In this document: piece after piece, positions 1 to 64,000 of the stretch
Layout: every line of letters begins with the position of its first letter
How positions within the stretch are numbered: the first letter of the stretch is position 1
Program-made: the position numbers and the translations under genes
Notes under the pieces: generated by a model
Database searches by the model: none
What the model saw: only the letters and a program-made list of their open reading frames with translations
What the model was told of the DNA's origin: nothing
From: Tumebacillus avium
GTDB lineage: Bacteria > Bacillota > Bacilli > Tumebacillales > Tumebacillaceae
Direction of reading: 5' to 3'
Assembly: GCF_002162355.1 (NCBI RefSeq)
Contig: NZ_CP021434.1
Location: 528,501 to 592,500, forward strand
Length of the DNA stretch: 64,000 bases

Positions 1-1034
1 TTAATCAACTGCTCGGTCGTCTGCCCACTCCCTTGCAGTTGGGAGACGCCGACTGACACGGTGATGTTGATACGCATCCCATCTGGCAGCACAAAGGGTC
101 GCTCCTCTACCGCACGACGAATCCGCTCGGCGATCTGGGACGTCAGCGCACGGTCGCATCCGGGCAAGATCACGCTGAACTCTTCCCCGCCGTTGCGGGA
201 GATGATGTCGACCGCGCGGCAGCTCTCGGCGAGCACTTGGCCGAGCTGGGCGAGGACGGCATCTCCGGCGGGGTGGCCGTAGGTGTCGTTGGTGCGCTTG
301 AAGTAGTCGATGTCGATCAAAAGGAGCGCCAGCGACTGACGCTGCTCGGTCGCTTTTTGCACGGTGAGGTTGATCGCTTTATCAAAGGAACGGGCGTTGT
401 TCAAACCGGTGAGGAAGTCGATGCTCGCCGTCTCCTCCAGGTCGGCAACGGACGCGTTCACGCGGCGCAGGAACAGGATCAGCATGCCGGAGATGATCAG
501 GGCTGTCCAGGAAGCGATCCAGAAGGCGGGCATGATCACCGACCAATACAGGGTGTGATTGAGCACGAACATATAAAAATGCACCGATATATAAAGAGCT
601 CCAAACAGGTTCGCCAAGAGCGCTTTTTGGATCAAGGTTAGACTGGTTTTGCGGATCAAGAACGTGAAAAGAATCATGAAAAACAATCCGGCACACGCCC
701 ACAGCGAGGACTCCGTGACCGGGTACAAGGTCAGACGGAAAAAGGTCACGATCGCTGCAGCGAAAAACGCGGTGAGCGGACGACCGATTAAGGCGGCCAG
801 CAGGACCGGGATGTAGCGCAGGTCAACGATGACCGGCGGGATCTGCACCGAATACGCCATGAGGAGCACTCCGATGCCGCCGACGACAGCGCCGGTGGTG
901 ATCTGGCTCAACAAGCCTGCATCAGGAGCAAACGGCTTGTATCTGCGCGCCATCGAAGCGGAGCCTGCGAGGAAGATCATCGAGATCAAAATGCACATGT
1001 TCACGAACAGACTGCTGATAAACGTGAGAACCAA
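1..1034 (-). CDS. Membrane diguanylate cyclase, LytS/YhcK-type 5TM sensor plus GGDEF (3' end cut off)
   Basis: Synthesises cyclic di-GMP from GTP at the membrane. The first ~190 residues are hydrophobic helices; PPVIVDLRYIPVLLAALIG is typical of the 5TMR-LYT sensor domain. A GGDEF domain follows, with LTGLNNARSF, an RAVD inhibitory I-site at residues 273-276 and an intact GGEEF active site at 282-286, so it should be catalytically competent and product-inhibited. The start is a TTG at 1034 preceded by AAGGGGAG. The window edge removes the last residues of the GGDEF domain; 344 codons are visible. What the sensor domain detects cannot be told from sequence. Confidence 0.9.
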   Translation of the reverse strand, partial: MVLTFISSLFVNMCILISMIFLAGSASMARRYKPFAPDAGLLSQITTGAVVGGIGVLLMAYSVQIPPVIVDLRYIPVLLAALIGRPLTAFFAAAIVTFFRLTLYPVTESSLWACAGLFFMILFTFLIRKTSLTLIQKALLANLFGALYISVHFYMFVLNHTLYWSVIMPAFWIASWTALIISGMLILFLRRVNASVADLEETASIDFLTGLNNARSFDKAINLTVQKATEQRQSLALLLIDIDYFKRTNDTYGHPAGDAVLAQLGQVLAESCRAVDIISRNGGEEFSVILPGCDRALTSQIAERIRRAVEERPFVLPDGMRINITVSVGVSQLQGSGQTTEQLI

Positions 1035-1096
1035 GGTTCGCTCCCCTTTCTTATCAATTCTTTAGTCTGAGTTGATTGTACGATAAATCCCCATAA

Positions 1097-1131
1097 AAAA
1101 ACACCACCGATTCGCGCGGAACCGGTGGTGT
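1097..1131 (-). terminator. Intrinsic terminator after the SLH protein gene
   Basis: A 9-bp stem (ACACCACCG with CGGTGGTGT) is followed on the minus strand by a T run, just downstream of the SLH gene stop codon. Confidence 0.85.
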
Positions 1132-1134
1132 TTA

Positions 1135-2469
1135 TTAGTTGGAAGACACGCTCAGATTGGTCGCTTCGATCACGCGGGCGATGATGCTTTTGTTCAGTGC
1201 ATAGCCGCGGTTGAATTCCCGTTCCATCGCCAGTTCGGAGAGGTAATAGTCGGCGTTTTCAGCTTGCAACGAAGGCAAGCCCGGCACCCCTTGCAAGGCA
1301 GTCAGAAGCGCTGCGGCGTCATCCGCATCGAGCGCAGCGTTTGCACTCGTCAGCGCGGTTACCAGTGCTGCATTGCCCGTGTTGACGATCGTGACGACTC
1401 GCTGGATGTCTGCGAGGGTCTTCGGAGTCGGAAGCGCGTCGATCCCCTGCATGTAGAGGTCGGCGAGCACCGCTTGCGGGTAGGTGATGCCGGCATCTTT
1501 CAGCACGTCGATCAGTCCGGCCGGGTCGTTGGAGGATACCACTTCTTCGATGGTGAGCACGTTGACCACATCGATGGTCTGCTGCATCTCGACGCGGGTC
1601 AGATCGCGGTTGACTCTGTACTGCTTTTTAAGCAATGCATCCATGTACAACTCCTGGGTCGGTTCGAAGGAGCTGAGATGCTGGAAACTCTCGTCCTTCA
1701 AAGCGGCAAGCAGTTGAGCCGTCGGACTGTTGCGGATGACGTTATTTAGAGAGGTGAGATCCTCCAGAGTGTCCGTTCCGGTGCCTGTGCTCGGCTGGGT
1801 CGGCTCAGGGGTTGTGCCCGGTTCCGGTTGCGGCGCAGTCGGGTCTTGAGGAGCGCCGACCAGCGCGGTAAAGTTGGCAGCCATCACGGCAACCTCTTGG
1901 CGGGTCGCTTGGCTTTGCGGGTTGAAGTTGGTGCCGTCGCCGCGCATGAGCTTTTTCTCGATCGCGGTCTGGACGTACGCTTTGGCCCAAGAGGAGATCT
2001 TCTTGTGGTCGGCTACGGTCAAGGCGTCTGCTTGTCCGGCCGGGTCGATGTCTGCTGCCTTGACGAGCAGGACGGCGAGCTCTTCGCGGGTGATTTTGTC
2101 ATTCGGGCGGAACACAGCGCCGTCGCCGAGCATCACGCCCGCATGTTTCACCGCTTCGATCTGCTTCCAGCCCCAGTCGTTCGCTGTCACGTCGCTGAAG
2201 GTGATCTTGGTGGAAGCGGTCGTGTCCAGCTCCAGCAGCTTGACGAGGATCGCAGCTGCTTCCTGACGGGTAATGGCATCGAGCGGACGGAAGTTGTTGT
2301 CGGTGCCGCCTTGCATGATGCCGCTGTTGCGGGCTTCCAGCACCGCATCATATGCCCACGGGGCGATCTTGCCGGAGTCGAGGAAGTTGGCAGATGCTAT
2401 GGTGGCAGTTAATCCAGCGAACGTGGTAACGAGCAGTGCGCTGGCGAATACTTTCGAAAAGGTTCTCAT
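1135..2469 (-). CDS. SLH-domain secreted surface protein
   Basis: A 444-residue cell-surface protein. It has a signal peptide (residues 1-27, ending in ATIASA), then three S-layer homology repeats at roughly 30-75, 90-140 and 150-200, marked by ITRQEAA, ITREELA and TRQEVA. SLH domains bind pyruvylated secondary wall polymer. A Pro/Thr-rich linker (about 208-235) leads to a ~200-residue helical C-terminal region that I do not recognise. The start is supported by TTGGAGG. The 5' leader carries a short A/G simple repeat. It is a monocistronic unit with a terminator on each side. Confidence 0.88.
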   Translation of the reverse strand: MRTFSKVFASALLVTTFAGLTATIASANFLDSGKIAPWAYDAVLEARNSGIMQGGTDNNFRPLDAITRQEAAAILVKLLELDTTASTKITFSDVTANDWGWKQIEAVKHAGVMLGDGAVFRPNDKITREELAVLLVKAADIDPAGQADALTVADHKKISSWAKAYVQTAIEKKLMRGDGTNFNPQSQATRQEVAVMAANFTALVGAPQDPTAPQPEPGTTPEPTQPSTGTGTDTLEDLTSLNNVIRNSPTAQLLAALKDESFQHLSSFEPTQELYMDALLKKQYRVNRDLTRVEMQQTIDVVNVLTIEEVVSSNDPAGLIDVLKDAGITYPQAVLADLYMQGIDALPTPKTLADIQRVVTIVNTGNAALVTALTSANAALDADDAAALLTALQGVPGLPSLQAENADYYLSELAMEREFNRGYALNKSIIARVIEATNLSVSSN

Positions 2470-2493
2470 GCAGAAGCCTCCAATAGTTGATTT

Positions 2494-2515
2494 GAAAGAA
2501 AAAGAAAAAGAAAAA
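2494..2515. repeat. Simple repeat, three GAAAAA units plus a partial, in the 5' leader of the SLH gene
   Basis: Three exact GAAAAA hexamers at 2498-2515 preceded by GAAA. On the transcribed minus strand this is a T/C tract about 30-45 nt upstream of the SLH start codon. Confidence 0.8.
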
Positions 2516-2613
2516 TGGGAAAAAGTTGTATACTATCATAATATTCCTAGTTGATCGTGCTGGGCAAGTTGTTTTTAATAACATTGTAAAGAAGATATAA
2601 GTTCTATTTAGAT

Positions 2614-2656
2614 GAAGGAAGCCACCTGACACTGAACAGCGCGGGTGGCTTCCTTC
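2614..2656 (-). terminator. Strong intrinsic terminator after the secreted Ig-like protein gene
   Basis: A perfect 13-bp stem (GAAGGAAGCCACC with its complement) lies 13 bp beyond the stop at 2670. T-rich sequence flanks both sides, so it may act in both directions. The remaining 2470-2613 leader shows no other feature. Confidence 0.8.
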
Positions 2657-2669
2657 TTTTGTGTTTGAA

Positions 2670-3602
2670 TTACCCGCCAATCGGATCTCCCGGATCGCCT
2701 TCCGGTAGGGAGTAACTGCCATAGAGTGTTGCTTGCTGGTTCACCGCATCGACAATGCTTTGGATTTGCGCATGGTTCAGCAAAGCGCCGCTTGCTGTGC
2801 GGGCGTTGGAAAGCCCTGTTTGGTAAGCAGTTGCATACTCATGATAGGCAAATTCGATGCCTGCCTCCTGCAAAGCAAAATGTGTGGCAACCGGGTCGCC
2901 TGCGGTGATCTTGTCGTTTACGTTGAGCGTGATCGGGGACAGCGAATTGATTCCAGTCGGGATGGCCAGAGATACATAGGGGCTGGATGCCGCACCTGTC
3001 CCCCCTAAAACGAGGTATTGGACGTCGAGATGAGACAGGCCGTCTACCTTATTCACCGGCAGATAGACGGTGACAGTCCCTTCCACACTGCTGTTGTTGC
3101 GGCCGATCGCCAGTTCATTCGCGTGATTGAAGGGGTGGTCGATTTGGACAAATGCATATGCCGGCACATGGGACACCGTAACCTCGACCACATCTCCAAG
3201 ATAATGAGCAGCCGTTGTGTCTGCTGCGACCGGGCCTGGAGGAATCGTTGTCACCGCGCGCGCTACGCGGGCACTTTCCGTTTTGTCCGGCTGTGTCAGT
3301 GTCACGTATACGTTGCTCAGATCACCGAAGCCCTGCGGTAGTTCAAGGGTAGCGCCTCTCCAATACACGCTGCCTGCTGCAAGCAGCGTGCCGCCTGTTT
3401 CAGCATCATAAATTTTGACCACACTTCCCGCGTCTGCTGCGACATTCACATAGTCAGATCCGTCAAAATGATTGGTTATCGTGATCGAAGTCTCCAGTGG
3501 GGCCGGGGTAGCCGTTTCATCCAGCGCAGAAGCCTGCACCGGTTGTGTGGCTGCAACCATTAGCAGTGCGGCAGTTGCTAATAATTTGATGTACAATTTC
3601 AC
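2670..3602 (-). CDS. Secreted protein with Ig-like repeats (paralogue of the gene at 8036-9229)
   Basis: About 310 residues. The GTG at 3602 is the likely start because GGGAGG sits 7 nt upstream; an in-frame ATG 15 nt earlier overlaps that site. The signal peptide ends near QASA. The mature part holds beta-rich repeats with ITNHFDGSDYVNV, VVKIYDAETGGTLLAAG and NVYVTLTQPDKTE, closely matching segments of the larger protein at 8036-9229. The last ~55 residues are helical. The two genes also share the leader GGAGGTA..ATTGTG, so a duplication is likely. No catalytic motif was seen; binding or wall association is inference only. Confidence 0.8.
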   Translation of the reverse strand: MKLYIKLLATAALLMVAATQPVQASALDETATPAPLETSITITNHFDGSDYVNVAADAGSVVKIYDAETGGTLLAAGSVYWRGATLELPQGFGDLSNVYVTLTQPDKTESARVARAVTTIPPGPVAADTTAAHYLGDVVEVTVSHVPAYAFVQIDHPFNHANELAIGRNNSSVEGTVTVYLPVNKVDGLSHLDVQYLVLGGTGAASSPYVSLAIPTGINSLSPITLNVNDKITAGDPVATHFALQEAGIEFAYHEYATAYQTGLSNARTASGALLNHAQIQSIVDAVNQQATLYGSYSLPEGDPGDPIGG

Positions 3603-3795
3603 AATGATACCTCCCAAAATAGAATCGCTTTGATATGTGATTTAACACTTAAATCAAATTACAAATATATCATAATGGAAATTCGGTATCCGTGCAAGAA
3701 TATTTTGGAAAAAACGGCGTCCAGATCGAGATGGGAGAATCGGACCTACTTTATCTTCCAGATTTGCAAGTAGATTTTTCCAAGAAAGAGAAAAC

Positions 3796-3825
3796 AAAAA
3801 AACCTGCTGTTTTTAACGCAGCAGG
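3796..3825 (-). terminator. Intrinsic terminator of the lanthipeptide-like operon
   Basis: A 7-bp stem (CCTGCTG with CAGCAGG) is followed on the minus strand by seven T. The stop codon of the HopA1-LanC gene lies in the loop, so the operon ends immediately after translation does. Confidence 0.85.
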
Positions 3826-6146
3826 ATTTCCTTGTTTTTTATCGTTTTACCGGGCAGCAAAACGGACGGGATCTGCGGATCATACAGCCGCAAATAAAAC
3901 AGGCCGATCCCCGCATCGCCGAGCAAGAGCCCGGGCGTCTGGCCGCCGCTGTTCGTGCCGCCCGGCCATGGCAGGCCGCGCTTGGCATACCGCTCGATGC
4001 CGCTGTGCGCCGCCGCTTCTGCGGTCGGAACGCCTGCGAACACCTCGCGACCCAGAGCCTGCTCGCCCCAGACGAGCACTTCCGCATTGCCTGCCAGGCC
4101 GTGGCAGAGCGAGTAGTTGCCCGTCCCCTCTTGCAGCATGCGTTCGACGTGCTGCTTGGTCGTGCGCAGAGCGGTCAGCGCCTGCTCACGGTACAAAGCG
4201 TTGCCCGTCACCTCATACGCATGCAGACGGCTCAGCGCAATGCCCGGCGCGCCGTGGCACCAGTAGGAAACGCAGGAATGCGTCTCCCCGCGCTTGGCAG
4301 GTCCGGTGACGCCGCGAAAATCCGGCCAGTTGTTCCGCTCCGGCACGAAGCAGCGCTCTTCATAAGCGAGCGCCCCTTCTGCAGCCTGCAAGTACCGCTC
4401 CTCCCCCGTCGCCCGATACAGTTCCAGCAGCGCATACGCCGCCCCGGCCGCACCGTGTGAAAATCCGGTCAGGTGCCGCTGGCTCAACTGGCGCGGGTCC
4501 GGCCAGGAATACAGCCCGTCGGTGCGGTCGGCCATCTTCAGCAAACGCTCGCCAAACTGCACCGCCAAGTCGAGGTGTGCCGGCTCCTCCAGCAGCTCCC
4601 CGAGTGACAACAGTGCCGTCACAGCGCCCGCACTGCCGGAGATGATGTCAAATTCCCTTTTGTCCGCACGGTGGCGAACCGTTCGTGCCAGCAGTTCCCG
4701 CGCCTGTTCCACGAGCTCTTCGTCTTCGCAGAGCAAGCCGCCGCGTGCAGCCGCATACGCGATGCCCGTCCACCCGGTGTACAAGCCAGAACGCATCGCA
4801 GGCGCGATCTCCTGACGCTTCGCCAGCGCCTGAGAGATCGCTCCCAGCGCGGCTTCCCGCAGCTCAACATCGCCGGTCACCCGGTACAGCTCGGCCAAAA
4901 ACAGCCCGATCCCGCTCGTGCCGTTGTAGAGGTTGCTGCCGAGTGTGCGGTAGTTCGAACCTTGTCCGGCAAACGCTTCCCCGTCATCGCCCATCCACGT
5001 CCAACGCCCGCCGGAGCGGAAAGCCTGCTCCAGCAACTGCGCGGCGATCTCCTGTGCGGTGCCCAGCAGTGCCTGCCTTTCCAGTGACCCTTCTTGACGT
5101 GCAAACGCCTCCGTCCGCTCCAGCGCTTCCACCTGCAGCAAGACGTCGACCCGGTCCATCCTGTACATATCCTCTGCGCCCGGATTGAGATACGGAGCGT
5201 CAAGCCGAATCCCGTCCTGCATAAAGCGCTCCCGCACACTCTGCATCCGTTCATCAACTGTCAGCTTCCCCTGTTCAAACGCCAGCAACAGCCCCTCGGC
5301 CAACAACCGGCAGCGGTGCATGCCGAAGCTCTCCTGATCGCCCGGGTCTTCCGAGCAGCCCAAGCCGTTCGCCAGCTTTTTGGTAAACGCGGGCACAGCC
5401 GATTTTAAAAATGGGGCAAGATCTGCGTACAAACGGCTCACCAGTTCCATCACGGCGGCAAAATCCCGTTTGTCCACATAGAGCACTCCGGCGTCACAGC
5501 GGTCGTACAGGTGCGGACGACTCAACACTTTCAGGCGAAACGGAATCTCCGCTGCGTTCAGCGCGGAGGTGAGCGTTTGCATCAGCTGCGGCGCACCTTG
5601 CGGAACCAAATTCCAGTACAGGCGCACCACTTGCTGGTGGGCGTGGTCAAACAGATCGCGGTCGCCAACCGCCATGTAAAAGCCCGGTGAGAGGCTGAGA
5701 AACTCTTTGGGAAAACGCAGCTTGATCGTCTGCCCCGCCTGCAGGTCAACGCTTGGCATCGCTTGCTCCAAACGGGCATGAACGCGCAGCCCGTGCTGCT
5801 CAACGACGATGCGCCCTTCCGCATCCCGAGGCTGCAGCACCGCCCAGCCATCTTCCCAGAATCCCTTGCCTGCATTGGCGGCAGACAGCGTTTCCACAAA
5901 AGCGGCCGAACTTTCGCCATACGCGGGCGCGTTGCGTTCAGACTGCAAGGAACCCGGGCAATAAAAGCGCGCATAGAGCCTGTTCTTCAATTGGTAAAGA
6001 AGATAATCTCGTGCTGTTTTCGAAGTGAGTTCTTTCCGAATCCGTTTCGACAGCGGATCGGAAGCATGGCCTTGCAGCGTAAATCGGGACGCGGAGATCT
6101 CGGTCGCTGCCACCGCCTCGCGAATCAGAAGTTCGTATGCGTTCAT
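3813..6146 (-). CDS. HopA1-LanC fusion: predicted phospho-Ser/Thr lyase and lanthionine cyclase of a class V-like lanthipeptide system
   Basis: 777 residues in two parts. Residues ~45-330 resemble HopA1-family proteins (FYMAVGD at 156-162, LYWNL at 176-180, IPFRLKVLSRPHLYDRCDAG at 201-220); in class V lanthipeptide systems HopA1-type enzymes eliminate phosphate from phospho-Ser/Thr. Residues ~390-770 form a LanC-like alpha/alpha barrel with the zinc residues in place: Cys630 in YWCHG and Cys681-His682 in SLCHGLAG, plus repeated GxxG motifs. LanC domains add Cys thiols to dehydroamino acids. Its ATG overlaps the kinase stop (ATGA), implying translational coupling. No kinase domain is present here, so the upstream APH-fold kinase probably supplies phosphorylation. 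Function is inferred from family and context. Confidence 0.82.
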   Translation of the reverse strand: MNAYELLIREAVAATEISASRFTLQGHASDPLSKRIRKELTSKTARDYLLYQLKNRLYARFYCPGSLQSERNAPAYGESSAAFVETLSAANAGKGFWEDGWAVLQPRDAEGRIVVEQHGLRVHARLEQAMPSVDLQAGQTIKLRFPKEFLSLSPGFYMAVGDRDLFDHAHQQVVRLYWNLVPQGAPQLMQTLTSALNAAEIPFRLKVLSRPHLYDRCDAGVLYVDKRDFAAVMELVSRLYADLAPFLKSAVPAFTKKLANGLGCSEDPGDQESFGMHRCRLLAEGLLLAFEQGKLTVDERMQSVRERFMQDGIRLDAPYLNPGAEDMYRMDRVDVLLQVEALERTEAFARQEGSLERQALLGTAQEIAAQLLEQAFRSGGRWTWMGDDGEAFAGQGSNYRTLGSNLYNGTSGIGLFLAELYRVTGDVELREAALGAISQALAKRQEIAPAMRSGLYTGWTGIAYAAARGGLLCEDEELVEQARELLARTVRHRADKREFDIISGSAGAVTALLSLGELLEEPAHLDLAVQFGERLLKMADRTDGLYSWPDPRQLSQRHLTGFSHGAAGAAYALLELYRATGEERYLQAAEGALAYEERCFVPERNNWPDFRGVTGPAKRGETHSCVSYWCHGAPGIALSRLHAYEVTGNALYREQALTALRTTKQHVERMLQEGTGNYSLCHGLAGNAEVLVWGEQALGREVFAGVPTAEAAAHSGIERYAKRGLPWPGGTNSGGQTPGLLLGDAGIGLFYLRLYDPQIPSVLLPGKTIKNKEILLR

Positions 6147-7255
6147 CGCGCCGCCCCCGCTTTCCGTGGAATTCCCAGCACCTGCACCGCCGCCTGTTCC
6201 GGGCGTTGCAGCATGTTTGCGCTCATCTGCAGGAAGCAGATCATATTGCCGGTCGGCTCGATCGACGACTGCATCGCCTCATAGGCGGAGAGCACCAGCC
6301 GTGCCGCCGCATAACGCACCGAACGGATCAGCTTGCGGTCCTGTTCCGCTTCTGTCAGCCCCATCCGCTTGCAGTACGCCTGCCAAAATGCACGCAGGGC
6401 CGGATGCATGGTGTGAATCGGATGTTTCGCCAGCTGCAGCGCCCGTTCCGGCGGGGTGTCCCCGGTGATCGGGATCGAATGCAGCCAGGCGCTTAAAAAG
6501 GAGCTGAACATCGAGCCGACATCCCAGCAGGAGTCGCCCGATGCGGCCAGTTCCCAGTCGATCAGGCGCAGAGCTGGCCGTTTTTGTGCAATGAAATCTT
6601 TATCGTCAGGCACAACCAGAAAGTTGTCCCATTTCACGTCTTGATGAATCAAAGTATCGGTCGTCCATTCGCGATGCAAGAGCTCCAACGCGTCGCAAAA
6701 CGCGGGAAAGCGCTGCATGATTTTCACCAGCCGCAGATTGGCCGAGGAGATGCCATGGTAGATGCTTTGCGCAGGCTGGTGCAGTTTTAAGATCCACGGA
6801 GGATCGCTTTTCGGCAGAAGATCGAGCCCGTTCCGGCACAAGTGCAGGCGGCCCAGCGCATCGCCAGCTTCCCGGGCGAGCTGCACCGGAAAACGGCCTT
6901 TTTGGCGATAGAAAGTATCACCGAGAGTGGACGCCCCGCGCAGCAGTTCGATGACCAGAATGCCGTCCGCGTCGTCGTAGCTGTAATAGCGCGGCAGGTA
7001 CACTTCCATGCCGCTGTCCTTTCCGCCGCCTTGCTGAAAATAGCGGTAGAGAAACGCTTCCTGTGCGGTCAGCTCTTTTTCCTCGGCGGATTTGCCCGCT
7101 TTGAGCAGATAGGAGCGGCCCTGTTCGCGGATCACTTGAAAATTGAGATTGCGCCGCGTCACGTCCAGCACGGAGATGTTGCCGTTCACTATGTGTTTTT
7201 CCTCCAGCAGCCGGTGGGTCAGGAGGTGGTGAATCGCTTTTTGTCTGGTCAGCAT
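6143..7255 (-). CDS. APH-fold kinase of the lanthipeptide-like cluster
   Basis: 370 residues with an aminoglycoside-phosphotransferase/choline-kinase fold: a probable ATP-binding Lys near residue 52 (YLLKAG), catalytic loop LIHQDVKWDN (His204, Asp206, Asn211) and metal-binding LIDWE (Asp233). In class V lanthipeptide pathways such kinases phosphorylate Ser/Thr of the precursor. It lies between the precursor gene and the HopA1-LanC gene and overlaps the latter by 4 nt. The ATG has ACGGAGG 7 nt upstream. Taken alone it could be called an antibiotic or small-molecule kinase; the operon context argues against that. Activity is inference. Confidence 0.8.
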   Translation of the reverse strand: MLTRQKAIHHLLTHRLLEEKHIVNGNISVLDVTRRNLNFQVIREQGRSYLLKAGKSAEEKELTAQEAFLYRYFQQGGGKDSGMEVYLPRYYSYDDADGILVIELLRGASTLGDTFYRQKGRFPVQLAREAGDALGRLHLCRNGLDLLPKSDPPWILKLHQPAQSIYHGISSANLRLVKIMQRFPAFCDALELLHREWTTDTLIHQDVKWDNFLVVPDDKDFIAQKRPALRLIDWELAASGDSCWDVGSMFSSFLSAWLHSIPITGDTPPERALQLAKHPIHTMHPALRAFWQAYCKRMGLTEAEQDRKLIRSVRYAAARLVLSAYEAMQSSIEPTGNMICFLQMSANMLQRPEQAAVQVLGIPRKAGAAR

Positions 7256-7280
7256 GACACAGCCTCCGTTTGCTAGGGTG

Positions 7281-7365
7281 ATCTTGGGTGATGCAGAGGA
7301 AGAGGAAGAGGAAGAGGAAGAGGAAGAGGAAGAGCATGTCTCCCCTCCTCTGCACAGGCCAAGAT
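7281..7365. promoter_or_regulatory. Large inverted repeat between precursor and kinase genes
   Basis: The arms ATCTTGG/CCAAGAT (7281-7287 with 7359-7365) and GCAGAGGA/TCCTCTGC (7293-7300 with 7346-7353) pair as two stacked helices separated by a 5-nt internal loop. The hexanucleotide repeat fills the apical loop. Transcribed with the operon, it could limit read-through or stabilise the precursor mRNA, giving excess precursor over enzymes. There is no T run, so it is not a classic terminator. The role is inferred. Confidence 0.6.
7296..7334. repeat. GAGGAA microsatellite, six full units plus GAG
   Basis: Six uninterrupted GAGGAA units followed by GAG (39 bp) lie in the untranslated gap between the precursor stop (7376) and the kinase start (7255). 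On the mRNA they read as CTTCCT repeats. Such tracts change length by replication slippage, which would alter the loop of the surrounding inverted repeat. Confidence 0.92.
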
Positions 7366-7375
7366 GGTGATGCGA

Positions 7376-7891
7376 TTACGGACAGCCTTTTTCGGACGGG
7401 CAGGCGCGCGAACAGTCCTCGTTTTTGGTCGGGCAGCGGTCTGACGGGCAGAACGACACACTGACGCACAGCGGCGTCGGCGGCGGACATCCTCTGACCG
7501 ACGGGCAACTGCGGATCGACGCGATCACCGTGCGGCAGACGACCGTGGTCTGCACATGCACCCCGCCTTCATCGGTGAGGTTGTTCGTGTGCGATGCGCT
7601 GTCTAGGAAACCGGACATGATGTCACCCGACAAAAATTCGGCCTGGACTTGCTGCACGCTGGTCTGCGTGCGCTCCAGAGCGGCGTCAGGCTTGACCCAC
7701 AGGGTGGCTGCGCTCTGCTCTTCCTCCGGCATGACAGCATGCAGAATGTCCTCTTCCCGAATCTCCACAAAATCGTTCAGCTCCGGCGTCAGATAGAGCC
7801 GCCACTGGCCGTCTTTGGGACTGTGCCCCAAAGATCCGCTCAGGACAACCGCATCTTCCGGCAGTTTCGCATTCGGATCAAACTCGGTCAT
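7376..7891 (-). CDS. Candidate lanthipeptide-like precursor peptide with long leader and Cys-rich core
   Basis: 171 residues. The first 118 contain no Cys and include a structured-looking leader with GQWRLYLTPELNDFVEI (28-44) and ATLWVKPDAAL (62-72). A double Gly at 109-110 could be a C39-type cleavage site. The last 61 residues hold nine Cys (119, 129, 135, 142, 148, 153, 160, 164, 170) and thirteen Ser/Thr, with the recurring pattern CPSxRGCP/CPSEKGCP. This composition suits lanthionine formation. Start: ATG with GTAGGAGGAG upstream. It is the first gene of the operon. Another possibility is a small Cys-rich protein not processed as a RiPP; the adjacent kinase and HopA1-LanC make the precursor reading more likely. 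Confidence 0.75.
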   Translation of the reverse strand: MTEFDPNAKLPEDAVVLSGSLGHSPKDGQWRLYLTPELNDFVEIREEDILHAVMPEEEQSAATLWVKPDAALERTQTSVQQVQAEFLSGDIMSGFLDSASHTNNLTDEGGVHVQTTVVCRTVIASIRSCPSVRGCPPPTPLCVSVSFCPSDRCPTKNEDCSRACPSEKGCP

Positions 7892-7981
7892 CGTTTTCTC
7901 CTCCTACTTTAGAATCATAAAAAAGTATTATTCTGATTCATTAGACCTATTCAACAATTCAGTAATTTTTTCCTTCCCAAG

Positions 7982-8022
7982 AAAAAACTGACGCCTGTTG
8001 GGGACAGACGTCAGCTTTTTTT
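7982..8022 (-). terminator. Intrinsic terminator after the secreted Ig-like protein gene
   Basis: Stem CTGACG/CGTCAG with an inner GT/AC pair, flanked by A and T runs, lies 14 nt past the stop at 8036. It isolates the Ig-like gene from the lanthipeptide-like operon. Confidence 0.82.
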
Positions 8023-8035
8023 GTGACTGGTGGAC

Positions 8036-9229
8036 TTATAACATCGGGATGGTGACGGCCAAGCTTGGGCTTTCGGCACCGTGATCGTCTTCATTGCGGA
8101 TGAAGAACGAGACGTTCAAGACGCTGTTCTCGCTGGTCGGAGTGCCGTAGACAGGGATAGTGAAGGTGCCCGTCTCACCGCTGTCATTGTAAACGCCGCC
8201 GCGCAGATCGGAACCGGCCGGACCTTGGACATTGACGTAGACGCCGGCCGGCACGTTCTCGACGACCACTGCGATCCCGTTCGCATCACGGTTGACGTGG
8301 ATCTGTTCGGCGAGCGGAGCATCCGGGATCACCGGGCAGGTAAATGCGGTGCGCGCCCCTTCCGTTTGGCCGGTTTTGGTCAAGGTGACGTAGACCGTTT
8401 GCATCCCGTCGAGACCTGCTGCCAGCTCGATCAGCGAATACTGGCTCTCATCAATCGTCGCTTCGCCCAGCAGCGTGCCTCCAACTGCTGCGTCATAGAC
8501 GCGCGCGGTATACCCCGGCAGCCCGTACACCGAGACCGTGTCGGAGCCGGTGTAATAGTTCTCCAAGGTGACAGCTTTCTGTACATCCAGTGTGACCTGC
8601 ACCGGAACCAGCGCTGTTTCGGCGTGGTTGATCAAGTAGGAGACGTAGACGGTTTCCGGCAAGGTGTCGGCGTTGAACATGATCGAAACGGGCGCTGCCG
8701 TGCCTTCCGCGTTGAAGTTGCCCGCCAGGAATTGCGTTGCACCTGCCGACTCATACACATAGACCTCTGCGCCGGACGGAACGTTTTGCACCGTGACTTC
8801 ATACAGGCCGTGCCCGTAGGCAGCTGTCAGATCGTTGGCAGCAGGAGCCATCTCCGGTGTTGCCGTCGGGACGGCGGCGACCACTTTGTCGCTTTCCGCT
8901 TCGCCCGGAGCTTGCGCGGTGACGTAAATGTTCGTCAGATCGCCCAGACCCGCTTCGATCAAGACGGTCGCCAGCTCATAGTTGGGCACCCCATCACGGT
9001 CATAGTCGATGCCTTGCGAAATTCCCTCCGCCAGTTGCGTGTACACGCCATTTTCCAACTTGTAGACGCGAATGACCGTCCCAACCGGTGCGGGGACTTG
9101 CACCCGGTCGGCAGCGTTGGTGTAGTTGTCGATATGAACGTGCATCGTGGTGTCGGCTGAGACCCCAACAGGCGTTGCAAGCGAGGTGATCAGAACTGCT
9201 GCAGCCAATAACTTCGTAAATTTGCGCAC
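8036..9229 (-). CDS. Secreted protein with multiple Ig-like repeats
   Basis: About 397 residues. The GTG at 9229 is chosen because GGAGG lies 8 nt upstream; an earlier in-frame start would add 13 residues ahead of the signal peptide. The signal peptide (LLAAAVLITSLATPVGVSA) is followed by about four beta-sandwich repeats with motifs such as NYYTGSDTVSV, ARVYDAAVGGTLLGEA and TVYVTLTKTGQTEGAR. These match the paralogue at 2670-3602. No anchor motif or SLH domain is present, so it may be released. Function unknown. Confidence 0.8.
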   Translation of the reverse strand: MRKFTKLLAAAVLITSLATPVGVSADTTMHVHIDNYTNAADRVQVPAPVGTVIRVYKLENGVYTQLAEGISQGIDYDRDGVPNYELATVLIEAGLGDLTNIYVTAQAPGEAESDKVVAAVPTATPEMAPAANDLTAAYGHGLYEVTVQNVPSGAEVYVYESAGATQFLAGNFNAEGTAAPVSIMFNADTLPETVYVSYLINHAETALVPVQVTLDVQKAVTLENYYTGSDTVSVYGLPGYTARVYDAAVGGTLLGEATIDESQYSLIELAAGLDGMQTVYVTLTKTGQTEGARTAFTCPVIPDAPLAEQIHVNRDANGIAVVVENVPAGVYVNVQGPAGSDLRGGVYNDSGETGTFTIPVYGTPTSENSVLNVSFFIRNEDDHGAESPSLAVTIPML

Positions 9230-9339
9230 AATAGTACCTCCAGATAAATGAAATAGGAACAACAACAACCACTCACATTGTATTACATTATCTGGTAATC
9301 AAACACGTAAAAATTGCTATTTTGGAAGTTTGTTACAAA

Positions 9340-9366
9340 TAAAAAAACCACCCGTAGAGGGTGGTT
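9340..9366 (-). terminator. Intrinsic terminator after the flavin monooxygenase gene
   Basis: Stem ACCACCC/GGGTGGT followed on the minus strand by seven T, 20 nt past the stop at 9386. It ends the riboswitch-controlled operon. Confidence 0.85.
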
Positions 9367-9385
9367 GGACGCACTGCGGAATCAC

Positions 9386-10417
9386 TTATTGAAACTTCGG
9401 CATGACGTCTGTCGCAAAACGCTCCATCTCCTCGAGCTGCGGGGAGAACTGCAGGAGCAGCAGATCGACGCCTGCTTCCTCATACTCTTTGACGCGTGCG
9501 GCGATCTGTTCCGGGGTGCCGACGAGGTTCGGGCGCAGGCCGCGGTTGGAGACGCTGTAGTCTTGCAAGGTCAGCTTCTGCTCCAGCTGGGACTTGTTCA
9601 CAAAGTCGCCAAAGCCCGCGTAGCCTTTCATCGCATCTTCGCTTACGGTGGTGATGCGCTCAAGTTCCGCCTGCGCTGCCTCTTCCGTATCGCGGCAGAT
9701 GACGTAGGCTGCCATGCCAAACGACTTGAACGGCTCCAGACCCGCTTCGGCGCGGCGCGCTTTCATGTCGTCGATCTTCTTCTTGACCTCTTCCGGCGTG
9801 CCGCCATGCATCACATAGGCATCACAGTGCTCTGCGATCAGCTTCTTGCCGCGCTCGCTCTCCCCGCCCGCGTACAAAATCGGGTTGGGACGCTGCACCG
9901 GCTTGGGCGACAGTTTGGCATCTTCGACGTTGTAATAACGGCCCTTGTAGCTGAACGACTCCTCTGTCCACATGCCTTTGAGCACATCGACAAACTCCTG
10001 CGTGCGCTCGTAGCGCTCATCATGTTCGGCAAAATGCCCGCCGTATTGGCGCGCTTCTTCCGCCCACCACGCTGAAACGATGTTCAAAGTGAAGCGTCCG
10101 CCGGAGATCTGGTCGATGTTCGCCGCCATCTTTGCCGCCACCGCCGGGTTGTGGTAGCCGGGGCGGATCGCCGTCATGATCTCGATCTTTTCGGTCACCG
10201 ACGCCAGTGCCGCCGCCGTGCTCCACGCTTCCAGCACATCCTGCTCCACGCCTTTGATGTCGTTCAAATACAGCTCGGCGATCAGCGTTGTGCTGTAGCC
10301 CCACTTTTCGGCCGATTGAATCACCGTTTTTGCATAGTCGAACGTGGACGGCATGTTTTCATTTTCTACATTGCGCAGCCATCCGCCGAAGATCGGCAGC
10401 CAAAATCCAAATTTCAT
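9386..10417 (-). CDS. LLM-class FMNH2-dependent monooxygenase (alkanesulfonate/dimethyl sulfone monooxygenase-like)
   Basis: About 343 residues of the luciferase-like TIM-barrel family. Motifs such as GFWLPIFGGWLRNVE, LTLNIVSAWWAEEA, YAGGESERGKKLIA and RPNLVGTPEQIA match the SsuD/SfnG branch, which releases sulfur from organosulfonates or sulfones using reduced flavin. The ATG at 10417 has GGGGAG 9 nt upstream; an ATG three codons earlier abuts that site. It lies 31 nt downstream of yitJ with no terminator between, so it is probably in the same SAM-riboswitch operon, supporting a sulfur role. No partner flavin reductase is nearby. Exact substrate unknown. Confidence 0.85.
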   Translation of the reverse strand: MKFGFWLPIFGGWLRNVENENMPSTFDYAKTVIQSAEKWGYSTTLIAELYLNDIKGVEQDVLEAWSTAAALASVTEKIEIMTAIRPGYHNPAVAAKMAANIDQISGGRFTLNIVSAWWAEEARQYGGHFAEHDERYERTQEFVDVLKGMWTEESFSYKGRYYNVEDAKLSPKPVQRPNPILYAGGESERGKKLIAEHCDAYVMHGGTPEEVKKKIDDMKARRAEAGLEPFKSFGMAAYVICRDTEEAAQAELERITTVSEDAMKGYAGFGDFVNKSQLEQKLTLQDYSVSNRGLRPNLVGTPEQIAARVKEYEEAGVDLLLLQFSPQLEEMERFATDVMPKFQ

Positions 10418-10448
10418 TAGGTTCATCTCCCCAGATCATGTAGATCGT

Positions 10449-12338
10449 TTAAAAAGTGCTTGCCCGGCTGGTGACCTGTGTGATCTCGCGGACGTGTTTG
10501 GTCAGTTCGACCGTCATTTCGAAATAATTGAACGGCGTGATCAGATAGATGCCGTTATAATGTTTGACCGCTTCATCGAGCAGCTCTTTGCACATCTCGA
10601 CGCCTTCTGCCCGTGCAGCCGCGCCTTCGAAGCGCTTGATCCGCTCGCGGGACTTTTGCGAAATCTTGATGCCTGGCACTTCGTTGTGCAGAAACTCGGC
10701 GTTGCGCGTCGAGGTCAAAGGCATGATGCCGATGAAGATCGGGACTTTGATATGCGCGGTCGCTTCTTTGATCGCCAGCATCGTTTCCAGATCGTACACC
10801 GGCTGGGTCATGATGTAGTCCGCCCCCGCTTCGACTTTGCGTTCGAGGCGGGCGACCGCCGCGTCGAGGTTGCGCACATGCGGGTTGAACGCTGCGCCGC
10901 AGACGAAGCGGGCCTGATTCTTCATCGGACGCCCGGAGAAGGCGACGCCTTGGTTCAACTGTTTGACCATGCGGATCAGATCGAACGACGTCAGGTCAAA
11001 CACGGTGCTCGCCCCCGGCAGGTCGCCGACGCGGGCCGGATCGCCGGTGATGACGAGGATCTGATTGATGCCCAGCGCATGCAGCCCCATCAGGTGCGAC
11101 TGCTGCCCGATCAGGTTGCGGTCGCGGCAGGCGACGTGCACGACCGGCTCGATGCCCAGCTCCCGTTTGATGATCGAGCCAAGCGCCATGTTGCTCATCC
11201 GCGTGGTCGCCAGCGAGTTGTCGGCGATGGTGATCGCGTCCGCCCCCGCCTTGTACAGCTCATGGGAGCCTTCGACATAGCGCTCCACATCCAGATCGCG
11301 CGGCGAGTCGAACTCGACGATGATCGTGTGCCGTTTCTCCACGAGGTCGACGATGGTCGGCATCTCGCTCTGCTGGAAGCGCACCACTTCGCGCTCAAAC
11401 ACTTCGATGCGCGGGGCGTTCTCCGGGTTGACACGCGGGCGGCGCTTCAGGCCGGACACGGCGCCTGCGATCGCCTGGATATGCTCCGGCGTTGTGCCGC
11501 AGCAGCCGCCGATCAGCGATACGCCTTGCTCCCACAGTTTGACCGCACTATCTCCAAAATACTGATAATTGGGCTTATAGGCAAACTCTCCGTCGACGAT
11601 CGCCGGGCGGCCTGCGTTCGGGAACGCCGACAAGCCCAGCCCTTCCGGCACCACCGCCCGCTCCAGCGCCCGCAAGATCTCGGCCGGACCGAGGCGGCAG
11701 TTCAGGCCAACCATGTCGGCGCCCGCTTCTTTCAATTTAAAATACGCATCGCTGAGCAGGTAGCCGTCCCGGGTGCGCTCGACATCGAGCAGCGAGCACT
11801 GGGCGATGATCGGCACACCGGAGGATGCGACGAGCGGACGCACCACGTCGAGCGCGAGGAGCAGTTCTTCCAGATCGAAGAACGTCTCCAGCACCAGACC
11901 GTCCACGCCTTCGTGAAGCAACGCCACCGCCTGTTCCTCAAAAGAGTCGCGGAACTCTTCGACATTGGCGGTCATCACGCGGGCCGCCGCGATCGAGCCG
12001 ATGCTGCCGACGACAAACGCATCCGCTTCGGCGATCTCCACCGCCTGGCGGGCAAGCTGTACAGCCGCGCGGTTGATCCGCGTCGTCTTGCGCTCCAGCC
12101 CGTAGCGGGCGAGCGCTTCGCGGTTCGCCGCGTAGGAGTTGGTCTCGATCACCTGCGCTCCTGCACGCAAGTACGCCATGTGGGCTTCGCGCACCCACTC
12201 TTGATTTTTCAAACACAACTCCTCGGTTGAAGAGCCGACCGCATGGCCTTGCTGGTACAGCCACGTCGCCATCGCGCCGTCGCCGATCAGCACGTCTGTG
12301 CCAAGTTTTTGCCGAAACAACTCATGCCGACTGCTCAC
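10449..12338 (-). CDS. yitJ: Bifunctional homocysteine S-methyltransferase / methylenetetrahydrofolate reductase
   Basis: About 629 residues. Residues 1-290 are the homocysteine methyltransferase domain, with zinc ligands in GLNCRLGP and the GGCCGTTPEHI motif (two adjacent Cys). Residues ~310-610 are a MetF-type FAD-containing reductase (ADAITIADNS, ITGDPARVGD, GAAFNPH). YitJ proteins couple 5,10-methylene-THF reduction to methionine formation. The GTG at 12338 is preceded by GGGAGGATGCAGC; the open frame runs further upstream into the riboswitch leader, but no ribosome site supports that. Expression is controlled by the SAM riboswitch upstream. Confidence 0.93.
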   Translation of the reverse strand: MSSRHELFRQKLGTDVLIGDGAMATWLYQQGHAVGSSTEELCLKNQEWVREAHMAYLRAGAQVIETNSYAANREALARYGLERKTTRINRAAVQLARQAVEIAEADAFVVGSIGSIAAARVMTANVEEFRDSFEEQAVALLHEGVDGLVLETFFDLEELLLALDVVRPLVASSGVPIIAQCSLLDVERTRDGYLLSDAYFKLKEAGADMVGLNCRLGPAEILRALERAVVPEGLGLSAFPNAGRPAIVDGEFAYKPNYQYFGDSAVKLWEQGVSLIGGCCGTTPEHIQAIAGAVSGLKRRPRVNPENAPRIEVFEREVVRFQQSEMPTIVDLVEKRHTIIVEFDSPRDLDVERYVEGSHELYKAGADAITIADNSLATTRMSNMALGSIIKRELGIEPVVHVACRDRNLIGQQSHLMGLHALGINQILVITGDPARVGDLPGASTVFDLTSFDLIRMVKQLNQGVAFSGRPMKNQARFVCGAAFNPHVRNLDAAVARLERKVEAGADYIMTQPVYDLETMLAIKEATAHIKVPIFIGIMPLTSTRNAEFLHNEVPGIKISQKSRERIKRFEGAAARAEGVEMCKELLDEAVKHYNGIYLITPFNYFEMTVELTKHVREITQVTSRASTF

Positions 12339-12410
12339 GCTGCATCCTCCCTCTCTTTGTCGTAGTGCTTCGATGTAGTAGTGCTCCGATAACGGAATAA
12401 AGTCCGAATA

Positions 12411-12449
12411 TAAAAGAAAACGCCTCTTCTTTGGCATAAGAAGAGGCGT
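12411..12449 (-). terminator. Terminator of the SAM riboswitch expression platform
   Basis: A 9-bp stem (CGCCTCTTC with GAAGAGGCG) followed on the minus strand by TTTTCTTTTA. It lies between the SAM aptamer and yitJ, as expected for a premature terminator formed when SAM is bound. Confidence 0.85.
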
Positions 12450-12473
12450 GAATACGCATAGGAAAACTGCGAA

Positions 12474-12600
12474 CCTCTCTTATCTGCCAAGCCGCATCAT
12501 CATGCGGCCTTGCTGGAATTGGCACCTAATCGCAGCTAGTTGCTACCGGTTGCCGAGGCTTCAAAGGGCCAGTCCCTCCACCTCTCTGGATAAGAGCTTG
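12474..12600 (-). promoter_or_regulatory. SAM-I (S-box) riboswitch aptamer
   Basis: Read on the minus strand, it has all the S-box landmarks: P1 strands CTCTTATC and GATAAGAG, AGAGAGGTGGAGGGACTGGC, GATGAAGCC-type TTTGAAGCCTCGGCAACC, AGGTGCCAATTCC, and a P4 hairpin CCGCATgatgATGCGG. S-box aptamers bind S-adenosylmethionine and stop transcription of methionine genes. Target genes here are yitJ and probably the downstream flavin monooxygenase. Confidence 0.96.
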
Positions 12601-12669
12601 CTTACTATGTGGTTGCAGTTAGAATAGCACCGTTTCTCGTTGTCTGTCAATGGTCGTTTCGGCTCTGTT

Positions 12670-14175
12670 TTAGTTGTAGTTCAGCCAGATGCTCTTGATC
12701 TGCGTGTAGTTCTCCAGCGCGTATTCGCCCATCTCGCGCCCGATGCCCGACTGCTTGTAGCCGCCAAACGGCGACGCTGCGTCAAACATATTGTAGCAGT
12801 TGATCCAGACGGAACCTGCCTTCAGCTTGTGCGCAACATTAAACGCCGTGTTCATGCTTTGCGTCCAGACGCCGGCTGCGAGGCCGTAGGTGGACAGGTT
12901 GGCGCGCTTGATCACATCGTCGATGTCGTCAAACGGCATCGCCGCGACCACCGGGCCAAAGATCTCTTCCTGCGCGATCGCCATGTCGTCCTGCACATCG
13001 TAAAACACGGTCGGGCGGACAAAATAGCCGTTCGCGAGGTCGCCATCCGCACGGGAGCCGCCCGTCGCGACTTTTGCCCCCTGCTCGATGCCTTTTTCAA
13101 TGTAGGAAGTGACGCGGTTCAACTGCTCGCCGGTCACCAGCGGCCCCATCGTCGTTTTCGGATCAAGGCCGTGGCCTTGGCGAACCTTCTTGTCGGCATA
13201 GGACACCATGTCGGACAAGGCGTTGTCATAGACGCTCTTGTGGATGTACAGGCGAGAACCTGCCGAGCAGACCTGGCCCTGGTTGAAGAAAATCGCCTGC
13301 ATCGCGCCCGGCACAGCACGGGTGAAGTCAGCATCCGGGAACACGATGTTCGGGCTCTTGCCGCCGAGCTCCAAGGAGACGCGCTTCAGGTTGTCGGCCG
13401 CATAGCCCATGATCAGTTTGCCGACTTCGGTCGAGCCGGTAAATGCCACTTTGTCAACGTCCGGATGGGTCGCCAGCGCTTTGCCTGCCGTTTCGCCGAA
13501 GCCCGGAATGATGTTGACGACGCCCGGAGGGAAGCCTGCTTCCTGGATCAATTTTGCCAAATACAGCGCGGAGAGCGGGGTCTGCTCAGCCGGCTTGAGC
13601 ACGACCGTGCAGCCGGTCGCCAGTGCTGCGCCGAGCTTCCACGCTGCCATCATCAGCGGGAAGTTCCACGGGATGATCTGGCCAACGACGCCGATCGGTT
13701 CGCGGCGGACGTAGTTGTGCATGTTCGGCACGTTGACCGGAATCACGTCGCCGGAGATCTTCGTCGCCCAGCCTGCATAATAGCGGAAATGCTCGATGGT
13801 CAGCGGCACATCCGCGTGTTTCGCTTCACGGATCGGCTTGCCGTTGTCGAGCGTCTCGATCTCGGCAAAAACATCGGCGTCGCGCTCGATCAGGTCGGCC
13901 AGCGTATAGATCAGGCGGGCGCGCTCCTGCGGCTGCATCCGCGTCCACGGGCCGTCTTCAAAAGCGTCGCGGGCAGCAGCGACCGCGCGGTTGATGTCTT
14001 CCTGATCGCCTTCCGATACATAGGCCAAAATTTCACCGTTTGCCGGGTTGTAGGTCGGGAAAGTCTTGCCGCTGGCCGCTTCGACAAACTGGCCGCCGAT
14101 GAACAACTTTTTGATCGTCTTGGATTTTACAAAATCCGCCGTGCGCGGATTGAGTTGAAATGCTGTGGTTTCCAT
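12670..14175 (-). CDS. NAD(P)-dependent aldehyde dehydrogenase
   Basis: 501 residues, normal length for a class 1/2 aldehyde dehydrogenase, oxidising aldehydes to acids. It has the general-base Glu in LELGGKSPN, the catalytic Cys in FFNQGQVCSAGSR, the cofactor motif FTGSTEVG and the C-terminal FGGYKQSGIGRE. The start has GAGGAGGCGC upstream. It appears monocistronic. Sequence details do not settle the physiological aldehyde. Confidence 0.94.
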   Translation of the reverse strand: METTAFQLNPRTADFVKSKTIKKLFIGGQFVEAASGKTFPTYNPANGEILAYVSEGDQEDINRAVAAARDAFEDGPWTRMQPQERARLIYTLADLIERDADVFAEIETLDNGKPIREAKHADVPLTIEHFRYYAGWATKISGDVIPVNVPNMHNYVRREPIGVVGQIIPWNFPLMMAAWKLGAALATGCTVVLKPAEQTPLSALYLAKLIQEAGFPPGVVNIIPGFGETAGKALATHPDVDKVAFTGSTEVGKLIMGYAADNLKRVSLELGGKSPNIVFPDADFTRAVPGAMQAIFFNQGQVCSAGSRLYIHKSVYDNALSDMVSYADKKVRQGHGLDPKTTMGPLVTGEQLNRVTSYIEKGIEQGAKVATGGSRADGDLANGYFVRPTVFYDVQDDMAIAQEEIFGPVVAAMPFDDIDDVIKRANLSTYGLAAGVWTQSMNTAFNVAHKLKAGSVWINCYNMFDAASPFGGYKQSGIGREMGEYALENYTQIKSIWLNYN

Positions 14176-14250
14176 TGATGCGCCTCCTCAAGTCGGGTAT
14201 GTAGGAGAATGTCCCACTCTCAACCTATGAGGAGTCTAGCAGAGGTATGA

Positions 14251-14796
14251 CTAGTCGATGTCGATGCCCATGAAAATCGCGTCGTAAAATGTCCCATCGA
14301 GATACATCGACCGGCGGTGCACGCCTTCCTGCACGAAGCCGAGCTTTTTGTAGACGTGGATCGCGCCGTGGTTGTCAACGCGTGTCACCAGGTTGATCTT
14401 GCGGACGATCCCGGTCGATTTAGCCCAGTCGAGCAAGAGGGTCAGCATGTGGGAGGCGATGCCGTGGCCCCAATATTTTTCACGGACGGTGATGCCGAAT
14501 TCACCGACGTGGCGCGAGCGCTGGCGGTGTCCGCCGGCGAAGTTGTTGACCGAGGCGATCTCCCCGTCGATCAGGCCGATCAGGAAAATTTTGTTGTCGC
14601 TTTGGATGTGGTCTTCGATGATCGCAACTTCCTGTTCCACAGTCGTGGTAAATTCGCCCGGGCCAAATCCGAGATAAGGGCTTTCGTAAGGAACTTGCTG
14701 CAGGTAGGCGACGATCGCGGCAGCGTCGTCCGGCGCTGCTTCGCGGATCGTCAGCGTGCGTCCGTCTTTCAGTTGGTGGGTGCGGGTGGTGTCCAT
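14251..14796 (-). CDS. GNAT family N-acetyltransferase
   Basis: 181 residues of the GNAT fold. The acetyl-CoA loop is WGHGIASHM and the C-terminal part has RVDNHGAIHVYKKLGFVQEG, typical of the RimL/spermidine-like branch. Start ATG has AGAGGGGACAG upstream. Substrate unknown. Confidence 0.88.
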   Translation of the reverse strand: MDTTRTHQLKDGRTLTIREAAPDDAAAIVAYLQQVPYESPYLGFGPGEFTTTVEQEVAIIEDHIQSDNKIFLIGLIDGEIASVNNFAGGHRQRSRHVGEFGITVREKYWGHGIASHMLTLLLDWAKSTGIVRKINLVTRVDNHGAIHVYKKLGFVQEGVHRRSMYLDGTFYDAIFMGIDID

Positions 14797-14874
14797 GATC
14801 TGTCCCCTCTTGTCATCTTTTATCCACCATTATAGCGTTTGTTTCGGGTAAAATGAGAGCAGGAGGTGTGCATC

Positions 14875-15441
14875 ATGGACTTTTTGTTAGACGCACCAAA
14901 TTCACAGGAGCAAGTCGCGCTCGATCAACTGATCGGCGAACAGCGCATGCTGCTTGTGCTCTTGCGCCACCTTGGCTGACCGCTGTGCAGAAGTTATCTC
15001 GCGCAGTTGCGTGAGTCCGCAGAAGAGATTACCCGTCACGGGGTGAAGATCGTCACCGTCGCTCCGGCGCCGGGCGACCAGTTGGCCCCGTTTATTGAAG
15101 AATACGGACCGTATCCGTTCCCGCTGTACGGCGACCCTACGAACGCCTTGTACCTCGCGCTGGGCAGCCGCCAGATGAGCAAATGGGACATGGTCAAGCT
15201 CGTCACCCGCGGCATCGTCACAGGCGGCGTCAAGATCTCCGAGATCGTGCCGAAAGACCCAGAGCAGCGCGAGATCTCGATGAAGGCGGCGAAGACGCAG
15301 GATGTGGCGCTGCAAGGAGGCACCTGCCTCTTGTCGGCAACGGGCGACATGCTCTGGCAGCATCGCGACCAGACGCCCGATGACCATGCGACGATCCCGA
15401 TGATTCTCGAGCAGATTAAGCAAAACGACCCGGTCCTGTAA
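14875..15441 (+). CDS. Peroxiredoxin-like protein, candidate selenoprotein with in-frame TGA (Sec35)
   Basis: 188 codons if the TGA at 14977-14979 is read as selenocysteine. The ATG at 14875 has AGGAGG 7 nt upstream, and there is no comparable site after the TGA. The protein is of the AhpC/TSA-like (PRXL2-type) thioredoxin-fold family, whose active site normally reads GCPLCR; here it is GUPLCR (U35, C38). Reading continues in the same frame with a well-conserved body (GVKIVTVAPAPGDQLAPF, GPYPFPLYGDPT, WQHRDQTPDDH). A SECIS-like hairpin follows the TGA. It would reduce peroxides or disulfides. The other reading is a stop mutation at exactly the catalytic Cys codon. No sel genes are in the window. 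Confidence 0.8.
14998..15015 (+). promoter_or_regulatory. SECIS-like hairpin downstream of the in-frame TGA
   Basis: CTCGCGC (14998-15004) pairs with GCGTGAG (15009-15015) through 7 bp including one G-U, with apical loop AGTT. The loop starts 25 nt after the TGA and carries G in its second position. Published bacterial SECIS features include a short stem, a G among the first two loop bases and a similar distance from the TGA. SelB binding is inferred. Confidence 0.65.
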
Positions 15442-15460
15442 GGACGGGTCGTTTTCTTTA
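15424..15460 (+). terminator. Intrinsic terminator after the peroxiredoxin-like gene
   Basis: A 12-bp stem with one bulged G (AACGACCCGGTCC with GGACGGGTCGTT) is followed by TTTTCTTTA. The TAA stop is in the loop, which shows that the full reading frame through the TGA is a real gene end. Confidence 0.85.
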
Positions 15461-15473
15461 TCCTGCTCAAAAA

Positions 15474-16103
15474 TTACTCAAAGCGCTCCGAAATCACCAG
15501 CTCGGACAGCGGAAGGCGCACAGAGTCATGGCCTTTTTCGGTGCCTTTGCCCAAGGTGATCATCATCGTCGGGAAGAAGCGGGACGGGATGTTCAGCTCG
15601 GCGACCAGCTGGTCGCGGTTGAAGCCGGCCATCGGGCAGGTGTCATAGCCGAGAGCGGTCGCCGCCAGCATCAGCTGCATCGCTGCGAAGGAAGAGTTGA
15701 TCAGCGCCGCATCGTGCCCAAACTGCGGCGGGTTGTTGGCGTAGGTCGGCTTGATTTGGCCAAGCAGCATGTCGGCGATCTCACGGGTCATGTTGCCCGC
15801 TTCCACCGCTTGGTTGTAGATCATGTCGGCCGCCTTGTCCGCTTCCTGGTCAGCCAGGATGATGATCACAGCCGGAGCGTCGACCACTTGCTGCTGGTTG
15901 TACGCGGTCGGCAGCAGCTTCTGCTTGTTGTCCTGGTTGGTCACCACGAGGAAACGCCAGTGCTGCAGGTTCCACGCCGACGGAGCGGTCGCAGCCAGCT
16001 CGAGGATCTGGTTCAGGTCCTCCTGCGGCATGGTCGGCTCGTATTTGCGTACAGAATGACGGGTACGCATCGCCTCTTGGGCGGTCATCTGTTGTTGCGT
16101 CAT
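15474..16103 (-). CDS. Nitroreductase family protein (NAD(P)H-FMN oxidoreductase)
   Basis: About 209 residues. It has the family signatures TRHSVRKYEP near the N-terminus (FMN phosphate contacts), APSAWNLQHWRFLVV, and ALGYDTCPMAGF with an ITLGKGTEK tail, close to the YodC/MhqN group that reduces quinones or nitro compounds. The ATG at 16103 is preferred because AAGAGG lies 8 nt upstream; a GTG three codons earlier overlaps it. It is convergent with the peroxiredoxin gene. Confidence 0.88.
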   Translation of the reverse strand: MTQQQMTAQEAMRTRHSVRKYEPTMPQEDLNQILELAATAPSAWNLQHWRFLVVTNQDNKQKLLPTAYNQQQVVDAPAVIIILADQEADKAADMIYNQAVEAGNMTREIADMLLGQIKPTYANNPPQFGHDAALINSSFAAMQLMLAATALGYDTCPMAGFNRDQLVAELNIPSRFFPTMMITLGKGTEKGHDSVRLPLSELVISERFE

Positions 16104-16172
16104 CGAAAACACCTCTTGTCCTGTTTATGTACTCGGCTTATCATAACAAAGTATACAAAAACGAGGTGACAC

Positions 16173-16643
16173 ATGGCAAACTACATTCAAGACCTGCGCG
16201 AGCTGGTTGGCAACACCAAGGTGATTCTGGTCGGCTGCGGCGTGCTCGTGTTTGACGCAGATGGCCGCCTGCTGTTGCACCGCCGCACCGATAACGGCAA
16301 ATGGGGCATTCCCAGCGGCTTCATGGAACTCGGCGAAAAGGCGGAAGAGACGGCACGGCGCGAAGTCTATGAAGAAACCGGCCTGCGCTTAGGTAAATTG
16401 GACTTCTTTGGCATCTACTCAGGCAAAGAGCGCGAAGTCACTTTGCCCAACGGCCATGAGCTGATGGCGGTGAAAATTGCCTTCACCTGCCGTGACTACG
16501 AGGGCGAGCCGCACGTCAATGATCACGAATCGCATGAAGTGCGCTTTTTCCCGCTGGAGGAGTTGCCCGCCGATTTCAATCCGACACAACTGCATTACCT
16601 CGAGGACTTGTTGTCGGGCGAAACGCCGCCTTTCATTAAATAA
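16173..16643 (+). CDS. NUDIX hydrolase
   Basis: 156 residues. The Nudix box GFMELGEKAEETARREVYEE followed by TGL is complete, with its metal-binding glutamates. Nudix enzymes hydrolyse nucleoside diphosphate-linked compounds; the N-terminal VGCGVLVFDADGRLLLHRRT is typical. The ATG follows ACGAGGTGAC. Divergent from the nitroreductase gene. Substrate unknown. Confidence 0.9.
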   Translation: MANYIQDLRELVGNTKVILVGCGVLVFDADGRLLLHRRTDNGKWGIPSGFMELGEKAEETARREVYEETGLRLGKLDFFGIYSGKEREVTLPNGHELMAVKIAFTCRDYEGEPHVNDHESHEVRFFPLEELPADFNPTQLHYLEDLLSGETPPFIK

Positions 16644-16663
16644 TTGTCAGACACTATTTTCCC

Positions 16664-16694
16664 AGCCTTCCGACCATCGCAGGAAGGCTTTTTT
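16664..16694 (+). terminator. Intrinsic terminator after the Nudix gene
   Basis: Stem AGCCTTCC/GGAAGGCT followed by six T. Confidence 0.87.
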
Positions 16695-16784
16695 GTGCGA
16701 ATATAGTAAAGAGGTATTTTTCTATTTACCTTGAAGTAGTGATGGCTCCGCATAAATTCGCTCTCTACATTGAATGGAGGACCG

Positions 16785-18617
16785 ATGAATTTCTTTCATA
16801 AGTTGCTTAACAAACAGTTTCCTGCCATTTGTTTTCTAGGCTTTGTCGGGATGTTGTACGCCTGGGAAAGGGCCGAGTTTTTGCGGCTGGACTATTTAAT
16901 CGTATTGACGCTGTTTCTGGTCGTCATTGAAGCGTTTCCGTTCCGCATCAAACGGCTGAACACCACGTTTCCATTTCCGCTGCTCTACGCGATGGTCTTG
17001 AATACCGGCTTCGAGGCAACCGCCTTGTATTCCGCCGCCATCCTGCTCATCGTGCACACGATAAAAGGCCGGCCGTGGAAAGCGCGGCTGACCGCAATGT
17101 TTGGCCGCATCACCACGGTGCTTGGCGCGGGGATGACGGTCAATCTGCTCTGGCCCTTGCTGCCGGGCGAGCCGACCGAACTGCTTTTTGAAGAGGTGCG
17201 GATGGTCGCGATGCTGCTGATCTTCACGTTCCTGTCCGCGTCGATCTTCGTGTGGAACACCAACTTTCGCGCCCTGTACAAGCCGTTTCGCACGCTGATC
17301 TTGAAACTGATCCTGCTCGATGTGACGGTCAGTTTTATCTATGCCGGGCTGATGATGTATCTCGCCATCACGTCGCCTGTCACCAACCTCGGGACGCTGG
17401 GCTTCGTGTTTTTCTTCCTGCCGCTGGCCTCGGCTTGTTTCCTGCTCTATCTGTTCAACAACCTCAACCGCGCCAAGCAGGGCCTCGTCACCTTGTTTGA
17501 AGTCTCGCAGACGATCTCCCAGCAGCACAGCCTGCCCACCGTGCTCGATCAGGTGATCGAGCGGGCCACCTCGATGGTCGGCGGTCACTGCGGCGTGCTG
17601 TATCTAATGGAAGACGGAGAACTGCGGCGCAAAGTCTGCACCTGCTCCAGCGACCTGAACGCCCAAAAGCTGCCCGAAGGCATCTCGATCGCCTGGGCGG
17701 TCGCCTTGAGCGGCAAGGCGGAACTGGTGCATGACGTCGAGCGCGACACGCGCTTCTGGCCAGGCGAAACGCTGTACGGCACCCGCACCCTGCTCATCGT
17801 GCCGATCATCATCGACGACAAGGTGGCCGGCGTGATCTCGCTGGGGCGCAATGAGCCGCATTCGTTTATGCTCGGCGAACTGCAGCTGATGGAGATCTTC
17901 GCGGCACATGCTGCCGTCGCGATGAAAAACGCCCAGTACATGGTGGAGCGGGAGAAGCGCCTGCTCGTCGAAGAGCGCAACCGTCTGGCTCGCGAGATCC
18001 ACGACGGGATCGCCCAAGACCTCGCCTCGGCCGTCTTCCAACTGGAGATGCTGCGGCGCAACTCCCCCGATGAAGATGCCAACCAGCAAGTCCAGAAGCT
18101 GCAAGGGATGCTGCGCCAGACGGCGACGACCTTGCGCAACTCGATCTTCTCGCTGCGCCCCGCGCCTTACACGCACGCCGGGCTGTGGCTGGCGATGCGC
18201 GCCTATCTGGACGAGATGGAAAAAGAGCACGGGCTGCCGTTTCAATTTGAAGCGCCGGAGCAGACGCTGCAGTTGGCGCCCGATGTGATGAGCGTTGTCT
18301 ATCAAGTGTTTGCGGAAAGTGTGCAAAACGTGATCAAGCACGCGGATGCCACCCGCCTGTATATAAAACTTCTCCTCGATGATGAATGTCTGAAGCTGAC
18401 TGTGCAAGATAATGGAAAAGGATTCCATTTCGGACGCGCGATGCTCGAAGCGGTCAACCGGCACTCATTTGGCATCGAGAACCTGCATCTGCTCGCCGAC
18501 CAGGTTGGCGGGACGCTGGAATATCACACTGCGCCGGACAAAGGGACGGAGATCGTGCTTGAGATCCCGCTGAAGGAGGATGGTACGGATGACGGTACGC
18601 GTGGTGCTTTGCGATGA
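16785..18617 (+). CDS. Membrane sensor histidine kinase (NarL-type, HisKA_3) with GAF domain
   Basis: About 610 residues. Residues ~10-225 are six to eight hydrophobic helices without an obvious extracellular domain. A GAF domain follows (~245-385, [18 protein letters not shown] to [11 protein letters not shown]). Then come a HisKA_3 dimerisation helix with the phospho-acceptor in [14 protein letters not shown] and an HATPase domain ([14 protein letters not shown]). The ATG at 16785 is used because TGGAGG precedes it; a TTG 15 nt earlier has no site. It overlaps the response-regulator gene by 29 nt. The signal is unknown; GAF suggests an intracellular ligand as well as a membrane cue. Confidence 0.92.
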
Positions 18618-19224
18618 CCATACGATTTTGCGCGATGGTCTGCGCAATTTGCTCAACTCAGAAGACGACTTAGAAGTGGTCGGAGAAGCTGCCGACGGCA
18701 AACAGGCGATCGAACTGGTCGAAAGCCTGCAGCCGGACGTGGTGATCATGGACATCAACATGCCGGGTCTTGGCGGCGTGGAAGCGGTAGAGCGCCTGAT
18801 TGCCAAGTATCCCTCGCTGCGCATCCTGATCCTGACGATGTTCAATCAGGATGAATATCTGTTTCGCACGATGCAGGCCGGCGCCTGCGGGTATTTGCTC
18901 AAAGACTCGCCCGTCACCGAAGTGATCGACGCGATCCGCACGGTGATGCAAGGCGGCTCGGTGCTGCACCCCGACCTGACGCACAAACTGCTCGCCTCCT
19001 ACCGCGAGAAGGAGAAGCCGGACGGAGAAAAACTCTCCCCGCGCGAGCACGAGGTGCTGACCACGCTGGTCAAAGGGCTGTCCAACAAAGAGATCGCCGA
19101 GCACTTGTTCATCTCCGAGACCACCGTCAAACTGCACATCTCGAACATCTATCGCAAACTTGGCGTGAAAAGCCGCTCGCAGGCGATCATGCACGCGGTG
19201 AAGGAAAAGCTGGTCGTGATCTAA
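18589..19224 (+). CDS. NarL/LuxR-family response regulator
   Basis: About 211 residues. Receiver domain with acidic pocket LCDDHT, phospho-Asp in [10 protein letters not shown] and the conserved Lys in YLLKDSP. A LuxR-type HTH follows ([25 protein letters not shown]). It is the cognate partner of the overlapping kinase. The ATG at 18589 has AAGGAGG 9 nt upstream; an ATG at 18580 abuts the same site and is less likely. Confidence 0.93.
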
Positions 19225-19238
19225 ATCAAAACGAAAAA

Positions 19239-19268
19239 ACCGCCTCCCAGATGGGAAGCGGTTTTTTT
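19239..19268 (+). terminator. Intrinsic terminator after the two-component operon
   Basis: Stem ACCGCCTCCC/GGGAAGCGGT with one mismatch, followed by seven T. The remaining 19270-19446 stretch shows no gene. Confidence 0.85.
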
Positions 19269-19446
19269 CTCGGGTTTTGCCGTCACCTTCGGCTGCGCAG
19301 TTGCCCGCCGCACAACAGGGCGGGCGCCTCCAGGACGGCGATTCGCGCGGACTGTGTCCTGTCTTTATCCTACTGCAGTAATGAGGTGAAAGGTAGTAGC
19401 CAAAGGTATAGAAAAGATACTACTTGCGGCTAGTTGACATGGACGG

Positions 19447-20280
19447 TCAATATATGCCCTCCCCCACAATGCCCAGCACCCAGCCTTCAAGCTGCGCCCG
19501 CATCCGCTCCGCCTGGGTCAACTGCGGCTGGAAAAAGCGCTCCAGCGTGCCGTCCCCATCCCGCTGTTGCAGCCAGTCGGTGCAGGCTTTCGCATCTTCC
19601 TCATCGCTGCGCACACCGCGATTGAACAAGGTCGGGTACACTTCGACCAGCACATGCCCCTCGGTCGGCAGTTCCCAGCCGTCAAACGGCCAGGCGAACA
19701 GCGGGATGCCCCGCTCCCGGCAAAAGCGGCGCAGCCGCGCCAGATAGGCGATGCCATAGATCGCCTGCAGCCCGACCGAACCGGCCCCGCCGATCTGATA
19801 GATCGGCTTCATCTTGCGGCACCGCTCTTCGACCAGACGCCGCTCGCTCATCCCAAGTTCGGCATAGGGAAATGGCGGCCGTTTGCCTTGCAGCTTGAAG
19901 TTTGGCCCCCAGAACGGCCCGCCTGTTTCGATGCCGTACCGCTCCCGAAACAGCTCGTTCATCCGCGCCGCCCAGCCCCGCCCGTCCGCTTCCGCTCCGT
20001 CGAGCAGGGAGGTCACCTCCTCCCAACGAGTCGGAGACGACCTCGTCACCTTTTCAAAAAAGCCCTGTGGAAAACTATAGGAATGATCAAAGCCCAGCAC
20101 CACGCGCTCCCCCGCTGCTGTCACCTGCTCCAGCAGTCTGCAGACGCGCTGATACAGCTCTTCGCGGGTAAAATGCTCCGGCTCCGCTCCCCATACTGAG
20201 AGCACGATATGCTTTTTCTGCAGGCGGAGCGACGAACTGCCGCTGTAATCGGCAAAGGCGTAACGGTCGAAAGCTCTCAT
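19447..20280 (-). CDS. Conserved protein of unknown function, possibly RNase H-like (DUF429-like)
   Basis: 277 residues, cytoplasmic, no signal peptide or membrane helix. N-terminal AFADYSGS and VVLGFDHSYSFP plus C-terminal HVLVEVYPTLFNRG recall DUF429-type proteins with an RNase H-like fold, in which acidic residues after beta strands are conserved, but the match is from memory and partial. It starts by ATGA overlap with the upstream VOC gene, so the two are co-translated. Function unknown. Confidence 0.6.
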   Translation of the reverse strand: MRAFDRYAFADYSGSSSLRLQKKHIVLSVWGAEPEHFTREELYQRVCRLLEQVTAAGERVVLGFDHSYSFPQGFFEKVTRSSPTRWEEVTSLLDGAEADGRGWAARMNELFRERYGIETGGPFWGPNFKLQGKRPPFPYAELGMSERRLVEERCRKMKPIYQIGGAGSVGLQAIYGIAYLARLRRFCRERGIPLFAWPFDGWELPTEGHVLVEVYPTLFNRGVRSDEEDAKACTDWLQQRDGDGTLERFFQPQLTQAERMRAQLEGWVLGIVGEGIY

Positions 20281-20690
20281 GAGTTCGACCGCTCCATCTC
20301 AGCGATCACCTGCATGCGCTTCGCCAGATTGGAAGTATGGAACTCCCATTCGATCCCGTCCGGGTCGAGGAAGTTGACCGATTTGCCGACCCCGCGCGTG
20401 ATCGGCCCGCGCACGATCTCCACGTGATGGTCGCGCAAGTGCTGCACGGCCGCTTCAAAATCAGCATCGTCCACCGTCAGCGCCAGATGCAGCTGCTCTA
20501 AGCGCGGCGGGCGCGGCTGCCCGATCTCAGCTCCGGAGAGGCAGATCCACGTCGAACCGCTCTCCAAATAGGCGTAATGGCCCCCGTCATGCACGACATT
20601 CATCCGCAAAATCCCGGTGTAAAAAGCCAGTGAGCGTGCGTAATCTTCCACAAAGAGGGTGAGATGGTTTAGTCCTTTTGTTTTAAACAT
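20277..20690 (-). CDS. VOC-family protein resembling FosA/FosB thiol transferases
   Basis: 137 residues with two beta-alpha-beta-beta-beta units. Metal ligands are present: His near residue 9 (LNHLTLFV), His in LHLALTV and Glu in IEWEFHTSNLAKRM. The YAYLESGSTWICLSGAE strand and the LDPDGIEWEFHTSNL tail resemble FosA/FosB fosfomycin-inactivating enzymes, but resistance is not proved by sequence; many VOC proteins share this layout. Clear ATG; overlaps the next gene by 4 nt. Confidence 0.75.
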   Translation of the reverse strand: MFKTKGLNHLTLFVEDYARSLAFYTGILRMNVVHDGGHYAYLESGSTWICLSGAEIGQPRPPRLEQLHLALTVDDADFEAAVQHLRDHHVEIVRGPITRGVGKSVNFLDPDGIEWEFHTSNLAKRMQVIAEMERSNS

Positions 20691-20756
20691 CGTCTCGCCT
20701 CCAGCTTAATATGATAAGATAATAGGTAATTCTAAACAATCCGGGAGAATATCACA

Positions 20757-20991
20757 ATGCGCTCCAATCTGCCCCAGCTCGACCTCATCAACGAAATGAT
20801 CGTCCACCAAATCACCAAAAACATGGCTGAACAACATCCTCACGTCACGGGGGATGCAGACTTCCCTGATCATCGATTCCTTCAGCCGTATTGATAAAGC
20901 TATAGACTCTCAGTATACCGAAAAAGTGGAAGCTGCCTACCGCTCGCTGCTGAGCCAGGCGATTCAAACTTTGCAAACTTTACAGGACTAG
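20757..20991 (+). pseudogene. Small gene, probably frameshifted, upstream of the B12-binding-like gene
   Basis: An ATG at 20757 with GGGAG 9 nt upstream opens a 45-codon frame (QLDLINEMIVHQITKNMAEQ) that stops at 20892-20894. An overlapping +1 frame then runs to a TAG at 20989-20991 with helical content (IIDSFSRIDKAIDSQY) and ends 12 nt before the next gene. The two halves read like one ~77-residue helical protein split by a frameshift between about 20850 and 20875. It may equally be two tiny genes. Product not recognised. Confidence 0.4.
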
Positions 20992-21003
20992 AGGTGAGCC
21001 GAT

Positions 21004-21381
21004 TTGAGCCATGACGCACAAACAATGGCCCGTTTGTTCTTAGACGGAGACCCCCAAGGAGCTTGGGCGTTGATCGAGCAGCATGCACAAGCAGGCCGCG
21101 ACAGCGTCGGTGAGTGTACGAACCAACCGGCCATAAAACACAACAAAAAAGCGATGTTCCTCTGCGTGGAAGATGAGCTCCACGACATTGGACAACGCAT
21201 CGTCGGCTGTCTGTTTGAAGAATTGGGTTGGGACGTCGGCGGCCGACTTGTCTCCAAATTCGATCTGGCACCTTACTGCGGCGAGCAGACCGTGCTGCTT
21301 GGCGATCTGCCTCACATCCACACCTGGCTGACGGAACAGCATCTTGCAGAGCATAGCGGAGTGAGTTCACGTGGTCGATAG
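21004..21381 (+). CDS. Short, degenerate cobalamin-binding-like sensory protein
   Basis: 125 residues. N-terminal MARLFLDGDPQGAWALIEQH resembles the helical cap of B12-binding regulators. MFLCVEDELHDIGQRIVGCL keeps the ExHxxG cobalamin signature (Glu58, His60, Gly63), and FEELGWDV continues the Rossmann part. The middle of the cap (the region with Wx9EH in photoreceptors) is missing, and the C-terminal half lacks the usual SxL and GG loops, so it is shortened or decayed. Start TTG with GAGGTGA upstream. It overlaps the kinase gene by 11 nt and may act as its sensory partner. Confidence 0.6.
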   Translation: MSHDAQTMARLFLDGDPQGAWALIEQHAQAGRDSVGECTNQPAIKHNKKAMFLCVEDELHDIGQRIVGCLFEELGWDVGGRLVSKFDLAPYCGEQTVLLGDLPHIHTWLTEQHLAEHSGVSSRGR

Positions 21382-22468
21382 TGCACATATGCCCGTCCCC
21401 TTTTTCCTGATCGCCAAGGACCTCACCATTCTCGCCAGCTCGCCGGAAGCCCAAGCGATTTTTCCAAACGCGCCTTCGTTTCTGGAACTGATCGATGCCG
21501 AAAGTTACAACAAAGCGCTGCGCTTCCTCCACCCCTCCGCAGGCAAAATCAAGCTGGAACTGCCTCTGCACACCCGCACCGGCTCGCTGCCCGAGCCGTT
21601 CGATCTGCATGTGGCCTGGAATGAACAGAGCCAAGGCCATATCGTCTGTCTGGCAAAGGACCCGCGCATCAATCAGTTGATGGGGATGATGATCAATTTG
21701 CGCAAGCGTCTGGCCGAGACCGATTTTTCGTTGCTGGCGAAAAAAGAGGAGCTGGAGAACACGCTGATTCGCATGGAAGAATCGGTTGTGGAAAACGACA
21801 AGCTCGCCGTGCTGGGCAAAATGGCCGCGGGGATCGCACATGAGATCCGCAATCCCCTGACGATCATCCGCGGCTTCGTGCAGCTCTTGCATCCGCATCT
21901 GGTCGAGCTCGGCAAAGCGGACTACACCGAAGTGGTCCTGACCGAAATCGACCGCGCCAACCAGATCATCGCCGAGTTCCTCGACTCTTCGCGCCCGTCC
22001 GAGCCGATGCGCCATGACGTGACGCTGAAAAGCCTGCTCGAAGACGTGCATCTGCTCTGCCAGAGCGAAGCGCTGCTCAAAGGCTGTGAGCTGGAACTGG
22101 TCACGCCGGACGTCGACAGGCTGATCTCCGCCGACCCCAAGCAGCTCAAGCAAGTGTTCCTGAACATCATCAAAAACGCCATGGAAGCGATTGCCGAGAG
22201 CCGGAATACCGGTAAAGGCGTGATCGCGATTCGACTTGCCTATGAGGACAATCTAGCTGTGATCGAGATACGCGACAACGGCAAAGGCATGAGCGAACAG
22301 ACGCTGCGCAAGCTGTTCGACCCGTTTTTCACGACGAAAGCAACAGGAACCGGACTGGGGCTTGCCGTCTGCAAACGCATCATCATCAACCACAGCGGCA
22401 CGTTGGACGCAGAGAGCACCGAAGGGGTCGGGACCCTGTTTCGCATCGCGTTACCGACGCATGCTTAA
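21371..22468 (+). CDS. PAS-containing cytoplasmic histidine kinase (sporulation-kinase-like)
   Basis: 365 residues, no membrane helices. A PAS-like domain spans ~8-110 and a coiled coil ~115-145. HisKA has its phospho-His in AAGIAHEIRNPLTIIRGFVQ, and the HATPase has N, G1 and G2 boxes (IIKNAMEAI, DNGKGMS, GTGLGLAVC). The layout resembles orphan KinA/KinB/KinE-type kinases that feed Spo0F, but no response regulator follows. It starts with GTG inside the upstream B12-binding-like gene, so the two are probably one unit. It overlaps the opposite EamA gene by 18 nt at its end. Confidence 0.9.
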   Translation: MVDSAHMPVPFFLIAKDLTILASSPEAQAIFPNAPSFLELIDAESYNKALRFLHPSAGKIKLELPLHTRTGSLPEPFDLHVAWNEQSQGHIVCLAKDPRINQLMGMMINLRKRLAETDFSLLAKKEELENTLIRMEESVVENDKLAVLGKMAAGIAHEIRNPLTIIRGFVQLLHPHLVELGKADYTEVVLTEIDRANQIIAEFLDSSRPSEPMRHDVTLKSLLEDVHLLCQSEALLKGCELELVTPDVDRLISADPKQLKQVFLNIIKNAMEAIAESRNTGKGVIAIRLAYEDNLAVIEIRDNGKGMSEQTLRKLFDPFFTTKATGTGLGLAVCKRIIINHSGTLDAESTEGVGTLFRIALPTHA

Positions 22469-23407
22469 CCGGAACACCACCCACCAGATCAAGGCAAACC
22501 CGACCGCTTGCGTCACGGTGATCCCTTTGTCGAGGAAGACCCAGTTCAGCAGCACGCCCATCGCCGGAAAGGACAGCTCAGCCAGCGTCGCAGCAGAAGC
22601 CGGAGTTGTCGACAGCCCGCGATAGTAGAGCAAGAGGCTGAGCAGGCCCGGCAGCAAAGCGAGCAGCAGGAACACGCTCAGATACTCCGGGTGCAGCGCC
22701 CCGCTCCACATGTTCGAGAAACTGCTGCCCGACATGGCAGCCATGCCAAACAACAGCGGCACAGCGAACAGAAAGCGCGCCCCGGTCAGCGTTTCGAAAC
22801 TCATCTTGGCGCGGGTCAGCAGGTAGCGCCCCATCACCGTCGAACCGCCCCACAAAATAGCAGCCCCAATCGACAAAAGCGACCCGGTCACCTGACCGCC
22901 CGAGACGCCGAGAAACGGAGCCTGCAGGCCAAACGTCAGCAGGTAGGTGCCGCCCAGCGCGACCAGCAGGTGCAGGCCAAAGCCTTTGGGCAGATGCTCC
23001 TGCAACAGCCATCTGGCAGCGAGCAGAACAAACAAGGGCTGCAATTTCTGCAGGAGCAGCACGACGCTGGGATGCCCGTACTGAAAGCCCATCGTAAACA
23101 GGACGGTAGCCAGTCCCGAGCCGCCCCACGAGATGAAGAGGATCGCGCCGAGGTGGCGCAGGGACAAGCCTTGGAACTGACGGCGGCCGATCCAGACGGC
23201 AGGCACGGCGAACACGAGCAGGAGCAGATGCTCCAGCAGCACGATCTCCGTCGACGTAAACGCGCCCATCAGCGGTACGCGCAACAGCGAATCCATGCCC
23301 CACAGCGCTGCGCCAAGCGCGACCAGCCAGACGCCTCCCTGCCGGAAGAGGACGGGCGGAGCGGTTGGTTTCAGCGCCGGGGAAAAGGTGCGGTTTGGCA
23401 TCGTCAT
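22451..23407 (-). CDS. EamA/DMT-family transporter
   Basis: 318 residues with ten predicted hydrophobic helices in two EamA repeats, an inner-membrane metabolite exporter or importer. Characteristic features are HLGAILFISWGGSGLA in repeat one and LPGLLSLLLYYRGL in repeat two. ATG at 23407, or a second ATG two codons later that is better spaced from AAGGGCGG. It follows the DICT gene by 6 nt, suggesting one transcript. Substrate unknown. Confidence 0.88.
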   Translation of the reverse strand: MTMPNRTFSPALKPTAPPVLFRQGGVWLVALGAALWGMDSLLRVPLMGAFTSTEIVLLEHLLLLVFAVPAVWIGRRQFQGLSLRHLGAILFISWGGSGLATVLFTMGFQYGHPSVVLLLQKLQPLFVLLAARWLLQEHLPKGFGLHLLVALGGTYLLTFGLQAPFLGVSGGQVTGSLLSIGAAILWGGSTVMGRYLLTRAKMSFETLTGARFLFAVPLLFGMAAMSGSSFSNMWSGALHPEYLSVFLLLALLPGLLSLLLYYRGLSTTPASAATLAELSFPAMGVLLNWVFLDKGITVTQAVGFALIWWVVFRLSMRR

Positions 23408-23413
23408 CCGCCC

Positions 23414-23965
23414 TTACACCGTCAGCCGGCTTTGGGCCAGCTCTTCGAGCAGTGCGGCCGCACGGTCGACGACGGCGGGGTGGATGCTTTTGACGCCTTT
23501 GAAATTGCGCTCTTCTTCCACTTCCAATTTGCCGAACCCGTCCATGTCATAGGCAACCATCATCTGCTTCATCGTCGGCGCCTGCACGACGAGGAACCAT
23601 TCGCGGGTCAGCTTGTGACGCGGCGGCAGCGAGATGTACTCGACGCCGTCATGTTTAGGCATCGCTTTGTCATTTTCCCCGAAGATCGTGACCCCTTCAC
23701 AGAACTCCGCCATTTGGAAAAAGCGCTCCAGCACCGGATCGACGGCCCGGGACAATTTTTGAAACCCGGCATAGATGCGGGCGCGCGGCTTTTTCGTCAG
23801 CACCATGTTCTCCATGATCAGGCACATGTACTCCAACTGCGGCACCCGCGTTTCATATTTCAGCGACGGCACGTCCAGCGCCGCACGCGACAACATTCCG
23901 CTCAACTTCTCCGTATTGCCCTCTACCGATTGGAACAGCTCTTCGAACAGCGACAACTCTTTCAT
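23414..23965 (-). CDS. DICT-domain sensory protein
   Basis: 183 residues. IYAGFQKLSR, VTIFGEND, LTREWFLVVQAP and EEERNFKGVKSIHP follow the DICT domain pattern, a putative ligand-binding sensor found with diguanylate cyclases and two-component systems. Here it stands alone, with no output domain. ATG with GGGGGAG upstream. Adjacent genes are an EamA transporter and a soluble chemotaxis-type receptor. Confidence 0.72.
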   Translation of the reverse strand: MKELSLFEELFQSVEGNTEKLSGMLSRAALDVPSLKYETRVPQLEYMCLIMENMVLTKKPRARIYAGFQKLSRAVDPVLERFFQMAEFCEGVTIFGENDKAMPKHDGVEYISLPPRHKLTREWFLVVQAPTMKQMMVAYDMDGFGKLEVEEERNFKGVKSIHPAVVDRAAALLEELAQSRLTV

Positions 23966-24013
23966 TCGATCTCCCCCATTGCTCGTTTCTATGTTATATG
24001 AACCCTTTTGCGA

Positions 24014-25057
24014 TCAAAATGCCTGAAACGGACGAACCCATTGCGCGTTTTTCGGGTCGATCCCGACTTCGGTCAAACGCTGCTCCAATGTTTCGGACAC
24101 ATCGCGCAGCACGTCGAGCGAGCTCTCCAACTCCATGATCGACATCAGCTGCATCTCCGATGTATAGCGGCTGTTCTGGACTTGCCCTTCGATCCCCTGT
24201 GACAAGTCTCTCAGCTTTTGCACACTGGCCAGCAGGCGGTCGTACTCCTGTTCCACTTCATCGGCCGACTTGTGGATCTGACGGTCTTCCGCCATCAAGT
24301 CGCGGGCGCTGTCGGCGATGCCTTGGATGATCTCGGCGATCACCGCCGAGGACTCGGCGCTTTTCTCAATCTCGCGGCGCTGCTCGGAAAACTGGCGCAT
24401 CAGCTTCTGCGAACCGTCGAGGATCTGGCCCAGCAAGAGTGCCGTCTGCTTGACGCTCTCCTGCGCCTGCATCGACAGGTCGCGCACCGACTGTGCCACG
24501 ACGCCAAACGTCCGTCCGGCCTCGCCGGCGTGCGCCGCTTCGATCGTGGCGTTCAGCGAGAGCAGCTGGGTCTGGTTGGCGATGTCTTGGATCGTCGCCG
24601 AGAAAGTATGAATGTTCTGCAATTGCTCGCGAAAGGCCAGGACACCACGCTCCGACTCGCGGGCGAGCACGTCGATCTTCTGCATCTCTTCCATCAGCTC
24701 TTGGATGCGCTCTGTGCCTTCCTCGATCCGGCGGACGATGCCTTGCGCCTGCTCTTCACGGCGAGTGACGGACGACTGCACCGTGCCGAGCTGCTCGCGA
24801 ACCACTTGCGACTGCTCGGCTGCGCGGTCGACCTCTTCGACCGCATCTTGCATCTGAACGGAGATCTCCTCCGCCCCTTGGGCGTTGACCTGCGCCTGTG
24901 TGGAGATCTCCTCGCCTGCCATCTCGATCGCAGTGACCGCCGTCTCCACGTGGCGCGTGATCTGCGCGACCGCTTCCAAGGTTCCTTGCAAAGGGGATTC
25001 TTCTTCAGGTTGGATAGGTTGTATAGGTTTTGTATGCTTACTCCACCAATTAAACAT
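24014..25057 (-). CDS. Soluble methyl-accepting chemotaxis protein
   Basis: 347 residues, almost entirely coiled coil. It has a shortened signalling hairpin with [20 protein letters not shown] and [17 protein letters not shown], as in MCP signalling domains. No transmembrane segment, HAMP or sensor domain is visible, so it is probably cytoplasmic and coupled to CheA/CheW elsewhere. ATG with AAGGAGG upstream. Confidence 0.9.
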
Positions 25058-25111
25058 TCCGAGACCTCCTTCCCTTGCTAATTGTATATGTTTTGTACAA
25101 CTTTTGGCAAG

Positions 25112-25140
25112 AAAAAAACTTCTCTCTTTTCGAGAGAAGC
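25112..25140 (-). terminator. Intrinsic terminator after the GNAT pair
   Basis: Stem ACTTCTCTC/GAGAGAAGC with loop TTTTC, followed on the minus strand by seven T. The TAG stop of the acetyltransferase gene touches the stem. Confidence 0.85.
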
Positions 25141-25580
25141 TATTTTAATTCCATCTGCAAGTTGCGGACTTGGAAGCCTAGCGACTCGTACAGCTTTTGA
25201 GCCGGGTTGCCGGCGAATACGTTCAGGCGGATCTCGGTGTGGCCCTGTTCGCGCAGCTCGCTGATTCCGCGCTCCATCATCTGTTTCCCAAGCCCTTTCC
25301 CGCGATGCTCCGGCAGCACGTAGAGCTCGTAGAGAAAACCTACCTCTTCCCCGGAAAAAGGGTCTTTGGCCGCGCCGACCGTGATCCAGCCCAGCACCTG
25401 CTCCCCCGCTTTAGCGACGAGCGGATAAGCGCCGCGCTCCCAAAGCGGGTCCAAGAGCTCCTGCACCCGCGCTTCATTGCCGACCGCTTGAAAAGTGCCC
25501 CGGGTGCCTTCCTGCAGCGACTGGGCTCCATGCTCTATGACAAACTCAAAATCCGCCCCGATGGCGCGTACGATTTCCAT
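25140..25580 (-). CDS. GNAT family N-acetyltransferase
   Basis: 146 residues. Acetyl-CoA loop [13 protein letters not shown] and C-terminal [13 protein letters not shown] are canonical. Its ATG directly follows the upstream stop (TGAATG), so it is co-translated with another acetyltransferase gene. Substrate unknown. Confidence 0.88.
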
Positions 25581-26084
25581 TCACGCCTTCCCTTCCGCGG
25601 TGAAGCGCTGGATGAAGCCGACGTACCCGTTCGGCTCATCGACCGGCGTTTCCACGTAGTTGCCGTTGGTGTATTCGCCGATCACGCGGCGCCAGAAAGA
25701 GATCGCCGATTCGTTTTTGAAGTATTCATAGACAAACCAACGGCCGGGGAACATGTCGAACAATTGGCGGGCAACCGCCTGCCCAAGCCCGTTGCGGCGG
25801 TATTTCGCCATGATGAAAAACTCATCGATCCCGGCTTCTCCTTCGTCCCCGTCCTTGCTGACCAGCACGAAGCCGGCCAGTTTGCCTTCGACGCGGACGA
25901 AATAGGCGTAACGCCCTTCCGCTTCCGCATCGACGTAGTTCAGCACCGGTTTGAACTCCCAGCGCCCTTGCTCATTGAGGTCGATGTCTTTCAGCGTGGA
26001 GAAATGATAGATATAAAACTCCGCGATGTTGAGCAGGGCTTCTTTTTGCTCTGCTTTGACCGTTTCTAAGATAAAATTCAACAT
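25581..26084 (-). CDS. GNAT family N-acetyltransferase
   Basis: 167 residues from the ATG at 26084, which has AAGGGGGC upstream; the open frame extends further upstream without a ribosome site. GNAT motif A reads KYRRNGLGQAVAR, followed by WFVYEYFKNESAISFWRRV. It forms a pair with the downstream acetyltransferase. Substrate unknown. Confidence 0.83.
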   Translation of the reverse strand: MLNFILETVKAEQKEALLNIAEFYIYHFSTLKDIDLNEQGRWEFKPVLNYVDAEAEGRYAYFVRVEGKLAGFVLVSKDGDEGEAGIDEFFIMAKYRRNGLGQAVARQLFDMFPGRWFVYEYFKNESAISFWRRVIGEYTNGNYVETPVDEPNGYVGFIQRFTAEGKA

Positions 26085-26142
26085 GATTGCCCCCTTCTTG
26101 TGAAGCTGAAATGAATAGATTGCCGCCAGGATTTCCCCATCG

Positions 26143-27048
26143 TTACAACGTTCCGTAATACCAGCAGAACGGAGAGTCGCAGCCATAGCCGGTACCATCG
26201 TTTGAGGGGTACCGTTTCTGATACATCGCCATCATCAGGTCGGACAGTTCGCCATACGCTTCTGAGAACAGGCTGTTCGTTTCGTTGCTGTCATTCCCGA
26301 CCGCATATAAGAAGACGTTGATGACCTGGTCATAGCGCTCCAGCAGAAATTGCAAGTCCCGATCATACGCTTCCAGCGCTTTCATATAGTTGTATTCGGC
26401 TTCCACTTCCTGAAACTTCGCCAAGAGCTGCTGCCGGATCACGCTTGGCGACGCATATTTGGGCGCGCCAGGCGTCGAACCATACACATGCCAATCGCTG
26501 TACATCGCGAACGCCTCGCGCAGATTCAACTCCAGAACCTCATACTTGTTCCAAAAATCGTCCGTCTGCATCAGGTCGCGCATATAGCCGCCTTCGTTGA
26601 TCTCGTGTGCGCTTTTGATCGTCACCGTGGCAGTAGCTTCGTTCCACGCCACTTGCGCTCCCAGCGCTTCGCCGACAAAGCGCACCGGCACCATCGTTCG
26701 CCCTTTGACCAGTTGAGCAGGCACATCCAGCGCGATCGCCTGATCATTGAGAAACGCCCATTTCGAGTTGATCGTCAGCTTCAGATCATCGCTCATCGTA
26801 TACCCGCGCACAGTGCTCGTCTTCTCATCCCATTCGATGATCATGCCGAGCTTTTCAAAAATCGCCCGCATCGGCACCAGCGTGCGGCCGTTGACCACGA
26901 CCGGAGCCGGGTCATAGTATTGTTTCACCCCGTCGATCACCACGGAGATCTCTGTTGCTTTCGCTGCCTCCACTGGCGTACCCAGTGACGGCACGGCGAT
27001 CGTCACCGCCATCATGAGCGACAAAAACGACATAAACAATCGCTTCAT
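26143..27048 (-). CDS. Secreted protein with copper amine oxidase N-terminal-like domain
   Basis: 301 residues with a signal peptide (1-28, ending PVEAA). Residues ~33-145 form a copper-amine-oxidase N-terminal-like domain in tandem beta motifs, VVVNGRTLVPMRAIFEKLG and LVKGRTMVPVRFVGEALG, common on Firmicute surface proteins. The helical C-terminal half (150-280) is not recognised and ends with two Cys in YGCDSPFCWYYG. Stand-alone transcription unit. Function unknown. Confidence 0.85.
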   Translation of the reverse strand: MKRLFMSFLSLMMAVTIAVPSLGTPVEAAKATEISVVIDGVKQYYDPAPVVVNGRTLVPMRAIFEKLGMIIEWDEKTSTVRGYTMSDDLKLTINSKWAFLNDQAIALDVPAQLVKGRTMVPVRFVGEALGAQVAWNEATATVTIKSAHEINEGGYMRDLMQTDDFWNKYEVLELNLREAFAMYSDWHVYGSTPGAPKYASPSVIRQQLLAKFQEVEAEYNYMKALEAYDRDLQFLLERYDQVINVFLYAVGNDSNETNSLFSEAYGELSDLMMAMYQKRYPSNDGTGYGCDSPFCWYYGTL

Positions 27049-27141
27049 TCTCTTCCCTCTCTCACATTTATCGCTGGTAAAATTGTACTAAATTTAGCAA
27101 ACGATTACCAGAGAGGAAATGTATCGCCTGCCATAAATCTA

Positions 27142-27981
27142 TCACTCAAACAAATTGATCTGCCCCGGCGCTTCCCCGCGATACTCCACGCCAAGCATCC
27201 GCATCAGTTCCTTGGCGTTTGGAGCGGCGTCCTTGCCCGAGTTGTTGTTAAAAATCACGCAGATCTCCTTCGTCGACTTCTGCAGTTCCAGCAGACGTTC
27301 CTTCCACTCCAGCAGCTCCTCCGTGTTGTACCGATACAGATACCGCACGTCGCGCCACGATTCGTCCTCCTTGCCCTGCCCCGACCATCCGCTCACATTC
27401 CGCCCGTGAAAGCGCACCAGCGTCAGGTCAGGATGCGTGGCCTGCAGCACCGTCGGCACCGAGCCGCTGCCAGCCTGCGGTTCATCGCAGATCGAGTGAA
27501 TCCACCCTTCCCGTTCCATAAACTGCAGCGTCTTGTCACGCATCCCGGGCAGGAACCAGCTCTGGTGCCGAAACTCCAGCGCCACCGGCAGTTCGCCCAT
27601 TTTTTCCTTCGTATAGCGCAGAGCATCCACATTCCGCCGGTTGCATTCGAACCACGGCGGGTACTGGAACAGCACCATTTTCAGCCGATCCGCTTCGATC
27701 ACCGGAACCAGCGAGCCTAAAAATGCGTCAAACATCGCAGCAGCATTATCAAACGGGTTGTTCCCGCGCAGATGCCCCGTCATCCCCTGATACGCCTTGA
27801 TCACAAAACCAAAATCGGGCGGCGTCTCCCGGACCCATTTTTCATAATTGCGCTTCGGCTGTACGGCGTAAAACGAACTCTCCGATTCCACGATCGGAAA
27901 ATGCACCGAGTACTCGCTCAGCTTCTCCCCGCCGATCACCGCCGCATGATGCTTCCACCCGGACAATCCAAACCGGAACAC
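27142..27981 (-). CDS. DUF72 family protein
   Basis: 279 residues of the DUF72 TIM-barrel family (YunF-like): GLSGWKHHAAVIG at the N-terminus, VESESSFYAVQ, FVIKAYQGMTG and YVLFQYPP-like MVLFQYPPWF. Family function is undefined. GTG start; GGAAGAG lies upstream. The C-terminus EAPGQINLFE is typical of the family. Confidence 0.88.
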   Translation of the reverse strand: MFRFGLSGWKHHAAVIGGEKLSEYSVHFPIVESESSFYAVQPKRNYEKWVRETPPDFGFVIKAYQGMTGHLRGNNPFDNAAAMFDAFLGSLVPVIEADRLKMVLFQYPPWFECNRRNVDALRYTKEKMGELPVALEFRHQSWFLPGMRDKTLQFMEREGWIHSICDEPQAGSGSVPTVLQATHPDLTLVRFHGRNVSGWSGQGKEDESWRDVRYLYRYNTEELLEWKERLLELQKSTKEICVIFNNNSGKDAAPNAKELMRMLGVEYRGEAPGQINLFE

Positions 27982-28016
27982 AACGCACTCTTCCTTTCCT
28001 ATAGAAATTCACAGCG

Positions 28017-28046
28017 AAAAGGTTGCCTGCGAACAGGCAACCTTTT
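28017..28046 (-). terminator. Intrinsic terminator after the RimL-like acetyltransferase gene
   Basis: A perfect 13-bp stem, AAAAGGTTGCCTG with its complement, and a 4-nt loop, 5 nt past the stop at 28051. The U tract comes from the stem itself. Confidence 0.8.
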
Positions 28047-28050
28047 GTCG

Positions 28051-28611
28051 TCAAAACTCCACGCCGCGCACTTTCGCAAACACCATCGTGTCGCGCAAGA
28101 CGCCTTGCATGTCGAAACGGTCTTTGCGCAGCACTCCTTCGAGCGTGAAGCCGAGGCGCTCGGCGATTTTGATGCTGCGGACGTTCTCCGGATGCGTGCG
28201 TATCTCGATGCGATTGGCATCCAGCTTCTTGACGGCAAACTCCGTGATGCCGGCCACCGCTTCGGTCATCAGCCCTTGTCCGGCACGGGAGGCGCGAATC
28301 CAGTACCCGATCTCAAACTTGCGCAGTTTCCAGTCCAGCCGATGCAGCCCGCTGCAGCCGACCAGCTCGCCCGTTGCTTTGTCAAACAGGTGCAGGCGCA
28401 AGTCCTCCCGGTCGAAAAACTGCTGCCGCGCCTTGCGAATGTTCGCCTGCGTCTCCGCCAAAATCGGCTTCTGCTGCGCCCACGGCATCCACGGTTTCAG
28501 ATGCTCGTAGCTCTCACAGATCGCATCGAACAGCGGCTGCGCGTCCGCATCCTTCGGCGCGCGAATCAACAGCCGATTGGTCTCAAACTTCTCCGGCACA
28601 TAGATGTCCAC
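28051..28611 (-). CDS. RimJ/RimL-type GNAT acetyltransferase
   Basis: 186 residues with the N-terminal FETNRLLIRAP, the acetyl-CoA loop RAGQGLMTEAV and HPENVRSIKIAERLGF that mark the ribosomal-protein alanine acetyltransferase-like group. The group also includes antibiotic and spermidine acetylases, so the substrate is open. It ends in its own terminator. Confidence 0.88.
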   Translation of the reverse strand: MDIYVPEKFETNRLLIRAPKDADAQPLFDAICESYEHLKPWMPWAQQKPILAETQANIRKARQQFFDREDLRLHLFDKATGELVGCSGLHRLDWKLRKFEIGYWIRASRAGQGLMTEAVAGITEFAVKKLDANRIEIRTHPENVRSIKIAERLGFTLEGVLRKDRFDMQGVLRDTMVFAKVRGVEF

Positions 28612-28800
28612 AGTTCCACCTGCTTTCTACGTAACGATCGATACATGCTACAGACTGTTACGACATGCGCCCTTTCAAACCCTGCCCAGCGCTCATTTCT
28701 TTGACCAAAATCCATCGGTACTAAGTGGGTAACCGGAAATCATCGATCTCTTGACGATTGAACACAAAGAAGACAGCAGCAAAGGTATATGACATAGGCA

Positions 28801-28922
28801 GTGCAAGCGATGGTCGACTACATGTTCACGCATACCGAACCGACCAAGACCTTCGCCATCGTCAAGTCCGCATGTCCGAAGGACTCGACTACGATCAATT
28901 CAAGATCACCAAAAAAGGATAG
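28801..28922 (+). pseudogene. Fragment of a frameshifted coding sequence
   Basis: The 350-bp gap 28612-28961 holds no intact gene. At 28801 a plus-strand frame reads VDYMFTHTEPTKTFAIVK; after a one-base loss near 28866 it would continue RMSEGLDYDQFKITKKG and stop at 28920. The amino acid usage looks like a real C-terminus of some protein that I cannot name. There is no ribosome site nearby. Confidence 0.35.
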
Positions 28923-28959
28923 AGCGTCAGAGACCTTCTCTGCCTGCTCTATCCTTTTT
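28912..28959 (-). terminator. Intrinsic terminator after the HtrA-like protease gene
   Basis: A 14-bp stem, AAAAAGGATAGAGC with its complement, enclosing a smaller CAGAGA/TCTCTG hairpin, just past the stop at 28962. The A and T runs make it usable in both directions. Confidence 0.85.
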
Positions 28960-28961
28960 CT

Positions 28962-30140
28962 CTAGATTTTCTCTGCACTGCCACTCAACATCTTCAGTTG
29001 GTTATTTTCAAATCCGATATGATAAATAACTTGGTACTGACTGAACCTTGTATCGCCGCTTTCCGTTCGCTCTTCTGCTTTGATAATCGCTGTCACCCGC
29101 ACTTGGTCATCGCCGCTCATCGATGAAGTCATGTCGCTCACTTCCACCCAAGATGTATAGATATAACCATTTCGGAAAGTATCGTAAGCCATGTCTTCCT
29201 GCCAGTCACTTCCTAACAACGCATATGCACCAACAAAATCTTGCGAGTTAAGGCTATCGTAAAAATACCCCACAAGATATTGAGCAGTTTCTCGGAAAGT
29301 GTTGTCATCACTGATCAGTTCCGATGCTAATGTTTCAGATTCCGAATGAGATACAGTTGCAACTGTCTTCGCAGGATTTTTTGACCAATTTTCTACTAAG
29401 GGCAGCACATCTAGGATCGGAATGCTAAAACCAATGCTGCCTTGATTGGTTCCGGCAGAATTGATTCCTACCACCGCCCCGGACTTTTTGTTGACCAGTG
29501 GTCCGCCGCTATTGCCTGGGGCGATAGGAGCCGATATCTGGTAAACCCCTTTGTAGGTGTACGGTTCAATCTCGAGATCTCTGTCGATCCCGGAAATGAT
29601 GCCTGTTGTAACGGTGTTCTCTAAACCCAACGGACTTCCAAATGCGATCACATCGTCACCGATCTCACTTTTTGCCTTTCGTTCAAGTACCATTGGATCT
29701 TTCCCCGCCAAGTCTGGCACTCTGACCAAGGCCACATCAATATCTTGACTGATCCCAATGACTTTCCCTTTATAAATCGTGGAGTCAGCCATTTTGACCG
29801 TGACATCCTCAGCCCCTTCTACTACGTGAGCGTTGGTGATAATATCGCCTTGGTCATTATAGAGAAACCCTGAACCCAGTGATTCGCCGTAATCCGATTT
29901 TACTTGCAGCAGCACAACAAGTTTTTGATTCTCAAAAATTACAGACTTAAGATCCTTATCCTGCGATTGTTGTGTAGTTCCTGATTGGTCAACTTCTCCT
30001 AATCGGGACACAGCAACGACTGTCTGCTGACTATAAAAAGCATGCACGTACCATGAGCCGACGCCACCAATTGCCATAATCAAACAACTGAGCAGGATCG
30101 CCCACCATTTTCTTGAAGAAGATGTCTGAGAATTATTCAT
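28962..30140 (-). CDS. Membrane-anchored HtrA/DegP-like serine protease
   Basis: About 392 residues. The ATG at 30140 is chosen because AAGGAGAG lies 10 nt upstream. One N-terminal membrane helix (residues ~15-35) is followed by a trypsin-like domain with the triad His in ITNAHVV, Asp in ISQDIDVALV and Ser in PGNSGGPLV. There is no PDZ domain; instead a ~120-residue C-terminal domain follows. It is 16 nt downstream of the zinc-ribbon protein and in the same operon. Base composition is more AT-rich than the neighbours. Confidence 0.88.
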   Translation of the reverse strand: MNNSQTSSSRKWWAILLSCLIMAIGGVGSWYVHAFYSQQTVVAVSRLGEVDQSGTTQQSQDKDLKSVIFENQKLVVLLQVKSDYGESLGSGFLYNDQGDIITNAHVVEGAEDVTVKMADSTIYKGKVIGISQDIDVALVRVPDLAGKDPMVLERKAKSEIGDDVIAFGSPLGLENTVTTGIISGIDRDLEIEPYTYKGVYQISAPIAPGNSGGPLVNKKSGAVVGINSAGTNQGSIGFSIPILDVLPLVENWSKNPAKTVATVSHSESETLASELISDDNTFRETAQYLVGYFYDSLNSQDFVGAYALLGSDWQEDMAYDTFRNGYIYTSWVEVSDMTSSMSGDDQVRVTAIIKAEERTESGDTRFSQYQVIYHIGFENNQLKMLSGSAEKI

Positions 30141-30156
30141 TTCTTCTAAACTCTCC

Positions 30157-31329
30157 TTACTCAATGTACCAAGTAACATTAGTAATTTTGAATGATTTTC
30201 CGTCTTCATTGCCATACACTGTGCTATCGAAGATTCCAATTTCTCCTGGCTCTAAATAAAAAGGGTATACATAGGTGCTGCCTTGATCAATTTCTTGGCC
30301 CGATGCGTCATAAACGGAATAGAAAACTTCCACCATTGAGATCATCCGTGTCGCAATGTTTTTGACTTCACCCGTAATCGAATAGCCGCCCCACTCAGAT
30401 AAAGAACCGTTGGAACTCAAGACTTCTACTGCATTGGTTCGGTTTTTCTCATCTTCTTTCGCCGCAGCAAGCATCGCTTGTTCAAGTCGTGATTGCTGTT
30501 GCTGCTCAAATTCCTCTTGCTGTTTGGTAACGTCTTTTTTGTATGCGAGCAGTTTGCTGTTCGTTGCATCGTAGGATAAAGCCTGATCAACTGTCGAGAG
30601 TGCGGAAGAGAATTGTTTGTCTTTTAAATAATCACTCGCTTTAGCGAGTGCGACTTCCACAAGTTTTGTTTGAACTTCTACCGTGGCTTCTTTAGCTGAG
30701 GGATCATCAATAGATTGAAGTTTGGAGAGCAGCGGAGCAACTTCTTCAATCGTTTTTTTGTTTGCCATCTCGTGTTTGACTTGCGCAATGGTCACCGTAT
30801 TTTTTTGGTGAGTTACTCTTTTCTGGATCACCTCACCCAATGGTGCATGTAAGGCTCCGGCGTCCTTAGTGGCCTGCTCAATCAACGATTGTGCTTTCCC
30901 ATACTGCTTTTGTTTCAATTGCTCATTTGCTGCTTCTAATTGATCAACAATCTTCTGGCCTTGCTTCGCCCATTCTAGATCTGCATGGAGTGTCCTATGC
31001 TCGGAACGCAATGACAATCCTTTTTCAAAGACAGGAATTGCCTCGTGAAACTTCCCCTCCATCGCAAGCGCTTCGCCCTGTTTAAGATATGCTGTAACAG
31101 ATGCGTCCACCTTTTTCTCATAAATAAAAGTGCCGCCTACAGCAAGAACTGCTACCAATGTCGCCGTTACTGGCATCCACCATAATTTACGTTGTTTTTG
31201 TACGTTGGCAGTTGCAGGTTTTGTTTCAACAAGCGGCGGTTTTACATTTGATTTGCTAACTTCTTGACCGCAATGGGGGCAAAATCGTCCACTTTCTGCA
31301 ATTTCGCCACCACAATGATTACAAAACAC
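30157..31329 (-). CDS. Zinc-ribbon membrane protein with TPR-like helices and FxLYD-type C-terminal domain
   Basis: About 390 residues from the GTG at 31329 (GGAGGGAG 7 nt upstream). An N-terminal zinc ribbon with two CxxC pairs (FCNHCGGE, FCPHCGQE) precedes one membrane helix (~50-70). A long helical region with TPR-like repeats (FHEAIPVFEKGLSL, FSSALSTVDQAL) leads to a ~100-residue beta domain with SITGEVKNIATRMISMVEV, as in FxLYD domains. It is co-transcribed with the HtrA-like protease, which suggests a shared envelope quality-control role; that is inference. Confidence 0.78.
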   Translation of the reverse strand: MFCNHCGGEIAESGRFCPHCGQEVSKSNVKPPLVETKPATANVQKQRKLWWMPVTATLVAVLAVGGTFIYEKKVDASVTAYLKQGEALAMEGKFHEAIPVFEKGLSLRSEHRTLHADLEWAKQGQKIVDQLEAANEQLKQKQYGKAQSLIEQATKDAGALHAPLGEVIQKRVTHQKNTVTIAQVKHEMANKKTIEEVAPLLSKLQSIDDPSAKEATVEVQTKLVEVALAKASDYLKDKQFSSALSTVDQALSYDATNSKLLAYKKDVTKQQEEFEQQQQSRLEQAMLAAAKEDEKNRTNAVEVLSSNGSLSEWGGYSITGEVKNIATRMISMVEVFYSVYDASGQEIDQGSTYVYPFYLEPGEIGIFDSTVYGNEDGKSFKITNVTWYIE

Positions 31330-31464
31330 GTTCAGACTCCCTCCAATTTTTACACTGATGTTTACAAATGTTCTTTCATCATCCAATTCTATCTTTTTTG
31401 GGTAATTAATACAAACTTTATAGGCAGTTGGCTCTGTTCGACTTTTACTCTGGCAAATTTCGGG

Positions 31465-31470
31465 TATAAT
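31465..31470 (+). promoter_or_regulatory. Likely -10 element of the VOC-SRPBCC operon
   Basis: A perfect TATAAT about 27 nt upstream of GAGGAG. The -35 region (CTTTTA at 17-bp spacing) is weak. Confidence 0.45.
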
Positions 31471-31496
31471 GGAAAAGTGAAATTTTAATAGAGGAG

Positions 31497-31931
31497 ATGT
31501 TTGAACTGGCTACGAAATTGATTCCGTACCTCGTGCTCGACGGTACTGCGAAGGAAGCAATCGAATATTACCAAAAGGCACTGGATGCAGAACTGCTCTT
31601 CTCCCAGGCGTTTGGCGACTCGCCGGAAGATCCGGAGCACCCGACGCCGGCTGAAATGAAAGACCGCATCATGCATGCGACGATCAAAGTCGGCGAGTCG
31701 GAAATTATGTTCTCCGACACCTTCCCGGGCCAGCCGCACGCGATCGGCTCGCAAGTGACGATCTGCCTGACCACCGACAGCAAAGAAACCGCAGAACGTT
31801 TCTTTAACGCGCTGGCAGACGGCGGCCAAGTTAGCATGCCGCTGCAAGAGACTTTCTTCAGCCCGCTCTACGGCATCGTAACCGACAAGTTCGGCATCCC
31901 GTTCCAGATCTACACCGAGGGCCAGCACTAA
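31497..31931 (+). CDS. VOC family protein (PhnB-like)
   Basis: 144 residues of the PhnB/glyoxalase-like family: LIPYLVLDGTAKEAIEYYQKAL, MKDRIMHATIKVGESEIMFSD and a C-terminal YGIVTDKFGIPFQIYTEG. Such proteins are often uncharacterised. The ATG at 31497 abuts GAGGAG with no spacer, so initiation could instead occur at a CTG three codons later. It overlaps the next gene by one base (TAATG). Confidence 0.8.
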   Translation: MFELATKLIPYLVLDGTAKEAIEYYQKALDAELLFSQAFGDSPEDPEHPTPAEMKDRIMHATIKVGESEIMFSDTFPGQPHAIGSQVTICLTTDSKETAERFFNALADGGQVSMPLQETFFSPLYGIVTDKFGIPFQIYTEGQH

Positions 31932-32392
31932 TGTCGGACCACCCCCGCCACACGCGTGGCGAGGATGTGCAGGTGCGCGTGACGCGTCGTTTTGCTGTGT
32001 CGCCCGAGCAGATTTTTGACGCGTGGCTGACTCCCGATCTTATCGGCAACTGGATGTTTGGCCCGGCGCTGCGAGAGGAAGAAGTGCTGCGCATCGAAAC
32101 GGACGCCCGCGTCGGCGGCACGTTTTCCTTCGTGGTGCGCCGGGGCGGTGCGGAGATTGACCACATCGGGCAGTATCTCGAACTCGACCGTCCCCGCCGC
32201 CTCGCCTTCACGTGGTCGGTGGCGCCCGACCCGATCGACAGCTCCCGCGTGCGGATCGAGATCCTCCCGCTGGAGTCGGGCTGCGAATTGACGCTGACCC
32301 ACGAACTGTCACCGGAGTGGGCCGACTACGCGGACCGCACCAAGGAAGCGTGGAGCAAGATGCTCGACGCGCTGGCGTCACAGCTTGGCTGA
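31931..32392 (+). CDS. SRPBCC/AHSA1-domain protein
   Basis: 153 residues with the START/Bet v1-like fold of AHSA1 proteins: VTRRFAVSPEQIFDAWLTPD, GRPRRLAFTWS-type LDRPRRLAFTWSV and a C-terminal amphipathic helix TKEAWSKMLDALASQLG. It is translationally coupled to the VOC gene. Members bind hydrophobic ligands or act as stress-linked regulators; specific role unknown. Confidence 0.87.
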   Translation: MSDHPRHTRGEDVQVRVTRRFAVSPEQIFDAWLTPDLIGNWMFGPALREEEVLRIETDARVGGTFSFVVRRGGAEIDHIGQYLELDRPRRLAFTWSVAPDPIDSSRVRIEILPLESGCELTLTHELSPEWADYADRTKEAWSKMLDALASQLG

Positions 32393-32401
32393 CGAACCCC
32401 A

Positions 32402-32438
32402 AAAAAGTCCCCCTTCGCTTGAAAGAAGGGGGACTTTT
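32402..32438. terminator. Bidirectional terminator between convergent genes
   Basis: A 15-bp stem, AAAAAGTCCCCCTTC with its complement, with A and T runs on both sides, between convergent genes ending at 32392 and 32443. Confidence 0.9.
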
Positions 32439-32442
32439 TCTT

Positions 32443-32901
32443 TTACGGGGTCTCGTACGCTTGCTTTAACGCTGCAATGTCGATCTTGTCCATCTGCAAC
32501 AAAGCATGCATCACGCGTGCCGATTTCTCCGGGTCGGAGCTGTGCATCAGTTCGCCGAGCGCAGTGGGGATGATCTGCCACGACACGCCAAACTGGTCGG
32601 TCAGCCAGCCGCACTTCATGACCTCACCGCCTGCGGAAAGCTTCTCCCACAGTTCATCCACTTCTTCCTGCGTTTCGCAGTTCACAAACAAGGAGATCGC
32701 CGGCGTGAACGTGTAATGCGGACCGCCATTCAGCGCCATAAAGGTCTGACCTTCCAATTCAAACGTCCCGGAAAAAACCGCTTCGTCGTCACCGAGGCGC
32801 TGTAGCGAGGTGATTCTGGAGTTTTTGAAGATCGAGACGTAATAGTTCATCGCCTCTTCCGCGTTGCCGTTAAACCAGAGGTACGGGGAGATTTTTTGCA
32901 T
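32443..32901 (-). CDS. PhnB-like VOC family protein
   Basis: 152 residues from the ATG at 32901 (AAGGAG upstream). ISPYLWFNGNAEEAMNYYVSIF and a C-terminal GWLTDQFGVSWQIIPTAL place it in the 3-demethylubiquinone methyltransferase-like/PhnB group, most members of which have no assigned reaction. Its own transcript, convergent with the SRPBCC gene. Confidence 0.87.
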   Translation of the reverse strand: MQKISPYLWFNGNAEEAMNYYVSIFKNSRITSLQRLGDDEAVFSGTFELEGQTFMALNGGPHYTFTPAISLFVNCETQEEVDELWEKLSAGGEVMKCGWLTDQFGVSWQIIPTALGELMHSSDPEKSARVMHALLQMDKIDIAALKQAYETP

Positions 32902-33052
32902 GTGGGCAGGCTCCTTCGATTCGATTGATATGTTAATTCTACCATAAAATCGCAAAATAGCCCCTTGTCTGCAGCACAAGGTTCCCTAGAAGAAGGAGTT
33001 GGTGTATGATCTATGGAAGTTGAAAAAGTTATGAAAGAACGGGGGGAACAGC

Positions 33053-33424
33053 GTGGAAGTTTTTACAGACTATGTAGCGCAACTTGATAACCCGCAACAT
33101 CGGGCGCGAACGGAAGAAGTTTTAGCTTGGGTGGCTGCGAAGTTTCCAAATCTAGTGCCAAAAATCGCCTGGAATCAGCCTATGTTCACCGATCATGGCA
33201 CCTATATTATCGGCTTTAGCGTAGCCAAACAGCATCTGGCGGTTGCCCCGGAAGCGGCTGGGATTCATCATTTTGCTGATCAAATTGTGCAGGCTGGCTA
33301 TGATCATACCAAGCTGTTGATGCGTATCAAGTGGGAGCGTCCGGTTGATTTCTCATTGCTTGAGAGAATGATCGAGTTTAATATTGCGGATAAGGCAGAC
33401 TGCTCCACCTTTTGGCGGAAATAA
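33053..33424 (+). CDS. DUF1801-family protein (YdhG-like)
   Basis: 123 residues. VLAWVAAKFPNLVPKIAWNQPMF, FSVAKQHLAVAP and C-terminal RIKWERPVDFSLLERMIEFN fit the YdhG/DUF1801 family, described in Bacillus as a frataxin-like iron chaperone group. GTG start with GGGGGAAC upstream. Single-gene unit closed by a terminator. Confidence 0.82.
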   Translation: MEVFTDYVAQLDNPQHRARTEEVLAWVAAKFPNLVPKIAWNQPMFTDHGTYIIGFSVAKQHLAVAPEAAGIHHFADQIVQAGYDHTKLLMRIKWERPVDFSLLERMIEFNIADKADCSTFWRK

Positions 33425-33436
33425 ATAGGTACGATT

Positions 33437-33469
33437 AAAAAGACGATCCAAATGCGGATCGTCTTTTTC
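33437..33469 (+). terminator. Intrinsic terminator after the YdhG-like gene
   Basis: Stem AAAAAGACGATCC/GGATCGTCTTTTT with a 6-nt loop and a T run. Confidence 0.87.
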
Positions 33470-33514
33470 TACGCGGGCGGCAAATTTTAAATCATTGCTT
33501 GTCGTATGTATCTG

Positions 33515-34075
33515 TTACTGCTCGTCAGTCACAACAACGTCCAATTTTCCTGTCTCAGGGTCGATGACCATACCATGGACTGGAACATCCTTTGGCATTA
33601 GCGGATGCTTTCGAATGAGGTCGACGCTTCCTCTGACGGAATCTTCCACGCTGTCGAATCCGTGCAGCCATTTTTCCAAGTCGATGCCAGACGCTTTGAG
33701 CGTATCGATCGTCTCCTCAGAGATACCGCGATCTTTGATTTTTTCCAAAGTTGCGTTTGGGTTGATGCTGCTCATTCCGCAATCGTGATGACCTACCACA
33801 ACCACCATGTCGGCATTCAGTTCATAAATGGCCACGATGATGCTGCGCATGACGCTGCCAAACGGGTGAGCAACGATCGCACCTGCATCTTTGATAAACT
33901 TGGCTTTTCCAGCTTTCAGGTTCATCGCTTGCGGAAGCAGTTGCGTCAAGCGCGTGTCCATACAGGAGACGACTACGACTTTTTTGTCGTCGTATTTGGA
34001 CGCTTGGAATTGAACGTAATCTTTGTTTTCTACGAACTGCTGATTGAACTCCAGGATTTGTTGAAAACGATTCAT
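33515..34075 (-). CDS. Beta-carbonic anhydrase
   Basis: 186 residues. Zinc ligands are Cys in VVVSCMDTR, His and Cys in VVGHHDCGM, with the Asp-Arg pair of CMDTR. It interconverts CO2 and bicarbonate in the cytoplasm. ATG with GGAGGGAG upstream. Monocistronic by appearance. Confidence 0.92.
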   Translation of the reverse strand: MNRFQQILEFNQQFVENKDYVQFQASKYDDKKVVVVSCMDTRLTQLLPQAMNLKAGKAKFIKDAGAIVAHPFGSVMRSIIVAIYELNADMVVVVGHHDCGMSSINPNATLEKIKDRGISEETIDTLKASGIDLEKWLHGFDSVEDSVRGSVDLIRKHPLMPKDVPVHGMVIDPETGKLDVVVTDEQ

Positions 34076-34119
34076 TCTACTCCCTCCTATTCACATTCAG
34101 TATACCATTGTCCAATCCT

Positions 34120-34920
34120 TCAACCAATCCCGACCTTATCGCCAACCAAACTGCCGATCGCCCCGCCAAGCCCAGAACGATAACGGGATGCCGGGTACGC
34201 TTGCGGATTCTGGGTCATTTCCTGAATGACAGCTTCCAAATGGTGACTCAACGCCCGCGCATCGGACAGTTGCTCGTTGCGAAGGAAGATCTGCTGTCTC
34301 AATTCTTTTTCGCCGAAACCAAGAAACTGGAACATATCGACCTCTAACAACAGGCGAATGCCGTCCTGTTCCAGCGCAGCCTCAAATTCCACTTCTTGCA
34401 CTTTCTCGTTGAACACACCGGTGGGAGAAAACTCAAACTCTTGCGTGGAACCATTGAATTTGCCGGAATCAAGTTTTTCACGGAACCTCAGCATATCCAG
34501 TGCCCGAACAATCGAGTTAAAGCGCTCCGGTGGGCAAACGTGCACCGAATCCCGGTCCGAGTCATCGATGCCGTCTGCAATGTCCAATCTGGTTTTAATG
34601 TGATAGCTAATCCCGTTTCGAGTAATCGGCAACCTCGCCGAGAGCGGATAATGAAACGGCAGTTCCTTGCTCTCACCCGGGCGAATGATAAAAGACGAAG
34701 CGATCGGAATCGTCGCCACAGTATGAGTGTACAACTGGGTACGATAGTAAAACTGTATGATCAGCTCGGCCGAAATATGGTTGATCTGCTGCTCGACTGC
34801 ACCGCCCTCGATCCGAAAGAACCCTTTTAATTCCTCGCCAAGTTCAACATGCTGCTTGTCTAACACCAAGTCCACTTTCGAAGCGCCAACACCCATTTGA
34901 GCCATCAACTTTTTAAGCAT
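34120..34920 (-). CDS. spo0M: Sporulation-control protein Spo0M
   Basis: 266 residues with an arrestin-like beta sandwich: MGVGASKVDLVLDKQHVELGEELKGFFRIEGG is the family start, and ELPFHYPLSARLPIT continues it. The C-terminal ~60 residues are a separate helical tail ending in GGAIGSLVGDKVG. In Bacillus Spo0M affects sporulation and cell envelope. The upstream gap 34921-35101 shows no other gene. Confidence 0.9.
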   Translation of the reverse strand: MLKKLMAQMGVGASKVDLVLDKQHVELGEELKGFFRIEGGAVEQQINHISAELIIQFYYRTQLYTHTVATIPIASSFIIRPGESKELPFHYPLSARLPITRNGISYHIKTRLDIADGIDDSDRDSVHVCPPERFNSIVRALDMLRFREKLDSGKFNGSTQEFEFSPTGVFNEKVQEVEFEAALEQDGIRLLLEVDMFQFLGFGEKELRQQIFLRNEQLSDARALSHHLEAVIQEMTQNPQAYPASRYRSGLGGAIGSLVGDKVGIG

Positions 34921-35101
34921 TTACATGTACACTCCTTCGAATTGCCGTAACTCTTATTCATGCATACGGATAAGCAGCTATAGCGTTTCAAATGAGCGAA
35001 AGTGTGCCGATTAGTGAGGGGTCAGGCATTACTTTGAACCAATCCATTCCTCCCACCTCACACGCCTCCTCTATGAAGACCATATCCCCTCTGAGCTTGT
35101 A

Positions 35102-35725
35102 TCAGCGTTTTTCAACTAGAAATCGTAACACCGTTTTCATCTTCTCCGGTTTCGTCTTTCGAGGATCAGACAAATAGATCTCCCGATGAATTTTGCTGCT
35201 ACGGATAAATCCATTCTCTACGCAGAACGCTTCCATTTGAGCAAAGCTTTTTGGCTCTTCATCAAAACTTCCAATATGCATCATTTGACAACAAAGTCCT
35301 TCTTCCGCGTGCTCAAACCGGACTTCATCCAGGAAAGGGTTCTTCTTTTTCCTTTTCGTCTGTTCCAGAAACCGTTGGAACAATGGTTCAGTCAAAAAAT
35401 CAGGTTGGCGGATCATCATTGTGTACTTCAGATTGCTTTTGTCTGTCGCTGGCTTGGTCCGATCAAGCAAGTCCCATACACCCTCTAGCGGAAAAACCGT
35501 ATATTCGTAGTAACCATCCGGAACCTCAGCACTTTTATATGACATTCGCACGGCATAACTTAAACTGTACAAAGCTTCCACGACCTCGGTAAATTTCTCG
35601 CCGTTAGGGTCTCCTGAGCCACTGACCATCAAAAACTGCATCTTCGGAACTTCCACAATTGCCGGGACCGTTTTTGGCAGATAGAGTTGTTTAAAATCTT
35701 TCTTGTAATCAATCTTATTCGTCAA
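35102..35725 (-). CDS. GyrI-like small-molecule-binding domain protein
   Basis: 207 residues. KMQFLMVSGSGDPNGEKF, GYYEYTVFPLEGVWDLLDR and VRFEHAEEGLCCQMMHIGSFDEEP follow the GyrI-like domain group found alone or fused to AraC/MerR regulators. No DNA-binding domain is present, so it may be a ligand sequestering or detoxifying protein. Clear ATG and GGAGAGAT upstream. Confidence 0.83.
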   Translation of the reverse strand: MTNKIDYKKDFKQLYLPKTVPAIVEVPKMQFLMVSGSGDPNGEKFTEVVEALYSLSYAVRMSYKSAEVPDGYYEYTVFPLEGVWDLLDRTKPATDKSNLKYTMMIRQPDFLTEPLFQRFLEQTKRKKKNPFLDEVRFEHAEEGLCCQMMHIGSFDEEPKSFAQMEAFCVENGFIRSSKIHREIYLSDPRKTKPEKMKTVLRFLVEKR

Positions 35726-35790
35726 AGGCTATCTCTCCTTATCTAACATTTTAAATAGTATAACGTTTTTCACCCAATTCAAGCCAATAC

Positions 35791-35819
35791 AAAAAAGCCC
35801 CCTTTTTCAAGGGGACTTC
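35791..35819 (-). terminator. Intrinsic terminator after the rlmD gene
   Basis: Stem AGTCCCCTT/AAGGGGGCT-type with one mismatch, then six T on the minus strand, 27 nt past the stop at 35846. Confidence 0.8.
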
Positions 35820-35845
35820 ACAACAAAGCTCCAAGACCGCACGTC

Positions 35846-37231
35846 TTAATTATTTTTTCTCTCAAGCCACGCCACACACTCCACATGGAACGTATGCGGG
35901 AACATATCTACCGGCGTGACTTCCACCGTCTTGTAGCCGTTGTCCTCCAAATAACGAAGGTCTCTCGCCAGCGTCCCTGGGTTGCAGCTGACATACACCA
36001 CACGCTCTGGCTTCATCTCGGCAATCGTCGCCAGCAGTTGCTCGTCGCAGCCTTTGCGCGGCGGGTCGACGACTAGTACGTCGGCGCGGACGCCGTCGCG
36101 GTACCATTTCGGGATGACCGTCTCGGCCTCGCCTACTGCGAAGTGGGCGTTGGTGATCTCATTGAGCGCAGCGTTTTTCTTGGCATCTTCAATCGCTTCC
36201 GGCACGATCTCCACGCCGTACACCTGCTTCGCCTTTTGCGCCAGGAACAGGGAGATCGTCCCGATGCCGCAGTACGCATCGATCACCGTCTCCGTACCTG
36301 TCAACTTCGCATACTCCAGCGCCTTCCCGTACAGCACTTCCGTCTGCACCGGGTTCACTTGGAAGAACGATCTTGCTGAGATATCGAACTTAATATCCCC
36401 GATCGTATCAGTAATCGTATCCTTCCCCCAGAGCGTAAGCGTCTCTTTCCCAAAAATGACGTTGGTCTTCTCCATGTTGATGTTCTGCACGATGCTCACC
36501 AGATGCGGAATCCGCGCACGCAAGCGATCCACCAGCACATCCTTATTAGGAATCTTCCGCCCGTTCGTCACCAGCACGAGCATCGTCTCCCCGGTATGGA
36601 AACCTGCCCGGCCAATAATATGCCGCACCAACCCTCGCCCGGACTCCTCTTCATAATGGGGAATCGCCAGCTCCTGCAGAATCTCTTTTGTCGTATGTAC
36701 AATCTCATCATTATACGCATGCTGAATATCGCAGCTCTGCATCTCAATAATGTCATGCGTCCGCGGCGCATAAAAGCCCACGGCCAGACGTCCGTCGATC
36801 TCGCCGAGCGGGACTTGCGCCTTATTGCGGTACTGCCACGGGTTGTCCATGCCCAAGGTCTCGTGTACGGTCACATCTTCCAGCTTGCCGATGCGTGTCA
36901 AGGCATCGACGACCGTCTGGCGCTTGTGCTTCAGCTGCGCCTCATAGGTCATGTGCTGCAGATGACACCCGCCGCAGCGATGAAAAATCGGGCAGGGCGG
37001 CTCGGTGCGGCTCTCCGTGCCGGACAGCACTTCGATCAGCCGGCCGTTGGAGTAGGTCTTCTGCACACGGATCACTTTGGCCTTCACCCGCTCACCCGGC
37101 AAGGCGCGCGGCACAAACACAGTGAAGCCTTCATACTTCCCGACGCCTTCGCCTTCGTGGCCGAGGCCGGTGATGTCGAGCTCGATATATTGGTTTTTCT
37201 CTACAGGTACCTGCAGTTTCGGTTTCGCCAT
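35846..37231 (-). CDS. rlmD: 23S rRNA (uracil-C5)-methyltransferase RlmD/RlmCD type
   Basis: 461 residues. An N-terminal TRAM domain (~10-65) precedes the four Cys of an iron-sulfur site (CPIFHRCGGCHLQH, with another in the PPCP region). Then comes a SAM-dependent methyltransferase domain with VIDAYCGIGTISLFLA, DPPRKGC and the catalytic Cys in VVYVSCNPGTLARDL. It methylates U in 23S rRNA. In Bacillus the homologue lies next to dgkB and gatCAB, as here. ATG with AAGGAGAC upstream. Confidence 0.92.
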   Translation of the reverse strand: MAKPKLQVPVEKNQYIELDITGLGHEGEGVGKYEGFTVFVPRALPGERVKAKVIRVQKTYSNGRLIEVLSGTESRTEPPCPIFHRCGGCHLQHMTYEAQLKHKRQTVVDALTRIGKLEDVTVHETLGMDNPWQYRNKAQVPLGEIDGRLAVGFYAPRTHDIIEMQSCDIQHAYNDEIVHTTKEILQELAIPHYEEESGRGLVRHIIGRAGFHTGETMLVLVTNGRKIPNKDVLVDRLRARIPHLVSIVQNINMEKTNVIFGKETLTLWGKDTITDTIGDIKFDISARSFFQVNPVQTEVLYGKALEYAKLTGTETVIDAYCGIGTISLFLAQKAKQVYGVEIVPEAIEDAKKNAALNEITNAHFAVGEAETVIPKWYRDGVRADVLVVDPPRKGCDEQLLATIAEMKPERVVYVSCNPGTLARDLRYLEDNGYKTVEVTPVDMFPHTFHVECVAWLERKNN

Positions 37232-37245
37232 GGGGACAAGTCTCC

Positions 37246-37833
37246 TTACGTGGTGCGCGACAACATGCTGTCGCGGAGTTCGGCCGCTTCGGTGCGCCAG
37301 CGCTCGATGCGGGCCATCAGTTCGTCATCCGCGCCGCCTGCGAGGCGGATGTTGGCGTAGCAGATCTCGGTGATGCCCATCACCCCGGCATAGGCGAGGT
37401 AGGCGATCACGCGCACATCGCTGTGCAGGGCCTTCCCGACCATCGGGGCCATCTCATTCCCGAGCCGCAGCACTTTCACAATCGTTCCGGCGATCTTCGC
37501 CGGGCTGCCCACATCTTTGCGCACACAGGCGTTGCGCTCGCCTTGGATGATCTTTTGCGCCTCATACACATCGCCTTCGCCGTAGTCGAGCAGGCGGACG
37601 CGAAGCGTCGCCGCTTCCGCCAGCAGCTCTTCCACGCGCTCCGTCCCTTCGCCTTTCTTGACCAGGCGGTTCTTCGTCACGCGCAGAATCAGCTCAGACA
37701 GTGACGCCGCCAGCGCGGTGCACGCCGCGACCACCGTGCCGCCCGCCGGGCTTGGCACGTCAGGGTGCGCGACCCAGTCGCACAGATTCGGAAACGGCTC
37801 ATCAACAAATCTTCCCTTGCGCGTCCGCGTCAT
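37246..37833 (-). CDS. Cyclodeaminase/cyclohydrolase family protein (FTCD_C-like)
   Basis: 195 residues, all-helical. DVPSPAGGTVVAACTALAASL is the conserved folate-binding Gly/Ala helix start of formiminotransferase-cyclodeaminase C-terminal and FchA proteins. Family members release ammonia from or cyclise folate adducts. Its ATG overlaps the dgkB stop (4 nt), so it is co-translated inside the dgkB-rlmD block. Exact substrate unproved. Confidence 0.85.
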   Translation of the reverse strand: MTRTRKGRFVDEPFPNLCDWVAHPDVPSPAGGTVVAACTALAASLSELILRVTKNRLVKKGEGTERVEELLAEAATLRVRLLDYGEGDVYEAQKIIQGERNACVRKDVGSPAKIAGTIVKVLRLGNEMAPMVGKALHSDVRVIAYLAYAGVMGITEICYANIRLAGGADDELMARIERWRTEAAELRDSMLSRTT

Positions 37834-38753
37834 GGCAGCAACAGCCTCCCGCCTTCTTCCGGCGGTGCAACCAGCACTTTCAAATGATGCTTCAGGCAGC
37901 GGAAGGTCTGGGGCAGATGTCCGCCAAATTCGCCGTCCAGATTCAGTTCGACCAGGTCCGAGGAGGAGATCGTCAACGACTCGGTCTGGAAATACACCAC
38001 GCGGTCGCTGTTCGTATGATCGCCTTTCATCGCCATCCGCGCCAAGGTGATCAGCTCCGGCAAGGAGACCTGCTTGATCAAAATCACGTCAAACAGCCCG
38101 TCGTTCAGTTTGGCGTTTGGAGCCAGTTTTTCAAAACCGCCCACCGAGTTGGAATTGGCGATCAGGCAGAGCATCGCTTTGCCTTCATAAGCAAAATCCG
38201 GCGAGTCGATCTCCATGTGGATCGATTTCAGCCCCGGCAGCTTTTCCAGCCCCTTCACGTAGTAGGCCAGCTGCCCGAGGTGGGTCTTCAGCTTGCTTGG
38301 CACTTCATAGGTCAGCTCGGTCAGCCGCCCGCAGCCGGCGATGTTGATAAAATAGCCGTCGTCGCCGATCTTGCCGACGTCCATCTCCCTCGCATGGCGC
38401 TGGACGATGATCTCACAGGCTTTTTTCAAATCGCGCGGAATGCCGAGCGCCCGTCCCAAGTCATTGGTCGTGCCCGCCGGCAAAATGCCAAGCGTCGGGC
38501 GGTAATCGAGCGTCGAGAGGCCGTTGACGACCTCGTTGATCGTGCCGTCCCCGCCCGCTGCGATCACATAATCAAAATGCTCGGCCGAAGCCTGGCGCGC
38601 CGCGACGATCGCGTCGTTCGCGCCGTGTGTCATCGCACACGAAACTTCCAAGCCGCCCTGTTCTAAAATATCAAGCACATCCGGCAAATGGTTGCGCAGC
38701 GCTTCCTTGCCGGCGCTGGGGTTGTAAATGAGTCTTGCACGCGGTCGCCGCAT
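37830..38753 (-). CDS. dgkB: Diacylglycerol kinase family lipid kinase
   Basis: 307 residues. RLIYNPSAGKE, VIAAGGDGTINEVVNGL and LGILPAGTTNDLGRALGIP are the nucleotide-binding motifs of soluble diacylglycerol kinases. Acidic metal residues follow in the C-terminal beta domain (DGLFDVILI, LDGEFGG). It recycles diacylglycerol from lipid and teichoic acid synthesis. Synteny with gatB upstream and rlmCD downstream matches Bacillus dgkB. RBS TCAGGAGGTG. Confidence 0.92.
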   Translation of the reverse strand: MRRPRARLIYNPSAGKEALRNHLPDVLDILEQGGLEVSCAMTHGANDAIVAARQASAEHFDYVIAAGGDGTINEVVNGLSTLDYRPTLGILPAGTTNDLGRALGIPRDLKKACEIIVQRHAREMDVGKIGDDGYFINIAGCGRLTELTYEVPSKLKTHLGQLAYYVKGLEKLPGLKSIHMEIDSPDFAYEGKAMLCLIANSNSVGGFEKLAPNAKLNDGLFDVILIKQVSLPELITLARMAMKGDHTNSDRVVYFQTESLTISSSDLVELNLDGEFGGHLPQTFRCLKHHLKVLVAPPEEGGRLLLP

Positions 38754-38784
38754 CGAGCGACACCTCCTGAAAAAGACATGCTGT

Positions 38785-38816
38785 GAAAAACCCCAAGCCT
38801 TACACCGCTTGGGGTC
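38785..38816 (-). terminator. Intrinsic terminator after gatB
   Basis: Stem ACCCCAAGC/GCTTGGGGT with an 8-nt loop followed on the minus strand by five T, 24 nt past the stop at 38840. It separates gatCAB from dgkB. Confidence 0.87.
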
Positions 38817-38839
38817 CTCTAGTAAGAGTACGAGTCAGA

Positions 38840-40285
38840 CTACGCGTTCATGCGCTCCAAAATGAGTTTGTTCACAACGCCCGGGTTGGCCTGGCCTTTC
38901 GTCGCTTTCATCACCTGGCCAACCAGTGCGCCGATGGCGCGCTCTTTCCCCGCTTTATAGTCTTCCACAGATTTCGGATTGTTAGCAAGAACTTCCTCGA
39001 TGATCCCGGCCAATGCCCCTTCGTCGGAGATCTGCACGAGACCTTTTTCCGCGACGATCTTGGCCGGATCGCTGCCCGTTTCCAACATGTCCTTAAAGAC
39101 ATCTTTGGCAATTTTGAGGGAAATCTTACCCTCTTCGATCATTTTGATCATCGCGCCAAGCTGCACCGGCTGGACTTTCGCCTCGGTGATCTCCAAGTTG
39201 TGCTGGTTGAGGTAGCGCAGGAAGTCGCCCATGATCCAGTTCGAGACCGCTTTCGGGTCCGCCCCGCTCGCCACCGTCGCTTCAAAGAAGTCGGCGACGT
39301 GCTTGGAAGCGGTCAGCACGTCCGCATCGTAGGACGGCAGGCCAAGTTCGGCGATGTAGCGGGCTTTCTTTGCGGTCGGCAGCTCCGGGATCGCGACGCG
39401 GATCGAGTTGATCCACGCTTCGTCGATCGACAGTTGCACCAAGTCCGGCTCCGGGAAGTAGCGGTAATCGTGCGCGTCTTCTTTCGTCCGCATGGTGATC
39501 GTTTTCTTCGCCGCATCGTCCCAGCGCAAGGTGCTCTGCTGGATCTCGATTGCCCCTTCGATCATCTCCGCCTGGGCAGCCTGCTCGTATTCGAGCGCTT
39601 TTTGCACGTTGGAGAAGGAGTTCATGTTTTTCAACTCGCGCTTGGTGCCAAACGCTTCCTGCCCCCACGGGCGCAGCGAAATGTTGGCGTCGCAGCGCAG
39701 CGACCCTTCTTCCATCTTGCAGTCGGAGATGTCGCAGTATTGCATGATCGCTTTGATCTTCTCCAGATAGGCTTTCGCTTCTTCCGGCGTGCGAATGTCC
39801 GCTTCGGAGACGATCTCGATCAACGGCACACCGACGCGGTTGAAGTCGACCAGCGTGGACGAGCCGTCTTCGGCGTGGGTCAGCTTGCCCGCGTCTTCCT
39901 CCAGATGCACGCGGTTGATGCGGATCTTTTTCGTCTCGCCGCCCACTTCGATCTCGATGTGTCCGTGCTCGCCAATCGGCTTGTCGAACTGCGAGATCTG
40001 GTACGCTTTCGGCGAATCGGGATAAAAGTAGTTCTTGCGGTCAAATTTGCTCTCGGTGCCAATCGTGCAGTTCAGAGCCATTGCCGCCTTCATCGCTTTG
40101 TTCAAAGCTTCGCGGTTCAGCACCGGCAACACGCCCGGATGGCCGAGGCAGATCGGGCAGACGTTGGTGTTCGGAGGCGCGCCAAATTCGGTCGAGCAGC
40201 CGCAGAAAATTTTCGAGTTCGTGCTCATCTCGACGTGGATCTCCAGCCCGATGACAGTTTCGTATTTCGACTGGGTCAGGGTCAT
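38840..40285 (-). CDS. gatB: Aspartyl/glutamyl-tRNA amidotransferase subunit B
   Basis: 481 residues, normal length. [20 protein letters not shown], two CxxC-type zinc sites ([15 protein letters not shown]) and the C-terminal YqeY-like tail ([20 protein letters not shown]). Last gene of gatCAB; converts Glu-tRNA(Gln) and Asp-tRNA(Asn) to the amides using ammonia channelled from GatA. Confidence 0.97.
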
Positions 40286-40299
40286 CTTCGCTCTCCTCC

Positions 40300-41745
40300 T
40301 TACAGCGCCGGACGCGCCGTGAAACCTGCCGCCCCTTCGAAGGCGTGCGCGGCGCGCAGCAATGTCGATTCATCAAACGCCTTCCCGATCAGCTGCAAGC
40401 CAACCGGCAGCCCGTTCGCCAAACCGCAGGGCACGGAGATCGCCGGAATCCCTGCGAGGTTGACCGGAATGGTGTAGATGTCGTTCAGGTACATCGTCAG
40501 CGGATCGTCCACATTTTCCCCGAGCTTAAACGCCGTCGTTGGCGCTGTCGGGGACAGGATCAGATCATAGTCGGCAAACACGTTGTCAAAATCCTGCTTG
40601 ATCAGCGTCCGCACTTTTTGCGCGCGCAGGTAATACGCATCGTAGTAGCCGGACGACAGCGCGTAGGTGCCAAGCATGATCCGGCGCTTCACTTCATCGC
40701 CAAATCCTTCGCCGCGCGTTTTCTTGTACATCTCGATCAGGCTGTCCGCTTCCACTCGCACCCCGTAGCGCACGCCGTCAAAGCGCGCCAGGTTGGACGA
40801 TGCTTCGGCCGGCGCCAGCAGGTAGTACGTCGCCACCGCGTATTTGGTGTGCGGCAGGGACACTTCGCCAAACGTCGCGCCGAGCCCCTTGAACGTTTCC
40901 ATCGCCTGCTCGATCTGCTCACGAACAGCCGGGTCGAGACCTTCTTCAAAATACTCCTTGGGCAATCCGATGCGCAGCCCTTTCACGTCTCCGGTCAAAG
41001 CGTCGAGATAGTTCGGAATCTCCACGTTCGCCGACGTGGAATCGAGCGGATCATGTCCGGCGATCGCCTGCAGCACGATGGCGCTGTCTTCCACCGTGCG
41101 GGTGATCGGGCCGATCTGGTCGAACGAGGAAGCGTAGGCAACGAGGCCAAAGCGGGACACGAGGCCATAGGTCGGTTTCAGCCCAACCGTGCCGGTGTAC
41201 GCTGCAGGCTGGCGGATCGAGCCGCCCGTGTCGGAGCCTAGCGCATAGAGAACTTGTCCCGCCGCCACCGCTGCTGCCGAGCCGGAAGACGAACCGCCCG
41301 GAACGCGCTCCAGATCCCACGGGTTGTGCGTCGGGAAAAAGCCGGAGTTCTCGCCGGACGAGCCCATCGCGAATTCGTCCATGTTGGTTTTGCCGACGGA
41401 GATGCCGCCTGCAGCCTGCAGCTTGGCGACGGCCGTGCTGTCATACGCCGACACGTAGTTCGCCAAAATCTTCGACGCGCAGGTCGTCGGCAGGCCTTTG
41501 GCATTCATGTTGTCTTTCACAGCGCCGGGAATGCCGAACAGCAGACCGGCATCGGCCGGGATGTGCTCGTCCATCTTCCGCGCTGCGGACAGCGCCTGCT
41601 CGCCGTTTACGTGCAGGAACGCTTTGACTTTTTCATCCGTCGCGCTGATCCGATCAAGTGATGCGCTGACCAGTTCGGACGGCTTGATTTCTTTGCTGGT
41701 GATCTTCGTATGTAATTCGCGGATTGACGCGTCTAACAGCGACAT
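40300..41745 (-). CDS. gatA: Aspartyl/glutamyl-tRNA amidotransferase subunit A
   Basis: 481 residues of the amidase-signature family. The catalytic Lys is in GIPGAVKDN, and the cis-Ser and nucleophile Ser are in [16 protein letters not shown] and [12 protein letters not shown]. It hydrolyses Gln or Asn to supply ammonia to GatB. Lies 14 nt upstream of gatB and 6 nt downstream of gatC. Confidence 0.97.
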
Positions 41746-41751
41746 GATTGG

Positions 41752-42042
41752 TTATCCCTCCATCACCGCAGGCACACGGAATTGTCCGTTCGATTGGTCG
41801 GGTGCATGCGACAGCGCTTCGTCCTGGGTCAGCCACTGGCGGGCCGCGTCTTCGCGCAGCACGTTTTGCAGCGGCATCGAGTGCGTGGTCGGGGCGATAT
41901 TGGCCACGTCCAACTCTTGCAGCTCCCCTGCGAAATTGAGGATTTTGCCGAGCGTCTCGGTCATTTTCACCTTTTCGTCATCTGTCAGCGTCAGGCGCGA
42001 CAGGTTGGCGATATGTTCAACATCTTTCAATGTGATGCTCAT
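41752..42042 (-). CDS. gatC: Aspartyl/glutamyl-tRNA amidotransferase subunit C
   Basis: 96 residues from the ATG at 42042 with GGAGGTG upstream; upstream frame extension has no ribosome site. VEHIANLSRLTLTDDEKVK and PTTHSMPLQNVLREDA are typical. GatC wraps and stabilises GatA-GatB. First gene of the operon. Confidence 0.96.
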   Translation of the reverse strand: MSITLKDVEHIANLSRLTLTDDEKVKMTETLGKILNFAGELQELDVANIAPTTHSMPLQNVLREDAARQWLTQDEALSHAPDQSNGQFRVPAVMEG

Positions 42043-42095
42043 CACCGCACCTCCAAAGCCGTTCTCGTCTGGAAACCATTTAGAAATTATAGCAT

Positions 42096-42130
42096 AAAAA
42101 GAGTCCACGGCGCTATTTGCCATGAACTCT
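42096..42130 (-). terminator. Intrinsic terminator overlapping the end of the FG-GAP-like protein gene
   Basis: A 9-bp stem containing two G-U pairs (AGTTCATGG with CCGTGGACT on the transcript) followed by five T. The TAG stop is in the loop. Confidence 0.75.
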
Positions 42131-43180
42131 CGGTTTGATCGCGCGGATCTTCCACTCGCTGACCGCATCGGGCTGGCGAACCAGATCGAGCGCGAAGTAT
42201 TTTTCCACATCGTAATAGCCTGGCGTCAACCATTCGTAGACGGACACCGCCGACTTTGCGCCTTCCACGCTTTCGATCTCATGCCCGTAAAAATGCAAGT
42301 CGGGCAGCGGGAAACCTTTGGCCAGATACAGCGCAGCCCCTTTGCGGTCGCCCGCTTCCACCGACGAGAGGAACGCTTCGACCGTCTCCGCCTCGACGTC
42401 GGCGCGCTGCAAGGTGCGGTCTTCGGCGCGCACCAGCTGAAACTGCGGCGACTCGTGCGGCACCGGCTGGTAGCGGTACAGCCCCACCGTCTCGCGAAAC
42501 GGCGTCTGCAACTTTTTTTCCAACAGGACCTCGGCCCGGGCGGCACGCCGGATGCCGGTGAACCCTTCAAACGTGCTTATCGAAGCGTCCGCGCCGTCCC
42601 AGAGCTGCATGTACGGCTCATCCTGCGCCCCCCGCCAGAAGATCAGCAGGTCGGGCCGCCCGTCCCGGGTCAGATCGGCCGCCTCGATGCGCACCGCGCT
42701 GTCCGGGTAGACTTCCTGCAGCAAAATTTGCCCGGTCGCCGACTTTACCCGCACATGCCCGCGCAGGTTGGTCGCAAACGTCTCTGCCACGTCGAGCCGC
42801 CCGTCATGGTCAAAATCGGCCGACTCGGTCTGCAGGGGCAGCAGCAAAGTTTCCAGCCCTTGCCCGAGCACTTCAACTTTCGGATAGACAAAATGGAGCT
42901 GCCAGCTCCGGCCCGCCTTGCGGATGTGGATCGACCCGTCCGTCTCGACTTCAGGCGGCACGATCTCCCCGTCCTTGATCTTGATCACGCGCGCAAACGG
43001 CACCGCGACCACATCCCCGGTCGGGTCGCTTTGCAGCGGCGACAGTTCCACCAGCAGGGTAAACGCCCCCGCATCCCTGATCCGAAACTTCAGCGGACGC
43101 TCGTCGATCACGCCCAGCCATTTCCCGTTCACGCGCACCGATGCCCCATAGAGATAATCCGGCATCACCGCAAACTCCAT
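42113..43180 (-). CDS. FG-GAP/VCBS-like protein of unknown function
   Basis: About 355 residues from the ATG at 43180, which has GGAGGGG 6 nt upstream. No signal peptide is visible. Two calcium-binding-like loops (ADFDHDGRLDVAETF, ADLTRDGRPDLLIF) suggest FG-GAP beta-propeller repeats. The C-terminal ~120 residues contain a helix-rich part with FLSSVEAGDRKGAALYLAKG and a beta end. Function unknown; upstream of gatC and probably transcribed on its own. Confidence 0.68.
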   Translation of the reverse strand: MEFAVMPDYLYGASVRVNGKWLGVIDERPLKFRIRDAGAFTLLVELSPLQSDPTGDVVAVPFARVIKIKDGEIVPPEVETDGSIHIRKAGRSWQLHFVYPKVEVLGQGLETLLLPLQTESADFDHDGRLDVAETFATNLRGHVRVKSATGQILLQEVYPDSAVRIEAADLTRDGRPDLLIFWRGAQDEPYMQLWDGADASISTFEGFTGIRRAARAEVLLEKKLQTPFRETVGLYRYQPVPHESPQFQLVRAEDRTLQRADVEAETVEAFLSSVEAGDRKGAALYLAKGFPLPDLHFYGHEIESVEGAKSAVSVYEWLTPGYYDVEKYFALDLVRQPDAVSEWKIRAIKPRVHGK

Positions 43181-43238
43181 GCCCTTCCCCTCCATTCACC
43201 TCATGATATGCAGGAGGGAAGGCATTTGCCTATGGACG

Positions 43239-43270
43239 CAAAAACTCCGGCTTTTGCAGGGGCCGGAGTT
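43239..43270 (-). terminator. Intrinsic terminator after the PIN-like gene
   Basis: Stem AACTCCGGC/GCCGGAGTT followed on the minus strand by five T, 5 nt past the stop at 43275. Confidence 0.85.
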
Positions 43271-43274
43271 GGGT

Positions 43275-43784
43275 CTATTTTTTACGTCGTCTTGGTTGGG
43301 GAATCGGAATAGAGGGCTGATATGATTTTAAACCGGCATCACCGGTAAATATTTCGACTTGGCTTCCTATTTTGGCGTAGTGGTCGGCTACGGTTTTGAT
43401 CGTGACGTCTCCAATGGAGATCTTCTGGGTCGCCATTTGGGGGAGTTCTTCTGCGAGGCGTTTCAGGCCTTCTTTTTCCCATAGGACAGACTGATCCGTA
43501 AACGCCGCCCAAGGTGATCGCATATCGGCTGCATCGTTCATCAAAGCTGCCAGTTGTTGTGCGATGGAAAAACGGTCGCCGTTCGCTTGGGCGATGTGAT
43601 TGCCTGTTTCGATGATGGTGGCTAGGGGCAGTACCAGCGTTGAACCGGCTGCGATCTCTTCTTGTATCTCATGATTCACGCGCTGGAAGTCCCATTGATC
43701 CTCAGTGGTTCCACAGGTCTCTTTCCCTGGAACTTGCAGCCAACAGCAGAGCATGGACGTGTCGATGATCAGCACTTTATTCAT
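43275..43784 (-). CDS. PIN-like nuclease domain protein paired with an AAA ATPase
   Basis: 169 residues. Acidic residues fall at PIN-type positions: Asp8 in LIIDTSMLCCWL, Glu in LATIIETGNHIA, Asp in ISIGDVTIKTVADHYA and Asp in IFTGDAGL. PIN proteins cleave RNA through an acidic metal site. Its ATG overlaps the ATPase stop by 4 nt, so both are made together. Typical VapBC partners are absent. Nuclease activity is inferred. Confidence 0.65.
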   Translation of the reverse strand: MNKVLIIDTSMLCCWLQVPGKETCGTTEDQWDFQRVNHEIQEEIAAGSTLVLPLATIIETGNHIAQANGDRFSIAQQLAALMNDAADMRSPWAAFTDQSVLWEKEGLKRLAEELPQMATQKISIGDVTIKTVADHYAKIGSQVEIFTGDAGLKSYQPSIPIPQPRRRKK

Positions 43785-44998
43785 TGTTTGGCATCCTTGT
43801 CGGTGTGTTCTTTGGAAAGGGTTTTTTCAAGCTCCCCTCGTGTAACTGCTTTTCCAAGCGGGCCGGATGCCAGCAGCTTTGGCAAAGTTTGAATGTCTTC
43901 GAGGAGTGTCAGTTCGCTTACCCCGGTGTCCGGATTGCGGTGTGCCACGGTGACAAACGGCGTCATCTCCGGGCCAAGTGCATCGAGGAGCGCAGGGTTG
44001 TGAGTGGTTACAAGTACGTCGATGTTGCGCTTGGTGCCAATCTCGCGGATCATTTGGAGCAAAAGCCCGGCACGGGATGGATGGAGTCCGTTGTCGACTT
44101 CTTCGATCACGATTAAGCTGTTGGGCGGGCTAGTCAGAAGTGCCGAAAGGATAGCTAAAAAGCGAAGCGTCCCGTCAGACATCCCACTTGCATCTACCAA
44201 AGTGGGAGGCTGTCCGGGAATCCACTCCTCTTCGCAGTACAGCATCGCGTCTTTTTGAAGCCTGCCAACAGGCTCAGCCCAGACCTTTCGAATGTCTTTC
44301 TCAGGAAGATGGGATACATAGCGGGCTAGAGTTTTTTCTACTTCCGCTTTTTCTGAATTTGGGAGGGCGGCCAAAACTCCCGATAAGTTACTGCCATTTT
44401 TACTTAACTTTTCTGAAAAAGGGGCATAGTCACGCATCCTAGACGGAATTGGATCAAAAATAAACATTCTCGTCAAGGCCGCTTCGATAAGTATTAAATC
44501 CGAAACTTTTGCCTTAAGAACTTGTCCGTAAAAACTCCCCCATATAAAACTTTTCTTAACAAAAACTTCATAATCTGTAGGAATGATACCCAGATTCTCA
44601 CCTTGTATCCTAAACGAACTCTCATTAAAGCTGCCTATAACTTCTTTATCCATTGAATCCGTCCTAATTGCAATAAGTTGCTCGGATTTCATGACCGCCT
44701 TAGGCAATTTATCAATGCATAAACTGTATAAATAGTCAGTTTCCCCATTTATTTCTATAAGGACCTCCAATTCAAACTCATGTCCCGGTTTTAATGATGC
44801 CCACTCTGCCCCGCCTCGTAACTCCTTAAAAATCGAATCAAAATCCTTCCCCTGCACAACCATCTTCAAAAACTCGATGGCATCCAGCGCATTGGACTTC
44901 CCGCTGGCATTAGTTCCGATCAAAACGGTCAGTGGATCTATATAAAGGGTCGCGTCTTTAAAACTTTTCCAGTTCTTGAGACGGATTTCTTTGATCAT
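43781..44998 (-). CDS. OLD/RecF-like AAA-family ATPase (AAA_21/AAA_15 type)
   Basis: About 405 residues. Walker A LIGTNASGKSN, ABC-type signature SGMSDGTLR, Walker B SLIVIEEVDNGLHPS and switch His in VTTHNPALL. There is no TOPRIM domain, unlike true OLD nucleases. Start ATG at 44998 (MIKEIRLKNWKSF); a GTG four codons earlier is also possible. The middle of the gene (about 44400-44900) is visibly AT-rich against the GC-rich surroundings, which suggests acquisition. The PIN-like gene follows directly, a common layout in phage-defence or toxin modules. Confidence 0.85.
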   Translation of the reverse strand: MIKEIRLKNWKSFKDATLYIDPLTVLIGTNASGKSNALDAIEFLKMVVQGKDFDSIFKELRGGAEWASLKPGHEFELEVLIEINGETDYLYSLCIDKLPKAVMKSEQLIAIRTDSMDKEVIGSFNESSFRIQGENLGIIPTDYEVFVKKSFIWGSFYGQVLKAKVSDLILIEAALTRMFIFDPIPSRMRDYAPFSEKLSKNGSNLSGVLAALPNSEKAEVEKTLARYVSHLPEKDIRKVWAEPVGRLQKDAMLYCEEEWIPGQPPTLVDASGMSDGTLRFLAILSALLTSPPNSLIVIEEVDNGLHPSRAGLLLQMIREIGTKRNIDVLVTTHNPALLDALGPEMTPFVTVAHRNPDTGVSELTLLEDIQTLPKLLASGPLGKAVTRGELEKTLSKEHTDKDAKQ

Positions 44999-45077
44999 TG
45001 GCTTCTCCACCTGTATCCTCAGAAATTTTTACCACGTTCTATTATTAACTATATACTGTCCCAGCAATCTTTGGAAC

Positions 45078-45107
45078 AAAAAAACTCCGGCTTTTACAAG
45101 CCGGAGT
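45078..45107 (-). terminator. Intrinsic terminator overlapping the end of cobA
   Basis: A 10-bp stem ACTCCGGCTT/AAGCCGGAGT with a 4-nt loop, then seven T on the minus strand. The TAA stop is within loop and stem. Confidence 0.88.
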
Positions 45108-45852
45108 CTCCTTCAAACCACTTGATCTCTTCGCGCAAATTCACAACGTCGCCGACCAGGATGATCGACGGGTTGGAGATCTGCTCTTCGCGGGCGATGC
45201 CGACAATCGTTTCCAAATTCCCGACGACCGTTTTCTGCTCGGCCATCGTGCCCCAGTGGATGATGGCGACGGGCGTCAACGGGTCGCGTCCGTGCGTGAT
45301 GAGCTGTTCGCAGATTAAAGGGAGGTTTTTGACGCCAAGATAAAAAGCGATCGTGTCAACTGCCGTAGAGATTTTGTCCCAGCGGATGCTGGACTGCTCT
45401 TTGTTGGGGCACTCGTGGCCCGCGACCACCGCGAAGGAGGACGACACGAAACGCTGCGTGACCGGGATGCCCGCATAGGCTGGTGCTGCGATGCCGGCGG
45501 TGATGCCGGGGACGATTTCGTACGGAATGCCGTGCTGTTTCAGCTCCATCGCCTCTTCGCCGCCGCGGCCAAAGACGAACGGATCGCCGCCTTTCAGACG
45601 CGTCACCACTTTGCCTTCCTGCGCCTTGGCGACGAGCAGCGCATTGATCTCCTCCTGCGGCAAGGAATGGCGGTCCGGCAGCTTGCCGACATAGATCAGC
45701 TCCGCGCCCGGCTTGGCGTAGTCGAGCAGCACCGGATTGGCGAGGCGGTCATAAGCGATCACGTCCGCTTGCTGAATGCACTCCACGCCTCGTACCGTAA
45801 TCAGCTTCGGATCACCCGGACCCGCACCTACCAAATAGACAATACCAGCCAT
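45094..45852 (-). CDS. cobA: Uroporphyrinogen-III C-methyltransferase
   Basis: 252 residues from the ATG at 45852 (AAGGGAGAG upstream). VYLVGAGPGDPKLITVRG, YDRLANP, RLKGGDPFVFGRGGEEA and VPGITAGIAAPAYAGIPVTQR are the SUMT signatures. It makes precorrin-2, the branch point to cobalamin and siroheme. Divergent from bluB, with the bluB promoter between. Confidence 0.95.
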   Translation of the reverse strand: MAGIVYLVGAGPGDPKLITVRGVECIQQADVIAYDRLANPVLLDYAKPGAELIYVGKLPDRHSLPQEEINALLVAKAQEGKVVTRLKGGDPFVFGRGGEEAMELKQHGIPYEIVPGITAGIAAPAYAGIPVTQRFVSSSFAVVAGHECPNKEQSSIRWDKISTAVDTIAFYLGVKNLPLICEQLITHGRDPLTPVAIIHWGTMAEQKTVVGNLETIVGIAREEQISNPSIILVGDVVNLREEIKWFEGDSGL

Positions 45853-45915
45853 CCCAATCTCTCCCTTCAATCTCTAACCCAAGTTTTCCACTCATTATAC
45901 TGGGTAAAAGAGAAA

Positions 45916-45945
45916 TTGTCAGCAACGACTTCGCCGCAATATAGT
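45916..45945 (+). promoter_or_regulatory. Predicted promoter of bluB
   Basis: TTGTCA and TATAGT separated by 18 bp, ending 48 nt upstream of the bluB ATG. No cobalamin riboswitch was recognised here. Confidence 0.55.
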
Positions 45946-45993
45946 AAACTAGAAAGCACTAACAGGCGAAACCCAAACGGAGGTGCCATTCCG

Positions 45994-46662
45994 ATGAACT
46001 TTAACGACATCCAACGCGACGCGGTCTACGAAGCGATCCACAACCGCCGCGACATCCGCAAATTTTTACCGACTCCGCTGGAAGAAGACAAGATCCGCAA
46101 CATCCTGCTCGCCGGACACCATGCCCCGTCGGTCGGCTTCATGCAGCCGTGGGACTTCATCCTCGTCACCGCGCCCGAGGTGAAACACCAGCTCGCCGAA
46201 GCGGCCGACAAAGAGCGCCGCGCCCTCGCCATCCATTTCGCCGCCGAAGGGCGCGATGACAAGTTCCTCGCGATCAAAGTCGAAGGGCTCCGCGAAGCCC
46301 CGCTCACCGTCTGCATCACCACCGACCCGACGCGTGGCGGCGACCATGTGCTCGGACGCAACTCGATCCCTGAGACGGACATCTTATCTGTCGCCTGCGC
46401 CATCCAAAACATGTGGCTGGCCGCCTACGCAGAAGGTATTGCGATGGGCTGGGTCTCCTTTTACAAAAAGTCGGACGTTCGCCGCATCTTGAACATCCCG
46501 CCGCACATCGACGCGACGGCGCTGCTCTCCTTCGGCTACACCGACGAGTACCCCGACCAGCCGATCTTGGAAAAATCGGGCTGGGCCAAACGCCAGACGT
46601 TTGAGAATCTGCTGCACTTCAATTCTTGGGACAACAAAGAAAAGAAAGAAGGCTCCCGCTAA
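45994..46662 (+). CDS. bluB: 5,6-dimethylbenzimidazole synthase BluB
   Basis: 222 residues. RRDIRKFLPTPLEEDKI, GHHAPSVGFMQPWDFILV and MGWVSFYKKSDVRRILNIP mark BluB within the nitroreductase-like fold. It fragments reduced FMN with oxygen to form dimethylbenzimidazole, the lower ligand of B12. ATG at 45994 with ACGGAGG 10 nt upstream; the open frame reaches far upstream antisense to cobA without meaning. Its presence suggests aerobic B12 synthesis or remodelling. Confidence 0.93.
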   Translation: MNFNDIQRDAVYEAIHNRRDIRKFLPTPLEEDKIRNILLAGHHAPSVGFMQPWDFILVTAPEVKHQLAEAADKERRALAIHFAAEGRDDKFLAIKVEGLREAPLTVCITTDPTRGGDHVLGRNSIPETDILSVACAIQNMWLAAYAEGIAMGWVSFYKKSDVRRILNIPPHIDATALLSFGYTDEYPDQPILEKSGWAKRQTFENLLHFNSWDNKEKKEGSR

Positions 46663-46680
46663 GGAGAGCCTTCTTTTTTT
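46646..46680 (+). terminator. Intrinsic terminator overlapping the end of bluB
   Basis: Stem AAGAAGGCTC/GAGCCTTCTT followed by T's; the TAA stop at 46660-46662 lies in the loop. Confidence 0.88.
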
Positions 46681-46698
46681 GGATCATATTCTTTCGGA

Positions 46699-47187
46699 TC
46701 AAACGACGTTTTGCAAGGTCGGGTCGAGCAGGTTGTCTTTGCCGATCTTCACATGCAGCTCGGAAAACAGATCGTACAGCGGTTTGACCACGCTCATATC
46801 TCCGTCCGACAAACGCGCGAGCATAGCGATCGGCACGTCGCGATCCGCTTCGCCGACATGCTTTTTCAGATAACCCCAGATGTGGGTCAGCAGATTGACC
46901 ATGTTCGAAGGGAGCAATTCGGAACGCATGGCGTCAAAGTAGATGCCGAACACATTTTGTTTAGCGATCGCAAAGGAAATCACCCCGGCCCGGTGGTTGT
47001 TGAGCAGGGTGCGGATGCGAAAATATCCGCTCGGGTCGCCTTCAAGCACGACAAATTTCATCTTGTGCCACAACGTCTCCAACTGCTGCCCCTCGGTCAC
47101 AACACGTTCGAGCACCTTCAGCTCCAGCAGCAGGCGCTCGCGGCGCAATTGGATCATCTGCTGCAGATCATCACACAACTTTTCCAT
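46699..47187 (-). CDS. Conserved helical protein of unknown function downstream of the desaturase
   Basis: 162 residues from the ATG at 47187 (GAGGAGG upstream). An N-terminal coiled coil (LQQMIQLRRERLLLELKVLE) is followed by an alpha/beta region with FVVLEGDPSGYFRIRTLLNN and VFGIYFDAMRSELLP. No domain recognised. It lies 25 nt downstream of the phytoene-desaturase-like gene and probably belongs to the carH operon. Confidence 0.7.
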   Translation of the reverse strand: MEKLCDDLQQMIQLRRERLLLELKVLERVVTEGQQLETLWHKMKFVVLEGDPSGYFRIRTLLNNHRAGVISFAIAKQNVFGIYFDAMRSELLPSNMVNLLTHIWGYLKKHVGEADRDVPIAMLARLSDGDMSVVKPLYDLFSELHVKIGKDNLLDPTLQNVV

Positions 47188-47211
47188 GAAGGTCCTCCTC
47201 ACATTCCATAC

Positions 47212-48684
47212 TTACCGGCAGATGCGGTCTGCCACCATCCATCCTGACAGTGCGGTGCCAAGCGTCCCCGCTCCCGGAAACACCGTGTCCCCGCACAGCC
47301 ACATGCCTTCCACGCCGGACATCGGCGAGTAAGAACTCATCCAGCTGAACTTGCCGGACGGGATGTACCCGCCGACTTTGCCCTGCTCGCGGAGCACAAA
47401 GCGCTGAAACGTCACCGGCGTCGCTGGCAGGCTCACATCCACCGCCCCGCGCACTTGCGGAAACTGGCGTTCCAGCGAGGTCAGAATCCGCTCCGTATAC
47501 GCGTCCTTCAGCTCCTCATACCGCTCGCGCTCCCACCAGCGGTCGAGTTCGGTGTGCGTGGAGATCGTCAGCGCCCGCTTGCCCGGCTCTGTCCGCAAAC
47601 GGTCATCCGGCGCAGACAAGGAGACGAGAAACTGATTGCCTTCGGTCAGCGGCGCATCATACCGCTCGATGAACTGATGGAACAGCGCCTCCGTCTTAAA
47701 CACGTCCTCGCAGCCGAGATAGAGGGCATACGCACCCCAGGCCGGGCGGGCTTTCTCCTCTTCTTCCCGCACGCGCATCCGGTGTCCCAGATCGGCGTCG
47801 AGCAGGCCGTGCAGGTTGTGGATCGAGTTGTTCAGCACGAGTTGCTTTGCGCTAAAGGTCTGACCTTTGGCGGTGGTCACTTCCCACAGCTCGCCTTGCT
47901 TGGCGATCTTCTGCACGCGGCTGCGCAACCGCACCTCGCTGCCGCTGTTCCGAATGGACCGCGCGAGGTCTTCCGCCACGGTCGCCAAGCCGCCGTAGAC
48001 GTAAAACGCGCCGCGGTGAAACACGTTTAGCGCGATATAGCCGAGGAACGCCGGGCATCCTTCCACCGTGGTCTGCACGGCGTCGATCAGCTGACCATTC
48101 AAAAAGGCGACAAACTGGCGGTGCCCGGCCAGATCATATTTTTTCAACCGGTCATGCACCGTCTGGAGCATGTAAGGCACCAGCTTGGCATTTTCCAAGT
48201 TGGCCATGCCGAGCACCTGCTTGACACCTTGCCAGTCGACCGGCGGGAACATCGGCTTGGCGGCGATGATCTTTTGGAAAATCCCGGCGATGTGAAACAG
48301 CTCTTCATAAAAAGCGATCATCCGTGGGTGCTCCAGCGGGAACAGGCGCTCCAGCTCGGCGTACCAGCGCTCTTTTTCCTGATGATAGCGAATGTCCATG
48401 TCGGGCAAATGCACATCCATGATGATCGGGAGCAGTTGCATCTGCGGCAAAGGCAACCCTAGCTCCTGATACAAGTCGGACAGCGTGCCGCCCGCTTCAA
48501 AACCCATCCCAAGCGTCGCGCCGACCGCAAACCGGTAGCCGTGCCGGTCAAATTTGCCTGCGCAGCCGCCAAGTTCATTCGAGCCTTCGAGCAGCAGCAC
48601 ATCCTGCCCGCGCTTGGCGAGCAGCGCCCCGGCGGACAATCCGCCAAAACCTGCGCCAACCACGATCACATCCCGCACGTTCAT
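47212..48684 (-). CDS. FAD-dependent phytoene desaturase/CrtO-like oxidoreductase
   Basis: 490 residues from the ATG at 48684 with GGAGGGG upstream. N-terminal dinucleotide fold VIVVGAGFGGLSAGALLAKR with the Glu of LLLEGSNELGGCAGKF, and a C-terminal FAD contact PMSGVEGMWLCGDTVFPGAG. This is the CrtI/CrtN/CrtO superfamily, acting on carotenoids or other isoprenoids. No phytoene or squalene synthase is in the window. The gene lies 14 nt downstream of the CarH-type regulator. Confidence 0.85.
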   Translation of the reverse strand: MNVRDVIVVGAGFGGLSAGALLAKRGQDVLLLEGSNELGGCAGKFDRHGYRFAVGATLGMGFEAGGTLSDLYQELGLPLPQMQLLPIIMDVHLPDMDIRYHQEKERWYAELERLFPLEHPRMIAFYEELFHIAGIFQKIIAAKPMFPPVDWQGVKQVLGMANLENAKLVPYMLQTVHDRLKKYDLAGHRQFVAFLNGQLIDAVQTTVEGCPAFLGYIALNVFHRGAFYVYGGLATVAEDLARSIRNSGSEVRLRSRVQKIAKQGELWEVTTAKGQTFSAKQLVLNNSIHNLHGLLDADLGHRMRVREEEEKARPAWGAYALYLGCEDVFKTEALFHQFIERYDAPLTEGNQFLVSLSAPDDRLRTEPGKRALTISTHTELDRWWERERYEELKDAYTERILTSLERQFPQVRGAVDVSLPATPVTFQRFVLREQGKVGGYIPSGKFSWMSSYSPMSGVEGMWLCGDTVFPGAGTLGTALSGWMVADRICR

Positions 48685-48698
48685 CTGCACCCCTCCGT

Positions 48699-49613
48699 TC
48701 ACTCCGCCGCCGGCAACGCGCTGCGGAACCACTTCGTCCACTCATCGAGACCGCCGTTCAGCCGCAGCGGCTGCCAGCGCTCCGACACGTCCGCAAAACC
48801 ATACCCGCCCAGCACCACGCGCAGCTGCGGGAAGCGGACTTGCAGTTGATCGAGCAAAACTTCCGTCTCCGGCAGCAGGCGATAGTCGGTCATCGACAAG
48901 GCCAGCACGCCAATCCCGTTGCGCTCGATGACCTGCTCCAAGCCTTCGTGCGGCGTGTCCGGTCCGAGGTAGATCACTTCTGCGCTGTTGCGGCGCAGGA
49001 ACAGCGTAAACAGCAAGAGCCCGATCTGATGCTGCTCGCCTTGGGGGCAGCATGCCAGCACTTTTGGCAGGCGCGGGTTGATCTGAAAGACTTGGAAAAA
49101 TTGGTTGAAGCGCTGCAAGATGATGTTGCTCGCAAAATGCTCCTGCGCCACGCTGACCACACCGCGCTCCCAGTCGTCCCCGATCCGCTGCAAGAGCGGG
49201 GCCAGCACGTCGTGAAACATTTTTTCAAAATGGAACATGGCGAATCCCATGTTGATCAGCGCGTTGACTTTCTCGATATCAAAGGACAAGAAAGCTTCAT
49301 ATAAAAAGTTGCGCAATTGTTCTGCGTTTTGCGCGGGTTCGTCCGCAGATACAGGGTCATCCGGGACAACTTCCCGTTCGGCGCGCATCTTCTCCAGCAT
49401 TTTGACCGCTTGGGAGATGTTGACGCCTTTTTCTTCCGTCTGGACTTTCAGCCAGCGGAGATCTTCGATATCCTGCTCGCTGTACAACCGGTGTCCCGAC
49501 TCGGAGCGCATCGGGTTCACCACTTGGTAACGGCGCTCCCAGGCTCGAATCGTTACCGCCGGCATGTCGAGCAGTTGGGCGACCGATTTGATGTTGTACA
49601 CGGGTCGATTCAC
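48699..49613 (-). CDS. CarH/LitR-type MerR regulator with B12-binding photoreceptor domain
   Basis: 304 residues. MerR HTH (~5-75, VYNIKSVAQLLDMPAVTIRAW), a helical cap (~95-180) with the light-sensor motif Wx9EH (Trp148, Glu158, His159), and a cobalamin domain with ExHxxG (Glu193, His195, Gly198; lower axial ligand His195). In Thermus CarH the residue after that Trp is the His that binds cobalt after light; here it is Glu149. In the dark such proteins repress carotenoid genes as AdoB12 tetramers. GTG start with only AGGAT before it; the leader appears very short. Confidence 0.9.
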   Translation of the reverse strand: MNRPVYNIKSVAQLLDMPAVTIRAWERRYQVVNPMRSESGHRLYSEQDIEDLRWLKVQTEEKGVNISQAVKMLEKMRAEREVVPDDPVSADEPAQNAEQLRNFLYEAFLSFDIEKVNALINMGFAMFHFEKMFHDVLAPLLQRIGDDWERGVVSVAQEHFASNIILQRFNQFFQVFQINPRLPKVLACCPQGEQHQIGLLLFTLFLRRNSAEVIYLGPDTPHEGLEQVIERNGIGVLALSMTDYRLLPETEVLLDQLQVRFPQLRVVLGGYGFADVSERWQPLRLNGGLDEWTKWFRSALPAAE

Positions 49614-49617
49614 ATCC

Positions 49618-49641
49618 TATACGTTATACAATAATTATACA
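49618..49641. promoter_or_regulatory. TTATACA direct repeats over the carH-type promoter
   Basis: TTATACA at 49624-49630 and 49635-49641 are spaced exactly 11 bp, with a third TATAC at 49618. On the minus strand a TATAAT (49639-49634) overlaps them, about 20 nt before the regulator's GTG. CarH-family operators are direct repeats of about one helical turn, so autoregulation is likely. The upstream -35 is weak. Confidence 0.5.
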
Positions 49642-49747
49642 TATCCGGTGCGGCTTTTTCCATAAATAGTTCTGAACAACTTGCCCCATAATAACTCTTG
49701 GAAAAAATTTGTACAAGGGAGGCCCCCCTCACCAGTGCGCGCTGACC

Positions 49748-50206
49748 GTGGCACTGCACCAATACAACAAGCACCACTGGCTGTCCGAAGGGGCGGAGTC
49801 GTTCCTCTCGTTGCATGAACTGCTCAACGAGCACATCGAGCAGACGAAAAAGCACATCGACGAAATCGGCGAGCGCGTGGCGCAGCATGAGCTGTCCTAC
49901 ATCAAGCATGAACCGGAAGGCCGCTACACGATGCGCGATTTCCTGCGCAACGACTTGGAACACGAGCTGAAGATCCAACAGATGATCCGCAAGCAGATCA
50001 AGCGTGCCGGGGAACTGCACGACTACGGCACGGTGCAGGTGCTGGAGGAAGTGCTGACCGATCGCGAAGACCTCGGCTACCACCTGTATTCGGTGCTCGA
50101 AGACGACACGCTGGTGCGCGGCATGACCCACCTGGTCGACGGCCGCGCATTTTTAAAACTCGTCAGATTTTGTCTCCTTGTAGCGGATCGCCCACCTGCT
50201 GAATAG
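49748..50206 (+). CDS. Dps/ferritin-like protein, N-terminus uncertain
   Basis: About 152 residues from a GTG at 49748. LHQYNKHHWLSEGAESFLSLH and HIDEIGERVAQHE recall the Dps helix with His/Asp iron-site residues. A GGGAGG at 49718-49723 lies 24 nt from this GTG; a GTG 12 nt from it is in another frame, and an upstream in-frame TTG at 49709 lacks a site. Dps proteins normally have ~35 more N-terminal residues, so a truncation or frameshift is likely. Divergent from the carH-type gene. Confidence 0.6.
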   Translation: MALHQYNKHHWLSEGAESFLSLHELLNEHIEQTKKHIDEIGERVAQHELSYIKHEPEGRYTMRDFLRNDLEHELKIQQMIRKQIKRAGELHDYGTVQVLEEVLTDREDLGYHLYSVLEDDTLVRGMTHLVDGRAFLKLVRFCLLVADRPPAE

Positions 50207-50242
50207 GCTGGTAAGCGAGTGAGCGAAAGGAGATGAAGTCAT

Positions 50243-50839
50243 TTGTCTAAGCGTAAGAAAAAGCGTTACGACGACGAGTTTGAATACGAATACAGAGAGT
50301 TCCCTGCTGTATATACCTATGATCCGCGATTCTTCCCGGGCGGTGCGCCCGGTTTCCCAGGGGGTACACCAACGCCGGGCGGCATGCCGCTTCCTCCGGG
50401 CAGACCCCCTGTTCTGAAACCGCCGTTTGGCGGTCCGGGTGGTTTTCCGGGTGGCCCCGGAGGTTTCCCAGGTGGTCCTGGCGGCTTCCCAGGTGGTCCT
50501 GGCGGCTTCCCAGGTGGTCCTGGCGGTTTCCCGGGTGGTCCTGGCGGCTTCCCAGGCGGTCCTGGCGGTCCGGGTCATGCCCCGACCACGCCGCCGCCGA
50601 ATTTCATTCCGCAAAAGCCGCTGACTGTGGGCGGCCCGCAGCAGTTGGCAGTCAGCGCACCGTCGCTGCGCCCCTGCCTGTTCCGCTTCACGTATGTGTG
50701 GCTGCGCAACGGCAACGCGTTCTGGTTCTACCCGGTCTTCCTCGACCGCCGCACGGTCGCCGGCTTCCGCTGGAACGGATTTAGCTGGGCGTACGTCGGC
50801 CTCGACCTCAGACGCATCGAATTCTTCCAGTGTACGTAA
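50243..50839 (+). CDS. Gly/Pro-rich repeat protein with conserved aromatic C-terminal domain
   Basis: 198 residues. A basic/acidic start ([17 protein letters not shown]), then GGPGGFP heptads (about residues 63-112), a Pro-rich linker and a ~60-residue C-terminal domain with [20 protein letters not shown] and [14 protein letters not shown]. Similar Gly/Pro-rich proteins occur in spore formers; spore-surface placement is inference. TTG start, AAAGGAG about 13 nt upstream, an unusually long gap. No signal peptide. Confidence 0.7.
50437..50575 (+). repeat. 21-bp tandem repeat encoding GGPGGFP
   Basis: About six near-identical 21-bp units of the form GGTGGTCCTGGCGGCTTCCC, differing at third positions only. 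Units are multiples of three, so copy-number change keeps frame. Confidence 0.88.
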
Positions 50840-50840
50840 G

Positions 50841-50870
50841 AAAAAAGCGCCGGACAGCTCCGGCGCTTTT
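50841..50870. terminator. Terminator between convergent genes
   Basis: Stem AAAAGCGCCGG/CCGGCGCTTTT with a 6-nt loop and A/T runs, serving the Gly/Pro-rich gene and probably the opposite gene ending at 50881. Confidence 0.87.
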
Positions 50871-50880
50871 GTCATGCTTG

Positions 50881-51327
50881 CTACAGAAACTTCAGCGTCT
50901 TCACGAGATGGCGAATGTGCTCTTCATCCACCCACAACACCAGATAGCGGTACGCCTGCCCGTCGATCACGACCGGGGCGGGATACTCGACGAGAAACGC
51001 CGACTGCTCTTTCATCTCCTTGGGCTGATCTTCGCCGGGAAACACGTAGCAGGCCGGCTGGCCGAAGTGGCGCGCCGACTTGATTTTCGGATGGGTGCCA
51101 TACGGTTTGAACCGGTGGTACGCCTCGCGCTGACACACCGCTTCCAATCCGTCGTCTCCCGTCGCCGCTGAGATCTGAAACCATCCGTCACGGCCCTGAT
51201 AGCGCTCCTCTTCAATCTCAATCCAGTTCGGCGGATATTCGAAGGACACCCCAAACTTCACGCTTGAAAACCGCTTCCAGCGTTTGCGCGACACGCTGCT
51301 CAACATCCAGCCTATATAATTTCGCAT
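50881..51327 (-). CDS. Conserved protein of unknown function
   Basis: 148 residues. VKFGVSFEYPPNWIEIEEERY, an ISAATGDDGLEA strand and C-terminal AYRYLVLWVDEEHIRHLVKTL suggest a PsbP/TolB-like alpha-beta fold often seen as a short lipoprotein-free domain; the assignment is tentative. No signal peptide. ATG with AAAGGAG upstream. Confidence 0.6.
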   Translation of the reverse strand: MRNYIGWMLSSVSRKRWKRFSSVKFGVSFEYPPNWIEIEEERYQGRDGWFQISAATGDDGLEAVCQREAYHRFKPYGTHPKIKSARHFGQPACYVFPGEDQPKEMKEQSAFLVEYPAPVVIDGQAYRYLVLWVDEEHIRHLVKTLKFL

Positions 51328-51397
51328 CGGAATCGACTCCTTTGGGAAAAACGTGGTGCGACAAGGTCAGGATATGTATCGAGAGCCCAGATGGTTC

Positions 51398-51406
51398 TGC
51401 TATAAT
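51398..51406 (+). promoter_or_regulatory. Extended -10 promoter of the YciI operon
   Basis: TGCTATAAT about 43 nt upstream of the YciI-like ATG, an extended -10 that needs no strong -35. Confidence 0.5.
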
Positions 51407-51448
51407 AGAATTTACCAAACAATGTAAATCTTTGGAGGTTGTCCCGCG

Positions 51449-51757
51449 ATGTCCCAGCAATCCGCTTATCTGTACCTGCTCAGTCCGTCCCGCCCTGATC
51501 TGGCTGAAACTTCGACGCCGGAAGAACAGAGCATCATCGGCGAACACTTTGCCTATCTGCAACAACTGCTTGCCGAAGATAAACTGGTGCTCGCCGGCCG
51601 CACAATGGACTTCGATCCGATCGGCCTCTGCATCTTTTACGCCGACTCCCCGGAGCAGGCGCAGGAGATCGCCAACAACGATCCCGCCGTCGTCAAAGGC
51701 GTGATGACCGTCACCGTGCGCCCGTACGGGATCGCCCTGCTGAAAGGAAGAGACTAA
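51449..51757 (+). CDS. YciI-family protein
   Basis: 102 residues, ferredoxin-like fold. YLYLLSPSRPDL, HFAYLQQLLAEDKLVLAG and DPAVVKGVMTVTVRPYGI are typical of YciI-like proteins. A His-Asp pair is expected in the family. RBS GGAGG. First gene of a likely three-gene run with a small membrane protein and a hydrolase. Confidence 0.85.
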   Translation: MSQQSAYLYLLSPSRPDLAETSTPEEQSIIGEHFAYLQQLLAEDKLVLAGRTMDFDPIGLCIFYADSPEQAQEIANNDPAVVKGVMTVTVRPYGIALLKGRD

Positions 51758-51795
51758 AGGAAGAAACGAAAGCAACAGATGAAGGAGGCATTCCC

Positions 51796-52020
51796 ATGGA
51801 ACCGAAACGTCAGCACGAAACACAGCCCGTCCGTCCGACTGCGATTCCGCATGAACCGCTCAACGAAGACCTCGCCGTGATGCAGCGCGTCACAGGAGAA
51901 CCGATGAAACCGGTGAACCTGCAGCTTTTGCCGCGCTGGCTGCAGCTGTTCGGCTATTTCATGGGCGGCTGCCTGCTGGTGATCGGCGTGATTGCCGTAT
52001 ATTTAAGCATCACCGCGTAG
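51796..52020 (+). CDS. Small single-pass membrane protein
   Basis: 74 residues with a Pro-rich cytoplasmic start and one C-terminal membrane helix (FGYFMGGCLLVIGVIAVYL). ATG with GAAGGAGG upstream. It lies between YciI and an alpha/beta hydrolase gene with short gaps. Function unknown. Confidence 0.7.
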   Translation: MEPKRQHETQPVRPTAIPHEPLNEDLAVMQRVTGEPMKPVNLQLLPRWLQLFGYFMGGCLLVIGVIAVYLSITA

Positions 52021-52040
52021 AACTTGAGGAGTGGATTGAC

Positions 52041-52844
52041 ATGTTTTATGAAGTGAGAGGCGAAGGGTTTCCCGTGGTGGTGATGCACAGTTACTCGCTC
52101 GAACATCGCTCGATGATGGCCTATCTGGAGCCTGTGTTTGCTGAACATTCGGGGTACAAACGCTACTACCTCGACCTGCCCGGCATGGGGCGGACGAAAG
52201 GCGAAGACTGGATGCAGAGCTCCGATGACATGCTGCAGGCGGTGCTGAACTTTCTGGACGAAACGCTGCCCGGCCAGCCTTTCCTGCTCGTCGGCGAATC
52301 GTATGGCGGCTACATGGCGCAAGGCATCGTCTATCAGCGTCCGCACCTCGTCGCAGGCATCGCGCTGATCTGCCCGATGGTCGAGCCGGAGATGAGCAAG
52401 CGTGAACGCCCCGCGCATACCGTTTTGACGCAGGACGAGGATTTCCTCGCCACCTTGCCCGAAGGCGATGACAAAGCAGCATTCCAGCGGCTGAACGTCG
52501 TGCAAACTCCCGAGGTCTGGACGCGCTTTGAACGGGATGTGCTGGCCGGTGCCCGGCTGTACAACCCTGCCTTCACGCAGCGCATCCGGCAAAATTTCGG
52601 CTATTCGTTTGATGTTCGCCACCTGCCCGAGCCTTTTGGGAAACCGGCGCTGATCCTGCTTGGACGTCAGGACAGCGTGGCCGGATACCGCGACCACTTG
52701 CAGATTCTTGAGCAGTACCCTCGCGCCGCGTTTGCCATTCTCGACCGGGCCGGGCACAACGTCGCCCTCGAACAGCAAGCGCTGGTCACCGCCCATCTGC
52801 ACGATTGGCTGAAGCGCGTCTCCCTTGAATTAAATCAGGCTTAA
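52041..52844 (+). CDS. Alpha/beta hydrolase
   Basis: 267 residues. Nucleophile elbow GESYGGYMAQ (Ser), Asp in LLGRQDSVAGY and His in DRAGHNVALE form the triad. DLPGMGRTKG is the oxyanion-side motif. Cytoplasmic; the substrate is not evident. ATG with GAGGAG upstream. Confidence 0.9.
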   Translation: MFYEVRGEGFPVVVMHSYSLEHRSMMAYLEPVFAEHSGYKRYYLDLPGMGRTKGEDWMQSSDDMLQAVLNFLDETLPGQPFLLVGESYGGYMAQGIVYQRPHLVAGIALICPMVEPEMSKRERPAHTVLTQDEDFLATLPEGDDKAAFQRLNVVQTPEVWTRFERDVLAGARLYNPAFTQRIRQNFGYSFDVRHLPEPFGKPALILLGRQDSVAGYRDHLQILEQYPRAAFAILDRAGHNVALEQQALVTAHLHDWLKRVSLELNQA

Positions 52845-52887
52845 CCTTATACTTAATGTAACTAGCCATTCAAAGGAGGCCGCTTAC

Positions 52888-53607
52888 GTGGCACGCCACA
52901 CCCTGACCGCGCCCAAGCGCAAACCAACGTCGTCCGCCCCTCCAGCCCAGCAGAAATCGTCAGCTCCGGCTGCTGCGCCAAGCGCCATTTTGCAGATGCA
53001 AAAGCTGTACGGCAACCAAAAGGTGCAGCAGATGCTGGCGATCCAGATGCAGCGCGGCTCCCAGCAGCCGATCCAGCGCACGTCGTGGAAGTCGTCCAAG
53101 CTGTCTCAGATCTGGAAGACCAAGAAAAAGAAGATGGCGCCGGAGATGGAGACGCTGCATCACAAAGTCCCGCGCGACTTGCTGACTTTCTTCTGGGAGC
53201 ATTTGAATGCGAAGCAGAAAGGCGAGCTGAAAACGGCGATTGGCATGGGTCCGGAAGGCATCAAAGCCCTGTGGAGTTTCACGCCAAATCTGACGGCAGG
53301 TCCTTTGCCGGAAAAGCGTTCCGATGATCCCAAGAACAATTTTGACGGCAACTATGTCGAAGAGCCGGTCACCCGCGCCCGCCGCAACTCGGTGCGCTCG
53401 GGGATCTTAGTGCAGGTGTACAACAAGCTGGTCGATCTGGAGAATACGCACGACCGCAGCTGCTACATTGGCCAGACCGAATTCGAAGCGATCGTCGACC
53501 TGCTCAAGCAGGCGCTGGACGAGCACGTCAAGATCGTCGGCAGCAAATCGCTCGACACCGACACCTCGATGTGGGCAGAATCTGGCGGAACGTATGCGAA
53601 AACATAA
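52888..53607 (+). CDS. Orphan toxin-like protein with eCIS-cargo-type N-terminus and HNH-like C-terminal region
   Basis: 239 residues. The first ~35 are Pro/Ala/Lys-rich. ILQMQKLYGNQKVQQMLAIQ (34-53) followed by QR repeats (IQR at 62-64) matches the helix common in cargo of extracellular contractile injection systems and related toxins. The C-terminal half has a candidate nuclease motif ETLHHKVPRDLL (His91-His92) and NLTAGP..DDPKNNFDGNYV. No immunity or injection genes are adjacent. GTG start, AAAGGAGG upstream. Function is inference. Confidence 0.6.
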   Translation: MARHTLTAPKRKPTSSAPPAQQKSSAPAAAPSAILQMQKLYGNQKVQQMLAIQMQRGSQQPIQRTSWKSSKLSQIWKTKKKKMAPEMETLHHKVPRDLLTFFWEHLNAKQKGELKTAIGMGPEGIKALWSFTPNLTAGPLPEKRSDDPKNNFDGNYVEEPVTRARRNSVRSGILVQVYNKLVDLENTHDRSCYIGQTEFEAIVDLLKQALDEHVKIVGSKSLDTDTSMWAESGGTYAKT

Positions 53608-53620
53608 TCGGACGAATGAA

Positions 53621-53648
53621 AAAAGCATCGGAACGCTCCGATGCTTTT
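53621..53648. terminator. Bidirectional terminator between convergent genes
   Basis: A 12-bp stem AAAAGCATCGGA with its complement and a 4-nt loop between the stops at 53607 and 53659. Confidence 0.9.
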
Positions 53649-53658
53649 CTTGCGTTGT

Positions 53659-54222
53659 TTACAGCGCTTTGCGCATCACCACGTTGTCGTCGTCATAGTC
53701 GGTGACGAGTGCAAAGCCATTTTCCTCGTACATAGCCAGCGGTCCGTGATAATGATGCTGCACCGTCTCGCCCTGCTTGGCCGGATAGCCTTCCACGTAG
53801 GCATAGCCGTCTTCCTTAAACCCTTCGCACGCGGCGTGCAGCAACTGTGTCGCAATGCCTTTTCCGCGATGGTCCGGCGCCACGATGAAGCAGGCAAACA
53901 CGCCCGTCTTCGCGTCCGGCTCACGCTCGATATGATTGCCTTTGACCACATTGCCTGCGTCATTGGCGTGACACCACCCGACCGGCTCGCCGTCGGCAAA
54001 GGCCAGGTAGCCGTTCAGCCCGTTGGCTTTGATCCACTGGACGGCAGCTTCACGGTTCTCTTCCGCACCGCGCTCGCCCCACTCCCCGTCCGCCCATTCG
54101 CGGCGATAAAAATGGCAGTAGCAAGACGCCCACTTTTCGTTATCCTGAAACGCAACATGATCAAAAAAGTGCAAAAACGACTCCACCAGTTCCGGAGTCA
54201 GCTTCTTAACCTCAACGTTCAA
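53659..54222 (-). CDS. GNAT family N-acetyltransferase
   Basis: About 187 residues from the TTG at 54222, which has GGGGGTG upstream; an ATG nine codons earlier has no ribosome site. Acetyl-CoA loop PDHRGKGIATQLL and a distinctive CYCHFYRREWA segment. The long N-terminal part suggests a two-lobed acetyltransferase. Substrate unknown. Confidence 0.85.
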   Translation of the reverse strand: MNVEVKKLTPELVESFLHFFDHVAFQDNEKWASCYCHFYRREWADGEWGERGAEENREAAVQWIKANGLNGYLAFADGEPVGWCHANDAGNVVKGNHIEREPDAKTGVFACFIVAPDHRGKGIATQLLHAACEGFKEDGYAYVEGYPAKQGETVQHHYHGPLAMYEENGFALVTDYDDDNVVMRKAL

Positions 54223-54258
54223 CTTGGCACCCCCAGCTGTTTTTTCCATTTTATCACA

Positions 54259-55160
54259 TCAGAAGTAGCCCCGAAGCACTTTTTCATCCAGCGTCACCGG
54301 CTCGGCGGGCAGCTTCTCCAGATCGAAGGCGGGGATCAATTCCGCTGCCTGCATCGGCTCGGGGCGGTCGTGATATCCGCTGATCGACGCAAGATAGCCG
54401 ATGACCTGCTCGGGGCGGGTGCCTTGGTCGCGGAGGGCGGAGAGGGTGAGGGAACGGGCGCTTTTCGAGAGTTTGCGGCCTTCTGTGTCGAGGAGCAGCG
54501 GGGTGTGATGAAAACGGGGGGAACTGCTCCAAACGCTTCATACAGCCGCACCTGCTTGGGCGTGGCATCGAGCAGGTCTTCGCCGCGCAGCACATCGGTG
54601 ATCCCCATCGCGGCATCATCAACGACGACGGCCAACTGGTAGGAAACCATCCCGTCCGCCCGCTGGACCACAAAATCCTCTGCGGCCTCCTCCGCCAGCG
54701 CCACCCGCAGCGCAGGCGCTTTTCCCCCCGCTTTCCGCTCCCGTTCCTCGGCGCTCAACTGACGGCAGGCACCCCGATACGCGGGTCCGGCCGCTTTTAC
54801 TTCTGCGCGGCTGCAATAGCAGGGGTACAGCCGCGACTCCCGCTCCAAGTGCTGAAGCGCTTCTGCATACAGCTGATCCCGCTCGCTTTGCGTATACGAC
54901 CCGTGCGGCCCGCCGACATCGGGGCCTTCGTCCCAATCCAAACCCAACCAGCGCAGGTCGGCCAAAATCTGCCCGGCAAACTCCGGCCGCGAACGGTGCC
55001 GGTCCACGTCTTCGATCCGCAGCACAAATTGCCCTCCCGCCTGCCGAATCTGCAGCCAGGAGAGCAAGGCCACCCATGCGTTTCCGAGATGCAGCTGCCC
55101 GGACGGAGTGGGCGCAAACCGCCCGCGCTTCACGTCCCGCTGATCCGAGCCCCAGTTCAT
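54259..55160 (-). pseudogene. gluQRS: Glutamyl-Q tRNA(Asp) synthetase, frameshifted
   Basis: The ATG at 55160 has GGAGGACGAC upstream. The frame encodes a Rossmann domain with [13 protein letters not shown] (HIGH-like), the zinc-type Cys pair in YPCYCSRAE and IEDVDRHR. After [12 protein letters not shown] the frame breaks; one added base near 54511-54521 (runs of A4 and G6 on the plus strand) restores [18 protein letters not shown] with an intact KLSKS and a normal end at 54259. GluQRS glutamylates queuosine at tRNA(Asp) position 34. Either a real mutation or a sequencing error in the homopolymer. Confidence 0.85.
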
Positions 55161-55255
55161 CTGTCGTCCTCCTCCACAAATGCTGTCACACACATTATCC
55201 ACACTGGGGAGGGAAATCTATTCCAGAGCAAGAAAAAATGACAGGAGCGATGAAG

Positions 55256-55909
55256 ATGAACTCTTGGAAATCACGCCTGCTCCTCTTCGCGGTCAGCTTC
55301 ATGCTGCTTGGCGGGACGGCGCTGGCCGAACTGGACGTGCAGATCATCAACAAGCAGTACACCGAACAGAAACCGGAGATCAAGATCTCGTATCCTGAGC
55401 TCTCCGGGCTGCCGGACCTTGCAGTGCAGGCCAAACTGAACGAACTGTTCCGCCAAGAAGCCCAGTACCAACCGCAGCCGGACAGCCGTCCGCTTGTGAC
55501 CTACATCAATGAATACAAAGTCACCTTGCGCGAAAAAGCATTCCTCAACGTGCTCTACGACAACTACGAGTTCACCGGCGGCGCGCACGGCATGCAGCAC
55601 CGCAAGTCCCTGCTCGTCAACCTCAAAGACGGCACCCGCTATGCGCTCAAAGATCTGTTCCTGCCTGGCGCCGACTATGTCACGGCGATCAGTGACATCA
55701 TCAAAGAACAGGACGCCAAAAACGTCCTCGACACCTTCCAGCCGTTTGAAAAAATCGATCTGGACGAAGGCTTTTACCTGACCCCGGAGCATCTCGTGAT
55801 CTACTTCCCACCCATCAAATACACGCCGTATTACATGGGCTTTCAGGAGTTCAAGATCCCGTATGCGAAACTCAACGACATCCTCAAGCCCGAATGGAGA
55901 CGCACATGA
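55256..55909 (+). CDS. Secreted DUF3298/DUF4163 protein (RsiV-like ectodomain)
   Basis: 217 residues from the ATG at 55256 (AGGAG 8 nt upstream). Signal peptide 1-24 ending TALA. Beta-rich domain with NYEFTGGAHGMQHRKSLLVN and a C-terminal YLTPEHLVIYFPPIKYTPYYMG, as in DUF4163/DUF3298 domains that in Bacillus bind lysozyme (RsiV); no anti-sigma helix is present. Secreted or wall-linked, function open. Confidence 0.85.
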   Translation: MNSWKSRLLLFAVSFMLLGGTALAELDVQIINKQYTEQKPEIKISYPELSGLPDLAVQAKLNELFRQEAQYQPQPDSRPLVTYINEYKVTLREKAFLNVLYDNYEFTGGAHGMQHRKSLLVNLKDGTRYALKDLFLPGADYVTAISDIIKEQDAKNVLDTFQPFEKIDLDEGFYLTPEHLVIYFPPIKYTPYYMGFQEFKIPYAKLNDILKPEWRRT

Positions 55910-55960
55910 CCCTGTGTCCTGCGCCGTGGAGACGCTCTGCAACTACTCCACGCGCGCGCA

Positions 55961-55999
55961 AAAAGGCCTGGCCAACGTTGTAACCAACGTGCCAAGCCT
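55961..55999 (-). terminator. Probable terminator of the GGCT-like protein gene
   Basis: Imperfect stem AGGCcTGGC..ACGTTG against its complement, followed on the minus strand by five T, 31 nt past the stop at 56031. Confidence 0.6.
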
Positions 56000-56030
56000 C
56001 GCGTTTGAACGATAACGGCCAAAGGGCTGC

Positions 56031-56840
56031 TTACAGCTTGTCAGGCTGCCCGGTGACCTTTTGCAAAAACTCATAATACTCCGGCGTCACAAACCCTTCC
56101 GCCCCGCGCAGGATCTCTTTCACATAATGCGCGGGCGGCGGGATGTCGGCGGGGGACTTGTGCACGACGAGGAAGGTGAGCGCTTCGTGCAGTTCGCCGT
56201 TTATCTCCACGGTGATCATCGCCGGGCGGTACCCTTCGGTCGCCACGCCTTCGCGCACCCAGAGGTAGTCGCGCGCTTCCTGCCCGATCCGGTACACTTT
56301 GCCTTCGACCGCGCCGCCTTCTTCCACCACATCAGCCCGCCCGGCGCCGTCGCCAGCCAGGTAGGTAAAGCGCAGCGCATACCCGTGCAGCACGCCAAGC
56401 CCTGCGATCTCCTGAAAATGCCCGTCAACGCCTGCGAGTTGAAAGCGTTCCGTGTCGAGGCAGGAAGCGTAGGCGAAGTACAGCAGGGGCAGCGTGTCCA
56501 TCCGCCGGTGCACCTTCCAGTCGCCCAAACCGACTTTTTCAAAATCGTCCCCGACAACCTCCGACGGCCAGACAAACGCGACGGCCTCCATCGCACCTCG
56601 GTCTGTTCCCACCTGCACAGTGCGGCGCTCTAGTCCGCGTTCCGCTGCGATTGCATCCAGTTCTGCCAAAGTCTCATTCTCAAACGTATACAACGCGCCA
56701 TACACGCGCTGACCGCCATCGTTTAAGACCGCAACCGGATACCCTTTTCCTGTATCCCACAGCGTGCCGTTCACCCAGCTCTGCTCCGCGACACACGCTG
56801 ACGACCAATCGTCCCCATATACAAAAACCGTCTGTGCCAT
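56031..56840 (-). CDS. Double-domain gamma-glutamylcyclotransferase-like (AIG2/GGCT) protein
   Basis: 269 residues with two similar halves. The first starts TVFVYGDDWSSACV (a decayed YGSN motif), the second LLYFAYASCLDTERF (closer to YFAYGSNL). Both continue with GVLHGYALRFTY-like and GKVYRI motifs. GGCT-like proteins form pyroglutamate from gamma-glutamyl peptides. The Glu expected in catalysis was not verified. ATG start; nothing else in its transcript is obvious. Confidence 0.82.
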   Translation of the reverse strand: MAQTVFVYGDDWSSACVAEQSWVNGTLWDTGKGYPVAVLNDGGQRVYGALYTFENETLAELDAIAAERGLERRTVQVGTDRGAMEAVAFVWPSEVVGDDFEKVGLGDWKVHRRMDTLPLLYFAYASCLDTERFQLAGVDGHFQEIAGLGVLHGYALRFTYLAGDGAGRADVVEEGGAVEGKVYRIGQEARDYLWVREGVATEGYRPAMITVEINGELHEALTFLVVHKSPADIPPPAHYVKEILRGAEGFVTPEYYEFLQKVTGQPDKL

Positions 56841-56902
56841 CTTGCTCCGCCTCCCATGCCTTTATTTCTTCTATTGTAGCATGAGAATAGGGTACGCAGC
56901 TC

Positions 56903-57733
56903 CTAATGCACATACCGGCCGTGCTTGGGAATCGCCATCGTGTCGAACTCCCGGGCCAATTTTTCCAAGCCTTGCTGCAGTTCTGCTCCGCCCATCGGCA
57001 AGCCGTGCCCCGTCACGGCAAACTGGGGTCTCAGCGCGGCCAGCCTCTTCACCGAATCCCACGCCGCCGCCCAGTCCGGGGTGAAATACACTGGCGGGCC
57101 ATGCACTTCCAGCTCCTGCACGAGCACGGCCAGAGCAGACTCTTGTCTGGTCGTGATAAACGCGTCGCCTGCGATCAGCGCCCGGTCCTGCTCGCGGAAA
57201 AACGCTACATGACCCGCCGTATGCCCCGGCGTGTGAATCCACTTCCAGCCCGGCATGCCCGGCACGCTGTTGTCTTGAGGCAATGCCTGCACGCGGCCGC
57301 CCAAGTCGATTCCGTCATTTGGGTACAAAAACGACATCCGCGCCAGCAGCCCGCCGCCGACCGACGGGTCGGGCTCGACATAGTTGTCTTGCCCGGTCAA
57401 AAACGGCAGCTCGAGTTCATGCGCGTAGACCGGCACATCCCAGCGCTCGGCCAGCTCTTTGACCGAACCGACGTGGTCAAAATGGCCGTGCGTCAACACG
57501 ATTGCTTTGGGCGGTCCGTTGAACAACTCGTCTGCCGTATCGGCGATCCGTCCTCCGAAAAAATGCACCCCGGCGTCGACCAGCACCCAGTCCGCGCTGC
57601 CCGGCTGCCCGACAAAACAGACGTTGGCGATCGCCGTCCGCAGCATCACCAGATCGGGCAGAACCACTTGCGCCGACTCGATCACGTTTAGATTGGCCAA
57701 CTGCTGCAAATACCGATTTTCCTGCATCTCCAT
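56903..57733 (-). CDS. MBL-fold metallo-hydrolase
   Basis: 276 residues from the ATG at 57733 (GGAGG upstream). THGHFDHVG is the metal-binding HxHxDH motif, with later ligands in HTPGHTAGH and DAFITTRQE. Zinc-dependent hydrolases in this group include thioesterases and lactonases; the sequence does not tell which. Stand-alone. Confidence 0.9.
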   Translation of the reverse strand: MEMQENRYLQQLANLNVIESAQVVLPDLVMLRTAIANVCFVGQPGSADWVLVDAGVHFFGGRIADTADELFNGPPKAIVLTHGHFDHVGSVKELAERWDVPVYAHELELPFLTGQDNYVEPDPSVGGGLLARMSFLYPNDGIDLGGRVQALPQDNSVPGMPGWKWIHTPGHTAGHVAFFREQDRALIAGDAFITTRQESALAVLVQELEVHGPPVYFTPDWAAAWDSVKRLAALRPQFAVTGHGLPMGGAELQQGLEKLAREFDTMAIPKHGRYVH

Positions 57734-57877
57734 AACTGCGCCTCCTGACCAGCTTTTGATAGAGGTAGCGTTTGCCATCTGCCTATCCTTCATGCACCAG
57801 CTATGGTATAATCTCCTACCTACTTGTGACTTTGGGAGCGTGAGAGACTTTGTATCCGCATATCAGGGTTTGAAACA

Positions 57878-57905
57878 GAAAAACACCGGCTTACGCGGCC
57901 GGTGT
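57878..57905 (-). terminator. Terminator overlapping the end of the small membrane protein gene
   Basis: Stem ACACCGGC/GCCGGTGT with loop containing the TAA stop, then five T on the minus strand. Confidence 0.85.
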
Positions 57906-58262
57906 CCTTTTCTTGCCTATTCGATTTCCTAAATAGATGCCGGCCAGCGCACCGATCAGCGTCACCGCCAAAAACGCGGCGTGCAGAACGATCTGCTGCG
58001 CTTCTTTGAACGTGTACAAGACCACGAGCACGATCGCCGCCGAACAAAGCGCCAATGTGCCGTTCCAGAGGTGCGGCTTGACCAGCCAGCCAAAGAGGAA
58101 CCCGAGGATGAGGTAGGCGGGGAGCACCAGATACAAAATGCTCAGCTTGTCTTGCAGGCTCCCATCCGCATACAGCGCCACAAAATCTAGAAATAATGCC
58201 GGAAACACCCCGATCAGCACGGCGGTGACATACCCAAAGGTTCTTCCGAATGAATTTTGCAT
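57891..58262 (-). CDS. Small four-helix membrane protein of unknown function
   Basis: 123 residues from the ATG at 58262 (AAGGAAG upstream). Four hydrophobic helices, e.g. VTAVLIGVFPALFLDFVALY and LYLVLPAYLILGFLFGWLV, with a basic C-terminus. No motif recognised. Confidence 0.72.
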   Translation of the reverse strand: MQNSFGRTFGYVTAVLIGVFPALFLDFVALYADGSLQDKLSILYLVLPAYLILGFLFGWLVKPHLWNGTLALCSAAIVLVVLYTFKEAQQIVLHAAFLAVTLIGALAGIYLGNRIGKKRTPAA

Positions 58263-58352
58263 CGTTTTCTTCCTTTCACTAGGACTTTCCAAATCATATG
58301 TCAAATACTTGTAGAAAGAGACAGTTGTTTGTCAAAAGGAGGAGTAACTCTT

Positions 58353-58802
58353 ATGCTTCATAAATTCATCGTTGCGCTGCTTGCCACCTTTATCTTAAGT
58401 TTGTGGATCTCCTATCCCAGCCTTCAGGTACCGCAGTCGGATACGGGCTCCTATAAATATTCGTTTATCGGGCTCATGACCATCTATATCACCTATGTGG
58501 GACCTTGCATGTTTCTTTTAGGTATCCCGTTTTCCATGCTGATCGACAGGATCGCCCGGCGTAGAACCATCTCGTCTGCACTGGGGCGGTATCTCTTCCA
58601 CTTTCTCCTCTATGCGCTTGCCGGTCTGCTTGCCATTATGATTTTCCTGCTTGTGCTGTCTTCCGGTGATCTGGGAGGGATTCTGGATGAAGGTTCCGGT
58701 TTTATTTATTTCGGCGTGATCGGCTCACTGCTCTTTTATCACGTCTCCTTGCTGCTGCTCGCCATTGCCAAGCTTTTCAAAAAAAGACCGGACGCCTCGT
58801 AG
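58353..58802 (+). CDS. Small membrane protein, possibly UPF0715-like
   Basis: 149 residues from the ATG at 58353 with AAAGGAGGAG upstream. Four hydrophobic helices: LHKFIVALLATFILSLWI, SFIGLMTIYITYVGPCMFLL, FLLYALAGLLAIMIFLLVL and FGVIGSLLFYHVSLLLLAI. The layout resembles UPF0715 proteins, but that is a guess. Function unknown. Confidence 0.7.
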   Translation: MLHKFIVALLATFILSLWISYPSLQVPQSDTGSYKYSFIGLMTIYITYVGPCMFLLGIPFSMLIDRIARRRTISSALGRYLFHFLLYALAGLLAIMIFLLVLSSGDLGGILDEGSGFIYFGVIGSLLFYHVSLLLLAIAKLFKKRPDAS

Positions 58803-58820
58803 GCGTTCGGTTTTTCTTTT
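58787..58820 (+). terminator. Terminator overlapping the end of the membrane protein gene
   Basis: Stem ACCGGACGCC/GGCGTTCGGT with one mismatch and five T; the TAG stop lies in the loop. Confidence 0.85.
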
Positions 58821-58909
58821 GTGCGTCCTAAGCGGCTGTACGTTTCGGTGCGGAGGACAACTTCATAGGGTGTAACATACCGTATTTCTTCGCCGAAAGG
58901 AGGCGTCTT

Positions 58910-60928
58910 ATGTTACAAGTGGGACCGATCAATGCACGGAACGGTTTTCCATTGTGGTACAAGGATGAAAACGGACTGCGCCTGGAACTGAACACCGACG
59001 TCAACGACCCCTACAGCGGACTCGATCCGGCCGAACTGCCAGACCCAACGCAGCCTGTTTCGTTCCCGGACAACTTTCCGGGGGAAGCGTTTTACATGGC
59101 GGCCGAAGCGGAGATGACGACAGGCACGGGTGAACGGGCGCGGCTGGTGCTGGCACTGGAAGCGGCGTTTGTGAATGAAGTGCCGGCAGCAGGCGAACAG
59201 ATCGTGTTTGGCCGCGTGCGGATTCGTGTGACCGGGCTACAGCCAAACGCCCAGTATACGGTCAGACATCCGTATGGCGTTGACACGTTTATCGCCGAAC
59301 CTGATCCGGGTGAGCCGGGGTTTGGCGAGATCAATTTTACGGAAGACATCGGCGGTCTTAGTGGCGGGAATTTTGAAATCGCCGCGACCAGCCGGATTCA
59401 TCCCTTTTTGCGCTGGGACCCGAGTGTCCTGCCAACTGCTCCGGCCGGGTATATCGGCGATCCGAACGTGGAGCACCCTGTCATCGGCAGCGTGATCTTC
59501 GATCCGCTTGGGCAGCCGCAAAACTACTTCCGCATCGAAGGGCCGGGCATCGGGATCGGCTCGCCCGACCGTGTGAACGCTAACGTGATCGAGACGCGCA
59601 ACTTCTCGCTGCTCGGCAAAATCTCCATCAACTCCGGCGTGGACGTGACGCGCGTGACCTATACGCGGACGGCAGCAGACGGCGGTTTCCTCGATGTGTT
59701 TGCCACCTCCGACGTCACGCCGCAGAACATCGAAGTGTCCGGTGCCGGACTTGCGCCGACGATGCTGTTCGGAAGCGAAGGCGTTTATTTTGCCCGGGTC
59801 GCTTTTTCCGGAGCGGTGCCCAATGTTGTCACCGTCACGAATCTCAGCGACAACCCGGACAGCGTCAAGACGGCAACGCCGGTCGATCTGGTCACCGCAA
59901 GTGCGATCTACAACACAGATACGGCGGTGCTTACGGTGACGGCAGAATCGAGTGATTCGTTTGCAACGCCGTTGCTTACTGTTGATCCGTTTGGCCCGAT
60001 TCCGGCAGGGGGGACGCTTACCGTTTCCAATCCGGCTTTTGTTCCCGCTTATCTGACCGTGACTTCTGCTGCCGGCGGAACGGTGACAGTCCCGGTGGTG
60101 ATCGAAGGCTCGCCGCTGACTCCGGTCGGCGTGCAGGCGGATGCGGGTGTCGATCAAACGGTTCTGATCAACGCAGCCGTGACGCTGAACGGTACGAATT
60201 CGAGCGGTCCGATCGAGTCCTTCCAGTGGGCGCAGCTCTCCGGCCCTCCTGTTGTGCTGACCGACGCGAACACTTCCCAGCCAGCTTTTACCGCGCCCAA
60301 TACAGCAGCGACGCTGGTGTTTCAGCTGACCGTCACCGGCCCCGGCGGTCCGTCGAGCGACACCGTTTCGGTGGTTGTCGTCACATCTGCCCCGGTGCCT
60401 GTCGCCAACGCCGGCCCGGATCAGACGGTGCAGCAAGGCGCTCTCGTCACGCTGTCCGGCAGTTCGTCGACCACTCCGGTGACGTTTAGCTGGACGCAGA
60501 TTGCCGGCCCAACCGTAGTGCTGAGTGGTGCCAATACGCCCAATCCGACATTTACCATGCCCCGGCAGACGACTCCGCTAACCTTCCAACTCACCGTGAC
60601 CGGCCCCAGCGGTTCGTCCTCCGATACGGTGCAGATCACGCCGCTGCTTGGGACTTTGACCGTCACCCGCGTCGAGTTCCGCACCCGCGATGCCGAGTGG
60701 CGCATCTCCGGCACTTCCAGCGTGGCAGGGCCTGGCGTCACCGTCACCATCCATCTCGGCAACACGACGGCAGGGCCCGTCCTGGCCACCGCCGTTGTGG
60801 ATGCGCTGGGCGGGTGGCAGTACCGCGAAGAAGGCGTCGCCGTTCAGCCCGACGCGACGCGTGCGATCACGGTCGAATCGAGCGCCGGCGGGCTGCTCGC
60901 AGGCGTGCCGATCACGATTCGCCAATAA
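58910..60928 (+). CDS. Large Ig/PKD-like surface protein without signal peptide
   Basis: 672 residues with no signal peptide or membrane helix. An N-terminal ~240-residue domain precedes a series of Ig-like beta repeats. Two adjacent repeats (~430-510 and ~520-600) have the K/PKD pattern [40 protein letters not shown] and [17 protein letters not shown]; a last Ig-like domain follows. The gene is 28 nt upstream of a collagen-like BclA-type protein, so it may be a spore or exosporium component assembled from the mother cell. That placement is inference. ATG with AAAGGAGG. Confidence 0.75.
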
Positions 60929-60956
60929 CATTTCCCCTGGAAAGGAGGGCGAAATC

Positions 60957-61487
60957 ATGTGCCAATACTGCTGCAGCATCTGCTACCCGTACAGCTGCGG
61001 CTGCTCCACCGGCAAGCGCGGCCCCCGCGGCAAAGAAGGCCCGTCCGGCCCCCAAGGACCTCAGGGACCACAAGGCCCTGAAGGCAAGCAAGGCCCGGCC
61101 GGACCGCCCGGACCTCCGGGAACGCTCGGACTGGCATTTGGATCTGCCTACTCTCCCGGCGCTCCGACCCGCACAGGTGCCGTCCCCCTCGCCATCGCCG
61201 GACCCTTGCAAGACGTGGAGCTGCTCCCCGCAGGCTTGCAAGTCCTTCGCGCCGGCATCTACCAGATCACCTACACCACCACCCCCAGCGCTGCCGCCGA
61301 GTTCCGCGTTGTGATTAACGACAGCATCCAAGTGCCTCCCTCCCATACGCAGACCCAATCCGGGCAGAGCGTCAGCACCTCCTTCCTCTTCTCCCTGCTC
61401 GCCGATGACCTCGTGCAGCTCATCGCCGTTATGCCTGACGACGCAACGCTCCAAGGTGCCAGTTTGCAGCTCCTTCTGATCGGGTAA
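60957..61487 (+). CDS. BclA-like collagen-repeat protein
   Basis: 176 residues. A Cys-rich N-terminus ([19 protein letters not shown]) is followed by about twelve GXY triplets ([19 protein letters not shown] and onward) and a ~115-residue C-terminal beta domain with [20 protein letters not shown], like the trimeric TNF-like tip of BclA. Exosporium/spore hair role by homology. ATG with AAAGGAGGGCG upstream. Follows the PKD-like gene by 28 nt. Confidence 0.82.
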
Positions 61488-61524
61488 CAAAAAAGAGGCT
61501 GCCTTTTACGTAAAGGCAGCCTCT
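61488..61524. terminator. Bidirectional terminator between convergent genes
   Basis: A 13-bp stem AGAGGCTGCCTTT with its complement around a 5-nt loop, flanked by six A. It ends the collagen-like gene and the opposite acetyltransferase. Confidence 0.88.
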
Positions 61525-62005
61525 ATCTGTTTAAGCCGGTCATCCGATACAGCACCTCGTTCTCACTAAAAACACCGACCCGCTCAAAACCGGCCCGTTC
61601 CAGCAACCTGATCGAAGGACCGTTCGTTGCCTCGGTCACGCCCTCGATCACCTCCAGACCCATCTCCCTAAATCCATACGCCAAAACCGCTGCCACCGCC
61701 TCCTGCATCAGCCCCTTGCCTTGATGTTCCGGCAGCAGTTCATACCCGATCTCCCCTTTTCGTTCCTTCCGCTCCAAGTTCCATAAACATACCGTCCCCA
61801 CCAGCACATCATCAATCGCAGCCACCCAAAAAATCGATTCGTCCTGCTCAATCGCCTTGCCGATCCTCTCCAGAAAACCCCTTGCCTCGTCCACCGTCTT
61901 CATCCCCGGCTTCAGTCGCAAAAGCTGCTCCGCATCCTCCATTCGGTATTTCCTTAATACCAAACGCTCTGTGACCAAGCCCGGAAATGGCGTGAAATGA
62001 AACAT
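61523..62005 (-). CDS. RimJ/RimL-type acetyltransferase, shortened
   Basis: 160 residues. VTERLVLRKYRMEDAEQLL, EHQGKGLMQEAVAAVL and NGPSIRLLERAGFERVG are GNAT motifs. After AEQLLRLKPG the usual ~15-residue stretch of this family seems to be missing, with MKTVDEARGFLERI directly following, so the substrate side may be altered. ATG with GAGAGGG upstream. Confidence 0.82.
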   Translation of the reverse strand: MFHFTPFPGLVTERLVLRKYRMEDAEQLLRLKPGMKTVDEARGFLERIGKAIEQDESIFWVAAIDDVLVGTVCLWNLERKERKGEIGYELLPEHQGKGLMQEAVAAVLAYGFREMGLEVIEGVTEATNGPSIRLLERAGFERVGVFSENEVLYRMTGLNR

Positions 62006-62090
62006 ATCCCTCTCTCCTAACCTTGAAAGTATCGCCGCAAATGTGATAAGTATAGAATCACATTATAACTCAAGAACGGGATGTGAGACC

Positions 62091-62306
62091 ATGACCCGCA
62101 AACGTCGCACACGATCACACGTCATCGCTGATCTCAGCACAAATTTTGTTGAGCGTCATATCCTGCTCTGCAACCATGCGGTACAACGAGTACAGACCGA
62201 TTACGGTTACGATCTTCAGATTATCACTTTCGATCACAACGGTGAAATTGAGAACGTTTGATTTATCTGCAACTGAAAGCATCAGACAACATAACCATAT
62301 TGTTAA
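62091..62306 (+). pseudogene. Remnant of a DUF4365-like gene (frameshifted)
   Basis: From the ATG at 62091 the frame reads THVIADLS-like RTRSHVIADLSTNFVERH and YGYDLQIITFDHNGEIE, then stops at 62261. The overlapping next frame from 62258 gives LIYLQLKASDNITI, which fits as the continuation, so a -1 shift has broken the gene. The family call is from memory. AT-rich, unlike its surroundings. Confidence 0.5.
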
Positions 62307-62474
62307 GTGGCGCAGGCAGCCCATCTTGTTGCAACTCAAGAATCGCTCACCGTTCATTTCAAACCGGATCATCTAGTTGGACGGCGTGTAATCGAACATT
62401 TCCGTGAACAGAAAAACCAACTGCACGATTTCTTAAACAGAATGATCGAAGAGAGAGGGCGTGAGGATGTTTGA
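62307..62474 (+). CDS. Small reading frame in the AT-rich patch, unknown product
   Basis: 55 codons from a GTG without a clear ribosome site: HLVATQESLTVHFKPDHLVG then a basic helix RRVIEHFREQKNQLHDFLNR. It overlaps the next small frame by 4 nt (TTTGA type), the layout of a two-gene antitoxin-toxin unit, but neither is recognised. It may be a remnant. Confidence 0.35.
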   Translation: MAQAAHLVATQESLTVHFKPDHLVGRRVIEHFREQKNQLHDFLNRMIEERGREDV

Positions 62475-62599
62475 ATAAGAAAGTCAATCTCGAGGACTTA
62501 CGAAAAGTCCTTGTGTCACTCGGCTTCAAACAATACAAGTATGAAAATGCATTCTTTTTCAAACACGACCAAAGCGATGGAAACCTCCGAAGCATTTGA
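62471..62599 (+). CDS. Small reading frame in the AT-rich patch, unknown product
   Basis: 42 codons from a TTG overlapping the upstream stop. VNLEDLRKVLVSLGFKQYKY followed by ENAFFFKHDQ recalls small HicA-like or related toxin folds only vaguely. Probably truncated. GAGAGAGGGCGTGAGG lies upstream and could serve as a ribosome site. Confidence 0.35.
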   Translation: MNKKVNLEDLRKVLVSLGFKQYKYENAFFFKHDQSDGNLRSI

Positions 62600-62631
62600 C
62601 AGGTTGGCCGAGCGCCATCACGTCCATATGT

Positions 62632-62660
62632 AAAAACGCGTCCCTTACAGGACGCGTTTT
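62632..62660 (-). terminator. Terminator overlapping the end of the MFS gene
   Basis: Stem AACGCGTCC/GGACGCGTT around a loop that contains the TAA stop, followed by five T on the minus strand. Confidence 0.87.
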
Positions 62661-63853
62661 TCTTGTTTCACAACTGCCCGCGCTTGAAACGATGGCACCA
62701 GCATCAACGCCCCCGCCACTAGCAGTGCTCCGCTGATGGCATACACGGCTTCCAGGGAAATGAGGTCTTTCAAATACCCGGCAAACGACATTCCGAGCAC
62801 CATCATGCCCATGAAGATCGGGGTGATCGCACCGCCGACGCGGCCCATCAGGGCGGCTTCGGTGTTTTGCATGAGCATGGTCTGGATGCCGACCTGGATG
62901 CACGGGTAGACCAATCCCCCGACGATCTGGCATGCAAACGAAAGCGGGATCACCGTCGAGAATCCACCCCCGACCGTACAGACGGCGCTCACCAACAGGC
63001 CGGTCATCAGCAGCGCTTGCGGCTTGACCTTCCGCGCGAACGCCATGATCACCGCCCCGCCGACCAGCATCGCGGCTCCGTTGGCCATCATCAGCCACTG
63101 CATAAATTCCTTGCCCTGCCCGAGTTTCTCCATCGTGACAAACAGCAACAGCGGCGTGATCAACCCAACCGCAAGTCCCGATACGGAAAAAGCAGCACTC
63201 AGCGCCCGCAACGCACGATTTCCTCCGATATAGCGAATGCCCTCTGCCATCTCTGCCAGAAACCCCGCGCCCTTCTGTTCCTGCCGCTCGGCCACATCAC
63301 GCGGCAGGAACAGAAGGATCACACCCGACCCCACAAACAACAGGCAGGTCAACAAGAGCGATACCTCAATCCCATACTTCAGATAAATAAACGTCCCGAC
63401 AATCGGCCCGATCACCATAAAAATCGCGATCAACGACTGAAACAGCGCCATCACGCCTTGCAATTGCTCGCCCGGCACATGCAGTTTGAACAGCTTGGTC
63501 GCCGACGGCTGGGAAAATTGGGACAAGCTCGCCGACACAAACGTCCCCAGCAGCAACGCCAGCCAGAATCCCTGCTGGAGCACCAGCAACACTACCCCGA
63601 CCGACACAGCCGACAACAGGTCGCTCCAGACCATCGTCCGTTTCGGCTGCCAGCGGTCGGCAAACGTTCCGGCGATGATCGCGAACAGGAAGATCGGCGC
63701 GAACTCCACCACCGAGATCATCGACACATAAAACGCATCGTTCTTCGTCACATCGGTGACGTACAGCAAAATGGCAAAATTCCTTATCCATACCCCGAGC
63801 TGCAACAGCACGCGGGACAAGATGACCGTTCGAACATAGCGATTTGAAAACAT
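62645..63853 (-). CDS. MFS transporter (DHA3-like drug efflux type)
   Basis: 402 residues with about twelve membrane helices. Motif A-like GTFADRWQPKRTMVWSD in the first cytoplasmic loop and the DHA3-type LLQLGVWIRNFAILLYVTDV N-terminus mark macrolide/drug efflux-like MFS proteins. Substrate unknown. ATG with GGGGAG upstream; it is followed 27 nt upstream by another minus-strand gene (63881), so it may be the second gene of a unit. Confidence 0.88.
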   Translation of the reverse strand: MFSNRYVRTVILSRVLLQLGVWIRNFAILLYVTDVTKNDAFYVSMISVVEFAPIFLFAIIAGTFADRWQPKRTMVWSDLLSAVSVGVVLLVLQQGFWLALLLGTFVSASLSQFSQPSATKLFKLHVPGEQLQGVMALFQSLIAIFMVIGPIVGTFIYLKYGIEVSLLLTCLLFVGSGVILLFLPRDVAERQEQKGAGFLAEMAEGIRYIGGNRALRALSAAFSVSGLAVGLITPLLLFVTMEKLGQGKEFMQWLMMANGAAMLVGGAVIMAFARKVKPQALLMTGLLVSAVCTVGGGFSTVIPLSFACQIVGGLVYPCIQVGIQTMLMQNTEAALMGRVGGAITPIFMGMMVLGMSFAGYLKDLISLEAVYAISGALLVAGALMLVPSFQARAVVKQEKRVL

Positions 63854-63880
63854 ACCCGATGTCTCCCCATTTCGCTCTCC

Positions 63881-64000
63881 TTAGTAACCCATTTCCTTCA
63901 AAATTCTCGACAGCATGCGCAAGCGCTCCCCATTCAGCTCATCATCTTCACTGAGCGCCTGGCTGAACAGTTTGATATCCTCGTTGATCCGCTCGTTATC
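63881..64000 (-). CDS. C-terminal part of an unidentified gene (5' end outside the window)
   Basis: The last 39 codons read in frame to a TAA, with a helical charged end (LSEDDELNGERLRMLSRILK). It may be a regulator located ahead of the MFS gene, but not enough is present to name it. Confidence 0.65.
   Translation of the reverse strand, partial: DNERINEDIKLFSQALSEDDELNGERLRMLSRILKEMGY

Follow-up and report, generated by a model that had tools for sequence, protein, structure and literature searches.

SelL is a selenocysteine (Sec) protein of aquatic animals, with the motif UxxU. For prokaryotes, Table 1 of a 2026 inventory gives 119 selenoprotein families and subfamilies, separating subfamilies of one domain by their differing Sec motifs (PMC13188914). 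The table carries the PRX-like2 (cd02970) type as UxxS alone and the pfam00578 and pfam08534 types as UxxC, and the canonical peroxiredoxin motif is given as PxxxTxxC/U. The cd02970/pfam13911 selenoprotein (PMC13188914, PMC9312934) shares with the protein described here the broad PRX-like2/AhpC-TSA_2 domain and the placement of Sec first in the motif, but by its table description it is UxxS, whereas our family has UxxC in 20/20 genes. The inventory's UxxC types have, like our protein, UxxC within a peroxiredoxin-like fold; however, they belong to other Pfam families, while our protein scores best with PF13911 AhpC-TSA_2 (53.3 bits, above the gathering cut-off of 27, versus 44.5 for PF00578 and 27.0 for PF08534).

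The window (the whole 64,000-nucleotide stretch of Tumebacillus avium DNA that was analysed) contains at 14875-15441 a single forward-strand frame of 188 codons, with TGA at codon 35 and a TAA stop at 15439-15441 (Table 1). Reading the TGA as Sec gives a 188-residue protein that contains RHLGUPLCR. We conclude that this gene very probably encodes a selenoprotein, a PRXL2/SelL-like UxxC redox enzyme with TGA-35 decoded as Sec; insertion at that codon is predicted from the TGA at the same active-site codon and the near-identical hairpin in 20 genes. An earlier note on this DNA, made from the letters alone, had proposed such a selenoprotein and had described a start at AGGAGG and ATG, 34 codons, the TGA, and a frame continuing to an intact end inside a terminator. 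All of these elements are seen in the sequence and translation, and the proposal as a whole is supported by the comparisons below. The inverted repeat around the TAA is G+C-rich and followed by T, with the scan's terminator-like matches at 15433-15448. A scan of 14700-15560 found no sigma-70-like promoter. The neighbouring genes, a GNAT acetyltransferase on one side and a nitroreductase on the other, are both on the opposite strand.

Table 1. Coordinates of the gene, its signals and the selB locus (window positions, except in the last two rows, which give positions within L001)
Feature	Position	Strand	Basis or remark
Shine-Dalgarno-like AGGAGG	14861..14866	+	8 nt upstream of ATG at 14875; sequence
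Candidate selenoprotein gene, PF13911 (PRXL2/SelL-like) domain	14875..15441	+	188 residues + TAA; translation, Pfam, NCBIfam, 19 other distinct homologues
In-frame TGA, codon 35, predicted selenocysteine	14977..14979	+	Translation; TGA in 20/20 distinct Bacillales genes; Cys in distant relatives
UxxC motif (Sec35-Pro-Leu-Cys38)	14977..14988	+	Translation and homologue alignment
SECIS-like hairpin, 7 bp stem, AGUU loop at 15005-15008	14998..15015	+	Comparative and folding evidence
TTG within hairpin, likely false start	15007..15009	+	First codon of mechanical 144-aa ORF
Terminator-like inverted repeat, TAA in loop	15422..15455	+	Read by eye; partial stems by scan
Thioredoxin reductase gene	L001, 523-1464	+	G000:C1 near 2.255 Mb
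selB	L001, 1483-3381	+	G000:C1 near 2.255 Mb

The NCBIfam model for SelL-related redox protein (NF040769) matched the window protein over the full length with 93.2 bits, under its curated cut-off of 120, and we treat the protein as related to that family rather than filing it as a member; all 23 rows of alignment A3 match the same model (E up to 0.001). The structure model is confident (pLDDT 92) and shows a thioredoxin/peroxiredoxin-type fold in which Sec35 directly precedes helix 36-54. By profile, the nearest solved structure is that of prostamide/PGF synthase (PRXL2B), which also ranked first in two further comparisons. The human enzyme (9us9/9usa; ~22-26% identity) has Cys where the window protein has Sec, its CxxC aligning with U35-C38, so that the first Cys is exchangeable for Sec. 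The peroxiredoxin-like identity given in the earlier note is refined by a nearest structure that is PRXL2B and a nearest NCBI model that is SelL-related (below cut-off).

In the profile alignment, residue 35 falls where CxxC proteins, PGF synthase and ResA among them, have their first Cys, and that first Cys is the nucleophile in these proteins. By this sequence comparison, Sec35 takes the place of the leading Cys in a CxxC motif of the PRXL2/SelL type. In Bcp (2cx3), a canonical peroxiredoxin, the Ser of SPVC aligns with Sec35 and the Cys, which we take to be peroxidatic, with Cys38. The claim that the TGA lies exactly at the catalytic Cys is therefore right for the first Cys of CxxC and wrong for the canonical peroxidatic Cys. 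A protein with Sec inserted could still follow the true peroxiredoxin mechanism, with Cys38 as the peroxidatic residue and Sec35 as its partner. We find this unlikely, since selenium is retained at the first-Cys place and the known peroxiredoxin selenoprotein, as the inventory describes it, has Sec at the TxxU place, which would be position 38 here. The window protein has no Thr/Ser three residues before Cys38.

A single-sequence scan of the genome contigs found no relative and a single-sequence search of the protein database found one protein (the 144-aa form, 98% identity); an alignment was therefore required for both searches. Five homologues (42-46% identity), each with one TGA within its match, were found when the source genome and 60 relatives were searched. 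The alignment-based search of 398 Bacilli genomes matched 62; the TGA count excludes 51 of them, whose matches all scored below 50 bits and were other Prx/Trx-like proteins, mostly without an internal stop. The remaining 11, the source genome among them, match strongly (E at most 2.2e-57), and each of these matches has the TGA; two have a second TGA close to the C-terminal end, which may be the true stop. A one-genome-per-species scan with named records gave 59 loci, the 13 strongest of which are all from Bacillales and all have the TGA. Four of these duplicate genomes already counted, leaving 20 distinct genes with the window gene included, and TGA at the aligned codon and UxxC are present in 20/20. 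Each of the remaining 19 shares 37-45% identity with the window gene; among the named sources are Tumebacillus, Planococcus, Cytobacillus, Salipaludibacillus, Sediminibacillus, Piscibacillus and Mesobacillus. The 46 weaker, more distant loci have Cys at the TGA position in 40/40 readable cases, the six loci outside this count (L091, L094, L099, L112, L115 and L128) not being readable by motif search. Aligned relatives accordingly show TGA or Cys, a check that the earlier note had proposed, and the gene has two marks of a bacterial selenoprotein: an in-frame UGA inside a conserved coding frame, and Cys homologues at the UGA position.

Because Cys-type relatives exist, and a single point change from TGC or TGT to TGA is enough, one could take the gene for an ordinary Cys-type one that was recently hit by a nonsense mutation or was misread in sequencing. 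The 19 other genes with TGA contradict this: the codon is the same in independent assemblies, the hairpin behind it is conserved, and conservation at the protein level continues past the TGA. The recurrence of TGA and hairpin in all 20 distinct genes exceeds chance, as the earlier note had argued from one sequence, and we give the mutation or error reading next to no probability.

A search of 338 genomes of the phylum (E up to 1e-12) gave matches in three, namely the source genome, G625 and G426. G426 has two Cys forms. In G625 (G625:C38:39798-40738, minus strand; L178 and L180), outside the class Bacilli, two adjoining PRXL2-like genes both have TGA in UxxC. A maximum-likelihood tree of 31 rows, which used 11 of 74 database proteins and in which several long branches were flagged, places the full-length database protein P0004, with Cys at the TGA position, beside a Salipaludibacillus Sec gene and among Sec genes (support 87/84). 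This nesting suggests a Sec-to-Cys change in P0004. The fork at which one Cys group attaches is open, so the Sec genes are not one demonstrated clade. If the selenoprotein reading is right, the Sec genes and the nested Cys form would make up a natural series for studying the benefit of selenium in a PRXL2-type active site.

The hairpin lies in coding sequence, with exactly 25 nt between the TGA and the AGTT loop and seven pairs joining 14998-15004 to 15009-15015. Under the bSECIS model (PMC13188914, section 5), the loop has 3-9 nt with G in its first two positions, the stem 4-16 bp, the spacing is 16-37 nt and the MFE at most -7.5 kcal/mol. The hairpin itself falls within these limits (4 nt loop, G second, 7 bp, 25 nt; -10.1 kcal/mol for the 18 nt folded alone), in agreement with the published features invoked in the earlier note. 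By contrast, a 60-nt stretch starting at the TGA of the window gene, when folded by itself, prefers a competing stem (z -0.93), and 32 of 200 shuffles fold equally well. AGUU lies 25 nt past the TGA in 20/20 genes, and the arms pair in 138 of 140 cells (7/7 pairs in 18 genes, 6/7 in two); RNAalifold recovers the same helix unprompted. The hairpin is thus demonstrated by comparison of sequences, not by single-sequence folding of the 60-nt stretch.

Covariation within the 20 genes alone is weak to modest, 15/500 shuffles reaching the score and 247/500 showing compensatory changes at as many pairs. With three further Sec genes added, a peroxiredoxin-like one from G011 and the pair from G625, the 23 genes show compensatory changes in five cells at two pairs, and the covariation score of 0.242 is reached by 0/500 shuffles. 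Slid controls on the 23 genes score at most 0.091, the +3 slide also having two pairs changed on both sides. Since the hairpin is also translated, synonymous codons were compared. Codon identity at shared residues is 1.00 at Ala43, Gln44 and Leu45 and has a mean of 0.85 over codons 42-47, against a mean of 0.37 and a maximum of 0.65 over 49 other columns. Outside the hairpin, these genes use CAG for 41% of their Gln residues and TTG for 14% of their Leu residues; within it, each is used in 20/20.

A fixed pattern of TGA, UxxC spacing and hairpin core had 12 exact matches in the 398 Bacilli genomes, all in UxxC genes: the 11 genes of the window family and the G011 gene. One further match, with one mismatch, is in G024, where the selA search gave no match; the reversed-pattern control gave four matches at up to one mismatch. 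The G011 gene (G011:C1:2365454-2365900, minus strand; L029/L143) is peroxiredoxin-like but not of the window family (PF00578, 98 bits); its TGA lies in GTWUPNC, and its hairpin core and spacing are identical to those of the window gene. The two G625 genes have hairpins with compensatory stem changes. Within the source genome, a hairpin scan at up to three mismatches gave nine matches versus seven in the reversed control, the window site alone being exact, so no further hairpin sites are indicated there.

The source genome is a single contig of 5,249,768 bases, with estimates of 99.4% completeness and 5.3% contamination. A search for the Sec machinery, proposed in the earlier note, found every component encoded: selA (603 bits), selB (387 bits, above the curated cut-off), selD (407 bits) and a tRNA-Sec with anticodon tca by ARAGORN (64.5 bits versus a gathering score of 47). 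The selD gene (G000:C1:5005109-5006035, minus strand; L018) has one in-frame TGA, giving AGUGCKI and then GCGCAAGTTTTGCG; on this reading, SelD is probably a selenoprotein as well, with Sec presumably at its catalytic Cys place. A thioredoxin reductase gene (TIGR01292, 394 bits) lies directly upstream of selB with a gap of 15 nt. The best match to formate dehydrogenase alpha (G000:C1:4237988-4239994, minus strand) is above the family cut-off and has no internal stop, so the usual Sec-FdhA is not the explanation of Sec use in this genome.

Overall, 85 of 398 Bacilli genomes have a selA gene above cut-off, versus 11/11 of those bearing the window gene (hypergeometric 2.5e-8, a statistic that ignores kinship among genomes); the comparison covers these 11, the nine genomes known solely from the one-per-species scan being left out. 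In two genomes of the same genus (G001 and G002), selA is above cut-off and no homologue of the window gene was found, so other genes must maintain Sec use there. These data bear on the idea that the TGA is read as Trp under another code, or passed by general read-through, with no selenium involved. A full-length database protein, P0003, is indeed predicted with Trp at this position, probably from a gene caller applying another code. The readable relatives nevertheless have Cys and not Trp, the genome has the full Sec machinery, selA accompanies the gene wherever both were scored, and the hairpin would be superfluous; we judge such a selenium-free decoding extremely improbable.

Protein databases record the family mostly in shortened form, as the earlier note had foreseen for automated annotation. 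A database search at E below 1e-30 matched 22 protein clusters, among them that of the window protein itself; 20 of the 22 have a length of 120-156 aa, and 15 of these 20 start at the residue equivalent to Leu45. The Leu45 codon is the hairpin TTG in the 20 Bacillales genes read, a reading outside which the DNA of most short clusters lies. Examples are a 'redoxin domain-containing protein' of Filobacillus milosensis, which starts slightly earlier than Leu45, and an 'AhpC/TSA family protein' of Salibacterium aidingense. Taken at face value, these entries would mean that the functional product is a shorter protein starting after the TGA, at the TTG. By the structure model, such a product would lack the first strands, the UxxC motif and the N-terminal part of the helix at the active site; its supposed start falls inside the hairpin, and the entries are gene-caller output. 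In addition, the first 34 codons are conserved and, in the window gene, stand open behind a Shine-Dalgarno-like site. A functional short form is thus very improbable, and the TTG at 15007..15009 and the equivalent starts of the short relatives are likely false starts. Nonsense mutation, an altered code and an internal start were all set aside after the uniform TGA in the 20 genes, the Cys relatives, the Sec machinery and the hairpin had been considered.

Under the selenoprotein reading, SelB and tRNA-Sec would decode TGA-35, guided by the conserved hairpin downstream. Sec35 would attack an oxidized substrate (peroxide or disulfide), Cys38 would resolve the intermediate as a selenenylsulfide (Se-S bond), and the thioredoxin system, of which a reductase gene stands just upstream of selB here, would reduce it again. 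The protein would then be a putative selenol-based oxidoreductase or peroxidase, with this substrate class, cycling through the Se-S bond.

The same genome encodes a further candidate Sec protein, of another design. A 448-residue frame (G000:C1:1262365-1263708, minus strand; L031:511-1854, minus strand) joins an AhpC-TSA domain (115 bits), with FRGTFUPNC (UxxC via TGA), to an MCP signalling domain (99 bits). The class search gave five long fusions, with TGA in three (G000, G103 = L137 and G254 = L138) and Cys in two (G004 = L135 and G106 = L136); Pfam was scanned on the G000 protein, and the other four were recognized by shared sequence. For the 22-nt stretch at the SECIS place, the folding energies are -9.1 to -9.4 kcal/mol in the three fusions with TGA versus 0 and -3.1 in the two with Cys, so a strong SECIS-like hairpin is found among the TGA forms only. 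From its domains, the fusion is a candidate selenium-based redox-sensing receptor. In a limited literature search on Sec-MCP fusions, 'methyl-accepting chemotaxis' was absent from the papers found. If the reading is right, the fusion would place selenium in a sensor, which is directly testable.

By the inventory's motif-based rule (same domain, differing Sec motif), the window family looks like a new subfamily of an already known selenoprotein type. A pfam13911 UxxC subfamily is absent from Table 1 of PMC13188914 and from the tables consulted in other reviews, as far as the open literature without its supplements extends, and a limited literature search on selenocysteine with Bacillales or Tumebacillus, including PMC5029168, gave no description of the family. 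Taking the observations together, we lean, with somewhat better than even confidence, to a PRXL2/SelL subfamily, so far unlisted and nearly all of Sec type, that spans Bacillales and whose near-invariant SECIS core GCAGUUGC at a fixed 25 nt also serves a different UxxC peroxiredoxin, in a host whose Sec-peroxiredoxin/MCP fusion would be a selenium-based peroxide-sensing receptor. If so, a selenoprotein subfamily present in many Bacillales genera has been entered in databases mainly in truncated form, under names such as 'redoxin' or 'AhpC/TSA', and most of these fragments start at a residue whose codon sits in the SECIS. Correcting these would add a subfamily to the selenoproteome of Bacillales, where Sec use draws little attention in the literature seen.

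Elsewhere in the window, a SAM riboswitch (RF00162, 85 bits) is found at 12477-12596 on the minus strand, upstream of an ORF at 10449-12437 on the same strand, which by eye resembles homocysteine methyltransferase/methylenetetrahydrofolate reductase.
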